Source: Bdellovibrionales bacterium
GTDB lineage: Bacteria > Bdellovibrionota > Bacteriovoracia > Bacteriovoracales > Bacteriovoracaceae
Assembly (NCBI GenBank): GCA_023250815.1
Contig: JAHEZZ010000002.1
Coordinates: 1 to 49,263 of the forward strand
Reading direction: 5' to 3'
Length of the DNA: 49,263 nucleotides
Shown here: positions 1-49,263 of the stretch, one piece after another
Numbering within the stretch: position 1 is the first letter of the stretch
Layout: every line of letters begins with the position of its first letter
Made by a program: the position numbers and the translations under genes
The notes under the pieces: model-generated
Database searches by the model: none
Told to the model about the DNA's origin: nothing
The model's input: only the letters and a program-made list of their open reading frames with translations

Positions 1-164
1 ATATAGGATTTTGTGAATTCTTCCATGAAATTAAAAGAGAGATTAGTCAAAACAATAACTAAAATAGTGATAATGCCCATAAAAAGCAAAGTGCGTGATC
101 TTGCCTCACGTCTCAAAGTATTTTTAATCAGGGAAATAAATTGAGTAAAGACGATATTATCCAT
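1..164 (-). CDS. ABC transporter permease (N-terminal part, runs off the window)
   Basis: Minus-strand ORF MDNIVFTQFISLIKNTLRREARSRTLLFMGIITILVIV..., membrane segment, overlaps the end of the upstream ABC ATPase. Confidence 0.6.
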   Translation of the reverse strand, partial: MDNIVFTQFISLIKNTLRREARSRTLLFMGIITILVIVLTNLSFNFMEEFTKSY

Positions 165-882
165 GGTTGCTCCTGGTGACGATATCATAAAATAAATTCT
201 CTAATTTCTGCCCATTTAATACCGATTTAAGTTCACCCTGAACCAACATGTGCCCCTTATTCAAAATAGCAATATAATCTGCAATCTGTTCCATTTCATT
301 CAAAAGATGAGAGTTAATAAAAATAGTTTTTCCTTCGCTTTTAAGCTCTAATAACAAATCTTTCATTTCCTTAATGGCAAGTGGATCTAACCCTGAATGG
401 GGTTCATCGAGCAAAAGAATTTTAGAACTCCCAATAAGAAGAGAGGCCAGTCCCACTCTTTGCAATTGCCCTTTAGAAATGTTTTTTAATTTTTTGTCGA
501 TAATTTCAAAAATACCTAATTTTTTAATGGCCACCTCTATGGCCTTCTCCTGTTCCCCTTTTTTTACCCCTCTCATTTCACAAAAAAATTGCAAAGTCCC
601 ACGAACCGTTTCAAACATAAAAAAAGTAAATTTCTCGGGAAGATAGGCAATACCATTTCGAGAATGTGGCAAAGAAGCACTCATCTCATTAATTTTTAGC
701 TCACCCTGATCAAAAGGAATCAGTCCTAAAAGACATTTTAAAAAAGTAGTCTTTCCAGAACCGTTCGGCCCTAAAAGAGCAGTAATCGTTCCAACGGGAA
801 CACTTATTGAAAACTCTTCAAGCGCTACTTGATTATTATAAGTTTTGTGGAGGCCTTTTGCTTCAATGCCATTCATAAACAT
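157..882 (-). CDS. ABC transporter ATP-binding protein
   Basis: Walker A GPNGSGKTT, signature ISKGQLQR, Walker B ILLLDEPHSGLD. Confidence 0.93.
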   Translation of the reverse strand: MFMNGIEAKGLHKTYNNQVALEEFSISVPVGTITALLGPNGSGKTTFLKCLLGLIPFDQGELKINEMSASLPHSRNGIAYLPEKFTFFMFETVRGTLQFFCEMRGVKKGEQEKAIEVAIKKLGIFEIIDKKLKNISKGQLQRVGLASLLIGSSKILLLDEPHSGLDPLAIKEMKDLLLELKSEGKTIFINSHLLNEMEQIADYIAILNKGHMLVQGELKSVLNGQKLENLFYDIVTRSNHG

Positions 883-888
883 TCCTTA

Positions 889-1347
889 TCATTTTGAAAT
901 AGTGACTTGTCGTGGACGTCTCGTCTCATCAACTGCAACATAAGTAAAAACCCCTTCTGTTACCAAAATCCTGTCGCTTCCAAGTTCTCGCTTCACCCAA
1001 GCTTCAAGTTTAATAGTCAACGAAGTATTCCCAATTTTTAACATTTCACCATAAACACACAGGACATCACCGACTAAAACAGGACGATGAAAAGTCATTC
1101 CATTCACTGCCACTGTGACAGTTCTGCCTTTCGCCAATTCTTTGGAGAGAATCCCGCCAGCAATATCCATTTGAGATAAAACCCATCCACCAAAAATATC
1201 GCCCGAAGGATTGGTATCGGCAGGCATGGCCAAAGTTCTTATCGCCAACTCTCCTTTTGATTGCCGTTCATTTTCTTTTACAATATGCAAAGATCCTTCA
1301 CTTTTAAAAACGGTGGCCTTTTTATTTTTTTTCTTTTTTATAACCAT
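889..1347 (-). CDS. acyl-CoA thioesterase (YciA-like hotdog fold)
   Basis: AMPADTNPSGDIFGGWVLSQMDIAGG motif. Confidence 0.88.
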   Translation of the reverse strand: MVIKKKKNKKATVFKSEGSLHIVKENERQSKGELAIRTLAMPADTNPSGDIFGGWVLSQMDIAGGILSKELAKGRTVTVAVNGMTFHRPVLVGDVLCVYGEMLKIGNTSLTIKLEAWVKRELGSDRILVTEGVFTYVAVDETRRPRQVTISK

Positions 1348-1455
1348 AAAGATAACCTCACTTTAAAAAATCAAATTCTAATAGTGGCGTAAAACTTTCA
1401 ATAGTATAATAATGGTAATGTAGTTCTCTTTAAAGAAGCGAATAAATAATAGGAG

Positions 1456-2547
1456 ATGAAACCCATACATAATATGCGAAACTTTGGTCTTCTTACAATA
1501 ATATTTCTTACTTCTTGTGTCGGCCCTTATACTCCAATGGGGCCTCTTAATATTTTGACTCCAAAAATACAAATAGAAAAAAATTTTGCCCCCACTCCGG
1601 AAAATATCACATTAATACCTAAGGAGATTTTTTTACATAGAGAGATGAGATATTTTATTAAAGCAAGACATGAACTAGCAAAGGAATTTAATAATCATAG
1701 CTGGAAAATTTTCTACAAAGGAAATGATGTCTCTTCCTTCTTTGAACTTTCCACCCATAGCACAAAAAATGAAACTATTATTGAATCAAAAGAGGAATTT
1801 AAATTACCCTATTTTCCCAATCTAAAAAACACTTCTGATTTAGTTATTGAAATAAATGCTATTGGACAAAATAAAGTTTTTTTTTGGCCAACTCCTTCTT
1901 GTTCTGTTTTTTATGATGAAAAAGAAGGAAGGCAAAATAATCTGCGGTCGATGGGAAAATTTCAAGAAAAGGCCGATATCTTCACCCGGCTAGAGAGAGC
2001 GGCAAAAGACAATAATATCAATCCCAATTTTTATGCCGGCCTACTGGCAACTGTTTCACAACTCAACTCCATGAAAATTTCAGATAATCAAAAAGTTGGT
2101 CTAGCGCAAATTCCTTTTAAAGAGGCCATTTTAATTAGCAAAAAAAAATTGCACTGGCAAAATTCTAAACGAATTGAAAGCTCACCAAGTTTTTTACTGC
2201 GCCTTTTTTTATATTTTGCGCTGATCGATCCTGAAACTGACTGGAGACTCAATACTGAAAAATCCCTTCTTGCGGGAGCAGAATATTTAAAATCTATCAA
2301 TGCTTTTTGGGCCACTAGTGAATTTGCTGAATTATCAAAAAACTCTCCCGAAGTTTATAGCAAAATTGTTGTTGCAAGTTATATTCTTGGGCCAAATGAG
2401 GTAAAAGACTTATACATAAAGTACGGAGAAAAATTCGAACATCTCAAATCACTTATTAAGATCAAAGAACAAATCGATACTGCCTTCAGTTACTGCTCAG
2501 AATTTTCCAGTGAAAAGAATGAGCTTTATGCGCAGGATGGACAATGA
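1456..2547 (+). CDS. putative lipoprotein with lytic transglycosylase (SLT)-like domain
   Basis: Lipobox FLTSC after MRNFGLLTII; NPNFYAGLLATVSQLNSMKISDNQKVGLAQI resembles SLT catalytic region; true start probably the second Met. Confidence 0.5.
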   Translation: MKPIHNMRNFGLLTIIFLTSCVGPYTPMGPLNILTPKIQIEKNFAPTPENITLIPKEIFLHREMRYFIKARHELAKEFNNHSWKIFYKGNDVSSFFELSTHSTKNETIIESKEEFKLPYFPNLKNTSDLVIEINAIGQNKVFFWPTPSCSVFYDEKEGRQNNLRSMGKFQEKADIFTRLERAAKDNNINPNFYAGLLATVSQLNSMKISDNQKVGLAQIPFKEAILISKKKLHWQNSKRIESSPSFLLRLFLYFALIDPETDWRLNTEKSLLAGAEYLKSINAFWATSEFAELSKNSPEVYSKIVVASYILGPNEVKDLYIKYGEKFEHLKSLIKIKEQIDTAFSYCSEFSSEKNELYAQDGQ

Positions 2548-3290
2548 AAAAAAAACCCATTGTCTTTTTTTTATTGTCCCTTATGCTTTTTACAATTTCT
2601 TTTTCTATGCCTTTTCAAATTGCTTGGGAGTGTGGCAAACCTCTCAGCGATTTTTTTTACCAATTCGACAAAATGAGTATCCTTAACTGGATTATTTTTT
2701 GCTTTGGAATAATGAATGCCTATCTACTTCTTTATGTTTTTGGATTTTTGAGATTAACCCTTCCTCTTTATGTCGCTCTTCTCTGTTTAAATAATTATCT
2801 TGTGATTAAACTTCACCCTTATAATCATAATAATTCTCCTCACCTTCTATCTCTTTTTGTCATTTTCGCTTTTACTTTAGGTATTCTAAAAGGAAAACTC
2901 TGGCACTACCTCAATCGCCCCCATCTACGTTGGTGGTCAACTGCACCAAGAGTATCTCGCAGCCTGCCGGTTATCGTTCACTGTAAAGACGTAAGAAATA
3001 TGCGAGCAAAAACCTACGACCTGTCATCCACCGGTGCCTTTTTGTGCCAATTAGATAATTCTTGGAATGTTAAAATTAACGACGAAATTAAATTGCATAT
3101 TGATGCTCTTCGATTTGTCTGTAAAGCAAGAATTATTCGCATAACTTTTGGCAAAGGCAACTACCCTGAAGGGGTGGGTATCCGCTTTGAAAATTTATCA
3201 GAACATAGCAGGGGTTTGATTGAATATTTTATCACAGGAAGACCTGAAAATTTGATGGGAGCCACCACCGAAAAAAGCACTTTCGAATGA
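2544..3290 (+). CDS. membrane protein with C-terminal PilZ-like domain
   Basis: N-terminal TM segments; RVSRSLPVIVHCKD...YDLSSTGAFL (DxSxxG) PilZ-like motif. Confidence 0.65.
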   Translation: MKKKPIVFFLLSLMLFTISFSMPFQIAWECGKPLSDFFYQFDKMSILNWIIFCFGIMNAYLLLYVFGFLRLTLPLYVALLCLNNYLVIKLHPYNHNNSPHLLSLFVIFAFTLGILKGKLWHYLNRPHLRWWSTAPRVSRSLPVIVHCKDVRNMRAKTYDLSSTGAFLCQLDNSWNVKINDEIKLHIDALRFVCKARIIRITFGKGNYPEGVGIRFENLSEHSRGLIEYFITGRPENLMGATTEKSTFE

Positions 3291-4648
3291 CGAAGGTAAA
3301 AGAAATTTTACGATTTTCTTTTTTCATTCTTTTAGGCCACCTAGGCCAAATGGCATTTAATTTTTCAGACCTCTTTGTTTGCTCTCGCTATTCTTCCATG
3401 GCATCTGGGGCACTCAGTGTTGCGAATGGTATTTTTGCCCTCGCTCTAGTCGCCGGACTCGGACTTACCATTGCTATTTCATCCCTCGTCTCCTTTCATC
3501 GCTCAAAGAGCAATCAAAATGTTTTACCGGCAGAATATCTTTCTACTTATTTTCTTGTATCGGCCCTGGCCTCTATACTTCTCATCTTCTTGCTGCTTCT
3601 CTCCCTTTTTTTTATTGATCAAATGAATATTGACCCAAAACTTATCCCTGGAATTCTTTCCTATCTTAAAATTACTGCGAATTCATTGCTCCCTGCAATT
3701 TTATTTTCCTGTTTCAAAGAGTTTTTGCAAGGCCATGAAAAAACTTTTTTCCCCAATGCTCTTATCATTTTTTTTAACCTCATTAATTTTGGACTCAATT
3801 GGGTATTAGTAAATGGTCTTGGCCCCTTCCCCGAAATGGGAGTAAGTGGAGCAGCTTGGGCCACTGTCATTTGCCGCTGGTCAATGTTCATCTTTTTATT
3901 TCTTTATATGCATGTAACTTTTTTTAAAAAGAAACTCACACCCAAATATTTTCATTTTAACCGAGAACTGGGAATGGAATTACTTAAAATGGGACTGCCT
4001 TTAACCGGCAATATTTTACTGGAAGTCGGAGTCTTCTCCACCACCACTATTTTATCTAGTTCTTTTGGGGTTGTTTCCGCTGCATCTCATGGAATTGTAC
4101 TCAATCTTATCTCTATGGCATTTATGTTCCCGCTTTCCATTTCCAGTGCAGCATCAGTAAAAATCGCCTATGAAAAAGGACAAAATAACTACTCTGAAGC
4201 AAAAAAAACCATTTATGCCTCGCTCTTTCTCGTCACTATTATGGCATCTTTTTTAAGTATTCTTTTTATTTTTTATCCTGAAAGGGTTGTGGGCCTACTG
4301 ACCAAAGATAGTGAAGTCATCACACTGGGAGCAAAAATTTTATTAATCGCCGGTTGTTTTCAAATTGCCGATGGATTTCAAGTCACCACATCTGGCCTGC
4401 TTCGAGGACTTGGAGAGACTCGCTTTCCAATGTATTTTTATGCCATTAATTACTGGTTGATCGGGCTTCCTCTAGGAACACTTCTAGGCATTTATCACTC
4501 AGGCGGAGTTAAAGGCCTATGGATCGGATTAATGAGTGCAGTTTATCTGATGGCGCTGACGAATGGCCCCTATCTCTATTATTTTTTTCATAAGGCCGCC
4601 CGAATTAATGGGCATAATGTGACCTCACCACAATCTCCAAATCACTGA
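3287..4648 (+). CDS. MATE family efflux transporter
   Basis: 12-TM polytopic protein, MATE-like motifs (PLTGNILLEVG, LRGLGETRFPMY). Confidence 0.88.
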   Translation: MTKVKEILRFSFFILLGHLGQMAFNFSDLFVCSRYSSMASGALSVANGIFALALVAGLGLTIAISSLVSFHRSKSNQNVLPAEYLSTYFLVSALASILLIFLLLLSLFFIDQMNIDPKLIPGILSYLKITANSLLPAILFSCFKEFLQGHEKTFFPNALIIFFNLINFGLNWVLVNGLGPFPEMGVSGAAWATVICRWSMFIFLFLYMHVTFFKKKLTPKYFHFNRELGMELLKMGLPLTGNILLEVGVFSTTTILSSSFGVVSAASHGIVLNLISMAFMFPLSISSAASVKIAYEKGQNNYSEAKKTIYASLFLVTIMASFLSILFIFYPERVVGLLTKDSEVITLGAKILLIAGCFQIADGFQVTTSGLLRGLGETRFPMYFYAINYWLIGLPLGTLLGIYHSGGVKGLWIGLMSAVYLMALTNGPYLYYFFHKAARINGHNVTSPQSPNH

Positions 4649-4688
4649 ATTTTTAAAAATATAAATTTAAGCGCAGAATGTTCTGAAT

Positions 4689-4892
4689 ATGAGTTTAAAT
4701 ATTAAAGCGCTCATCCCAGCAATTCACCCAGAGGTGAGTTATCCAGAAAAAGCGCTGGAAGGACGAAGTGATTGTGGGAGTAATGATGAATCTATCAAAA
4801 GCTGGAGCGACAAAAAATTTGCTTTGATAAAAAAGAAGAAAAAAATTGCAGATAATGAGGCCACGCCCTTAAAAAAACTCAACATCATCTAG
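4689..4892 (+). CDS. small hypothetical protein (67 aa)
   Basis: ORF only; weak ribosome-binding site. Confidence 0.3.
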   Translation: MSLNIKALIPAIHPEVSYPEKALEGRSDCGSNDESIKSWSDKKFALIKKKKKIADNEATPLKKLNII

Positions 4893-4910
4893 AAATACAA
4901 AAAATGCTCT

Positions 4911-4960
4911 GTATCCCTCCGAGGTTTTACTTTCCAGTAAAACTTCAGAAGGGTATAGTT
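4911..4960. repeat. palindromic repeat P2, copy 1
   Basis: gtatccctccgagGTTTTACTttccAGTAAAACttcagaagggtatagtt: stem-loop with TATCCCT/AGGGTATA ends, matches the element at 45897-45947. Confidence 0.6.
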
Positions 4961-4969
4961 TTAAAGCAT

Positions 4970-5755
4970 ATGAAAAAAGTAAAACTGATCCTAGGTATTG
5001 ACTTAGAAGGAATCAACGAAGACCTTCTTAGCAGTGGCATTAATTTATCGGTCGATAGAGTAATTGAAATTGGCGCTGTTCTTTGGGACATCGATTACAA
5101 TGCCCCGGTAGAAATTCTAAGCGAAATTATCGATGAAAGCGATCGCCTCCCCATCTCTGAAGAAGTTGAAGAGCTAACGGGACTTTCAGGGCCATTAATA
5201 AAAAAATGGGGTAAATCTGGACAAGACATTAAAAAGGTTCTCCTTTTGCTAACTGCCATGATTGAAAAGGCCGATTGTCTCATGTCTCACAATGCCCGTG
5301 GCTATGATTGTCCAATGCTTACTGAAATGTTCCGAAGATTCCAACTTCCCTTTCCCGATCGAACTTGGATTGATTCGGTAACTGATATTGAATATCCCAA
5401 ACGTTTTATTCATAAAGGCCTAATGAATTTAGAGCACTACCATGGATTTATTAACCCCTTTCCTCACCGCGCCTTTAGCGATGTTTTATCGATGCTTAAA
5501 ATTGCTTCTCATTATTCTTGGGACAGAATGAAACTACTGGCCGATTCTCCTAGAATTACCATCGTTGCGAAATGTCCTACTCCTAATTGGAAAAATAAAA
5601 TGGAAGTCGACCGTTTTATGAAAGTAAAAAATAAAATTAGCCGGGCCAAATTTAAATGGGACCCCAGTGATAAAATCTGGAGCAAAGAAGTTCATAAAAT
5701 TTTAATTGATGAAAATAAATTAAACTTTGAATTTGAATGGTATATTTTGGAATGA
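4970..5755 (+). CDS. DnaQ-like (DEDD) 3'-5' exonuclease family protein
   Basis: LILGIDLEG..., VIEIGAVLWD, LMSHNARGYDCPML, HRAFSDVLSML; ORF track start 4904 lies in a repeat, ATG at 4970 preferred. Confidence 0.75.
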   Translation: MKKVKLILGIDLEGINEDLLSSGINLSVDRVIEIGAVLWDIDYNAPVEILSEIIDESDRLPISEEVEELTGLSGPLIKKWGKSGQDIKKVLLLLTAMIEKADCLMSHNARGYDCPMLTEMFRRFQLPFPDRTWIDSVTDIEYPKRFIHKGLMNLEHYHGFINPFPHRAFSDVLSMLKIASHYSWDRMKLLADSPRITIVAKCPTPNWKNKMEVDRFMKVKNKISRAKFKWDPSDKIWSKEVHKILIDENKLNFEFEWYILE

Positions 5756-5769
5756 CAAACCGAAGGCCC

Positions 5770-5901
5770 TTAATGATGGCCAGCATGTTCCCCAGGTTTA
5801 ACCACATCCCGGTCAAAAACAGTGTTGGCTACAATAAGAGATATGGGCAAAGCGGCCCAGGTGATCAAAAGAATAAGTAGAACCCAAAGTTTTTCTGGCA
5901 T
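5770..5901 (-). CDS. small single-TM membrane protein (43 aa), not in ORF track
   Basis: MPEKLWVLLILLITWAALPISLIVANTVFDRDVVKPGEHAGHH; AGGAG Shine-Dalgarno just upstream. Confidence 0.65.
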   Translation of the reverse strand: MPEKLWVLLILLITWAALPISLIVANTVFDRDVVKPGEHAGHH

Positions 5902-5979
5902 ATGCGCTCCTGTGGTTTATCTCTTTAGTATAACCAATTAAACCCATCTGTGACTAGAGCATTTTTATTGCCTAGAAAA

Positions 5980-6648
5980 TCATGGGCCGCGAAATCGATA
6001 ACCAATTCCCCTAATCGTCTCAATGAGATGTTCATCTAGTTTTTGACGAAGTTGCAAAACATGAGTATCGACAGTGCGAGTTGAGGGATAATTTTCATAA
6101 CCCCAAACTTTATTCAACATCTCCTCTCTGGAAAAAGCACGCTCTGGATTCTCTGCAAGCAGTCTAAGTAAATCAAACTCCATTTTTGTCATTTCTATTT
6201 TTTGATTCTTAAAATAGACTTCTCTTTTATCAATTTCAATTAAAAGTTCCCCTATTTTAATAGTTTGATTTTCTAAAATAGGAATATTAGAAGTGCGAAA
6301 CTGTACTCGAATTCTCGCCAATAACTCTCTCGGCTCAAAAGGTTTAACCACATAATCATTGGCCCCTGCCTCAAGTCCGAGTACCCGATCAATAAGCTCA
6401 GTTCGGGCAGTAAGCATAATAACTGGCATAGCATTTTTTTTAATTCTATACTGTTTGAGTAAATCGATCCCCTGTCCATCGGGTAACATCCAGTCTAAAA
6501 TGATTAAATCAATATAAGAAATATCATAATTAAAGGCCTCATTAAAATTGCGAAGAAGTACTACATCGTGGGACTCTTCTTGCAAAATTTTTTTCAAGGA
6601 ATCGCCCAAGTTAGGATCATCCTCAACTAATAAAATTTTCTTTCTCAT
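5980..6648 (-). CDS. OmpR-family response regulator
   Basis: Receiver domain (VEDDPNLGDSL, LIILDWMLPDGQG, VVKPFEPRELLAR) plus winged-helix (GYENYPSTRTVDTHVLQLRQKL). Confidence 0.95.
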   Translation of the reverse strand: MRKKILLVEDDPNLGDSLKKILQEESHDVVLLRNFNEAFNYDISYIDLIILDWMLPDGQGIDLLKQYRIKKNAMPVIMLTARTELIDRVLGLEAGANDYVVKPFEPRELLARIRVQFRTSNIPILENQTIKIGELLIEIDKREVYFKNQKIEMTKMEFDLLRLLAENPERAFSREEMLNKVWGYENYPSTRTVDTHVLQLRQKLDEHLIETIRGIGYRFRGP

Positions 6649-8264
6649 ACCTCTTCCTTTGCAAAATCAGAAAAATCTCTATTTTGCCCTTGTAGTTTTT
6701 TCTTTTGATTTTTAAGTCTGATACAAAATTGAGTGGGGTGACTTGTAAAAAATAATTCACCTTCAATATCTTTTAAAATTTTTCTAACTATATTTAATCC
6801 TAGGCCAGTTCCCCTGCTACGAGGCCCTCTAATAAAGGCCGAAGACATTTCATCAAGTGTTTTAAAAGAACACTCTCCCATATCCTGTACGGTAATATCT
6901 AAATATTGTCCGACCATTTTCACAATGACAGTGTGAGGAGCAAGTCCGTGCGACAAAGAATTTTCTAAAATATTTTTTATGCAAATTCCCGCCCAATAAG
7001 GGTCAAGTACAAAACTCTCATCCTTAGAAAGTGGTACAAATAAAAAGAGCTCAGAAACTTGTGCAAGTTGATCTTGAATAAACTCATTGATTGAAGAAAT
7101 TTTTATCCATTTATTTTCAATAAACTTATTTCCTCTCTGAAGTCTGAGATAATTTCGAGTCGTTTGCACTAAGCGATTAAGCCGATGGCCTTCTGAAGAA
7201 AGACGTAAAATAGTATCTTGTGTATCATTATCATAGTCATTAAATCTTTTATTTAACGATTCCAAAACAAGTAAAATACTAGCGACTGGAGTTCTAAATT
7301 CATGAGTCAGTACCTGTAAGGCCAGTCTTTGTCTTTCTTCTTCTTTCTTTTGCTGTTTAATTTTATTCAGCAAAATCGCCAAAACGATCGTCATTAAAAA
7401 AATCGATCCTGCAAAAAAAGTCATTCCCGATTCTCCCGCAAGCTGCGAGAGATGGCCGGTATTATGGGCCCAGCATATCTTGTCTTCTTTCACTAAACAC
7501 CGCTGGCCTGGCCTCGAATTAAATATAACGTAGGGGCCTTTTTTTAAAAATTGATCGAAATCGGAACGTTTGAAAACTTTATAATCGAGATCTGAGTAAA
7601 TTGATTTAAAACTAGATCGCCAAACAACATAATGAGAATTAATGAACCCTGACATACCTTTGCTGAGATTTGAAATTTCTTCTGGCGCAAGTTCTTCCAA
7701 AAAACTATAAGGATAAGGAAGCTGAATCATAAATTTTTTAAGTTCAGGAAGTTCATTCACATGAAAGTATTCTATATGTTCATATACCCAATCTTTTTTA
7801 TAAAATTCTTTACTCGGTAGCTTAAATGCCAAATAAGTATAACTATGGCCACTAGGGTGAACAAAAGGCGGGCGAATAAAAAAGTCGAGGGGGAGTACGC
7901 TTCGTTTTTCACAACGATACTCTTCCCAAATCCAAATTTTTTCATAATTTTTTTGATTGCTCAGATCAATAATATATTTAAAACAATCACTGCTAGTAAA
8001 AAAGATATCTCTTTTGTCTTGGTTAATTCCGTACAAAGGATTACTTAAAGTGACCAGTTGAAATTGTTCCGGCCCCAAATAGAGGGAACTTAAATTGAGA
8101 ATATGTAAAGGGCGACCAACTGCCTTAAAGTCTTGTTTGGCCTTTTGAATACCCTCAATTTCCGAAGACGTAACAGTTGGGGTACCGTTCACTCTTAGAC
8201 CGTATAGCCCCGTCAAAATGGCCATACTAGCGGCACAAAAAAACAAAATCACATAAAGCTTCAA
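6645..8264 (-). CDS. sensor histidine kinase
   Basis: HEFRTPVASILLVLESL H-box, SRGTGLGLNIVRKIL G-box; overlaps response regulator; TTG start with GAGG upstream. Confidence 0.92.
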   Translation of the reverse strand: MKLYVILFFCAASMAILTGLYGLRVNGTPTVTSSEIEGIQKAKQDFKAVGRPLHILNLSSLYLGPEQFQLVTLSNPLYGINQDKRDIFFTSSDCFKYIIDLSNQKNYEKIWIWEEYRCEKRSVLPLDFFIRPPFVHPSGHSYTYLAFKLPSKEFYKKDWVYEHIEYFHVNELPELKKFMIQLPYPYSFLEELAPEEISNLSKGMSGFINSHYVVWRSSFKSIYSDLDYKVFKRSDFDQFLKKGPYVIFNSRPGQRCLVKEDKICWAHNTGHLSQLAGESGMTFFAGSIFLMTIVLAILLNKIKQQKKEEERQRLALQVLTHEFRTPVASILLVLESLNKRFNDYDNDTQDTILRLSSEGHRLNRLVQTTRNYLRLQRGNKFIENKWIKISSINEFIQDQLAQVSELFLFVPLSKDESFVLDPYWAGICIKNILENSLSHGLAPHTVIVKMVGQYLDITVQDMGECSFKTLDEMSSAFIRGPRSRGTGLGLNIVRKILKDIEGELFFTSHPTQFCIRLKNQKKKLQGQNRDFSDFAKEEV

Positions 8265-8469
8265 CTACATTCCTCATGTTTGAGTTTTCAAAAGCGGTAC
8301 TATGCCTGTCACTTTATTCCGCCAAAAAAGATGACGGAAGATAACATCAGAAGGGAGACGCCGCCAATCTTTTGCACCATTTTTTTTAATTATTTAATAA
8401 CAATTCATTTGCTTCATTCAAAATATCCTTGATATTATTTATATTGATCCCAGTATACAATGGAAAATA

Positions 8470-9795
8470 ATGAAAAAAAATAAAACTCAAACCCCTCATC
8501 TTTCCCAGGATAATCTGAATAACGAAATGATGAGTTTTATTGCCAACTCTCCCACCCCTTTTCATGCCGTTTTAAATCTTCAAGAAATACTGAAGGTCTA
8601 TCAATTTAGCGAACTAAAAGAATCCGAAAAATGGGATCTGAAGCAAAATGGGCGCTATTTTGTGACTAAAAATGACAGCTCTCTTGCCGCCTTCGTAGTG
8701 GGAAATAGGCCTGCCCAAAAAAGCAGTTTTAAAATTATCGGGGCCCACACCGACAGTCCAAATTTAAAAGTAAAACCAAAACCAGATAAAATTTTTAAAA
8801 ACTTTCATCAATTAGGAGTGGAAGTGTACGGTGGAGTTTTGTTATCGACTTGGTTTGATCGAGATTTATCCTTGGCGGGTCGGGTGCATTTTGAAAATAA
8901 AAAGGGCGCACTCCAATCGGCACTGGTTGATTTTAAATCGGCAGTGGCCATTATCCCAAGTTTGGCAATTCACTTAAATCGCACCGTAAACGAAAACCAA
9001 AGTATTAATCCGCAAAAAGAATTACCGCCGATTTTATTACAAATCCAAGATAAAAATAATGACTTCAGAAATATATTGGCCTCTAAATTAAGCAAAGATG
9101 GGTATCCTGTTTCCAAGATTCTCGATTTTGAACTTTCTTTTTATGACAAAAATCCACCCGCCTTTGTTGGCCTCCACGATGATTTTATCGCATCTGCAAG
9201 ATTGGATAATTTGCTCAGTTGTTTTGTGGCCATCAAAGGACTTATTGCTTCTCTTGATAACAAAACTGCAGCTACAAAAGTAATGATATGCCAAGATCAC
9301 GAAGAGGTCGGATCTTGTTCTCATATCGGAGCAGAGGGGCCTTTTTTACCCTCTATTCTTGAAAGAATTTGTTTTGACCGAGAAAGTTTCCACCAATCAA
9401 TCAAAAATTCAATAATGATCTCTAGTGATAATGCTCACGGGGTTCACCCTAATTACGCAGAAAAATATGACGAAAATCACGGCCCAATTTTAAATGCTGG
9501 CCCAGTCATTAAAATCAATGCCAATCAGAGATATGCAACCAATAGCGAAACCGCTTCCCTCTTTGCCAAACTATGTGAAGATTTGAAAGTGCCTTATCAA
9601 CGCTTTGTCGTTCGCGCAGATATGGGCTGTGGTTCAACTATTGGGCCTCTCACCTCGGCAAATGTGGGTCTAAAAGTTGTCGATGTCGGTGTTCCAACCT
9701 TTGCCATGCACTCAATTCGCGAACTATGTGGCGGTAAAGATTCAGTATTTTTAGCAGAAGTATTCAAGTCCTTTTATTCTCGTGAAGACCTTTAA
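8470..9795 (+). CDS. apeB: M18 family aminopeptidase
   Basis: GAHTDSPNLKVKP, DHEEVGSCSHIGAEGPF, SSDNAHGVHPNY, VRADMGCGSTIGPLTSA. Confidence 0.93.
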   Translation: MKKNKTQTPHLSQDNLNNEMMSFIANSPTPFHAVLNLQEILKVYQFSELKESEKWDLKQNGRYFVTKNDSSLAAFVVGNRPAQKSSFKIIGAHTDSPNLKVKPKPDKIFKNFHQLGVEVYGGVLLSTWFDRDLSLAGRVHFENKKGALQSALVDFKSAVAIIPSLAIHLNRTVNENQSINPQKELPPILLQIQDKNNDFRNILASKLSKDGYPVSKILDFELSFYDKNPPAFVGLHDDFIASARLDNLLSCFVAIKGLIASLDNKTAATKVMICQDHEEVGSCSHIGAEGPFLPSILERICFDRESFHQSIKNSIMISSDNAHGVHPNYAEKYDENHGPILNAGPVIKINANQRYATNSETASLFAKLCEDLKVPYQRFVVRADMGCGSTIGPLTSANVGLKVVDVGVPTFAMHSIRELCGGKDSVFLAEVFKSFYSREDL

Positions 9796-9828
9796 CTCAT
9801 TTTTCTCAATTGCTTAAATTTGTTTAAT

Positions 9829-9861
9829 TTGGCCACTTTTATTAAAAAAAATAATGGCCAA
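9829..9861. terminator. inverted repeat after apeB, possible terminator
   Basis: TTGGCCA...TGGCCAA 7-bp arms with A/T-rich loop. Confidence 0.4.
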
Positions 9862-9900
9862 TGATCCTTCGATGCTAAAATCGACAATAGACAAAAACCT

Positions 9901-10247
9901 TCGAGAGGGTGCTTGTTTTTGGCCTCTTTTTGATTGTACTGTTTTTTAGGCCCTTTCGACTAATGCCAATTTAAGGAGTTTCAAATGATGGTGTTAAGTT
10001 TTTTTCCGCACTCTAGTATTTGTAATTTAGCTCTTTTAAAGTCCCATTCTCATCCGGTTTAGGGTGAATCCAAAAATAATTTTGGGAGGACGATCTAGGT
10101 GAATCATGAGCATAGGGCCTTGGTTCATTAACTCCGGTGTACTTATTTAATAACTTTCCGCCGGCCCCCTAGAAGACTCCAGCGACAAGATGTCAAAATG
10201 CTCTTTTACATTTATCATTTTATAAGCGGCCGGTGCCGCATTTTTTT
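9901..10247 (+). ncRNA. candidate structured RNA / long leader of unknown class
   Basis: Intergenic; TCGAGAGGG/CCCTTTCGA, GTGAATCA/TGGTTCAT and TCTAGG/CCTAGA pairings; ends in a GCGGC-cggt-GCCGC stem plus T7. Confidence 0.35.
10226..10247 (+). terminator. rho-independent terminator
   Basis: GCGGC cggt GCCGC a TTTTTTT. Confidence 0.7.
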
Positions 10248-10260
10248 AACAAGATTTAAA

Positions 10261-10313
10261 GGCCAGGTTCTCCATCCCAAGAACTTTAAAGATGCGAACC
10301 TGGCCTTGTTATT
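10261..10313 (+). terminator. second stem-loop, terminator or leader element
   Basis: GGCCAGGTTC ... GAACCTGGCC perfect 10-bp arms followed by ttgttattttt. Confidence 0.5.
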
Positions 10314-10362
10314 TTTCTGGGAGAATATTGTGACGAAGGATGGAAGGTACAGAAAAATTTTA

Positions 10363-10815
10363 ATGGTAAACCCCCAGGTGCAAAGAAAAATACTGGGCCT
10401 AGCAGCGCTTTTTCCAGCGCTCATCACCACCCTTCATTTAATAATACAAAAGTTTATTCTAGAATCGCTGACAGATCGTCTCTCTGCCCTTTTGGCCAAT
10501 GAAGAACAAAGCAAAGATGTTATTTTAATTATCGAACAGATGGGACTTGCTATGAACTTAGGAGTGTTGATGATCTCAATTATCTCCGTAGTTATAATCT
10601 ACACGGTAGGAGTAAGACTCACTCACAAAATTGCTGGGCCCATAACCGCTGCTATGAATTATTTAGAAAGAATAAAAAATGAAGGAGTAACTGGCCCACT
10701 GCGATTCCGCGATGGAGATGATTTTAATGAACTCTCTGCCTCCCTCAATGAAACCCTTCTCTATCTTGGACTGAAGTACAATCAGAAGATAGAAAAAGAA
10801 ATTACTAAAAATTGA
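10363..10815 (+). CDS. membrane protein with HAMP-like domain
   Basis: MVNPQVQRKILGLAALFPALITTLHLI..., VGVRLTHKIAGPITAAMNYLERIKNEG; ORF track start 10198 runs through terminator hairpins, so a later start is preferred. Confidence 0.6.
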   Translation: MVNPQVQRKILGLAALFPALITTLHLIIQKFILESLTDRLSALLANEEQSKDVILIIEQMGLAMNLGVLMISIISVVIIYTVGVRLTHKIAGPITAAMNYLERIKNEGVTGPLRFRDGDDFNELSASLNETLLYLGLKYNQKIEKEITKN

Positions 10816-10840
10816 CAATCCAAGACCCCAAAAATATAAG

Positions 10841-10903
10841 TTATACCAATCCCAAATATTAATTCGGGCAAGATTTAGTATTTAGAATTGGTATTATACC
10901 AAT
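10841..10903. repeat. ATACCAAT/ATTGGTAT repeat region (Z3)
   Basis: TTATACCAAT at 10841-10850 and 10894-10903; ATTGGTATtATACCAAT palindrome at 10887-10903. Confidence 0.6.
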
Positions 10904-10935
10904 CTGAAATAAATTTTTTTCAATAGGAAATAATA

Positions 10936-11928
10936 ATGAAATATTTTTTAGCATTTTTTCTTTTCTTAACGATACTACCAACTTCTTATAGCAAAACTAT
11001 CAAGATTGGATTTCTCCTCAGTACTCTCCAAGAAGAACGCTATCAAAAAGATAAAAAATATTTTGAGGAAGAGGCCAAGGCGATGGGCGCAGAAGTGCTT
11101 TTTTATGCCGCTAACAACAACGAGCAAGAACAAGTTAAAAAAATGGAAAACTTACTGACTAAAAAAGTGGATGTCATTGTCGTTCAACCAGTGAACTCTG
11201 ATGCTGCTGCCACCCTAGTCGATCTAGCAAAAGAACAAAAAATTCCAGTCATTGCTTATGACCGTATTATCAATAATGCTCCTCTTGCTTACTACATTAC
11301 TCAAAATTCAAAAGAAGTTGGAAGACTCCAAGCAGAAGCAGCAGTTAAAGCGACTGGGGGCAAGGGCAATTATATTATTATTTCAGGACAGGCCGGGCAT
11401 AGTGTCGCCAATGCCATCACCGAAGGAGTGATGGAGGTTCTCAAAAAATACCCCGAAGTCAAAATCGTTCTGCAAAAAAATCACGATGGATGGAAAGGAC
11501 AACTCGCCATGAATACGGTTGAAAATGCACTCACAAAATACAAGGGGCAAATTGCCGCAATATTGGCCAATAATTCTGGAATGGCGAATGGTGCAGTTCA
11601 AGCAGTTTCTGATTTTGACAAAAAGCTTTTAGGAAAAATATTTATTGCCGGTGCGGATGCCGATTTATCTTCCATGAAAAACTTAATCAGCGGGGGACAA
11701 CAATTCGAAGTTTTAAAAGATATCAAAGAACTGGCGAGCACCAGCGCTCGAGTTGCAGTAGCGGTGGCGTCCGGGCAAAAAATTATGTTTGATACTGAAG
11801 ATATTAAAAGCGGAAAATTTATAGTTCCCGTTATTAATACTCCCGTTTTTCCGGTAACAAAAGAGACCATTGATAGCGTCGTTATTAAAAGAGGATTCCA
11901 TAGTAAAAAAGATATTTACGGAAAATAA
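10936..11928 (+). CDS. xylF: sugar ABC transporter substrate-binding protein (XylF-like)
   Basis: Signal peptide; periplasmic binding protein (VDVIVVQPVNSDAAATLVDLAKEQKIPVIAYDRII). Confidence 0.8.
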   Translation: MKYFLAFFLFLTILPTSYSKTIKIGFLLSTLQEERYQKDKKYFEEEAKAMGAEVLFYAANNNEQEQVKKMENLLTKKVDVIVVQPVNSDAAATLVDLAKEQKIPVIAYDRIINNAPLAYYITQNSKEVGRLQAEAAVKATGGKGNYIIISGQAGHSVANAITEGVMEVLKKYPEVKIVLQKNHDGWKGQLAMNTVENALTKYKGQIAAILANNSGMANGAVQAVSDFDKKLLGKIFIAGADADLSSMKNLISGGQQFEVLKDIKELASTSARVAVAVASGQKIMFDTEDIKSGKFIVPVINTPVFPVTKETIDSVVIKRGFHSKKDIYGK

Positions 11929-11940
11929 TTAACCTTTTTC

Positions 11941-13482
11941 ATGTCAATTCTTTTAAAAACAAAAAAAATTTTTAAATCATTTGGTGGCATCTCTGCCCTT
12001 AGAGGTGTTGATCTTGAGCTTTATTCTTCAGAAGTGCTAGGACTTCTCGGGGAAAATGGTGCGGGAAAATCAACTTTAATGAAAGTAATGAGCGGGGTTT
12101 ATCCCAAAGATGAATTTGAAGGTGAGTTTTCCTTCCAAGGACAAAATTGCCATTTTAAATCAGTCAAAGATGCCGAGGCCTTGGGCATTATCATTGTTCA
12201 TCAAGAACTTAATTTATTTCAAGAATTAACGGTGGCAGAAAATATTTTTATTTCTCATTTTCCAATAAAATCTGGAATGCTTGATGTAAAATCAATCGAG
12301 AAAAAAAGCAATGCCATCTTAAAAATACTCGGTGTAGATTTTGATGCTCAAACCAAATTATCCGATTTGACGACGGGTGGGCAACAGATGGTGGAAATTG
12401 CCAAGGCGATATCTAAAGATGTCAAAGTTTTAATCCTAGATGAACCAACCAGCTCTCTCTCCAATCTTGAAATCCAAAAACTTTTTTGGGTAATGAGAGA
12501 CTTAAAAAAAAGAGGAGTTGGCCTTATTTACATTTCTCACAAGCTAGATGAGGTAGACCAAATTTGCGACAAAATTTTAATTATGCGAGATGGGCAAAGC
12601 ATTTACGCCGGAGAAAAGTCTTCCATTAACAGACAAGAATTAATTGCCCATATGGTTGGGCGAAATATAAACGATCTCTATCCGTTAAAAAGAAAAAAAC
12701 GAAATCCACAAACCGTACTCTCCGTCAAAAACTGGAATGCTTATAAATTTAGCGAAAAACGCCTAAGGGTAAAAGACTTTTCTTTTAGCGCCTACAAAGG
12801 AGAAGTTCTGGGAATTGCCGGGTTGATGGGTGCTGGTCGGACCGATTTACTGCTTAGCCTCTTTGGCCATCACAACTATAAAACCTCAGGTGATATATTT
12901 TTCAATGAAAAAAAAATAGAAAATAAAAATCCTTGGCAAGCTGTAAATAACGGTTTTGCGCTGGTAACTGAAGATCGAAAAAAAAACGGATTGCATTTAG
13001 ACTTTTCAATCGAAGACAATATTGCATTGGCCTCACTCCCTCATTTGACAGTTAAGGGATGTTTGACACTGTCTCATTATCAAAACAGAATTTTAAATCT
13101 TATTTCTAAATTAAAAATAAAATTAAGTTCTCCGGAGTTGCCAGTGAAAACCCTAAGCGGTGGCAATCAACAAAAAGTAGCAATTGCCAAATGGTTAATG
13201 ACTTCACCTCAAGTTCTTTTTTTAGATGAACCAACCAGAGGTATCGACGTCGGCGCAAAATTTGAAATATACTCTCTCATTAATCAATTAATCGATGAGG
13301 GACTTTGCGTAGTGATTGCGTCTAGTGATTTGCCAGAGGTTGTCGGTCTATGTAACCGAGTGCTAGTGATGCGAGAAGGGCAGCTCGCCGGAATGCTCGA
13401 AGGCGCAGAAAATTCTGATCACAATATTATGAACCTGGCATTTGTTCCCACTCAAGGTAATCATCATGAAAAAAACATTTGA
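11941..13482 (+). CDS. xylG: sugar ABC transporter ATP-binding protein, duplicated NBD (XylG-like)
   Basis: GENGAGKSTLMKVMSGVYP; second half LSGGNQQKVAIAKWL, LFLDEPTRGIDVGAK. Confidence 0.88.
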   Translation: MSILLKTKKIFKSFGGISALRGVDLELYSSEVLGLLGENGAGKSTLMKVMSGVYPKDEFEGEFSFQGQNCHFKSVKDAEALGIIIVHQELNLFQELTVAENIFISHFPIKSGMLDVKSIEKKSNAILKILGVDFDAQTKLSDLTTGGQQMVEIAKAISKDVKVLILDEPTSSLSNLEIQKLFWVMRDLKKRGVGLIYISHKLDEVDQICDKILIMRDGQSIYAGEKSSINRQELIAHMVGRNINDLYPLKRKKRNPQTVLSVKNWNAYKFSEKRLRVKDFSFSAYKGEVLGIAGLMGAGRTDLLLSLFGHHNYKTSGDIFFNEKKIENKNPWQAVNNGFALVTEDRKKNGLHLDFSIEDNIALASLPHLTVKGCLTLSHYQNRILNLISKLKIKLSSPELPVKTLSGGNQQKVAIAKWLMTSPQVLFLDEPTRGIDVGAKFEIYSLINQLIDEGLCVVIASSDLPEVVGLCNRVLVMREGQLAGMLEGAENSDHNIMNLAFVPTQGNHHEKNI

Positions 13483-14593
13483 TTTTAAAAAATTCTCTAC
13501 GTTGATCGCTCTTTTTATTTTATTTATAATACTGGCCATCGCCACTAAGGGAGATTTTTTAATCCCCAGAAATCTGACAAATTTAAGTCTACAAATTAGC
13601 ATCAATGCCTTGTGTGCCGTCGGAATGACTTTTGTTATCCTCACTGGAGGTATTGATCTTTCAATTGGATCAATTGTCGCTCTTTCCGGTATCATTGTCG
13701 GACTCTCTCAGGTAAATCTGGGGTGGGGAGAATGGGGAGGGCTTGGATCCTTTATGTCTCTTCTTTTGGCGATTTTGGTAGGACTTCTAGTTGGATTAAT
13801 AAATGGCCTATTAATTACATTTTTTAAAATCCCCCCTTTTGTTATTACCTTGGGAATGATGGTTATTGCCGGAGGTTTGGCCTTAATTGCCTCGAATAGT
13901 TCTGCCATTTCACCGATGTCGGACACTTTTAAAAATATCGCCAAAGGATTTTTACCACTTGGGCCTTCTTCTTTTTTAATGTTGGCAATCAGTGTTTTAA
14001 CCTTATATTTTTTTTACAAAAAATTTTTACAACATAAAGAAAAAAAAACAACCACCTCTGCCTATTTGAGTGAAACCGTTTTAATTTCTATCTCAATTAT
14101 TATTCCTTTTTATGCTTACTCCAGTGATCGGGGTATTCCGATCGCCGTTTTAATTTTAAGTTTTGTAGTCCTTGCTGCCCTTTTTATTTTACATAAACTT
14201 CCCCTAGGAAGATATATTTTTGCAGTCGGAGGAAATGAAGAAGCGGCCCATTTAAGTGGAATTAATGTCAATAAAGTTAAAATTTTGGCCTATCTTTTTA
14301 TGGGTCTGATTGCCGGCCTGTCTGGAGCACTCCTTACTTCGCGTCTTAATTCTGCAGCACCAACTGCTGGTGCCCTTATGGAGCTTGATGCTATCGCAGC
14401 AGTCGTAATTGGTGGAACATCGCTCTCTGGCGGATCAGGATCAATCGTCGGATCGCTGATTGGTGCGACTTTTATTGGAACAGTCAACAACGGCATGGAT
14501 CTTTTGGGTATAGATAGCAATTTCCAGATGGTGATAAAAGGTTTTATAATTATTGTTGCGGTTTGGTCTGATTCTCGCACCAAATACAAATAA
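13466..14593 (+). CDS. xylH: sugar ABC transporter permease (XylH-like)
   Basis: AVGMTFVILTGGIDLSIGSIVALSG, AVGGNEEAAHLSGINV, GGTSLSGGSGSIVGSLIGA; ATG at 13466 preferred over 13442. Confidence 0.87.
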   Translation: MKKTFDFKKFSTLIALFILFIILAIATKGDFLIPRNLTNLSLQISINALCAVGMTFVILTGGIDLSIGSIVALSGIIVGLSQVNLGWGEWGGLGSFMSLLLAILVGLLVGLINGLLITFFKIPPFVITLGMMVIAGGLALIASNSSAISPMSDTFKNIAKGFLPLGPSSFLMLAISVLTLYFFYKKFLQHKEKKTTTSAYLSETVLISISIIIPFYAYSSDRGIPIAVLILSFVVLAALFILHKLPLGRYIFAVGGNEEAAHLSGINVNKVKILAYLFMGLIAGLSGALLTSRLNSAAPTAGALMELDAIAAVVIGGTSLSGGSGSIVGSLIGATFIGTVNNGMDLLGIDSNFQMVIKGFIIIVAVWSDSRTKYK

Positions 14594-14602
14594 AGGAATA
14601 TT

Positions 14603-15562
14603 ATGCACGAATATGACATTGTTATTGGAGTTGACGTCGGAGGAACAAAAATTGAAGCGGCCCTTATTCGATTTTTAAATGGCCAAGAACTTGAAGTCAA
14701 AAAAAGAGTTCGAAGAGCAACAGAAAGAGAAAAAGGTGCAGACCATATTATTAAAGTTATCGCTGAACTATGCCAAGAAGTGGCCTCAAAAAACCCAGAA
14801 GGATTAAAGGCCGTAGTAGGCATAGGAATATGCCTGCCAGGAATTGTTGATCCAATTAGTAAAATAATGACCACCGGAAATACCCAAATGTTAGTTGGGG
14901 TAGACGTTGCAAGTAAGGTTCAAAAAATTTTAAATTTCGAAGGCCATATCAATGTCGCTAATGATGCTAATTGCTTTGCTCTTGCTGAAACCCTTTACGG
15001 TGCCGGGGTTGCTCATGCCAATAAAACAAATATTCCAATTAAAGGACTTATTGGCATTGGAATTATTTTAGGTACAGGAGTTGGCGGTGGATTAATTTTT
15101 CAAGGAAAAATGTTTGAAGGTGCCAACGGTTCGGCCATAGAAATAGGCCATTCAATCCTCGGGCAAAGCGATGAAACATGCTATTGCAATAATAACGGCC
15201 ATGCTGAGCAGTTTTTATCGGGCACGGCAATAGAAAATCATTTTTATAAACTGACCCAAAATAAATTTCATTCCGATCAAATTTTTGAATTTTCACACGC
15301 TCATGGGCCACATCATCTTATTGCCAAAAAATGTATTGATGAATTTAAATCTCATCTGGCCCAATTTATCGCCAATCTGAGTAATTTATATGATCCTCAT
15401 TTTTTTGTATTGGGTGGTGGTGTAAGTTTACAAAAAGAAATTTATGTTGGCCTTGAAGAACAAGTTCGCCTGAAGTTATTTAATAAAAATGCCAATTTTA
15501 AAATTTATCAACATGCACTCGGCGATTCCTCCGGAGTGATTGGGGCGGCCCTGCTTGCCTAG
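14603..15562 (+). CDS. ROK family sugar kinase
   Basis: VIGVDVGGTKIEAALI, GICLPGIVDP, GTGVGGGLIFQGK, EIGHSILG. Confidence 0.88.
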   Translation: MHEYDIVIGVDVGGTKIEAALIRFLNGQELEVKKRVRRATEREKGADHIIKVIAELCQEVASKNPEGLKAVVGIGICLPGIVDPISKIMTTGNTQMLVGVDVASKVQKILNFEGHINVANDANCFALAETLYGAGVAHANKTNIPIKGLIGIGIILGTGVGGGLIFQGKMFEGANGSAIEIGHSILGQSDETCYCNNNGHAEQFLSGTAIENHFYKLTQNKFHSDQIFEFSHAHGPHHLIAKKCIDEFKSHLAQFIANLSNLYDPHFFVLGGGVSLQKEIYVGLEEQVRLKLFNKNANFKIYQHALGDSSGVIGAALLA

Positions 15563-15579
15563 TTTAAAGAGGGTTTTTT

Positions 15580-16353
15580 ATGAAAGGTCATTTTATCAAA
15601 AATGGTGTTTCCTTTTTACTAAACACCAAAGATGAAACTCAAATCCAAGGTTCAAAACTTGAAGCAGTTTTAACTATTGGAAATGAACAAGAACATGAAA
15701 TAAAAATAGAAGGCCTTTTTGTCAGCTTAAACACTGCAAATTTTAAAGCTGTTTATGGGAAAAAAGAAAATGCCTTTGAACAAATTCAAATTATTAAGTT
15801 TGAAAATACTTCAATCAAGTCCCATCAAGAAGTAAAATACGATATTGAATTTATACTTGAAGAAAACTGTTTGATTACCGACAAAAAGCAAAGTCATTTT
15901 TTAAAATATGGCAACGAAGAAAATAGCGATCACCTACAACTTACAATTATACCACACGATATTTTTATAAAAATTTCTGAACTAATTCAAAACTTTCATC
16001 GCTTCAAATTGAAAGAATTTAGACCCCACAAAGTTGGCAAAAAAACAGGAGTGGAATTTAAATATAGTCCTCCTGCTTCTCGTGACTTGGCCTGTGTTGA
16101 TTCCTTTCTTTTAGTGCAGCGACTTGAACAAGAAAGCTTGGAGCTAGAATGCACCTTTAATATACGCAAATTGAATCTCGCTCTCCCCCATGCTCCTGCA
16201 GAGTTGCAAGTAAAAACCATGCAACTTAAATTACCACAAAAAAATCTAAGCCTAGGCAAAGATCGTCAAGGAGTCCCAATGCTCAACCAGGATTTTATTT
16301 TAAAAAATTTAGATGAAGCGATCTCATCAATAAAAATGAAAGGACTCGCTTAG
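15580..16353 (+). CDS. arrestin-like / Spo0M-like protein (tentative)
   Basis: Overall layout resembles sporulation-control Spo0M family; no diagnostic motif. Confidence 0.35.
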   Translation: MKGHFIKNGVSFLLNTKDETQIQGSKLEAVLTIGNEQEHEIKIEGLFVSLNTANFKAVYGKKENAFEQIQIIKFENTSIKSHQEVKYDIEFILEENCLITDKKQSHFLKYGNEENSDHLQLTIIPHDIFIKISELIQNFHRFKLKEFRPHKVGKKTGVEFKYSPPASRDLACVDSFLLVQRLEQESLELECTFNIRKLNLALPHAPAELQVKTMQLKLPQKNLSLGKDRQGVPMLNQDFILKNLDEAISSIKMKGLA

Positions 16354-17300
16354 ATAAAAGTAATTGGCGCTTTTAAATAAACAACACCATTATTTTCAGC
16401 TTTTGAAAAATTTCCGGCGCAAATATTAATCTGAATACTAGGAAGTAAAAGTCTTGGGGCCTTTAAAGTGGTGTCTCTTTTTTCTCTAAATTCAATATAC
16501 TCATTTTCTTGAGTATCAGTTTTAATATGAATGTTTTTTTCTTTTTCTTCTTTTATTGTCGATTGAAATTTTAAAGGCCGGTTTTCGGGAGCATAATCAT
16601 GTCCGACAAAAATTCTAGTATCATCAGGAAGAGAATATATTTTTGAATGGACAGAATGATATAATGCTCTAGCGGAGCCCTCGGGAAAATCACAACGACC
16701 AGTACCAGAATCAGGCATAAACAGAGTATCCCCTGTAAAAAGAGCATCCCCTATTAAAATAGAACAACAGGCCGGAGTATGTCCTGGAGTAAATATAGTT
16801 TTTATAACAAGAGAACCAGCAGTAACGTTATGATTCTCATCTAGAAGAAGGTCGAATTGCTCAGGATATACATCCAAGTCACTTAAATTAAAAATTTTTT
16901 TAAATACTTTTTGTACTATGGAAATATTTTTTCCAATTGCAACCTTAATTTGGGGATATCTTTTTTTTATACTCTGGGCCCCACTAATATGATCCGCATG
17001 GGCGTGAGTTTCAATAACCAAATGAGGTAAGAGGTTAAGTTCTGCAATTTTTTGATAGATTACTCTAAGGGATTTTTCACTGATAACACCAGAGGCCTGA
17101 TCATAATCTAAAAGGGGATCAAGAATAACAGCGTCTCTAGTGATCTCATCCCACACTAAATAAGTCAGTGTCGAAGTCTCATGATCAAAAAATTCATTTA
17201 CATTGATCTTGTTCATTTTGTTGCCACAATCAGAATTAAGCCCCACAACATTTTTTATATTTTTTTTGTGAACCGCATGAGCAAGGATCATTTCTTCCAA
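16350..17300 (-). CDS. MBL-fold metallo-hydrolase (persulfide dioxygenase/glyoxalase II-like)
   Basis: [43 protein letters not shown]; probable start near 17215 ([11 protein letters not shown]). Confidence 0.85.
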
Positions 17301-17733
17301 TTTTTGGAGTGGCCCGTTTCACTTGGCCCCTTAGAATTTCACCATCGAAGAAGTACCATCTTCCATCCGTTTTTCGAAAGCTGGCCTTTTCATGATGCTC
17401 CATTTTACGACTTTCAATTTCATAGATACACAAAAACTCAACAGTCCCTACATTATCGGTCTTCCCACCTTTCTCTGTTTTGATAATATTTAGCCCAAGC
17501 CATTTTGAATGCTTCGACCAAGCGGAGATCTCTTCTTTATTAACTTCCTTCCGAGTATCAGGATGGTGACTATCGTAAATATATTCAATATCACCCTTGC
17601 TAAAAGCGCTGTATCTCGATCGCATCAACTCAAGAGCAGTTTCTGGAAATCTTTTATGATCTAAAAATTGACTGCAACATTCTTTAAAAACTTTATCTGA
17701 TCCACAAAAACATTTTTCCATATTGTCCCTCAA
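17236..17733 (-). CDS. ychJ: YchJ family protein with SEC-C motif
   Basis: [53 protein letters not shown]. Confidence 0.9.
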
Positions 17734-18461
17734 AATCGATAAAGATATTCTCGAAACTCACAATTCATCTCATCATAATGTATCTTACTTTCCAAGAGTC
17801 GGTTGGAAATAAAAGTAAAATGAGGCCTTAAAAGATTGAGGTAAAACTTTTGAGTTCGAGAATAGGCGTAGGTATCAGTGAAGCCATTATCTTCTTTCAT
17901 GCGTAAATATTCTAAATTGGTAGGCACTGTTAAATATAGAAATTTAACCCGTTTTGCAATAATGGGAATAACAATTTTTAACTCTTTTAAATCTAAATAT
18001 TGAAAAACTGAAGTACAAACGGCCAAATCAAATACTTGATTTAAATAATGTGAATTCTCACACCAACTTTTAATATCGGTATTGAGAATTTTAAATTTCA
18101 TATTTGCTGAAGGCACTTTGATATTTTTCTTGGCCTTCTTAAAGGCCATTTTCGAAGGCTCAATGGCGAGAGCGCAATGGGGTTTGAACTCGGCAATTAA
18201 TGCGTCAAAAAAAAAACCTAATCCTGTGCCTAAATCGAGAATGCTATTAATTTCCACTTGGTCTAATTTAAAAAGAAGTGAAAGATAACGACAATGGATT
18301 CGTTTATTACCGATAGCATCCATCTCTTTGGGTTTGGAATAATAAGTAGGCCAATACTCTGATTCAAATGATCTGGTTTTGAGATTTTTCTGACTCAAGA
18401 CGATTATCCAAAAAAATTTGTGATACCCTAAAAGTATGTCAGATTTATTAGGAACAAACAA
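17730..18461 (-). CDS. SAM-dependent methyltransferase
   Basis: [18 protein letters not shown] motif I; start uncertain. Confidence 0.65.
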
Positions 18462-19203
18462 ACAAAAAAAAGTCTATAAAGGGGCCTTTGAATATAAACG
18501 CGATGGACTGGTTTATTGCGATGAAACCTTTGAAGTTTTTAAAGATACTAAAGAACTGACAATGATTTTTAAATCAGAATTAATCTCTAGAGTAAGCACC
18601 GGTGAGTTGTTAAAAATTTCAGTAGAATATGTTTGCAACAAAGATTGGGTGCCAACAAAAGTAAGTATTAATAAAACCTTAGGAAGAGAATTCATAGAGG
18701 AAATATATAAATTAGACAGCAAGGCAAATAGCTTAATTTATCAACTAAAAAGCAAGCACTCAAAAGAAAAAATGAGTATTAACATCCCCCCTCGCTTTCA
18801 TATTCATACTCCCTGTGCCGCTAGCAGTATGGTATTTATCCTTTCCAAAAAATTCGATTCCATCGGCAACAATATGTATTCGATTTACTACAGTGAAAAT
18901 AATTGGAGTTATGAAAAACCGATTGCCAATAAATCAGTGATCCTAAAAAAAGCGGGACTAGGAGCGGAGGAAATTCTTATTAATGGAAGTAAAGTTCAAG
19001 CGATAAAATACCAGATGCTGGATAATCAAGTTGAAGATAAGAATTCAAAAGACAAAAAAGAAAATAAACCGGCATTTTTATCTATTTATCTCAGTCGGCA
19101 TGTATCCATCCCCTACCGTATTGAACAAGATGAAAACAATAAAATTGAAATTAAGTTTTTAAATGATCTCCAAGAGGAAGAAGAAACTGACGATCTAGAA
19201 TGA
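18436..19203 (+). CDS. hypothetical protein (255 aa)
   Basis: Long ORF, no recognised family. Confidence 0.6.
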   Translation: MSDLLGTNKQKKVYKGAFEYKRDGLVYCDETFEVFKDTKELTMIFKSELISRVSTGELLKISVEYVCNKDWVPTKVSINKTLGREFIEEIYKLDSKANSLIYQLKSKHSKEKMSINIPPRFHIHTPCAASSMVFILSKKFDSIGNNMYSIYYSENNWSYEKPIANKSVILKKAGLGAEEILINGSKVQAIKYQMLDNQVEDKNSKDKKENKPAFLSIYLSRHVSIPYRIEQDENNKIEIKFLNDLQEEEETDDLE

Positions 19204-22188
19204 AGAGAAATGTTCTATCTGACTTTCGCCTAAAATAAATTGCAACGACAACTCACAAGCATCATGCAAATTCTCTTGATAAATAGAATAAGGGTAAAGT
19301 TGCTCGGTAAATTGCTTTAAGGTCCTCTGGTTCCACTTCTTTAATCGAGCATCAGTGATTATAACACAGCCTGAATCTTCAGTGGTTCTAAGCAATCTGC
19401 CAATCTTTTGCAAAAGAGAGCGAGATCTATAAGCTAAAAAATAATTGCAAAACTCTTGGCCAAAATTTTTTTCATAAAACTCACGCCGTTTCTCTGTGAT
19501 GATATCTTGTCTTAGATCCGGAACTTTATCAATGTAGACGAACTGCAGAGCATTGCCGGGGATATCAATTCCCTCGCCAAAGGATTCCATCCCAAGAAGA
19601 ATACCACAGTCTGTTTTCTTAAATTCCTCAACCACATTAATTCCCATGCCTTGAATAAACAAAGGAATGTCATTGCCAATATTTTTTAAAAGTCTTTCCC
19701 TTGCCTCTTCAAAACGCATTTTAGAAGAATAAAGAAGCAGCGATCTTCCATTAATTTTTTTAATTAGCGGTATAATCTCTTTAAGCGTTTTTTCCACAAA
19801 TAAAGAATCGTATAAAGGTGGAACATCGGAAGAAAAATAAACTCGGCATTTTTTTTGATAGTCATAAACGGAGGGCAGGGAAAGCATTGATTTAAACCTT
19901 TTTTCTGGAGGCAAAAAGATATGGCCAATGGCCCAATCGATGCCTTGATTTTGCCATTTATTATTAGCACCACCAAGGGTTGCTGAAGTAAAAACGACTG
20001 ACAAAGATTTTTGCAGAACTTCATCATGCATTATTTTTCCCACATTAATAGGAATAGAACAAAGTTCTGGCCCGTCTTGTTCGTGATAGCGAAAGACAGA
20101 AATCCATAAATCTTTTGGACTTAGGAAACTATTAATCGTGGAAAGAGTCTCTTCTAACTTTTCAAAAAAACTATTAAATCTGGCAAAGGCCAAAATAACA
20201 TTTTCTTCTTTCTCTCCTTTCACTTTTATTTTATTTTCAAAATCACAGGCGACCAAAAATATCTCTTTTTGCCAAGTCGTTAGGATCGCAGAAATACTTT
20301 GAATACGATTTATAAATGAAACCATTAAACTATCAGTAAACTCAGGGACTCTACCTTCTGTCCCTTGAGCAATAAATAATTCATTCCAATATTGTTCGCT
20401 ATATTTAGGCCTTTTTTTAATCATTTCAATGCCTAAAGAAATCATTGCTTCAAGATGACTTGAAATATCTTGTACCCAATATCTCAGTTCACTTTGCAAA
20501 TGACTAATTGTCTCTCTTCCTTTTTCTAAGTCTTCGCTAAAATATGAAATCAAATAATAAAGTGAACCTAGAGCATTGCCATTTTGCACAGTCTTAATAA
20601 TTTGATCGATTTCTCTGTCGGTCAAAACTTTGGTAAAGGCCCTTGTCGCCTCACCTTCTAATCGATGGGCCTCGTCCACAATAATTCGTGACGGGCGAGG
20701 AATACCTTTGGGCCAAGTCAGCATCAAGGCGTGATTGCCAATAATCACGTCGGCCTCTTTGGCCTTTTTTATTCCGCTAATATAGGAACAGCTGGACTTA
20801 AGAGGGCAGCGGCCACCAACACAAGAGCGAAAATCAACGGCCAACTCTGAAGAAAGGGCGGAAAATTCTTTCCACTTATAGCGCAACACCTGAGGAGTAT
20901 TGTCCCTTGTAATCTCGAGCCCCCAATTGGCCTCTTTAAAAAAAAGCATTTCAAAAAAAATCCAAGAAAATTTTTCGCTATCATCAGTGTCTTTGGAAAA
21001 TAATCCTCCAAATTCCACCATTTTTTCTTTTTGTTTTGATCTAAAAATTAATTCACAAAAATGATTTTGAGTTCCTACCAAGACAGCAACTTTTAAATCA
21101 GAGGATGAAAGAATTTTCTTAACTTTCGGTATATCTTTTTCATAGGCTTGATGCTGAAGCGCCTTGGTTCCAGTGCTAATCAAAATCTGTTCTTTAGAAT
21201 CTTGATTATAAAGAATACTGGGAATGAGATAGGCCAAAGTTTTTCCAGTTCCAGTAGGCGCCTCTATTAAAGCATGAACCTCATTTTTAAAACTTTGCCC
21301 CACTCGTAAGGCCATTTGTTCTTGACCAATTCTGTACTGATAACCTGGTAAAAAATGTTGAATATATTCTTCGTCTTTTAAAATACCCTGAACACTCGAA
21401 GTGGAAAATTCTGAATCTTGGTATTTTTTCTCACTAAATTCATTGCCAATTTCATTCTCTCTTTTGGATTTATTATTTTTAAGTAAACTGATGCAATCAA
21501 ATTGAATGGCTTCTTCAATTTCGCTTATTTCTTGTATTGAAATCCTAGAAAATTTTGCCCACCAATGATCCTTTAAATTGTAATTTTCCCACATCGATTG
21601 CAAACTAAAATACCAACTCCTATCATTTTGAATTTTTCTTAATGTCAAAAGCAAAACTTTAAGCAAATCCAAAGAATCTTCAAGCCCTCTATGATCTTCC
21701 TTTTCTTTAATCCCCAATTCAGAGATAAATGACTCTAAAGAAAGTGAATTCTTTTCCGGATTTAACATTCCTAAAAAATCAATACTATCGACGAAAACTT
21801 GTTTTTTAGAAAACTCTTGAGATAAAAAAGAAAATTCAAAATCTTTATTATGAGCAATGAGAGTTGCCCCTTCCAAATCGTGCAGATGTTCACAGACCTT
21901 GCTCCACTCTGGCGCCAATTTTAAATCAATAGAAGTAATCCCGGTTAATTTTTGGATAAATTGAGAAAGAGGTTTAACTTCATCTTCAAAGGGCCGACCT
22001 TTTTGCGGGTAGCGCACCAAAGAAGAAAATTCTTTTATTTTTCTAGTACCCTCAAATAAAATATAACCGACGTCTATAATGGAATCGACGCTGGGATTTA
22101 TGCCAGAAGTCTCAATATCAATAATCGCCCAACGCCCAAGCTCGCTAGTCATTTTTCTATTTTCAATCTCAGAGTGAATAGTTACCAT
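19195..22188 (-). CDS. dinG: DinG-type helicase with N-terminal DEDDh exonuclease domain
   Basis: AIIDIETSGINP (exo I), LIAHNKDFEFSFL; EAPTGTGKTLAYLIP, DEAHR, GMESFGEGIDIPG. Confidence 0.9.
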   Translation of the reverse strand: MVTIHSEIENRKMTSELGRWAIIDIETSGINPSVDSIIDVGYILFEGTRKIKEFSSLVRYPQKGRPFEDEVKPLSQFIQKLTGITSIDLKLAPEWSKVCEHLHDLEGATLIAHNKDFEFSFLSQEFSKKQVFVDSIDFLGMLNPEKNSLSLESFISELGIKEKEDHRGLEDSLDLLKVLLLTLRKIQNDRSWYFSLQSMWENYNLKDHWWAKFSRISIQEISEIEEAIQFDCISLLKNNKSKRENEIGNEFSEKKYQDSEFSTSSVQGILKDEEYIQHFLPGYQYRIGQEQMALRVGQSFKNEVHALIEAPTGTGKTLAYLIPSILYNQDSKEQILISTGTKALQHQAYEKDIPKVKKILSSSDLKVAVLVGTQNHFCELIFRSKQKEKMVEFGGLFSKDTDDSEKFSWIFFEMLFFKEANWGLEITRDNTPQVLRYKWKEFSALSSELAVDFRSCVGGRCPLKSSCSYISGIKKAKEADVIIGNHALMLTWPKGIPRPSRIIVDEAHRLEGEATRAFTKVLTDREIDQIIKTVQNGNALGSLYYLISYFSEDLEKGRETISHLQSELRYWVQDISSHLEAMISLGIEMIKKRPKYSEQYWNELFIAQGTEGRVPEFTDSLMVSFINRIQSISAILTTWQKEIFLVACDFENKIKVKGEKEENVILAFARFNSFFEKLEETLSTINSFLSPKDLWISVFRYHEQDGPELCSIPINVGKIMHDEVLQKSLSVVFTSATLGGANNKWQNQGIDWAIGHIFLPPEKRFKSMLSLPSVYDYQKKCRVYFSSDVPPLYDSLFVEKTLKEIIPLIKKINGRSLLLYSSKMRFEEARERLLKNIGNDIPLFIQGMGINVVEEFKKTDCGILLGMESFGEGIDIPGNALQFVYIDKVPDLRQDIITEKRREFYEKNFGQEFCNYFLAYRSRSLLQKIGRLLRTTEDSGCVIITDARLKKWNQRTLKQFTEQLYPYSIYQENLHDACELSLQFILGESQIEHFSSF

Positions 22189-22227
22189 GCTGTATAAGAA
22201 CTCAGATTGTACCCAAAGTGATTAATT

Positions 22228-22617
22228 ATGGAACAATTAAATACCGCCCTTCTTTTTCAAGTTCAGTCTACGGTCATAGTGATTATCATGTTTGTGGGAC
22301 TCTACTGGCGAAGAAATAGAAAAAAACATGTACCTGCAATGCTCACTGTTATCATTTGGGATATTTTACTCGTTTTGCAGATTGAACTAAATCGCGGAGC
22401 GGTGGCAAAAGCGGTAAAAGTCGTTAGCAACCGTATGATTTTAAATATACACGTGGGACTTGCTCTTTCTACCGTTTTAATTTATTTCGCCATGCTGTAC
22501 ACGGGGGGAAAAGTGTTAAAAAATAATCTCAGCTATCGCAAGAAACATAAATGGCTCGGTCTTCTCACCGTGACATTACGCCTCTTAACTTATATGACTA
22601 GTTTTTTTGCAGCATAA
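22228..22617 (+). CDS. small multi-TM membrane protein (DUF420-like, tentative)
   Basis: Three to four TM segments. Confidence 0.5.
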   Translation: MEQLNTALLFQVQSTVIVIIMFVGLYWRRNRKKHVPAMLTVIIWDILLVLQIELNRGAVAKAVKVVSNRMILNIHVGLALSTVLIYFAMLYTGGKVLKNNLSYRKKHKWLGLLTVTLRLLTYMTSFFAA

Positions 22618-22632
22618 TAATATGAGGATTCC

Positions 22633-22863
22633 ATGGATTTTGAATTAGTAAAAAAGCTTATTATTTCACAAATTCCCGACGCTGAAGTTGAAGTTTCTGA
22701 TATGACAGGAACCCGCGATCACCTTGATTTAAAAATAACCAGTGATGTGTTTAAAGGAAAAGGGCTACTGGCACAACATCGTTTGGTGATGGATATTTTA
22801 AAAAAATCTTTTTCAGAAGATTTGCACGCAGTTCAAATTAAAACACAAGTTAAAACTTTATAA
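22633..22863 (+). CDS. bolA: BolA/IbaG family protein
   Basis: GLLAQHRLVMDIL plus size and pairing with glutaredoxin. Confidence 0.88.
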   Translation: MDFELVKKLIISQIPDAEVEVSDMTGTRDHLDLKITSDVFKGKGLLAQHRLVMDILKKSFSEDLHAVQIKTQVKTL

Positions 22864-22873
22864 GGGAGATTTT

Positions 22874-23239
22874 ATGCCATTTAATGTCTTAGAAAATACG
22901 GTCGGGGGAAAAAATGTAGAGCTTCCCGCTGGTTCAAATTTACAAGATCAAATTAAAAAACTGATCGCCTCTTCGCCAGTTTTTCTTTTTATGAAAGGCA
23001 CTCCTGATTCACCGATGTGTGGATTTTCTGCCAATGTCGTACGTATTTTAAACGACCAGCAAGTGTCCTTTAATTCATTTGATATTCTTTTAAATGGAGA
23101 AGTTCGTCAGGCGGTAAAAGATTTTTCAAACTGGCCAACTTATCCTCAGCTTTATATTAAAGGTGAACTCATTGGCGGAAATGATATTGTTATGGAAATG
23201 TTAAAAACTGGGGAACTAAAAAAAGTTCTTGAAAACTAA
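22874..23239 (+). CDS. grxD: monothiol glutaredoxin (Grx4 type)
   Basis: FMKGTPDSPMCGFSANVV (CGFS), NWPTYPQLYIKGELIGGNDI. Confidence 0.95.
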   Translation: MPFNVLENTVGGKNVELPAGSNLQDQIKKLIASSPVFLFMKGTPDSPMCGFSANVVRILNDQQVSFNSFDILLNGEVRQAVKDFSNWPTYPQLYIKGELIGGNDIVMEMLKTGELKKVLEN

Positions 23240-24469
23240 TTTTTCTCCCTGCACATTAATCGCCAACATCTTTTGAAAGACACTGGGAAACTCGTTTAAA
23301 AACAAAAAAACAATTTTTTTTATCAACTTTGATGAAGAAAGAAATAAAACAAAAGAGCAATGGTTAACCGTCAAATCTAAATTTCTTTTTCGTTCTTCTT
23401 CAAAATAGCAAAAACACTCATCGATATTTTTAATTTTATCATTTTGATATTCTTTTAAGGCCTTCAAAAGAAGTTGGCATTCATTAAAAGCGCTCGCCAA
23501 TCCCTCGCCCGTTATCCCATCATAAAAAGAAAAGCTGTCGCCCAATAAACAAATCTTTCCCAAACTACCTCTGTTGCTTTTTAAGCCCATCGGGCCAAAA
23601 ACTAAAAAGTCATTTAATGAAATGGCATTCTTCAGCTTTTCTTTTAGTGAAGGAAAATATTTTAAAAAAATTTCTGAGTCACTGCCGGGTTTCATCTGTT
23701 TGGCATTAAAAAGCCAAGTAATTCCAATTTTATCCGAAGACAGTGGAGTAATATAGGCCTCAATCCCATCACCCCAAAGAACCTCTACTTTGTTGCTCCA
23801 TGGCCTTATAGTGTAATGTTCCCTGGCCCCTAAACGGAGTGGAAATTCCCCCTTTCTTTTTAAAATCTGAGGGTATAATAATTGACGTTTAATTTCTAAT
23901 TTTTGTTTAAGTAACGAGCTATGGCCATCACAAAGCAGAACCAAGTCTGCTTCAATTATACTCATAACGTTTGAGTTATTAGAAACGGATTGCTCAGTCA
24001 TAAAAGTAACAAAAGGGCGCACCCCTGTCTTAATATCGACAACCTTCGAGGATGTTTTGATGACAACGCCAGAATCTCTTGCTTTATTAAAGAGTAATTG
24101 AGAAAGCACAGTTCTTTTTATTCCCATTCCTCGTGAATTTTTGGGGAATTTACCTTCCAGGCAAATATTTTGATGAGCAAAATTAATACCTTCAAAATAA
24201 TAATAATTATTTTTATCATTTAAAAAATTTTGATCTAAAATATTTTCATCTTTTAAAAAATCTACCGCCCGAGGCATCAGCCCTTCGCCACAAACTTTAT
24301 CAACTGGAAATTTTTCTTTTTCTAGGACTACAACTTCTTTAATTATTTTAGACAATAAAATAGCGGCCACTAAACCGCAGGGCCCCCCGCCAATAATTAC
24401 AACTTTTGAAATTTTATCTTGCTCCTTGCTGGTCATTCTACTCCATTCTAAAAAGTGAGGCCTCTGCAC
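23216..24469 (-). CDS. FAD-dependent oxidoreductase (geranylgeranyl reductase-like)
   Basis: VVIIGGGPCGLVAAILLSK, CGEGLMPRA, ICLLGDSFSFYDGITGEGLASA. Confidence 0.88.
   Translation of the reverse strand: MQRPHFLEWSRMTSKEQDKISKVVIIGGGPCGLVAAILLSKIIKEVVVLEKEKFPVDKVCGEGLMPRAVDFLKDENILDQNFLNDKNNYYYFEGINFAHQNICLEGKFPKNSRGMGIKRTVLSQLLFNKARDSGVVIKTSSKVVDIKTGVRPFVTFMTEQSVSNNSNVMSIIEADLVLLCDGHSSLLKQKLEIKRQLLYPQILKRKGEFPLRLGAREHYTIRPWSNKVEVLWGDGIEAYITPLSSDKIGITWLFNAKQMKPGSDSEIFLKYFPSLKEKLKNAISLNDFLVFGPMGLKSNRGSLGKICLLGDSFSFYDGITGEGLASAFNECQLLLKALKEYQNDKIKNIDECFCYFEEERKRNLDLTVNHCSFVLFLSSSKLIKKIVFLFLNEFPSVFQKMLAINVQGEKLVFKNFF
23957..23998 (-). repeat. palindromic repeat P1, copy C, in frame inside the FAD oxidoreductase
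   Basis: actgagcaatccgtttctaataactcaaacgttatgagtata; 33/42 identity to copy A; encodes TEQSVSNNSNVMSI. Confidence 0.75.
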
Positions 24470-25505
24470 AAAAACCAGGGCCCATGGCCGTTCCTAGGCC
24501 CATCTGGCCAGACTTAAAATAATTTTTAAAGACTTCATCCAAAATAAGCAAAACACTAGCGGAACTTAAATTTCCATAATTCTCAAGCAGAGAATAACTC
24601 AAATGCAATTCTTTTGAAGTAATACCTAGACCTTGCTCCATACCCTCAAGTACTTTTGGCCCTCCGGGATGAGCAACATAAAATGCAAGATCTTTAATCC
24701 CCAAATGGTGTTGCTCCAAAAATTTTATAAGAAAAGGCGAAACTTTTTCTTTTGCCACTTGAGGGACCTCTTTTCCTAAAACTATTTTAAGTCCAGTATC
24801 AATAAAATCCCAACCCATTACTCTTTGAGTGTTAAAATAAAAGTCGCTTGCACCGCTAATCCATTTAATTTTTTTTATATTAGAATTTTTAGCGAGAGGG
24901 TGCAGATCCCCCACCATACACATGGCGCCAGAACCATCGGCAAAAAGTCCGGTAGAAACCCAATTGGCCACAGAAAAATCATCAAATTGAAAAGTCAGGG
25001 TACAAAGTTCTGTACAAAATAAAACTCCAACAGAGTGAGGATGGCCTACAAGATACTCGGCCATAAGGTTGATACCCGCCATACCCCCGAGGCAGCCTAG
25101 ACCAAAGAGGGGCATTCTTTTTATTGATGGTTTAAAATCCATGGTATTTAAAACTCTGGCATCAAGACTTGGAACTGCCAGACCAGTAACCGTAGAACAC
25201 ATTATAAAATCAACATCCAAGGCCTTGAGATTTGTCTCTTGTAAAACAGTTTTAACTGCCTCGCTAGAAAGTCTGGTGGCCACTTCAATAAATTTATCAT
25301 TTTTATCAGAAAGCCCATTAAGTCGGCCATATTCAATAAGAGGAATCGCCAAAAATCTTTTTTTAACACCTACATTTTTATGAAGTTCAGCGACACGATT
25401 AAAGTGGCCCCTTCTTTCCCACATCGCTTTAATGGCCTCGATAATTTCAAGTTGAGTATGCTCGTTTTCTGGAAGCGCTTTGGAAGTAGAAACGATATAA
25501 GGCAT
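24438..25505 (-). CDS. type III polyketide synthase (chalcone/stilbene synthase family)
   Basis: GLGCLGGMAGINLMAEYL (Cys), YVAHPGGPKVLEG (His), ENYGNLSSASVL (Asn). Confidence 0.92.
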   Translation of the reverse strand: MPYIVSTSKALPENEHTQLEIIEAIKAMWERRGHFNRVAELHKNVGVKKRFLAIPLIEYGRLNGLSDKNDKFIEVATRLSSEAVKTVLQETNLKALDVDFIMCSTVTGLAVPSLDARVLNTMDFKPSIKRMPLFGLGCLGGMAGINLMAEYLVGHPHSVGVLFCTELCTLTFQFDDFSVANWVSTGLFADGSGAMCMVGDLHPLAKNSNIKKIKWISGASDFYFNTQRVMGWDFIDTGLKIVLGKEVPQVAKEKVSPFLIKFLEQHHLGIKDLAFYVAHPGGPKVLEGMEQGLGITSKELHLSYSLLENYGNLSSASVLLILDEVFKNYFKSGQMGLGTAMGPGFCAEASLFRME

Positions 25506-25515
25506 TAGGGGCCCT

Positions 25516-26211
25516 TTATTTGAGGGGAATATTGATTTTAAATTTCACTTGAATTTCATCAGATACTTTTGCGACTAAAATTGAAGGATCTGGAATTTCT
25601 AATTCTTTTAAACTTAAAATAGTTTGGCCTTCACTTCTAAGCCACGCCTCATTATTTAAGGTGCTTTTAAAAATTTTTATTTTTAATTTTATATTTTTTT
25701 CTTTTCCTCGAATAAAAATAACTCCCATAACTTCTTCTTCATTGGCCTCCGTTGGACTTATTTTAACCGGGCCTTGAATCATGATTTTAATATCCATAAA
25801 TTGGGGAGACCCCAAACATAACTCGTGCAACTTTTTATCTCGCGACTCTTGATCTGTATCCATACTTAAAATGGGAAAGATCACCTCCATTCCCTCTACT
25901 GATTCTTGAGTTAAGAGGCCTTGCGCTTTGTAATTTTTGACCAGGCCCGAAACCTGAGATGAAAAAAGACCAATTTTGGTACTCGTCACCATAAAACTCA
26001 AACCTTCACTGAGTGGAACAAGTTCTCCTTCGTATGCCTTATGTGCTTCTGTAAAATTTTCGAAATTTTTAGAGTAAGACAATTTCTGGTTCTTGGCCTT
26101 GGCAATTGGCACTAATAGAAAAAAAAGAAGCACAAAAATTAAAGTTCTATACATCACATTTACACTCACCAGGTTTGAGTTTTCCGCTGCGGACATCTCA
26201 GTATAATTCAC
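25516..26211 (-). CDS. secreted YceI-like protein
   Basis: Signal peptide MYRTLIFVLLFFLLVPIAKA; YceI-like layout; true start probably MYRTL, since upstream residues fall in repeat P1-B. Confidence 0.65.
   Translation of the reverse strand: MNYTEMSAAENSNLVSVNVMYRTLIFVLLFFLLVPIAKAKNQKLSYSKNFENFTEAHKAYEGELVPLSEGLSFMVTSTKIGLFSSQVSGLVKNYKAQGLLTQESVEGMEVIFPILSMDTDQESRDKKLHELCLGSPQFMDIKIMIQGPVKISPTEANEEEVMGVIFIRGKEKNIKLKIKIFKSTLNNEAWLRSEGQTILSLKELEIPDPSILVAKVSDEIQVKFKINIPLK
26161..26202 (-). repeat. palindromic repeat P1, copy B
   Basis: actgagatgtccgcagcggaaaactcaaacctggtgagtgta; 35/42 identity to copy A. Confidence 0.75.
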
Positions 26212-26353
26212 AAAGAAGTCATTCTCACAACATATCCAATCACTGTCAATCTGATCTCATCAGGTAAAGGCCCAAAACAACACAATGCGCGAGCAGAGAA
26301 ATCATCGACTTTCGCTGCACTTTTAGGGACAATTCCCCCATTGTGAGGCACCC

Positions 26354-27622
26354 ATGTTGACAAATATTTTAATAGTCATTTTTTGTTTTCTTTTTGTCGC
26401 TCTTATTGCGATCTTCATTTTAAACAGACAACTCAAACAGCAAAAAGAAAAACACTTTGCTGAAATTTTAGAGTTAGAAAAAAATAAAACTGCCCTCCTT
26501 AGTGAAAATGATTTTTTAAAAAGAAGCACTCAATCGGAACAGGCGAAATTTTCTCAAAAAATAAAAGAGATGGAGATGAGTTTTGAAAATTTGGCCAATC
26601 GAATTTTTGACGATAAAGCAAAGGTTCATCGGGCAGAAGCGGAAAAAAATATTCAGTTTTTAATTTCTCCATTGAAAGAAAAAATGGGCGAATTTCAAAA
26701 AAGAGTAGAAGATACTTACAACCAAGAAATGCGTGAGCGGGCCTCACTCAAAGCAGAGATTCAACAAATTATTCTCACCACCAAGGAAATGGGATTTGAA
26801 ACCAAAAACCTAACTAAGGCCTTAAGGGGCGATGTCAAAACTCAGGGCACATGGGGAGAATTTGTACTTGAAAGACTGCTACAATCAGTTGGACTGCGCG
26901 CTGGTGAAGAATACATCCTACAAGGAAAAGATCTCAAACTTAAATCAGATGAAGGTTTTACTCAAAGACCAGATGTCATTCTTAATCTGCCTGATGATAA
27001 ACATTTGATCATCGATTCGAAAGTTACCTTAGTCTCCTATGAAAGAGCAGTAAATTGCGAAAATACACAAGAAAAAGAAAAAAACCTACAAGATTTTATC
27101 AGAAGTCTGAAGGAGCACATCAAAGGGCTGGCGAATAAAAACTATCAAAATTTAGAAAACCTAAAGACTCCAGAATTTGTACTATTATTTTTTCCCATTG
27201 AAGGAGCTTTTGCTGAAGCACTTCGAGTTGACCCCCATTTATTTCAAGATGCCTGGGATAAAAATATTATAATCGTAGGGCCAACGACACTCCTCGCAAC
27301 TTTAAAAACGGTAGCATCTTTATGGAAACAAGAAAAACAAAGTAAAAATTCGCTTTTGATGGCAAAGGAATGTGGGCTGCTTTACGATAAGTTTTGCGGA
27401 TTTTTATCTGATTTGGAAAAGATGGGGGATCATCTCAAGAAAGCACAAAGCGCTTACAGTGAATCGATGGAAAAAATGCGAACAGGAAGAGGAAACTTAA
27501 TTGATAAAGTAGAAAAAATTAAAATTCTAGGGGCAAAAACTTCAAAACAAATACCGGAAAAATTCAAACAAGACGACGATAATATGGTTGCTCAAATATC
27601 ACAATTTGAGAAAGAATTATGA
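26354..27622 (+). CDS. rmuC: RmuC family DNA recombination protein
   Basis: KTQGTWGEFVLERLLQSVGLRAGEEY, RPDVILNLPDDKHLIIDSKVTL. Confidence 0.92.
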   Translation: MLTNILIVIFCFLFVALIAIFILNRQLKQQKEKHFAEILELEKNKTALLSENDFLKRSTQSEQAKFSQKIKEMEMSFENLANRIFDDKAKVHRAEAEKNIQFLISPLKEKMGEFQKRVEDTYNQEMRERASLKAEIQQIILTTKEMGFETKNLTKALRGDVKTQGTWGEFVLERLLQSVGLRAGEEYILQGKDLKLKSDEGFTQRPDVILNLPDDKHLIIDSKVTLVSYERAVNCENTQEKEKNLQDFIRSLKEHIKGLANKNYQNLENLKTPEFVLLFFPIEGAFAEALRVDPHLFQDAWDKNIIIVGPTTLLATLKTVASLWKQEKQSKNSLLMAKECGLLYDKFCGFLSDLEKMGDHLKKAQSAYSESMEKMRTGRGNLIDKVEKIKILGAKTSKQIPEKFKQDDDNMVAQISQFEKEL

Positions 27623-29022
27623 CTTCATCAATCACCCTCAAATTTTTTGGTGCAGCAAAAACGGTAACAGGAAGTAAAACACTCTTAAAATTTAAAAATA
27701 ACAAAAATAGTGCCAAGGTCTTAGTCGACTGTGGGTTATTTCAAGGCCCAAAAAAACTTCGAGAACTCAATTGGAAATTATTCCCTCATGCCGAAGAAAT
27801 CGACGCCATTATTTTAACTCATGCTCACCTCGACCATTCTGGTTATATTCCCAAATTAGTAAAGGAGGGATTCAGGGGAAAAATCTACTGCACACCTGCA
27901 ACTTTTGAACTGACGCAAATTATTTTAAGAGACTCTGCCCATCTACAAGAAGAAGATGCAATCTATGCCAATAAATCAAAATACTCCAGACACGTTCCTG
28001 CCTTACCTCTTTATACGGTTGAAGATGCTGAAAAATCCCTGAAATATTTTAGCTGTATCGAGCAACATCATTGGGTGGAACTATGCTTGGGATTAAGTTT
28101 TCAATTTTTTAGGGCCGGGCATATTTTAGGATCATCACTTGCGCAATTTTCTTATTCTGAAGAAAACAATATTAAGCTGCTTACTTTCTCTGGAGACTTA
28201 GGACAAGACCGCTCAGAAGTTATTAAGGGCCCAGATCATCTCACGGAAACTGACATTTTAGTATTAGAGTCCACTTATGGGGGGAAAACTCTTCCTAAAA
28301 ATAATATTAAAGTTTCCCTGAAAAATATTATCAACGATACTGCAAAAAATCAGGGAGTGGTGCTCATTCCCGCCTTTAGTATTGGGCGCACCCAAGAAAT
28401 ACTTTATTTAATAGCAGAGTTAGAGCGTGGATCTCTTATTCCCATATTAGATGTCTATCTCGACGGCCCCATGTCTGTTGATGCCACCCAAATTTATGCT
28501 CGCTATCCCGACGAGCTAAAATTAACAGAATTAGAAAAAGGGCGAGTGCCATCACTCACTACTCTTCGTTTTAAAATTATCAAAACGGCGGAAGAATCAA
28601 AAAATTTAAATAAAAAGAAAGGCCCATTTATTGTCATCTCTTCGGCTGGCATGTTGACAGGCGGACGAATTATGCATCATCTAAAAAGCAGATTGCCCTT
28701 TGCTGAAAATGCTCTCGTTTTTATAGGATTTCAGGCACCGGAAACAAAAGGAAGACTGCTCATTGAGGGCCTTCGTACTATTCGCATTCACCACCAAGAA
28801 ATTGAAGTCAAAGCATCAGTACATAATCTAGAAGGAATGTCCGCCCATGCTTATAGCGATGAAATGATAAGCTGGCTTAAAACCATGATTAAACTTCCCA
28901 GCAAAGTTATTCTTAATCATGGCGAAGAAGATTCCCTTCTTGCGCTACAGGAAAAAATTAAAAGGGAAACTTCTATTTTTGATGTTGTCATTGCCGATTA
29001 TCGTCAAGAATTAGAGTTGTGA
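27619..29022 (+). CDS. MBL-fold beta-CASP RNA-processing exonuclease
   Basis: TGSKTLLKF, LTHAHLDHSGYIPKLV, IPAFSIGRTQEILYLI, HAYSDEMISWL. Confidence 0.92.
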   Translation: MTSSITLKFFGAAKTVTGSKTLLKFKNNKNSAKVLVDCGLFQGPKKLRELNWKLFPHAEEIDAIILTHAHLDHSGYIPKLVKEGFRGKIYCTPATFELTQIILRDSAHLQEEDAIYANKSKYSRHVPALPLYTVEDAEKSLKYFSCIEQHHWVELCLGLSFQFFRAGHILGSSLAQFSYSEENNIKLLTFSGDLGQDRSEVIKGPDHLTETDILVLESTYGGKTLPKNNIKVSLKNIINDTAKNQGVVLIPAFSIGRTQEILYLIAELERGSLIPILDVYLDGPMSVDATQIYARYPDELKLTELEKGRVPSLTTLRFKIIKTAEESKNLNKKKGPFIVISSAGMLTGGRIMHHLKSRLPFAENALVFIGFQAPETKGRLLIEGLRTIRIHHQEIEVKASVHNLEGMSAHAYSDEMISWLKTMIKLPSKVILNHGEEDSLLALQEKIKRETSIFDVVIADYRQELEL

Positions 29023-30008
29023 TTTTTCCAAAAAATGAGATTTTTTAAAATTCCACGTTTCCCACTTCTACCGAGAGGAAAAAGAGAAAATTTATTTTTA
29101 AAACCTTTTAGTGACAACATTTTTATATCGGATAAAACCTCTTCTAATTTTCGACCTAAAAAGAAATCTGCCAAATAATGCTGAAAAGAACTCCGGGGAA
29201 GTCTCTCTAATCGTTTTTGATTCCAGGGGCAAACTTCTTGACAAATATCACAGCCAAAAAATTCTCCATTTGCTTTTTCCATTCCAGGAGGTGGCACTCC
29301 CTCTTTAAAAACCTCAATAGTATAGGTGCTAATACATTTATCGGCCTTTAATATACGATCAATCGGCCCTATCGCCTTAGTCGGACAAGAATCGATACAA
29401 GCAGTACAAGTTCCACAATGATCACTTTGAGTCGTGGCGGTAGCTGAAAATAATTTTTCACTTAAAATAATACTGCCAATTAAAAAGTAACTCCCCTGAT
29501 CAGGATCAATCAACATACTATTTTTCCCAAACCATCCAAGACCTGCTTGATAAGCAAAATCTCGCTCTAAAATAGGCAACACATCAAGTCCAACGAGATA
29601 TAAAAGAGAGGGGCTTGCCTCTTTTAAACTTAAGGCCAATTCACCTAAAATCTTTTTGAGATGAAGATGGTAGTCTTCAGGATAAGCAACTGTGTAAGCG
29701 GCAATTTTTAATTTATTCCAAAAAGAATTCTTATAAAACTCGGTTAGTCCTTTTTTTATTTGAGAATAATCAAAAGCAAAGACCACGGTCTGTTTAGCTT
29801 GGGGAAATACGCTTAATAAATTTTTACGAGCAAGCATTCGATCATCTGTTAAATACTTAAGTCCCCCTGCATGACCTTTGTTAATCCAATCTTCAAATTT
29901 ATCAAAACTTATTGGCGCAAGATTATCAACCACACCAAATCTTGCGATGGAATATTTTTTTACTAAAATATTTAACAAATGATCAAAATTAAAATGAATT
30001 GTGCTCAT
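29004..30008 (-). CDS. queG: epoxyqueuosine reductase
   Basis: CGTCTACIDSCPTKAI, FFGCDICQEVCPWNQ. Confidence 0.93.
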   Translation of the reverse strand: MSTIHFNFDHLLNILVKKYSIARFGVVDNLAPISFDKFEDWINKGHAGGLKYLTDDRMLARKNLLSVFPQAKQTVVFAFDYSQIKKGLTEFYKNSFWNKLKIAAYTVAYPEDYHLHLKKILGELALSLKEASPSLLYLVGLDVLPILERDFAYQAGLGWFGKNSMLIDPDQGSYFLIGSIILSEKLFSATATTQSDHCGTCTACIDSCPTKAIGPIDRILKADKCISTYTIEVFKEGVPPPGMEKANGEFFGCDICQEVCPWNQKRLERLPRSSFQHYLADFFLGRKLEEVLSDIKMLSLKGFKNKFSLFPLGRSGKRGILKNLIFWKNHNSNS

Positions 30009-31696
30009 TACTTTGGAATAATTTCAATTGCCCCAGTTGGGCAAACATCTACACACGCCATATCCATTGCACATTCATCGGCCCGTATCCGACTAATGGT
30101 AGTATTTTTACTGTCATCGTTTTTTACCATCCAAATTTCGTGAGGACAAACGGAAACACAATTTTGGCAAGAAGCACAGATCCTGGTATCAAGATTTATT
30201 CTGCCATTCTTAAAATCCACCATCTCAACGTCTTCGCTTGAACCCAAAACTTTTGGCGGGTCTTTTAAAATAACAAGGCGAACTGAATTAGCTCCCGCCT
30301 TATCAAAAAATTTTCCATCGCCTTTGGTTATAACTAACTTGTCACCGTTAACCAGTTTTGCTCGAAACTTAAAATCAATCAGAACTTTTGCTTCAATATT
30401 TCCATCATCTGTTCCTAAATCAGCGATATGAAATGGTGAAACTCCCCAATAAAGACAAACTCGGCGGACCACTTTTATATCATTTGTCACTCCCCATACC
30501 CGAGCAGTAGGGCGAAATCTAGCAATTTTTTTACAAGAATTTCCCGATTGAGTTACAGAAATAATTCCCTTGGCACCAGTTTTTTCAGCAATAATTGAGG
30601 CAGAAACCATAATTGATGAACTAATGCTTGATAGATCTGTATTTCTAAGTAACGGCCGATCTCTGGGACTGGCCTCCGCTTCAAAAATAATTTTATCCAT
30701 CATCATCACAGTTTCAACGGGGTATTTTCCCGAGGCAGTTTCCGCTGAAAGCATAACTGCATCAGTGCCATCCCAAATTGCATTGGCCACATCAGAGGCC
30801 TCTGCTCGAGTCGGCCCTGGATTTTGAATCATGCTCTCTAACATTTGAGTTGCGGTAATAACTGGAACTCCTTTCAAGTTACAGGCGGAAATAATCTTTT
30901 TCTGAGCAGAAGGCACCAGGTGATTCCCAAGCTCCACTCCCATATCTCCTCTCGCAACCATAATAACATCTGCAACTCTTAAAATTTCCTCAAGATTGTT
31001 AATGGCCTGAGGCTTTTCAATCTTTGCAATAATGGGAACAGAGGCCCGAAGGCCATGCAATATATATTTTACTTGTAAAATATCTTCTTTTTTTCTGACA
31101 AAAGACAAGGCGACAAAATCTATACCTTGTTTTAATCCAAACATTAAATCTTCTTTGTCTTTATCGGTAAAACTTGGAGCAGAGACATCACAATCGGGAA
31201 GATTAATTCCTTTATTTGATTTAAGTTCTCCACCCACGTTAATTTTAATTTTATAAACATCGCGATCACGCATAATTGCCGTTGCCATAATCAGGCCATC
31301 ATCAAAAAGAATTCGAGCACCGTCATGACAATCATCGACCAGCTTGCTATAAATTGTTGGGATATATCGATCTTTGTATTCAGAATATTTTTCAAGGTAT
31401 TTTGTCGGGCCAATGACCCATTCTTCATCATTTTTTAGAATCAAATTTTTTGCGAGTTTATCCACTCGAATTTTTGGCCCTTGTAAATCAAGCAAAATCC
31501 CAATTTCAAAACCAGTTTTTTTTGAGGCCGCTCTGATATTGGAAACAGTTTGAGCATGCCCTTCATGTGTACCATGACTCATATTAATTCGCGCGACATT
31601 TACCCCGGCCATAATCAACTCACAAATACGCTCAACGCTGGAAGAGGCCGGGCCCAGAGTCGCCACAATTTTTGCCCGACGTATCCTTGGCATCAT
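30008..31696 (-). CDS. pyk: pyruvate kinase with C-terminal di-cluster ferredoxin domain
   Basis: RRAKIVATLGPASSS, ARINMSHGT, MVARGDMGVELG, ITATQMLESM; C-term CASCQNCVSVCP...CAMDMACVDVCP. Confidence 0.93.
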   Translation of the reverse strand: MMPRIRRAKIVATLGPASSSVERICELIMAGVNVARINMSHGTHEGHAQTVSNIRAASKKTGFEIGILLDLQGPKIRVDKLAKNLILKNDEEWVIGPTKYLEKYSEYKDRYIPTIYSKLVDDCHDGARILFDDGLIMATAIMRDRDVYKIKINVGGELKSNKGINLPDCDVSAPSFTDKDKEDLMFGLKQGIDFVALSFVRKKEDILQVKYILHGLRASVPIIAKIEKPQAINNLEEILRVADVIMVARGDMGVELGNHLVPSAQKKIISACNLKGVPVITATQMLESMIQNPGPTRAEASDVANAIWDGTDAVMLSAETASGKYPVETVMMMDKIIFEAEASPRDRPLLRNTDLSSISSSIMVSASIIAEKTGAKGIISVTQSGNSCKKIARFRPTARVWGVTNDIKVVRRVCLYWGVSPFHIADLGTDDGNIEAKVLIDFKFRAKLVNGDKLVITKGDGKFFDKAGANSVRLVILKDPPKVLGSSEDVEMVDFKNGRINLDTRICASCQNCVSVCPHEIWMVKNDDSKNTTISRIRADECAMDMACVDVCPTGAIEIIPK

Positions 31697-31720
31697 TTTC
31701 TCCTTTCTCTTTAATTCTAA

Positions 31721-33664
31721 CTATGTTGCTTTTTTTGCCATCGCTCGAGATGCTAGATCCACACTCTGAGTGTTTACTGCACGCATTTTTTCCATACGAG
31801 ATTCATACTGACTTTTCACGGCCTCTCTCTGAAGCTCACTTTGTTTTAAAAGTTTATCGTAATTATCACGGGCCTCGGCCATTTTTAAACCTAATGTTTT
31901 ATCATTTTGTTGCTGTTGAAGTACTAATAGTTCTTCATAATCATTTACCAGTCTATTGGTTCTGTTATCTTGTTCAGTCCTCACCTTATTTAAGTTTTTA
32001 GCAAATGATTCCTTTAAATTTTTCATCTCTTCTTGGTTTAGCTCTTCACGGGTATCCATTTCTCGCTTAAAATTTCGCTGATCTGCAATATGCCTTTCCT
32101 CAGATAAAATTCGTTGATTCTCCAGTTCTTTTGCTGATTTTCTTCCTAAAACATTAAGTTTATTATCATAAAATTTTGCTAAACTATTTATATCTTTATC
32201 ACGTTCCTCAATTTTTTGTTCAAAACTTTTTGTATTGGTATTTAACTTTGTAAAAAATTGATCTTTTAATTCCTCTGCTTCATTATATTTTTCTCGGCGA
32301 TTGGTTTCAATTAAATTTTTTGTACTTCTGGCAAAGTCCCCTCGAAGTTCATCTGAGGCCTCAATATTTTTTTCAGTCATTTGATTTATGCTATTAGCAA
32401 ATTCTTTTCTTTGCCCTTCCAATCTTTTATTTCCATAATTTCTTTCGGAAACTAACATGTCATTGGCATTAAGATCGTGATTTTGAAGTTGTTTTGAATA
32501 CTGCTCTATCAGGTCAACTTTTCCCCGTCGATTCTCATTCTGCAGCTGCCTTACGCTATTGCTAAAATCATTTTCGTAATTATCTTTTGCTTCTAAAGCT
32601 GCAACTTTTTGAGAGTTCAGGGCCTCCCTACTGGTTTCTTCAACCTGTTCTTTTGATAATTGATCAATTGCTTTCTGATCACTCATCGCTTGCCTTAAAT
32701 GTTGCATTTGACTCATTTGATTGTTTTTTAATCGATTGAGTTCAGCTCGTCCAGAGTCAGTACTTGAAGCGGCCAGTGCCATGGAGTTAGTTTTACGATT
32801 AAGGTCATGACGATCTTTTTCAAATTGGGTCTCTAAATCTAGAAGACTTTTTTTGTTATCATTTATTAATTTTTTCTTATCATGATTATTTCTTGTCGTT
32901 AAGTTGTCAGTTAAAGACTCAAAATTATCACGCATCTGATTCATATTTTCTTTACTTTCAAATCTAAGCTGCTCGTTGGTTCCCTGTTGATAGGCATGCA
33001 ACGATTCTTTTTCGTTATCAAAAGACTTCCGCAGTTGTTCTAATGTCTCTTGATGTTTATTGCTCTTTTGATTGCTCTTTTGATTATTATCGACAATGGT
33101 ATTTTGAATTTCATCCCGATACCCGGCGATCATGGCATTTTTTTCTGCTGCTTCCGCCTCTGTATAGTCTTTAAAAGTTTGTTTCGATTTATTTTGGACT
33201 TCATTCATACTAGCATCGAATTCACCTTTTCTCTTAAGATCACCTTTTTTATAGCGATCCTTAAGATCACTGACTATCCCCTCTTGGTTCTTTTCTTTTT
33301 CATACATATTTTTGTTGTATTCACTCCGAAGAGTATCTAACTTCTCGCTCATATTATTTCGAAGTCGGCGATTTTCCTCTTCAAAGGCGTTTCTTCTTAC
33401 CCCCAATTCGTTATTGTACCGCTCTTGTCTATCCTTAATTCCATCCCGTGTTTTCTCAACGAAATGATCACTTAACTTGTTAAGAGTATCTTCCTGTTCG
33501 CGAGTATTTTTAACGTAGTTATCTGCTTGTTTCTCTTGTTTTAATTCGTGTGCACTGGCCTGATTTTCAGCATTGCTTTTATAATCTTCTCGAAGACGTG
33601 TTGCCGCCTTATTATATTTATCTCTTTCTGAGTTAACCTTTGCCGAAAAATCAGATACGTTCAT
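31721..33664 (-). CDS. 647-aa highly charged coiled-coil protein
   Basis: Continuous K/E/R/N/Q-rich heptad-like sequence, no globular motif. Confidence 0.75.
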   Translation of the reverse strand: MNVSDFSAKVNSERDKYNKAATRLREDYKSNAENQASAHELKQEKQADNYVKNTREQEDTLNKLSDHFVEKTRDGIKDRQERYNNELGVRRNAFEEENRRLRNNMSEKLDTLRSEYNKNMYEKEKNQEGIVSDLKDRYKKGDLKRKGEFDASMNEVQNKSKQTFKDYTEAEAAEKNAMIAGYRDEIQNTIVDNNQKSNQKSNKHQETLEQLRKSFDNEKESLHAYQQGTNEQLRFESKENMNQMRDNFESLTDNLTTRNNHDKKKLINDNKKSLLDLETQFEKDRHDLNRKTNSMALAASSTDSGRAELNRLKNNQMSQMQHLRQAMSDQKAIDQLSKEQVEETSREALNSQKVAALEAKDNYENDFSNSVRQLQNENRRGKVDLIEQYSKQLQNHDLNANDMLVSERNYGNKRLEGQRKEFANSINQMTEKNIEASDELRGDFARSTKNLIETNRREKYNEAEELKDQFFTKLNTNTKSFEQKIEERDKDINSLAKFYDNKLNVLGRKSAKELENQRILSEERHIADQRNFKREMDTREELNQEEMKNLKESFAKNLNKVRTEQDNRTNRLVNDYEELLVLQQQQNDKTLGLKMAEARDNYDKLLKQSELQREAVKSQYESRMEKMRAVNTQSVDLASRAMAKKAT

Positions 33665-33807
33665 CCTGCCATCCTGGAGGTTTCTAAGGGATTATCTGAA
33701 GCTTCCCCTTTTTCTATTCTAGCATTTTTTGCTAGCAATACTTAGAGACGGGATGAATTTTCCCAAGGTAAGAAAAGGGAAATATTTTCCTCTTTTTATC
33801 TCTGGAC

Positions 33808-33842
33808 GGTATTATACCAATTCCACTAATTAATATTGGTAT
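33808..33842 (+). repeat. dispersed repeat Z1
   Basis: ggtattATACCAATtccactaattaatATTGGTAT; 23/24 match to Z2 over accaattccactaattaatattgg. Confidence 0.7.
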
Positions 33843-34894
33843 TACTTATTCATCTGTTCATCGATAATTTCAGAAAAAACCTCAACAGGATGAGCGCCAT
33901 TTACTAGTTGCCCATTCACAAAAAAAGTCGGTGTTGATTTAATTCCAACTTTTTTTCCTTCCTCAAGATCAGCATCTATTTTGCTCATATGTTTTGCACC
34001 ATCTACACATGCTTTAAAAATATCTATTTTTAGTCCATGTTTCTTCGCCAAAGTGTTGAGCGATTCCTTGTCTAACTTTGACTGATCCGAAAACATTGAA
34101 TCATGCATTTTCCAAAAAGCTTTTGCCTCTTGTTCGGCAGCACAAAGGGCCGCATGGGCGGCATCTCTTGCCTGATTGTGAAATGGCAGTGGGAAATTTT
34201 TAAAGACAATTTTAATTTTATCGCCATATTTTTTCTTTAATTCGTCCATTACTTCTCTTCCCTTTGAACAATAAGGGCATTGAAAATCAGAAAATTCCAC
34301 GATAGTCACCTTCGCATCAGCTTTCCCAACAAAAGGAGAATCACCGACATTAACTTCAAAAACAGGCCTTACAGGCCTTGTTAAATAAATTTCTACGGGA
34401 TATTTATTTGTTTGTTCCGACATCCATTCATCCATTATTTTTCTTTTAATTTCCATACCCAAAAATGTTTTAATTCTCTCCTTCATTTGCTGATCCATAT
34501 GATCTGTTGGAATATTTCTTTCTTTGGCAAACTCCTCTACTTCTTTATCAGAAGCGCCCTTTCCTTTAGTTATATATTTTTCTAGATATTCATCGGCCGA
34601 GAGGGACCCTTTCCTGGTATCCATATTAATCAACTTTTCAATAATCATACCCTTCACTTTATTAAGTTTAGTCTCGTAAACCTTATACTCGGCATCGTAA
34701 ATATCACTTTCGATTCCCTTAGAAAGCTCAGCATTACTGACCACTTCGTTGTTAAATTTAAAAGCGTCAGAATTATTAGGTGCTGGTTTAAAAATAAAAT
34801 TAGGCCTAGATTCAACTTTCTTAGTACAACTTACAAAAGTGCCCAAAGTCATACTAGAAAAAAGTATTAGGGCAATTTTCTTTGAAAAATACAT
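33842..34894 (-). CDS. DsbA-like thioredoxin-fold lipoprotein
   Basis: Lipobox FVSC; VTIVEFSDFQCPYCSKGREVMDELKKKY, GIKSTPTFFVNGQLVNGA. Confidence 0.9.
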   Translation of the reverse strand: MYFSKKIALILFSSMTLGTFVSCTKKVESRPNFIFKPAPNNSDAFKFNNEVVSNAELSKGIESDIYDAEYKVYETKLNKVKGMIIEKLINMDTRKGSLSADEYLEKYITKGKGASDKEVEEFAKERNIPTDHMDQQMKERIKTFLGMEIKRKIMDEWMSEQTNKYPVEIYLTRPVRPVFEVNVGDSPFVGKADAKVTIVEFSDFQCPYCSKGREVMDELKKKYGDKIKIVFKNFPLPFHNQARDAAHAALCAAEQEAKAFWKMHDSMFSDQSKLDKESLNTLAKKHGLKIDIFKACVDGAKHMSKIDADLEEGKKVGIKSTPTFFVNGQLVNGAHPVEVFSEIIDEQMNK

Positions 34895-34955
34895 AGGGCC
34901 TCCTAAATAGGGAAATCAAAATAATAAAAGATTGTATTACAAAAAAATAAAAGAG

Positions 34956-36728
34956 CTAACTATTTGAACGGCTCCCTGAAATCTGCGCAATGAATTGAAG
35001 ATAAAGTGGGCTTGTTTTAATTAATTTTTCATGGGGCCCATGATCTGCCAATTTTCCTTTTTCAATAAGGTAAAGCTGATGACAACTTTTTACCGTTTCC
35101 AGCCTATGGGCAACGATGACCATGCAGGCCTTAATTTGAATGAGTGAAATTAATTTTCTCAAGTTTTCTTCTAAACGAGAATCAAGCCCGGAAGAAATTT
35201 CGTCAAATAAAACGACGTCTTTTTTAAGGTAACAAGAACGGAGAGCACAGATTAATTGTTTTTGCCCAGAAGAAAGTTTTTTTGGATCAATTTTTTTCTT
35301 GGTCGATTGATCATCTTTTGTAAATTCCCAATCTTTTAAATAATCCAATTGCCCTCGCATAAATTCAAAAAATTTAATAAATTCAGCTGATGGTTCAGTA
35401 AAATCTAAAGCGATATTAAAATAGAAACTTTCGCTAAAGATATGAGAATCTTGAGTTACTAATCCAACCCGTGAAAGACTTTCTGTATCTCCATCCTGAT
35501 ATTTTAATAAAACATTTCCAGAGTTAGCAGAAAGTTGTCCTGATAATATCTTAAGTAAAGTTGATTTCCCTCCCCCACTCTCTCCTACAATCCCAATGCT
35601 CTCTCCAGCTTTAAGGGAAAAAGAAAGTGGCCCTAAAACAAAAGGTTTACTTTTTATCTCATCACCTTCGACATCTTTTAATTTGCGGTAACTAAAAAAA
35701 ATATTCTCCACCTCCATTTTCAAAAAAGGCCCAGAGGGAGTTGTGGACACAATCACTTTTTTATTTGTATTAAAATATTCTACAAACTGATTAATTCTAA
35801 CGAGACCGTTCATCGCTCTTTGAATGTTGGCAACTTTTCCAGTGGCACTTTTAAGCGGGTCAACCGAACGTTGAATAAAATCTACTACCACTAAAAAAAA
35901 GGCCGTCGATGTCATACCCATCCAAGGCAAAAGCATGATAAGCGAAGCTAATAAAAGTGGATAAAGGCATTCTGCTAGAGAAAAATAAGAGGCATCCCAG
36001 TTATTTGCCACTAACTGCGTTTTTAAAAAGTCGTTGTAAACTTTTTCACCAGTTTTTGAAGCATAATTTTCTGTTTGATTATAAAAACCTTCTTCCATTC
36101 CCCCTAAAATATTGGCGGTATGTGAAGAAACTTTTCCTCTACTAATTCTAAGTTTGTTAAAAACTTCCCGCATTCTCCCACCGCCCCAAATAAGTAAAAG
36201 TGCGGCAATAAATTCTAGCCCTCCAATTGCTGGGCCAATTCTTTTATGCAAACTGATAAGTCCAATGAAAGAAGAAAAAACAAAAAAAACATCAATCAAA
36301 ATTCCAAACGTTCCAGAAGTCATCAATTCTCGAATCGCCAAAGTGTCACTCATAATTCGAGCGACAATTTCACCTAAAGGAAATTTATCATCTTGACCTT
36401 TGCCATCAATCCCACTGTCAGGGGCCAGCATCCAATTTTTAAAACAAAGCATGCGAGAATGCTGAACAATCGAACGAACTAAAGAATTAACTGCAAACTG
36501 ATAGCCTACCCTAGTAAAAAAAATACCAAGAAAAATAGCTAACAAAAGCAGCAGTTTTTTTTGATATAGAGAAGGATCAGAGTAACTAATAGAAAGTTCA
36601 TGAATGGAGTGAGGGAGAATGGCGCCAAAAATTGACGTGGCCACTAAAAAGAGAGAAATCAATCCATAAATATTCTTGGCACCATCAAAGAAAAAAAGTT
36701 CAGACCATCTGCGGACGGAAGTATTCAT
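34956..36728 (-). CDS. ABC exporter half (TMD-NBD), catalytically canonical Glu
   Basis: GESGGGKSTLLKIL, LSSGQKQLICAL, VVLFDEISSGLD. Confidence 0.9.
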   Translation of the reverse strand: MNTSVRRWSELFFFDGAKNIYGLISLFLVATSIFGAILPHSIHELSISYSDPSLYQKKLLLLLAIFLGIFFTRVGYQFAVNSLVRSIVQHSRMLCFKNWMLAPDSGIDGKGQDDKFPLGEIVARIMSDTLAIRELMTSGTFGILIDVFFVFSSFIGLISLHKRIGPAIGGLEFIAALLLIWGGGRMREVFNKLRISRGKVSSHTANILGGMEEGFYNQTENYASKTGEKVYNDFLKTQLVANNWDASYFSLAECLYPLLLASLIMLLPWMGMTSTAFFLVVVDFIQRSVDPLKSATGKVANIQRAMNGLVRINQFVEYFNTNKKVIVSTTPSGPFLKMEVENIFFSYRKLKDVEGDEIKSKPFVLGPLSFSLKAGESIGIVGESGGGKSTLLKILSGQLSANSGNVLLKYQDGDTESLSRVGLVTQDSHIFSESFYFNIALDFTEPSAEFIKFFEFMRGQLDYLKDWEFTKDDQSTKKKIDPKKLSSGQKQLICALRSCYLKKDVVLFDEISSGLDSRLEENLRKLISLIQIKACMVIVAHRLETVKSCHQLYLIEKGKLADHGPHEKLIKTSPLYLQFIAQISGSRSNS

Positions 36729-38355
36729 AAAGTTTTCCCCCTCCTTTTAATGCATCTAAAACCGGCCCTGAAGTAATTTCTTTTTTAGCTTTATCGATAA
36801 AAAAATAATCTTGCGCCTTTTTAGCGGTAATCAAGCGGTGGGTAGACATAATCACTAAACGATTTTTGAGAACCCCAGAGTTGATAATTTTTTCCCAAAT
36901 AACATTTTCTAATATGACATCAATAGAAGAAAAAGGATCATCCCATAAAAGAACTTCTGCACTGGACATTAGAGTGCGAATAAGTCCTAAACGTTTTGCC
37001 TGACCACCAGATAATCGTTTTCCATGCTCACCCACCATCATACTAAAAAGCATCTCTTTTCCAGTCGAGTTACTAACCAGTATCTCCAGACCCAATAATT
37101 CACAAAAATGATAGGCCCGGTCTTTTTCTTCTTCCGTTGGAACTTTTCCTAAAAAAATATTGGCGGCAAAAGTATCGTTATAGAGATAAGGGATATCGGA
37201 GAGATAAGCGATTTTCTTCCCCTGATTTTTGTAAATTTCGCCGAGAGATTTTAGAATACGAGTTTTCCCTTCACCTGTATTGCCGATTAAAACGGCGAAA
37301 TTGTGAGGGTTAATTTTAAGAGGTATTTTTTCTCCCCAAAAATCAACTACAGGTATCTGCATGTTGCGGTTAATCTCTTTGAGATTTTTTTCTTCACTGG
37401 ATTCAGCATCTGCGACCTGTAAAAAATCCACTAAACGTTTCCAAGAAACCCAAGAAGTTGAGGCGACTACTCCAATCCAGGAGACAAACATCAAAGGTTC
37501 CAGAAAAAGAAAAATAAAACCCGAAAAGAAAATCAAAGTGGAAGGGCCAAGCTGATAGAGAGAAATCAGATGAGCGCCAATAAAAAAAGAAAATCCAACG
37601 GCAAGAGGAATTAAGGGAATGGAAAAAGAAACCGATTTTCCAGAATTATAAAAAGCGGTAAGTTCTTCATAGGATCTTCTTTTGAAGATATCAACGAAAG
37701 TAGGGGCCACGTGATAAGTTTGGATCGTTTTTTTCCCCTGATAACATTCCATTAAAAAATTTTGTACTTCGCCTTGAAGATTTTGCCCTTTTAAATTCCA
37801 GTGGCGATTTTTATTGATAATATAAGCAAAAAGCAGACATGCTATAAGCATGGGCAAGAGGGCCCAGGTGAGACGATAATCAATACGGCCCATCTGTGGG
37901 AGGAGTACCACCATGGCGATAATAATATTGCTAACCTGTAAAAGAGCAAACCCGACGAAGGCCCGAATCTGCTCCATGTCGGCATAAATAATTTGAAACA
38001 TTTGTCCGGGAGAATATTTTTGATAACGCCAAGGAAGACATGATTCAATTCTACGAAGGAGCTCCATACGCACATCTATTTCCATCATACGGGCCGGATA
38101 AAAAAAAAGAATGCGGGATAGAGTTCTAAATATAAGAACGGCAAGGGCCGCCCAAATAAATTTAGAAAGCGACATTCCCACTCCTTGAGTTTGCGCTAAA
38201 TCTTTCGCCCAAAAAGGAATTTGCGACTGGGTAAAATGAGTAATGAACAAACATAAAAAAGAAACAAAATAAATAAATTTAAATCGCTTCACCTGAAACC
38301 ACAGGGCAACCCAGGGTCCAGAATCTAGAGGGTATTTAATATTTTTTTTATACAC
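36700..38355 (-). CDS. ABC exporter half (TMD-NBD), degenerate Walker B (Asp)
   Basis: IGNTGEGKTRILKSL, LSGGQAKRLGLIRTL, VLLWDDPFSSID. Confidence 0.9.
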   Translation of the reverse strand: MYKKNIKYPLDSGPWVALWFQVKRFKFIYFVSFLCLFITHFTQSQIPFWAKDLAQTQGVGMSLSKFIWAALAVLIFRTLSRILFFYPARMMEIDVRMELLRRIESCLPWRYQKYSPGQMFQIIYADMEQIRAFVGFALLQVSNIIIAMVVLLPQMGRIDYRLTWALLPMLIACLLFAYIINKNRHWNLKGQNLQGEVQNFLMECYQGKKTIQTYHVAPTFVDIFKRRSYEELTAFYNSGKSVSFSIPLIPLAVGFSFFIGAHLISLYQLGPSTLIFFSGFIFLFLEPLMFVSWIGVVASTSWVSWKRLVDFLQVADAESSEEKNLKEINRNMQIPVVDFWGEKIPLKINPHNFAVLIGNTGEGKTRILKSLGEIYKNQGKKIAYLSDIPYLYNDTFAANIFLGKVPTEEEKDRAYHFCELLGLEILVSNSTGKEMLFSMMVGEHGKRLSGGQAKRLGLIRTLMSSAEVLLWDDPFSSIDVILENVIWEKIINSGVLKNRLVIMSTHRLITAKKAQDYFFIDKAKKEITSGPVLDALKGGGKLYEYFRPQMV

Positions 38356-38482
38356 ATCGCCGCTTTGGTAAGTTAAGAAAAACCTTCATACTAAAAAAAA
38401 TTAAGTATACTGCTTCCAATTGAGTTTTCAAGTGAAGATTAGAACTTTACATCAGATTGGGGATCAGTGAGGAGTATAATGA

Positions 38483-38512
38483 TTGACAAAGGGGGCATAG
38501 GCCTAATATATT
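38483..38512 (+). promoter_or_regulatory. sigma70-like promoter for tRNA-Val
   Basis: TTGACA, 18 bp, TATATT upstream of tRNA. Confidence 0.5.
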
Positions 38513-38529
38513 TTCAGGCATTCATTTTG

Positions 38530-38606
38530 GCGCCCATAGCTCAGTTGGTTAGAGTATTACCTTGACATGGTAGGGGTCGCAAGTTCGAATCTTGCTGGGC
38601 GCACCA
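38530..38606 (+). tRNA. tRNA-Val (GAC), CCA encoded
   Basis: GCGCCCA/TGGGCGC acceptor, TTACC-TTGACAT-GGTAG anticodon arm, GTTCGAAT T-loop, ACCA. Confidence 0.95.
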
Positions 38607-38931
38607 CTTTAAAATCTAAGCGATGCCCATTGGCAAAATCCAAATTCCCAATCAAGAGGCCTTCATGTTCCGCAACCAAAATAATCTTCGAGGAATGCTC
38701 CAAGTGCTGCGAAATAAAATTGACTTCTTCTTCAACCGCCAGATTGAGTTCGTCTGCTTCAGTCAAAGTATAAATATTCTCTGAGATAATAGATTTGGTC
38801 ATTTCCAAAATCCGTGCAGCATCTGATTTTTCAGCGGTACGAATCAGGAGATTTTTTCCGCCTTTTGATTGAAAATTCACTTTCCGAAAACTTGCCATCC
38901 CTGTACTCCACACAGTAAATCTATCCAACAT
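38607..38931 (-). pseudogene. GNAT acetyltransferase N-terminal fragment
   Basis: LLIRTAEKSDAARILEMTKSII...IILVAEHEGLLIGNLDFANGHR then reads into the antisense of the tRNA (KVVRPARFELATPTMSR). Confidence 0.65.
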
Positions 38932-38957
38932 TAATTAGTGGAATTGGTATTAATACC
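38925..38957 (-). repeat. dispersed repeat Z2 (inverted relative to Z1)
   Basis: reverse complement ggtattaataccaattccactaattaatgttgg. Confidence 0.7.
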
Positions 38958-38973
38958 TACCTTTTTACAAATC

Positions 38974-39019
38974 TCTCATTGACAGATAGTGCATCATGAT
39001 GCACTATCTGTCAATGAGA
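38974..39019. repeat. perfect 46-bp palindrome over toxin start
   Basis: TCTCATTGACAGATAGTGCATCA|TGATGCACTATCTGTCAATGAGA. Confidence 0.95.
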
Positions 39020-39232
39020 CTCAAGCGCACTCCTGAATATATCGAATGGTACGAGTCTCAAAGACCTAAGGAAAAGGCGCAAATTGCCAAGCGGTTAACC
39101 AACATCGAAGAGCACGGGCATTTTGGAACCTTTAAAGATTTGGGTGATTTTTTGTCAGAGCTCAAGTGGGTCAATGGTCGAAGAATTTATTATTCGATCA
39201 TGGAAGATGACAGTGGTGATTTAACTTTGTAA
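38996..39232 (+). pseudogene. RelE/HigB-like toxin, truncated by in-frame TAA
   Basis: MRLKRTPEYIEWYESQRPKEKAQIAKRLTNIEEHGHFG...ELKWVNGRRIYYSI; frame after stop continues ILGGNKNGQNSDIKKAKKILKKYIER. Confidence 0.7.
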
Positions 39233-39251
39233 ATTCTTGGAGGAAATAAAA

Positions 39252-39608
39252 ATGGGCAAAATTCAGACATCAAAAAAGCAAAAAAAATTCTCAAAAAATA
39301 CATCGAAAGATAAAGAGACTGTGAAGCCACACTTAAAAGCTGGTAGTCAAGCCTATGATTACTCTGCTGCTTCGGAGTTGACCAATCGCAAATTTATTTC
39401 CGACGCCATTGCAGATGCATTGCTTGATGGCGACGCAGATGCAGTTCGTGAAATCCTTCTTGCTCACCTTGAACAAGTCCACAAAGACCATTTCTATAAG
39501 GATGCAGGTATTTCTAGACGGGCCTTATTTAAGTTAATGGAGCCGAATGCTAATCCAACGTTGGAGAGTTTAGCGAAGGTTTGCAAGGCCCTTGCTGAAG
39601 CAGCTTGA
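39252..39608 (+). CDS. HigA-like antitoxin (XRE/DNA-binding)
   Basis: GISRRALFKLMEPNANPTLESLAKVCKAL HTH; ATG at 39252 with GGAGGA SD. Confidence 0.75.
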   Translation: MGKIQTSKKQKKFSKNTSKDKETVKPHLKAGSQAYDYSAASELTNRKFISDAIADALLDGDADAVREILLAHLEQVHKDHFYKDAGISRRALFKLMEPNANPTLESLAKVCKALAEAA

Positions 39609-39638
39609 GTGTTTATGCCTAAGAAGGTGTATATTGCT

Positions 39639-40052
39639 ATGAAATTTTATTTTAATATTATTTTCTTTTTTCTTACCATCACTAATATTTCTTTTGCCGT
39701 CGAAACTAAAATCGATTGGGAACTTTTATCAAAATATGACCTAAAAATGAAAACTGTACCAAAAGAAGTATCCACCGTGATGGGAAAAGATGTCACTCTC
39801 AAAGGTTTCATCGTTCCGCTTGATTATCAAAGTCTCAATCTCAAAGAATTTTTGCTAATGCCTTATATTCCCAGTTGTTCCCACGTTCCTCCTCCTGCTG
39901 ACAATCAAATTGTTTTAGTGACTCTGGAAAAATCTAAAACTTATAAACTATCCTGGTACCCTGTGGAAGTAAAAGGCACACTCAATTTATCAAAGAATAA
40001 AACCCTTTCTGGCTATAGTATTATAGCTAAACAAATTAAAGAATTAAAATAA
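39639..40052 (+). CDS. DUF3299 secreted protein, zrg-like zinc cluster
   Basis: Signal peptide MKFYFNIIFFFLTITNISFA; VTLKGFIVPLD...MPYIPSCSHVPPPADNQIV. Confidence 0.8.
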   Translation: MKFYFNIIFFFLTITNISFAVETKIDWELLSKYDLKMKTVPKEVSTVMGKDVTLKGFIVPLDYQSLNLKEFLLMPYIPSCSHVPPPADNQIVLVTLEKSKTYKLSWYPVEVKGTLNLSKNKTLSGYSIIAKQIKELK

Positions 40053-40061
40053 GGGCGCCTC

Positions 40062-40577
40062 ATGAAAACACTCATTTTTTTGTCAACTTTTTTTTCTTTT
40101 CTTCTTTTTGCCCATGAAAAAGATCATCAACATAAAAATTTAAATGCCCACTCACATGATAATTTAAAACTGAATGTGACTGCTGAAAAAAAAGCTGTGC
40201 AATTTGGAATTGACGGAGCAGCAATGGGAATTTTAGGATTTGAGCACCAACCCAAATCAAGCAAAGAAAAAAAGAAATGGGATGATTTTTTAAAACAATG
40301 GAAAACCAAAGGCGCTGAAATTTTTTCTATTGCCGCTGATTTTAAATGCCAGCAAAAAGACTCCGATGCCAAATTGATTACGGAAGGAAGTGAAAACCAT
40401 GCCGATCTTGAGGCCTCAATCCTTTTTGAATGCCAAAAGGAAATCAAAAATACCAAAGTGGAAATTCGCCTCATTAAAAACTTTAATAAGATCAAAAAAT
40501 TAATTATTGAAGTGCTTGGCCCAAATGGGGCGACCTATATTAAATCAAGTGAAAGTATTGAAACTTTAACATTGTAG
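40062..40577 (+). CDS. DUF2796 (ZrgA-like) periplasmic protein
   Basis: His-rich HEKDHQHKNLNAHSH; adjacent DUF3299/ABC/FtsX. Confidence 0.75.
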   Translation: MKTLIFLSTFFSFLLFAHEKDHQHKNLNAHSHDNLKLNVTAEKKAVQFGIDGAAMGILGFEHQPKSSKEKKKWDDFLKQWKTKGAEIFSIAADFKCQQKDSDAKLITEGSENHADLEASILFECQKEIKNTKVEIRLIKNFNKIKKLIIEVLGPNGATYIKSSESIETLTL

Positions 40578-40583
40578 AAAAAA

Positions 40584-41270
40584 ATGAATCATCCTTTTTT
40601 ATCTCTCGAAGATCTCAATTTTTCTTACCAAAAAGAAAGGCCACTTCTGCATATTAATCAATTTCAAATTGAACAGGCCGAGCGCCTTTTTTTACACGGG
40701 CCAAGTGGCTCAGGAAAAAGTACCCTGCTGGCGCTACTCACGGGAATCCAAGTTCCAAGCTCTGGGAAAATTATGATTAACAACACTGACCTCACCCCCC
40801 TCTCTCAAACAAAAAGAGATCAGTTTCGCGGAGAAAATATTGGTTATATTTTTCAAAGTTTTAATCTCATTCCCTATCTCACAGTTTTAGAAAATATTTT
40901 GCTTCCAATGCAAATTAATCCCAAAAGAAACCGAGAAAAAAATAATTCGATAACCGAAAGCGCCAATGAATTGGCCCACAAACTGGGAATCACAAGATAT
41001 TTAAATACCACAACCCATAATTTAAGTATTGGCGAACAACAAAGAGTGGCCGCTTGTCGAGCACTCATCGGCCATCCTCCTTTTATTATTTGCGACGAGC
41101 CTACTTCTTCGCTTGATGTCGATAATGCCCATCAATTTTTAGACACTCTTTTATCTGAATCAAAAAAATATCTTTCCACCGTACTTTTTGTCTCTCACGA
41201 TAATCGCCTGGCCCATCATTTTGATCGCAAGGTTTCTCTAAGTGAAATAAACAAAGGGAAAGTTCCATGA
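40584..41270 (+). CDS. ABC transporter ATP-binding protein (LolD/MacB type)
   Basis: GPSGSGKSTLLALLTG, LSIGEQQRVAACRAL, ICDEPTSSLD. Confidence 0.92.
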   Translation: MNHPFLSLEDLNFSYQKERPLLHINQFQIEQAERLFLHGPSGSGKSTLLALLTGIQVPSSGKIMINNTDLTPLSQTKRDQFRGENIGYIFQSFNLIPYLTVLENILLPMQINPKRNREKNNSITESANELAHKLGITRYLNTTTHNLSIGEQQRVAACRALIGHPPFIICDEPTSSLDVDNAHQFLDTLLSESKKYLSTVLFVSHDNRLAHHFDRKVSLSEINKGKVP

Positions 41271-42532
41271 CCTTACTTAAACTTTCATTTAAATCTCTCT
41301 CTGGGCGAAAAGTCGTTAGCACTCTTTGTATTCTTTCTATCGCTCTCAGTGTTGCGCTCTTTTTAGGGATTGAGCGCATTCGAACTGGCGCCAAAGAAGG
41401 ATTTATGAACACTATTTCACAAACTGATCTTATCGTTGGGGCGAAAGGTGGGAGTCTACAACTTCTTCTCTACACTGTTTTTCAATTGGGCCAGGCGATC
41501 TCCAATATTCGCTATTCATCCTACAAGGAAATTGCAGGGATGGATTCAGTAGAGTGGAGCATTCCCATTTCCCTGGGCGATTCCTATCGAGGATTTCGAG
41601 TCGTAGGGACTACCGATGATCTTTTTAAAAACTATCGCTTTAGAGGCGATCAACAAATTCATTTTCTAAAAGGCGAAACTTTTAAAAATGTTTTTGAAGT
41701 AGTGATCGGCAGCGATCTTTTTTATAAATTAAAACTCAATATCGGCGATGAAATTTTTCTCTCTCACGGTCTAAGTGAAGAAGGTGGAGAAACAATCGCT
41801 GAACATAAAGAGAGGGCCTTTAAAGTTGTTGGCATAATGGCGCCAACCCAAACCCCCTTAGACCGAGGAGTTTATATTGCCCTTCAAGGCCTTGAAGCGA
41901 TTCATTTTGGCCTAGAAACTGGCAGCAAAAATAAGGCAACAAAAATTAATTACGATATCCCCATGCAAAAAATTAAAATCACTCAAATCACTTCCATGCT
42001 AATCAAGGCAAAATCTCGCTTTATGACCCTCAGGCTTCAGCGCCAAATCAACGATTATCTCGGCGAACCACTGATGGGCGTAATTCCTGGACTGGCACTT
42101 TCTGAATTATGGCAAATTCTCTCATACGTTGAAGAATCATTGCTACTTATCGGCGCTTCTGTTTTGGTCGTGGGAATTTTTGGTATCACTATCTCACTTT
42201 ATTCATCGCTCAATGAACGACGAAGAGAAATTTCCATTTTAAGATCTTTAGGTATTTCTCTGGGTAAAATCATTTTTCTATTTGTCTTTGAATCTCTTTT
42301 AATGGTTGTCCTTGGAGTCATTTTAGGCATGGGACTTTTAACCAGCGCCCTTCATTTTTTAGCGCCAATGATACAAAGACATTTTTCTATTTACCTCGAA
42401 TCAAACACTCCAACAGAAATGGAATATTATTATTTAATTGGAGTTTTAGGTGCGGGAGTTTTATCTGGACTAATTCCCGCTATTCGCGCCTATTTCAATT
42501 CACTTCAAGACGGTTTGGCGATTAAAAATTAA
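41267..42532 (+). CDS. FtsX-like ABC transporter permease
   Basis: QTDLIVGAKGGSLQLLLYTVF, LNERRREISILRSLG. Confidence 0.9.
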   Translation: MTLLKLSFKSLSGRKVVSTLCILSIALSVALFLGIERIRTGAKEGFMNTISQTDLIVGAKGGSLQLLLYTVFQLGQAISNIRYSSYKEIAGMDSVEWSIPISLGDSYRGFRVVGTTDDLFKNYRFRGDQQIHFLKGETFKNVFEVVIGSDLFYKLKLNIGDEIFLSHGLSEEGGETIAEHKERAFKVVGIMAPTQTPLDRGVYIALQGLEAIHFGLETGSKNKATKINYDIPMQKIKITQITSMLIKAKSRFMTLRLQRQINDYLGEPLMGVIPGLALSELWQILSYVEESLLLIGASVLVVGIFGITISLYSSLNERRREISILRSLGISLGKIIFLFVFESLLMVVLGVILGMGLLTSALHFLAPMIQRHFSIYLESNTPTEMEYYYLIGVLGAGVLSGLIPAIRAYFNSLQDGLAIKN

Positions 42533-42559
42533 CGGGCGCAAAAAAAACCTCTGCGCCCG
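42533..42559. terminator. convergent (bidirectional) terminator hairpin
   Basis: CGGGCGCA aaaaaaacctc TGCGCCCG. Confidence 0.75.
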
Positions 42560-42572
42560 AAAATAATGTGAA

Positions 42573-44063
42573 TTAGTTTCTAATTAAAACTCTATGATGT
42601 TCAGATTCAGAGCTGTAATTTCTGCCAGCAGCGTGGGCACTTATTTTATAAAATATTTCGTAGTCTCCATTAGCTATGGCATTGGTTCTAAAACCTAATT
42701 TCATTTTAGGAAGAACCACTTCAAAAGATCGACGAAGGGCCACTTGGCCATCTAGTTTTAACACCAAAAACTCCAAACTTTGAGCGGGAACTGGGGCGGC
42801 CGTTGTCGTGACATTGAGTTCAATGCGATCTTTTAGGGGCCGATTTAAATCAACTCCACCAACTGGAGTAAAACTGATTGAAAGCGCAGGTTCGCTATTA
42901 AGGACAGCAAAGGGACGAACTAACGATTTAACAGATCCATCTTTATTTTCCGCCCACATTTCATATTGCCCATCACCTAAATTTTGAGTGTCTAGAGTCG
43001 TCACACATTCACCACCTTTACTTTGACAACTAAGAACACTGGCATCACGTGCAGCTAATTTTTTAAATTTAAACTGTAATCCAGAATCATTTTGAGTTAA
43101 AGCTTTGAGATCCACCGCTCCTGATAAATACTCACCTTCCTTTGGTGAAACGATGGCGATATGAGATGTTGCTGCCAGATCAAAACCAATTGTAGAATTA
43201 CCTACACCTGATTTATCATCCCAACTAATTCTAGCAAAACCATTTTCACCCCAATCACTACCCCAACTATTTCTAATAATCCAATATCTACCAGCATCGT
43301 TATAACCAACTAAACTAATAGCGTGGCCACCCAATCTTTGAGTGCTAGTTGAGCGATAAATTCCAGAACTGTATGAAACAAAATCAGAATAAACAGTCAT
43401 GGTTGTCATCAGAGGCCCTTTCTTTAAAGCATCTTTTACTGCTTGAATATTCCGTCCAAAACCAGAAGGGTTATAAGATCTCTTCACTGCATGTGTTCTA
43501 CTTGTTTGATCATTACAAAACTGATGGCAAGCAACATCTTCTCCAGTTGAACCAGAAAGGTAAGGAGCACATGAGGCCTCCACTGCCCCCTTTTGTGTAA
43601 GATAAGAACTGGCGATCGAAGGAATCCAACCCCGTTCACAAGTACCACCACCACAAGCAAAAAGTGCTTGCGGAGAATAAAATGGTTTAAGCCAAGGAGC
43701 TTTGCTGGTAATCGATGTTTGCGCCTCAAGGGTTGCAATTGCAGCGAAGGCCACACAGCTTCCACAATTCCCTTGATTCATCACATCCCCTAGCCAATTA
43801 ATACCATCTACGTTTCGCCAATCAATTTCCTCATAAGTTAACTGGCCTTTATAGGCCTTGCTATAATCTAAACTTTTTCCCGGTAACTCCTGTGAGCCCA
43901 TCATTTTTTTAATTTCAACTTCTGAGAGTTTGCTAACCCAATTTTCTTTCGCTCTCCAAAGAGCTTTTTCATTTGCCAATTTTAAATTGAGTTCATTAAC
44001 TGTAACTGCTGCTTGGACATAGGTGCCAAAGCACATCGCCATTGTGACAATAAATTTATTCAT
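42573..44063 (-). CDS. secreted papain-family (C1) cysteine peptidase
   Basis: Signal peptide; VMNQGNCGSCVAFAAIATLEA, GGHAISLVGYND, WIIRNSWGSDWGENGFARI. Confidence 0.92.
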   Translation of the reverse strand: MNKFIVTMAMCFGTYVQAAVTVNELNLKLANEKALWRAKENWVSKLSEVEIKKMMGSQELPGKSLDYSKAYKGQLTYEEIDWRNVDGINWLGDVMNQGNCGSCVAFAAIATLEAQTSITSKAPWLKPFYSPQALFACGGGTCERGWIPSIASSYLTQKGAVEASCAPYLSGSTGEDVACHQFCNDQTSRTHAVKRSYNPSGFGRNIQAVKDALKKGPLMTTMTVYSDFVSYSSGIYRSTSTQRLGGHAISLVGYNDAGRYWIIRNSWGSDWGENGFARISWDDKSGVGNSTIGFDLAATSHIAIVSPKEGEYLSGAVDLKALTQNDSGLQFKFKKLAARDASVLSCQSKGGECVTTLDTQNLGDGQYEMWAENKDGSVKSLVRPFAVLNSEPALSISFTPVGGVDLNRPLKDRIELNVTTTAAPVPAQSLEFLVLKLDGQVALRRSFEVVLPKMKLGFRTNAIANGDYEIFYKISAHAAGRNYSSESEHHRVLIRN

Positions 44064-44231
44064 TTTCCCTCCATGAAAAATAAATGAGATTCTCTCAGTT
44101 TATGTGAAATATTTTTTTACGGTGAAAATGACAGAATATGTTTGTCAAAAGTTAAAAAGACAAACAGCAAAGAACCTGCGAACAAAAAGATGATAATTTG
44201 CAAGCTTCCCTTTTTTTGCTAACGTTCTGGC

Positions 44232-45296
44232 ATGAAAATTTCGATTGATGACAAAATTAAAAAATTAATTTCTGCCTTTCAATTACCTCCTGTTTTAGGA
44301 TTTGGAACAGTGATGGCCCCTATCATGATCAGCGTCGATTATGAAAAAGGAAATTGGAATAAAGCAGAGGTCATACCTTATGGCCCACTTTCTTTATATC
44401 CCACTTGTAAAGCACTTCATTATGCTCAAGAAATTTTTGAAGGGCTTAAGGCCTATAAAGTAAACGGAGAAGGGCCCTATATTTTTCGCCCAGAAGAAAA
44501 TGCCAAACGCTTTAATATTTCTGCCACTCGCATGGCCATGCCCTCCATGAATGAAAATCAATTTATCGATTTATGCGAGCAGTTTGCCCTACTATGCGCT
44601 CCCCTTATTCCCTTAAATTCTGGAGAATCCCTCTATATCAGACCTTTCATGTTTGCCACTGAAGAATCTTTGGGAATTAAACCCAGTGAAAAATATAAAT
44701 TTCTTATTATCGGTTCGCCTTCTGGGGCCTATGTTACTGGTGATTCCATGAGCTGCCTGATCGAAAGAGAATACGTTAGAGCAAGCCCCGGCGGAACGGG
44801 ATTCGCAAAAACTGGCGGTAATTATGCTCGCTCAATTTTATCTTCGATTAAGGCAAAAGATTTGGGATTAAATCAAAGTCTTTGGCTAGATTCTAAAAAC
44901 CGGCGATTCATTGAGGAACTCTCCGGTATGAATTTTTTTGCAATGATAAAAGGAGTCATTCACACTCCTTCCCTTAGCGATACTATTTTAAAAGGAATCA
45001 CCAGAGATTGTACTTTGGAAATTGCCAAGAAAGAAGGGATCAAAATCCATGAAGGGCCAATTGATATTGAACAACTTATTAAGGATATAAAGACGGGTGA
45101 TTGCAGCGAACTCTTTGCCTGTGGAACTGCGGCAATTATCACACCAATTGCCAAGCTCTGTGAGGAAAATGCGATAAGCTATACTCCCAAATACCCAGAT
45201 GCCCCGACAGGACTCAAACTTCGAAAAATATTATTAGATATCCAAGAAGGAAAAACAAATGATCCTTTTAGGTGGCGAAAAAAACTAATTTCATAA
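44232..45296 (+). CDS. ilvE: branched-chain amino acid aminotransferase
   Basis: EIFEGLKAYK, GGTGFAKTGGNYARSI, EELSGMNFF, GTAAIITPI. Confidence 0.92.
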   Translation: MKISIDDKIKKLISAFQLPPVLGFGTVMAPIMISVDYEKGNWNKAEVIPYGPLSLYPTCKALHYAQEIFEGLKAYKVNGEGPYIFRPEENAKRFNISATRMAMPSMNENQFIDLCEQFALLCAPLIPLNSGESLYIRPFMFATEESLGIKPSEKYKFLIIGSPSGAYVTGDSMSCLIEREYVRASPGGTGFAKTGGNYARSILSSIKAKDLGLNQSLWLDSKNRRFIEELSGMNFFAMIKGVIHTPSLSDTILKGITRDCTLEIAKKEGIKIHEGPIDIEQLIKDIKTGDCSELFACGTAAIITPIAKLCEENAISYTPKYPDAPTGLKLRKILLDIQEGKTNDPFRWRKKLIS

Positions 45297-46178
45297 AGGG
45301 CATAAAATTTTTCGGGCGACAACAATGCCGGCCCAATCACTTTCTTCTGGAGCTACATTGCCCTCGATTTTATCCTCTCCACAAATCATTTCAATTTTAA
45401 ATCCCGCCTCAGATAAAAAAATCTCTATCTCATCTTTATAAAAAAAACGCATGGGGTGTTTTTCTAAAAAAGTCTCAATCATTTTTCCTTGATGATCAAA
45501 AACTTTAACATCAATCATAATATCGGCCTGATTCTCACGTCCCTTTGATAGGGGTGTAACCTCTCTGACAATTTTTCCTGCGGAAATAAGAAATTCTTTT
45601 TTCCTGCTCTCAAGTCCCAAGTGTTTAACACCTGTCTTGTTCCAATAATCAAATATAAACAGGCCATCTTTTTTCAAATACCTGGCGGCATTTTTCAAGT
45701 AATTTTGAACATCATTGTCATTGGTCATATAAGAAAAAACATGAAAAAGTGAAATGCAGGTATCAAAAGAGGTCGATATATTTAATTCCAGAGAATCTTT
45801 TGCCAAGTTAAGGATATGAAATGAGACCTCTCGATTTTTATCTTTTATACTCATCACGTTTGAGTTTTCCGTTACGGAAAACTCAGTATTACGAGTGGTA
45901 TACCCGCAGCGGTTTGCTTGAAAAGCAAAGTGTGAAGGGTATAGTTTCATGGCAAACTGTTCGATCATTTCCCCTGATAGATCCACTCCGGTGTAATTTT
46001 CATAAAAGGGACAAAGATGTAAAGCATGCCCCCCGGTTCCACAACCTAACTCAAGCAAGTTTCCCAAGTGAAATTTGCCATTCATTTTTTCAAAAATTTT
46101 CTTGAGATTTAAAATTTCTTTTTGATAATCTTTATCGGAGTAAATGGCATCGTAGTATTCGGCATAATGCTTAAACAC
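45291..46178 (-). CDS. SAM-dependent methyltransferase carrying in-frame repeat insertion
   Basis: NLLELGCGTGGHALHL, YTGVDLSGEMIEQF, then repeat-derived KLYPSHFAFQANRCGYTTRNTEFSVTENSNVMSI. Confidence 0.88.
   Translation of the reverse strand: MFKHYAEYYDAIYSDKDYQKEILNLKKIFEKMNGKFHLGNLLELGCGTGGHALHLCPFYENYTGVDLSGEMIEQFAMKLYPSHFAFQANRCGYTTRNTEFSVTENSNVMSIKDKNREVSFHILNLAKDSLELNISTSFDTCISLFHVFSYMTNDNDVQNYLKNAARYLKKDGLFIFDYWNKTGVKHLGLESRKKEFLISAGKIVREVTPLSKGRENQADIMIDVKVFDHQGKMIETFLEKHPMRFFYKDEIEIFLSEAGFKIEMICGEDKIEGNVAPEESDWAGIVVARKILCPL
45846..45887 (-). repeat. palindromic repeat P1, copy A (in frame)
   Basis: Contains perfect palindrome TGAGTTTTCCGTtACGGAAAACTCA at 45861-45885; encodes TEFSVTENSNVMSI. 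Confidence 0.85.
45897..45947. repeat. palindromic repeat P2, copy 2, adjacent to P1-A
   Basis: TATACCC...TTTGCTTgaaAAGCAAA...GGGTATA; shares gaagggtatagttt with the 4911 copy. Confidence 0.65.
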
Positions 46179-47325
46179 ACTCTCTCGCTATTTTCTCGAG
46201 TATCCTTGCGACATATTCTTGATCTTCCAAAGTTGTCGCTACACCACTTGGAATATAAAGCCCCCGACGAGAAATACGTTCAGTTACTGGGAGCCTCTGA
46301 GTTTTAAAAAAAGCTTCATTTTGATAAAGCGGTTGCTCGTGAAGGCCAAAGAAAAAAGGCCTATTGCCAACGCCATCTTTTAAAAGTCGCTCTTCAATTT
46401 CCGGTAGATCAGGCCAGGAAGGGCCAAAGACAATTCCAAAAACCCAATAATTATTTTTACAAAAAGAAGTTTCGGTCAAGGGAAGAGTGACATCAGGAAG
46501 GCCAGCAAGAAGCATTTGATAATTATTGCCCATCATTTTCTTACGGGCCACGGTTTCATCTAAACGCATCAGTTGGGCAAGCCCAATCCCCGCCAATATA
46601 TTTGAGAGACGAGCATTGGTACCCTCTTCAAAATGCACAAATCTTCGCTCCGGAATAAAACCGAGATTTCTTAAACTGGCCAAACGATCGAATATTTTCT
46701 GATCGTCACATAAAACCATTCCACCTTCACCGGTGGTAATATTCTTGTTGGGATAAAAACTAAAAATACTGACATCGCCAAATGAACCACAGGGCCTGCC
46801 TTTGTAACTTTGCCCATGGGCCTCGGCGGCGTCTTCAATAATTTTAAGATTATATTTTTTGGCAATGGCAAGAACTTCATCCATGGGAACAGTGAGTCCA
46901 TAAGTATGAACCACCATAATGGCGACGGTTTTTTTGGTAATTAATTTTTCAATTTGAGAAACATCCATATTCCAAGTTTTGTCATCGACATCGGTAAAAC
47001 GGGGGATAGCACCGAGCTTAACCACAGCTTGCGCACAGGAGATAATGCTGAAGCTAGGCATAATCACTTCATCACCAGGGCCAATCCCCAGCGCTTTTAC
47101 TGCTAAATCAAGAGCAACTGTTCCATTCGTCACCGCCACACCGTAAGTTCGCCCTACTAATTTGGCCAAAGCATTTTCAAATTTTTTGACAAACGGCCCC
47201 TCTGAAGAAATCCAACCTGTATCTAGGGCCTCATTGACATATTTTTTTTCTAATTCTCCGATAGCAAATTTATTAATCGGGACATTTTTAAAAGCGGGGA
47301 TTTCTTTTTCAATCTGATTTTCCAT
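46171..47325 (-). CDS. DegT/DnrJ/EryC1/StrS aminotransferase
   Basis: VTNGTVALDLAVKALGIGPGDEVIMPSFS, IIEDAAEAHGQSYKGRPCGSFGDVSIFSFYPNKNITTGEGG. Confidence 0.93.
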   Translation of the reverse strand: MENQIEKEIPAFKNVPINKFAIGELEKKYVNEALDTGWISSEGPFVKKFENALAKLVGRTYGVAVTNGTVALDLAVKALGIGPGDEVIMPSFSIISCAQAVVKLGAIPRFTDVDDKTWNMDVSQIEKLITKKTVAIMVVHTYGLTVPMDEVLAIAKKYNLKIIEDAAEAHGQSYKGRPCGSFGDVSIFSFYPNKNITTGEGGMVLCDDQKIFDRLASLRNLGFIPERRFVHFEEGTNARLSNILAGIGLAQLMRLDETVARKKMMGNNYQMLLAGLPDVTLPLTETSFCKNNYWVFGIVFGPSWPDLPEIEERLLKDGVGNRPFFFGLHEQPLYQNEAFFKTQRLPVTERISRRGLYIPSGVATTLEDQEYVARILEKIARECV

Positions 47326-47336
47326 AAATATCCTAT

Positions 47337-47780
47337 TTAAATCTGAGGCAGATCAACTGCGCTCGATCTTCTAATTGATTTAGATTTAAAACGAGTTTTA
47401 TCTAACTCTCCAGCGTAGGGGCCTTGTTTTACTTCCACGATATCAACATCGCTAAGGGCCTCAAACCCGTGCCCACCACTGGCCAATAAAATAACATCTC
47501 CCGTATTTAAAATACGGTTAAAAAGAAAGTCTTGTTGATCGTCGTAAAAATCCACTCGAAGTATTCCTTTTCTAATAAAAAGAACTTCTTGAGTGAGCTG
47601 AACTTCTCTCTTCACCACATTGTGAATATGAGGTTCAATTATTTTACCTTGAGGGTGGCAAAGCAAACCTAATTGTTGTGAAAATTCCGGAGGAGTAAAA
47701 AAGAAAACACCATCACCGCCATCTGCGCTTCGAAGAATTATTGCAAACAACTTATTTTCGTGGCAAACTTTTTCGATCAA
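47337..47780 (-). CDS. cupin-domain protein (sugar metabolism)
   Basis: HIHNVVKREVQLTQEVLFIRKGILRVDFYD, LNTGDVILLASGGHGFE. Confidence 0.7.
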   Translation of the reverse strand: MIEKVCHENKLFAIILRSADGGDGVFFFTPPEFSQQLGLLCHPQGKIIEPHIHNVVKREVQLTQEVLFIRKGILRVDFYDDQQDFLFNRILNTGDVILLASGGHGFEALSDVDIVEVKQGPYAGELDKTRFKSKSIRRSSAVDLPQI

Positions 47781-47817
47781 AAAATTAACCTTGATTGGAA
47801 TTTATATTCTAAATAAA

Positions 47818-49263
47818 ATGAGTCCCCCTAAATTCTGTCTTCTTTTTGCCGCTTTCGTCACGCTTTTTTTACTCATGCACAATATTAAAAGCACCGCCAA
47901 CAACTGCTTCAACGCACACGATTACGGAATTAATCTCCAGGCCATTACCAACGCAGCACGGGGAGAAATAAATCCCACAATCTCTATTCACAGCTTAACC
48001 CTTTTTCAAGACCATTTTGTTCCTGCTCTTTTTCTCGCTGTTCCAGGAATGTGGATAATAAATTCTGCTTATTGGCCACTCTTTTGTGAATGGTTTTTTG
48101 TCGCCTTTTTTATTTTTTTTTTACTGATCATTTCGCTTAAGGAAACTTCTAGAAAATCCGAACTCCTCCTTATTTTGATCTGCTTGCTGTTTAACAAGGG
48201 TCTGCCCATGGCCCTCAATTTTCCCCTTCACCCAGACACTTGGAGTGCCCCAGTTTGGGCCCTTTTACTGCGTTCTATTTATCGCAAAAAAAATTCCAGT
48301 GTTATTTTTTTTGCTTTCTGTTTGTTTTTTTATAAAGAAACATTTTCCTGCGCCATCATTGGGCTTTCCTTCTTTTTTCTTTTAAAAAAAGATTTTAAAA
48401 TGTTTTCACTGCTCTTTTTTTCCTCACTATTAATGCTTTATTTTAATTTTAAAATTCGCCCAGGACTTTTTGGAGATCTTTATCCTTACAGCAACGATGT
48501 CCTGTTTTCCCCCAATGAATCACTGGCCAATGCCCTTATTCATCGCTGGAATAGAATTCAAAAAGATATTCCTTTAAAGTTATATTACCCATTTTTAATT
48601 CCTTTTTTTGCCATGTCTTTAAAAAAAGAAAGCTTCGGCAACTTGCTAGCGGGATTATCACTGGCCTGCCCCTTGCTCGCCATTTTATTTCTTTATAATA
48701 ATTTCTACCAGCACCATGCCGCCCCGATTACTGCCATTTTTGTAGCAACGTGTGTGCTAGGTGGGGCCTTTTTTAATATTTCAGAAATTGAAACACGCTT
48801 TCTTTCACCCAAATTAAAAAAATTCTTCCCTCTCTCTCTTCTCACCGGCTCTCTTTTTTTGGCAAGCTCCAGCTCCGTCTATACAAAGTATTTTAGACAT
48901 CTGGTAAACAATGATTATACCCGCTGTAAAATCCTCGATCGAAGTGAATCAAATCAAAAACTTTTTTCACATTTAAAAGGCTTTGCCCCCAAAGAAAAAA
49001 TTATTTCCACCGGGGGAGTTATCCCCATTATAATCCCCCAATTACCGTACGGAGTTTTGCTTCATCACTTCCATGGCTTTAATCATATTGTCGATCATTA
49101 CGACTACGTTTTGATTGAAAAGAACGGCAATGGCGATATTGCTCCACTAACCTCTCTCATGCTTACTGAGCTTTTAGAGCTTTGCCAAAAGGAATCCAAA
49201 CAGATTATGATTGATGACAATTTCTATTTTCTAGCGAAAGGAAATTTTTCTAAAAGTTGTACT
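47818..49263 (+). CDS. DUF2079-like polytopic membrane protein, open at window end
   Basis: MSPPKFCLLFAAFVTLFLLMHNI...FNAHDYGINLQAITNAARGEINPTIS...QDHFVPALFL...HPDTWSAPVWALLLRS; 482 codons to window end, missing from ORF track. Confidence 0.75.
   Translation, partial: MSPPKFCLLFAAFVTLFLLMHNIKSTANNCFNAHDYGINLQAITNAARGEINPTISIHSLTLFQDHFVPALFLAVPGMWIINSAYWPLFCEWFFVAFFIFFLLIISLKETSRKSELLLILICLLFNKGLPMALNFPLHPDTWSAPVWALLLRSIYRKKNSSVIFFAFCLFFYKETFSCAIIGLSFFFLLKKDFKMFSLLFFSSLLMLYFNFKIRPGLFGDLYPYSNDVLFSPNESLANALIHRWNRIQKDIPLKLYYPFLIPFFAMSLKKESFGNLLAGLSLACPLLAILFLYNNFYQHHAAPITAIFVATCVLGGAFFNISEIETRFLSPKLKKFFPLSLLTGSLFLASSSSVYTKYFRHLVNNDYTRCKILDRSESNQKLFSHLKGFAPKEKIISTGGVIPIIIPQLPYGVLLHHFHGFNHIVDHYDYVLIEKNGNGDIAPLTSLMLTELLELCQKESKQIMIDDNFYFLAKGNFSKSCT

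Follow-up and report, generated by a model that had tools for sequence, protein, structure and literature searches.

A probable decayed copy of a palindromic repeat in the coding sequence of an FAD-dependent oxidoreductase

A segment of a predicted FAD-dependent oxidoreductase gene very probably derives from a MITE-like repeat, short, palindromic, and non-autonomous, that inserted into the coding sequence and has since degenerated. The loop of ∼10-15 aa that it adds is in all likelihood inert and without a function. The repeat is represented by ∼75 well-supported copies dispersed over a 2.7-Mb genome, and those of its copies that lie within the window (the whole stretch of 49,263 nt that was analyzed) and are discussed here are listed in Table 1 together with the neighboring genes.

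Table 1. Repeat copies and genes of the window discussed in the text
Feature	Position	Strand	Description
Focal decayed copy of the element	23956..24007	+	TTATACTCATAACGTTTGAGTT as left end, followed by the decayed hairpin, CTCAGT, and a weak tail, CATAAAAGT
Host gene, FAD-dependent oxidoreductase, GGR-superfamily-like	23216..24469	-	Frame intact; insert corresponds to residues 143-158 of P0001
Type III polyketide synthase gene, DpgA/chalcone-synthase-like	24438-25505	-	Immediately upstream of the host gene
Intergenic module 1 copy	26160..26204	+	57.5 bits, E 6e-12; located between the YceI-like and RmuC genes, which are divergent
Copy A, full-length two-hairpin element	45844..45944	+	In frame in the methyltransferase gene 45291-46178 (-), encodes YPSHFAFQANRCGYTTRNTEFSVTENSNVMSI

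The focal copy and its host enzyme

The preliminary description of this DNA had reported that positions 23957-23998 match copy A (45846-45887) in 33 of 42 bases, and the same count was obtained here. In the coding frame, these two segments encode MTEQSVSNNSNVMSI and NTEFSVTENSNVMSI, respectively, and the minus-strand reading of the focal copy is MTEQSVSNNSNVMSII. The shared frame, which had also been pointed out, was indeed seen but carries no weight as independent evidence, because the element has just one open frame of three in that orientation. For the 45-nt module, a covariance model was derived from 14 copies with the focal one left out. It recognized positions 23956-24000 of the plus strand with 34.5 bits and E-values of 2.5e-6 in the window (no filters) and 1.3e-4 genome-wide. 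Local alignment of the focal copy reaches 52 nt (23956-24007), with a score that none of 300 shuffles could match.

The insertion had been described as old, decayed, and in frame, and all three attributes were upheld. The predicted DNA fold of the focal copy has an energy of -2.6 kcal/mol (z -0.5) versus -10.9 (z -5.8) for copy A, in agreement with the proposed decay of the palindrome. The part that has been kept, described earlier as the 3′ half, consists of 22 bases (21 of them identical) at the left end of the element on the plus strand and of CTCAGT at the other edge. Departures from the consensus are clustered (TTT to CAA, GAA to AAT), unlike an even, simple neutral decay. In the encoded peptide, the flanks (TE.SV and NSNVMSI) are unchanged relative to copy A and the hairpin core is now polar (F to Q, T to S, and E to N); the reading frame of the gene has remained intact despite the decay of the hairpin.

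The host enzyme, which is close to the geranylgeranyl reductase superfamily, scores 77.1 bits against TIGR02032, under the curated cut-off of 158.8; it also matches FAD_binding_3. Its fold neighbors in the PDB are FAD monooxygenases and halogenases, with 3nix as the best one. The longest reading of its gene overlaps the polyketide synthase gene, and these two genes probably form one operon. The closest named homologs of the FAD enzyme come from Bacteriovorax sp. BSW11_IV and Bacteriovoracaceae bins, which suggests that the genome itself probably belongs to the Bacteriovoracaceae.

Alignment with homologs, proposed earlier as a check of the insertion, showed a shorter loop in all 17 same-family proteins (23 to 42 residues between anchors versus 45) and in 28 named homologs, a partly overlapping set (25 to 44 residues, median 33.5, versus 46 in the window protein). 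The companion search for NSNVMS in the homologs, meant as an attempt at refutation, left the insertion unrefuted: NSNV is absent from the named homologs and from the aligned loop of the 17. However, the homolog comparison by itself would not prove an insertion, given that the nearest homologs are only ∼28-40% identical to the FAD enzyme and that natural loop lengths vary from 25 to 44 residues between anchors. The net gain relative to close homologs is ∼10 aa, and the recognizable repeat DNA comprises 15 to 17 codons. The enzyme retains the positions that are invariant across 29 homologs. In the AlphaFold model (mean pLDDT 89.9, ∼81-85 over the insert), the inserted residues are placed between strands 139-144 and 155-159, on a β-hairpin.

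The same enzyme contains a second lineage-specific insert of ∼10 aa, YPQILKRKGE (residues ∼185-194; DNA 23846-23877, minus strand), in a region that spans 32 residues between anchors versus 21 to 28 in the other proteins. Its DNA bears a weak resemblance to hairpin module 2 (among 300 mononucleotide shuffles, 7 were equally good, uncorrected for several tests) and was not reported by the covariance model. This insert may derive from the second hairpin module of the element, which should be taken as a lead only.

The repeat family and its distribution

The full unit of ∼99 nt consists of two hairpins and ends with TTATAC and GTATAA. Its first half has the order TTATACTCATCACGTT, hairpin 1 (TGAGTTTTCCGGTACGGAAAACTCA), and GTATTACGAGTGG, followed in the second half by TATACCC..., hairpin 2 (TTTGCTTGAAAAGCAAA), and GTGCGAAGGGTATAA. 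Individual copies are 45 to 101 nt long, the short forms either terminating at ATTACGAAGGGTATA or consisting of module 1 only. In a second subfamily, TTATACTCCTCACG...CCAGTTTGG...CTCAATAT, hairpin 2 is different yet paired. For hairpin 1, 93.1% of the cells are paired in 71 distinct copies, and the covariation score was reached by none of 500 shuffles and by none of the slid controls. Since the copies are related to each other and had been aligned by fitting to the model, this covariation constitutes support, not proof. The ends of the element are sharp, and the flanks carry little information.

A pattern search of the genome returned 54 places, with none for the reversed control pattern, and the covariance model gave 76 full-module matches at E ≤ 1.3e-4 genome-wide, one of them stemming from the opposite strand of a copy that is an almost perfect palindrome. 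Copies at contig ends share flanks in the pairs L090/L091 (C185, C241) and L069/L105 (C88, C197); these may be assembly-breaking repeats or single loci counted twice, which may make the copy number slightly too high. At L150 (∼1472-1528), the copy is near-perfectly palindromic over its full length (TTATACTCCTCACGTCTGAG...CTCAGACGTGAGGAGTATAA). A further candidate in the window, delineated by a repeat finder at positions 8264-8309, was discarded as unsupported by the covariance model (E 0.83). The sole Rfam match in the window is a tRNA. The window also contains an unrelated pair of 26-nt inverted repeats (33814-33839 and 38925-38950) that are 96% complementary and 5 kb apart.

A simple gene caller placed 66 of 81 copies between genes; five were clearly within genes after inspection. 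The latter are found in genes for the methyltransferase (copy A), a BrkB/YihY-family membrane protein (C241), a trypsin-like protease (C39), an unassigned protein lacking Pfam matches (C198), and the FAD enzyme. Two of the six frames of the consensus are stop-free throughout, and all five in-gene copies use those frames exclusively, so the peptide that they have in common follows from the DNA itself and does not testify to a peptide function. In the BrkB/YihY-family protein, the element accounts for a clean insertion of ∼17 aa, SHTEFSVAENSNMMSVT, missing from 11 orthologs. The protease has 207 residues over 173 positions of the trypsin profile, matching the expectation for a 33-aa insert. For the methyltransferase, no orthologs were detected in the same bacterial family at E ≤ 1e-25. 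Among the intergenic copies, 24 lie between divergent genes versus 6 between convergent ones, and the background intergenic space is 2894 bp divergent versus 1748 bp convergent.

The terminal inverted repeats (TTATAC...GTATAA) are short and imperfect. A search for target-site duplications in 31 copies gave a single 3-nt match and none longer, and a TA duplication would be indistinguishable from the element's own TATA ends. No autonomous transposon with the same ends, TTATACTC...GAAGGGTATAA, was detected among the DDE_3 and Y1_Tnp families in the genome's own assembly, which is 86% complete. The IS630-like transposase, of which the genome has one complete copy, was rejected as the mover because its flanking inverted repeats are unrelated to the element. 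A Y1_Tnp (RAYT) protein was likewise rejected, with no match in the own assembly and one each in genomes G023 and G028.

Among the 59 genomes searched, related two-hairpin elements were found in G023 and G028, both from the same bacterial family, and G003 had a single short right-end match. The elements of G023 are near-identical to each other and have the same right half but not the same hairpin 1, which looks like an exchange of modules. At loci L041, L045, L048, L051, L053, and L055 of this genome, the right half is almost exactly common with the focal family and hairpin 1 differs. Module 1 itself gave no match in the other genomes of the family at E ≤ 1e-5, the exact 22-nt core gave no matches in contigs of named genomes (a collection that may leave out the own genome), and the element was not found in viral contigs. 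A literature search in an open-access library yielded nothing relevant on such repeats from Bdellovibrio or Bacteriovorax and no account of the element itself.

Origin and possible fate of the insert

That a native loop of the enzyme just happens to look like the repeat is highly improbable. Loop length does vary across the enzyme family and 9 of the 42 bases differ from copy A; however, neither the E-values in the window and over the genome nor the shuffle control favor a fortuitous match. The repeat match moreover coincides with the lineage-specific gain in length. The repeat could also be viewed as a regulatory DNA or RNA site (an operator, terminator, or promoter element) with functional in-gene copies, a possibility suggested by the conserved hairpin and by the surplus of intergenic copies between divergent genes. 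This surplus is modest given the background, the focal copy is devoid of the hairpin, and the variable length of the copies, near-identical at unrelated places, resembles mobile DNA; a regulatory role is accordingly very unlikely.

Recruitment of the insert is a special case of the insertion reading: the same event would have produced a peptide that now functions as an interaction surface or in stability and is kept by selection. The intact frame and retained invariant positions, the unchanged flanks around a core that turned polar, and the ordered AlphaFold model all speak for it. The loop, however, occupies a length-variable position and the sole open frame determines which peptides the in-gene copies encode, and such recruitment appears unlikely.

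Under the preferred reading, a tolerated and decayed insertion, the element would have been moved by a transposase; we infer this route, as no partner transposase (DDE_3 and Y1_Tnp families) and no target duplication of at least 3 nt were found. Most in-gene insertions would have been purged, and those that reached a loop with the frame open would have survived. The one in the FAD enzyme was presumably tolerated thanks to its open frame and its location in a surface loop, where the insert would extend the β-hairpin ahead of strand ADLVLLCDG. Subsequent base changes, probably through drift, would have removed the symmetry of the hairpin, the frame staying open. The fresh, shortened, and decayed in-gene copies can be seen as displaying successive stages in the conversion of a mobile repeat into protein sequence.

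Comparison with known palindromic repeats

The element resembles MITEs in being short, multicopy, and non-autonomous, with imperfect terminal inverted repeats and sharp ends, and would be compatible with a TA target. In contrast to MITEs, no autonomous partner was found among the DDE_3 and Y1_Tnp families, the one complete IS630-like transposase having unrelated inverted repeats, and no target duplication of 3 nt or longer was detected. With the REP elements moved by RAYT (Y1_Tnp), it shares the dispersed palindromic repeats; in contrast to that system, no Y1_Tnp gene was found in the present genome (86% complete).

The closest described process is that of the Rickettsia palindromic elements (RPEs), to which the element may be likened in its mode of action. 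Like RPEs, it is short and palindromic and occurs in many dispersed copies, and its in-frame, stop-free insertion in unrelated protein genes adds peptide, here in 5 genes, with orthologs compared for 2 of them. Unlike RPEs, of which nearly half of the first 44 reported lie within genes (PMC10969869), only ∼5 of the 81 copies are in genes; furthermore, the host is apparently a member of the Bacteriovoracaceae rather than Rickettsia, and the element has two hairpins and TTATAC/GTATAA ends. It can be proposed, tentatively and with more doubt than confidence, that an RPE-like process has repeatedly made protein loops in a second, distant bacterial group and that the loop of the FAD enzyme was remodeled and retained for a use. 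Descriptions of selfish palindromic repeats that insert in frame in protein genes come chiefly from Rickettsia, and a 2024 review of MITEs considered the same process conceivable in other prokaryotes (PMC10969869). The present family would represent such a case in an apparently Bacteriovoracaceae genome.

Follow-up and report, generated by a model that had tools for sequence, protein, structure and literature searches.

Palindromic insertions that lie in frame within bacterial genes are best known from Rickettsia. Correia elements and ERIC are about 100-150 bp long, have inverted ends and carry TA at their termini. The Rickettsia palindromic elements (RPEs; reviewed in PMC10969869, PMC3767692) are short palindromic repeats (100-150 bp), some of which lie in frame in unrelated protein genes, and their peptides have been modelled at solvent-exposed sites. 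TA ends are found in most bacterial MITEs (PMC5896051) and some ERIC copies are intragenic (PMC10969869). The Coxiella burnetii elements QMITE1 (about 400 bp) and QMITE2 (about 190 bp) are MITEs with hairpins. Some of their copies overlap genes or are in frame in ORFs, and direct repeats of 7-9 bp lie on either side of QMITE2 (PMC5896051). That MITEs shape proteins in this way in other prokaryotes was called no more than conceivable in a 2024 review (PMC10969869). A literature search outside subscription journals found no paper pairing Bdellovibrio with the phrase miniature inverted-repeat.

Here we describe a 98-bp element within a methyltransferase gene of an uncultured bacterium, related to the predator Bdellovibrio, that groups with Bacteriovoracaceae- and Bdellovibrio-labelled MAGs; the window is the whole stretch of 49,263 nucleotides that was analysed. 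The best reading of the element is a new MITE family that is RPE-like in behaviour. RPEs are its closest counterparts in behaviour, while Correia elements, ERIC and the Coxiella QMITEs are closest in anatomy. The analogy with RPEs, drawn in an initial annotation of this DNA, was borne out by in-frame copies in unrelated proteins; it concerns behaviour only and makes no claim of descent. Unlike RPEs, the copies described here are mostly intergenic, have recognisable inverted-repeat ends and a probable TA target, and are found in hosts of another phylum. The family shares its size, inverted ends and TA termini with Correia elements and ERIC but differs in terminal sequence and hosts, and its intragenic copies are as a rule complete and in frame. 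The QMITEs are likewise hairpin MITEs with some copies overlapping genes or in frame, but they are longer and QMITE2 has its direct repeats; a Coxiellaceae-labelled MAG contains elements with the ends of the present family, which we set beside the QMITEs by description only. Transposon-ended elements lie in frame here in seven genes, in two genera of a different phylum from Rickettsia, with element-free orthologues known. Because the ends, the target and the reading phase can be read here, the route from mobile DNA to a new protein segment becomes testable.

The host gene (45291-46178, minus strand) encodes a class I SAM-dependent methyltransferase of 295 aa, as judged by Pfam matches (Methyltransf_25/23/11), orthologues and the best PDB fold match, 1y8c. 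The element, TATACTCATCACGTTTGAGTTTTCCGTTACGGAAAACTCAGTATTACGAGTGGTATACCCGCAGCGGTTTGCTTGAAAAGCAAAGTGTGAAGGGTATA, lies antisense within this ORF at 45846-45943 (plus strand) and is a TATA-ended composite of two hairpin halves. The first half (57 bp, 45846-45902, plus strand) contains the perfect 25-bp palindrome TGAGTTTTCCGTtACGGAAAACTCA at 45861-45885, with 12-bp arms and a 1-base centre; near-identical 57-bp units were found alone elsewhere in the genome. The second half (45 bp, 45899-45943, plus strand) is the hairpin TATACCC...TTTGCTT/AAGCAAA...GGGTATA, and a TATA is common to both halves. The idea that the second half had inserted within the first at a TA was rejected, since 57+43=100 and 98 bp were observed. 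As a single strand the element folded into two hairpins at -33.5 kcal/mol (z = -6.3 relative to shuffles). Covariation in the hairpins gave 15 double-changed cells compared to a shuffle mean of 7 (maximum 14), a count confounded by relatedness and by the palindrome-based search. Rfam matched only a tRNA in the window. The initial annotation had placed the palindrome and the TATACCC..GGGTATA element correctly within this ORF; what it took for two adjacent hairpin elements belong to a single 98-bp element, of which most full copies contain both halves, and the extra protein segment, which is real, spans 32 residues (80-111, YPSHFAFQANRCGYTTRNTEFSVTENSNVMSI) rather than about 35.

The genome is a fragmented draft of 2.69 Mb (254 contigs, 86% complete). 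A search allowing up to 3 mismatches located the 25-mer palindrome at about 34 places, compared to zero matches for the same 25-mer written backwards. Searches with each half, followed by an HMM over the fetched loci, yielded 72 non-redundant full or partial copies (about 70), 52 with a complete first half. They occur in forms of 98 bp and 57 bp and in a diverged variant of about 97 bp; TATA ends are common to all forms, and the sequence beyond the ends differs between copies. By far the majority are intergenic. The methyltransferase copy (HMM match, 5e-32) is 98% identical to many copies elsewhere in the genome, outside this gene. The initial annotation stated that both halves have relatives in the window, which clearly held for the first half only: decayed first-half copies are present at 26163-26206 (plus strand, E=6e-9), at the start of ORF 25516-26211 (minus strand) or immediately before it, and at 23958-24007 (plus strand, E=5e-5), in frame within the ORF of an FAD-dependent oxidoreductase (23216-24469, minus strand), with a weak match at 8268-8297. 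The second half has no relatives in the window and many in the genome. These genomic copies, together with the empty reversed control, refute the reading of the segment as a native, lineage-specific methyltransferase loop whose DNA is palindromic by chance, to which we assign practically no probability even though the site is a helix-strand loop whose length differs by a few residues among orthologues.

Orthologues without the element establish its presence or absence at the level of the gene. Three methyltransferases from related genomes (G004, G025 and G019; 31-35% identical), which share the neighbouring aminotransferase gene, lack the segment, and the alignment is almost gap-free at the site once the 32 residues are removed, a net insertion of 96 bp. 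Similarly, a flavoprotein of genome G023 with a 125-bp copy reads NIEKNKKL-(41 aa)-PPGDKVLVIGGG, and its G029 orthologue (69/65% identical) reads NIDEQKKTIKGKKIVVIGGG, lacking the 41 residues and otherwise equal in length. The net gain in the flavoprotein is 123 bp, the element minus 2. Relatives of a Lon-domain protein lack a third in-frame copy. The same arithmetic in the methyltransferase suggests a change from ATG AAA CTA AAA GAT to ATG AAA CTA (TAC...ATA) AAA GAT, with predicted junction peptides FAMKLYPSHFAF and NVMSIKDK. Because the net insertion equals the element minus 2, it fits duplication of a TA upon insertion, as judged from protein-level length in diverged orthologues. From these net lengths, the presumed target TA would be 45942-45943, at codon positions 2-3 of CTA (Leu79), and its presumed duplicate 45846-45847. 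The initial annotation had named a lack of further copies and a segment shared by orthologues as grounds against its proposal; about 70 copies were found, and the syntenic orthologues do not have the 32 residues.

The insert lies after the helix that follows the SAM-binding motif and before the next strand. In an AlphaFold2 model built from only four sequences, pLDDT was near 40 at residues 68-83 and 89-131, covering the insert and its neighbourhood, and 65-94 for most remaining residues. The surface loop that the initial annotation suggested modelling is compatible with the low pLDDT, though unproven by it: the insert may form a loop with no fixed structure, and the added peptide is probably tolerated as an exposed loop.

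The ends of the element recur in other genomes. The left terminal inverted repeat (24 nt, imperfect, 45846-45869, plus strand) is assigned by comparison with the TATACCCWTCGNANTTTGNTTTTC ends of related genomes, and the right one (24 nt, 45920-45943, minus strand) has 1 mismatch to the shared end pattern; their presumed role is that of transposon ends. Among 140 related genomes searched, G023, from another genus of the same family (Bdellovibrio sp. NC_groundwater_449 MAG), contained 98-bp copies 82% identical to those of this genome, four of them identical to each other at separate sites. A 125-bp element is also present in G023, in roughly 15 copies; its GC-rich core is unrelated, and its terminal repeat, TATACCCTTCGNANTTTGNTTTTC, is the same. 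In G003 (Bacteriovoracaceae B02.bin.3), elements of 106, 122 and 146 bp have the same type of terminal repeat and different cores. Several core sequences are thus found with one terminal repeat across three genera. A scan of GTDB species genomes with the end motif matched G023, G003 and two Gammaproteobacteria MAGs, one of them labelled Coxiellaceae; plasmids and phages gave no match. The gammaproteobacterial loci (L195, L207, L210, L255-L270) hold elements of ~100-200 bp with the TATACCCTTCGCATTTTGGTTTTC end, and only short MITE-like copies, no autonomous element, were seen in these two MAGs. The presence of the same ends in distantly related bacteria suggests that the superfamily, or its transposase, has spread horizontally. 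The patchy distribution is compatible with mobility and uninformative on the vector.

The family has what is expected of a MITE in size and copy number (57- and 97/98-bp forms, too short to hold a transposase gene, in about 70 copies) and in its 24-bp imperfect ends, whose motif recurs with different cores in G003 and G023. An autonomous element with the same ends, which is usual for a MITE and not required, was not found among the IS630-type and DDE_Tnp_1 transposases of four genomes (this one and three relatives), and terminal-repeat pairs 0.5-4 kb apart in the fetched loci included none that was convincing. IS630-type transposases were rejected as mobiliser; one copy in G003 lies close to a MITE but has other ends (CGAAAATAATTTCAG). 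The DDE_Tnp_1 transposases were likewise rejected for their other ends. The strong hairpins, together with the small size and the many copies, also recall REP/BIME repeats, which would make these REP-like elements moved as single-strand hairpins by a Y1 (RAYT/IS200-type) tyrosine transposase rather than by cut-and-paste. We consider this very unlikely, given that inverted ends of 24 bp are conserved across several families whose cores differ, and that a net length equal to the element minus 2 agrees with a TA-duplicating transposon. At the base of the stems in the element no REP/RAYT GTAG tag was noticed.

We hold with high confidence that this segment represents a single copy of a MITE moved in trans and inserting at TA, of which in-frame survivors are kept and tolerated by the host. 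Such a short non-autonomous DNA transposon, with its 24-bp imperfect inverted ends, would be mobilised in trans by a putative transposase and would insert at TA with duplication of the TA. Since the element is 98 bp long (net 96 bp) and free of stops in both orientations in the phase that places the target TA at codon positions 2-3 (the NTA phase), an insertion in this phase would add 32 aa and leave the gene open. Insertions out of phase would break genes and be lost, so that surviving copies would be intergenic or in frame. In the methyltransferase, the peptide would be tolerated, probably as an exposed loop, with no benefit to the host.

A census was made by joining the flanks of each copy and seeking a long ORF across the junction, for 88 copies (52 from this genome and 36 from related genomes). 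Seven complete intragenic copies were found in two genera, and 7/7 were in frame and open through the element in the NTA phase. The three hosts in this genome are the methyltransferase, a trypsin-like protease and a protein with CxxCH-like motifs and no Pfam match, the last of which was seen in the survey of copies and missed by the joined-flank test due to its mutated right end. The four hosts in G023 are an FAD oxidase, the flavoprotein, another methyltransferase and a protein with a Lon-type domain. Two decayed halves, one within the oxidoreductase at 23216-24469 and one within a BrkB-type membrane protein, are likewise in frame. None of the 88 tested copies was seen to disrupt a gene; one flagged disruption and two 'kept' cases (L151, L156) lie, by our reading, upstream of likely start codons. 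In the window, 982 of 2848 coding TAs (34%) are in the NTA phase, and seven of seven would be expected by chance with a probability of about 0.0005. The plain reading of this in-frame survival is purifying selection, with out-of-phase insertions lost, in a census that cannot separate purifying selection from a target preference for intergenic DNA. The mobile or selfish palindromic family that leaves genes open, as proposed in the initial annotation, is upheld by about 70 copies and by seven complete in-frame copies in unrelated proteins; no support was found for its alternative, a domesticated family. Under domestication, the peptide or the RNA hairpin would be useful to the host protein or mRNA and in-frame copies would be kept for that benefit. 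The strong folding of the element and intragenic copies that are open without exception would agree with this, but the host proteins are unrelated, the peptide varies with orientation and family, orthologues manage without the insert, copies are overwhelmingly intergenic, and selection to keep the gene suffices for in-frame survival. We rate domestication as very unlikely.

The MITE reading raises the question of whether the element itself is adapted to coding sequence. Each of the two 98-bp families has just two frames without stop codons, the NTA-phase frame of either strand, and both NTA-phase frames are likewise open in the 125-bp family. When the core was shuffled and the ends kept, both frames were open in 14-34% of cases in the three families showing this. 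Element lengths of 98, 125, 140, 146 and 122 bp give net insertions in multiples of three, whereas the 106-bp form in G003 does not. Coding compatibility by design is suggestive only, a lead and not a result. That the terminal repeat is under selection for protein compatibility, and that evolution has fitted the superfamily to spread within coding sequence in the form of in-frame peptides, is a tentative idea and on balance a doubtful one.

Some copies in this genome occur as near duplicates. The pairs C241/C185 and C88/C197 have the same flanks and lie at contig ends; within each pair, the loop or the arms of the hairpin differ. Such differences suggest that the population sampled contained strains with variant palindromes. 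Two further contig ends, the starts of C75 (L162) and C41 (L163), have ~160 bases in common from the TATACCCTTCGCACTTTATTTTAC end with a few differences; the overlap is probably an assembly break or strain variation. Elsewhere in the window, a 26-bp inverted pair at 33814-33839 and 38925-38950 (ATACCAATTCCACTAATTAATATTGG) is 96% complementary and 5 kb apart, and may represent another repeat family. Nearly the same sequence adjoins a 57-bp MITE copy at locus L033 (CCAATTCCACTAATTAATGTTGG).
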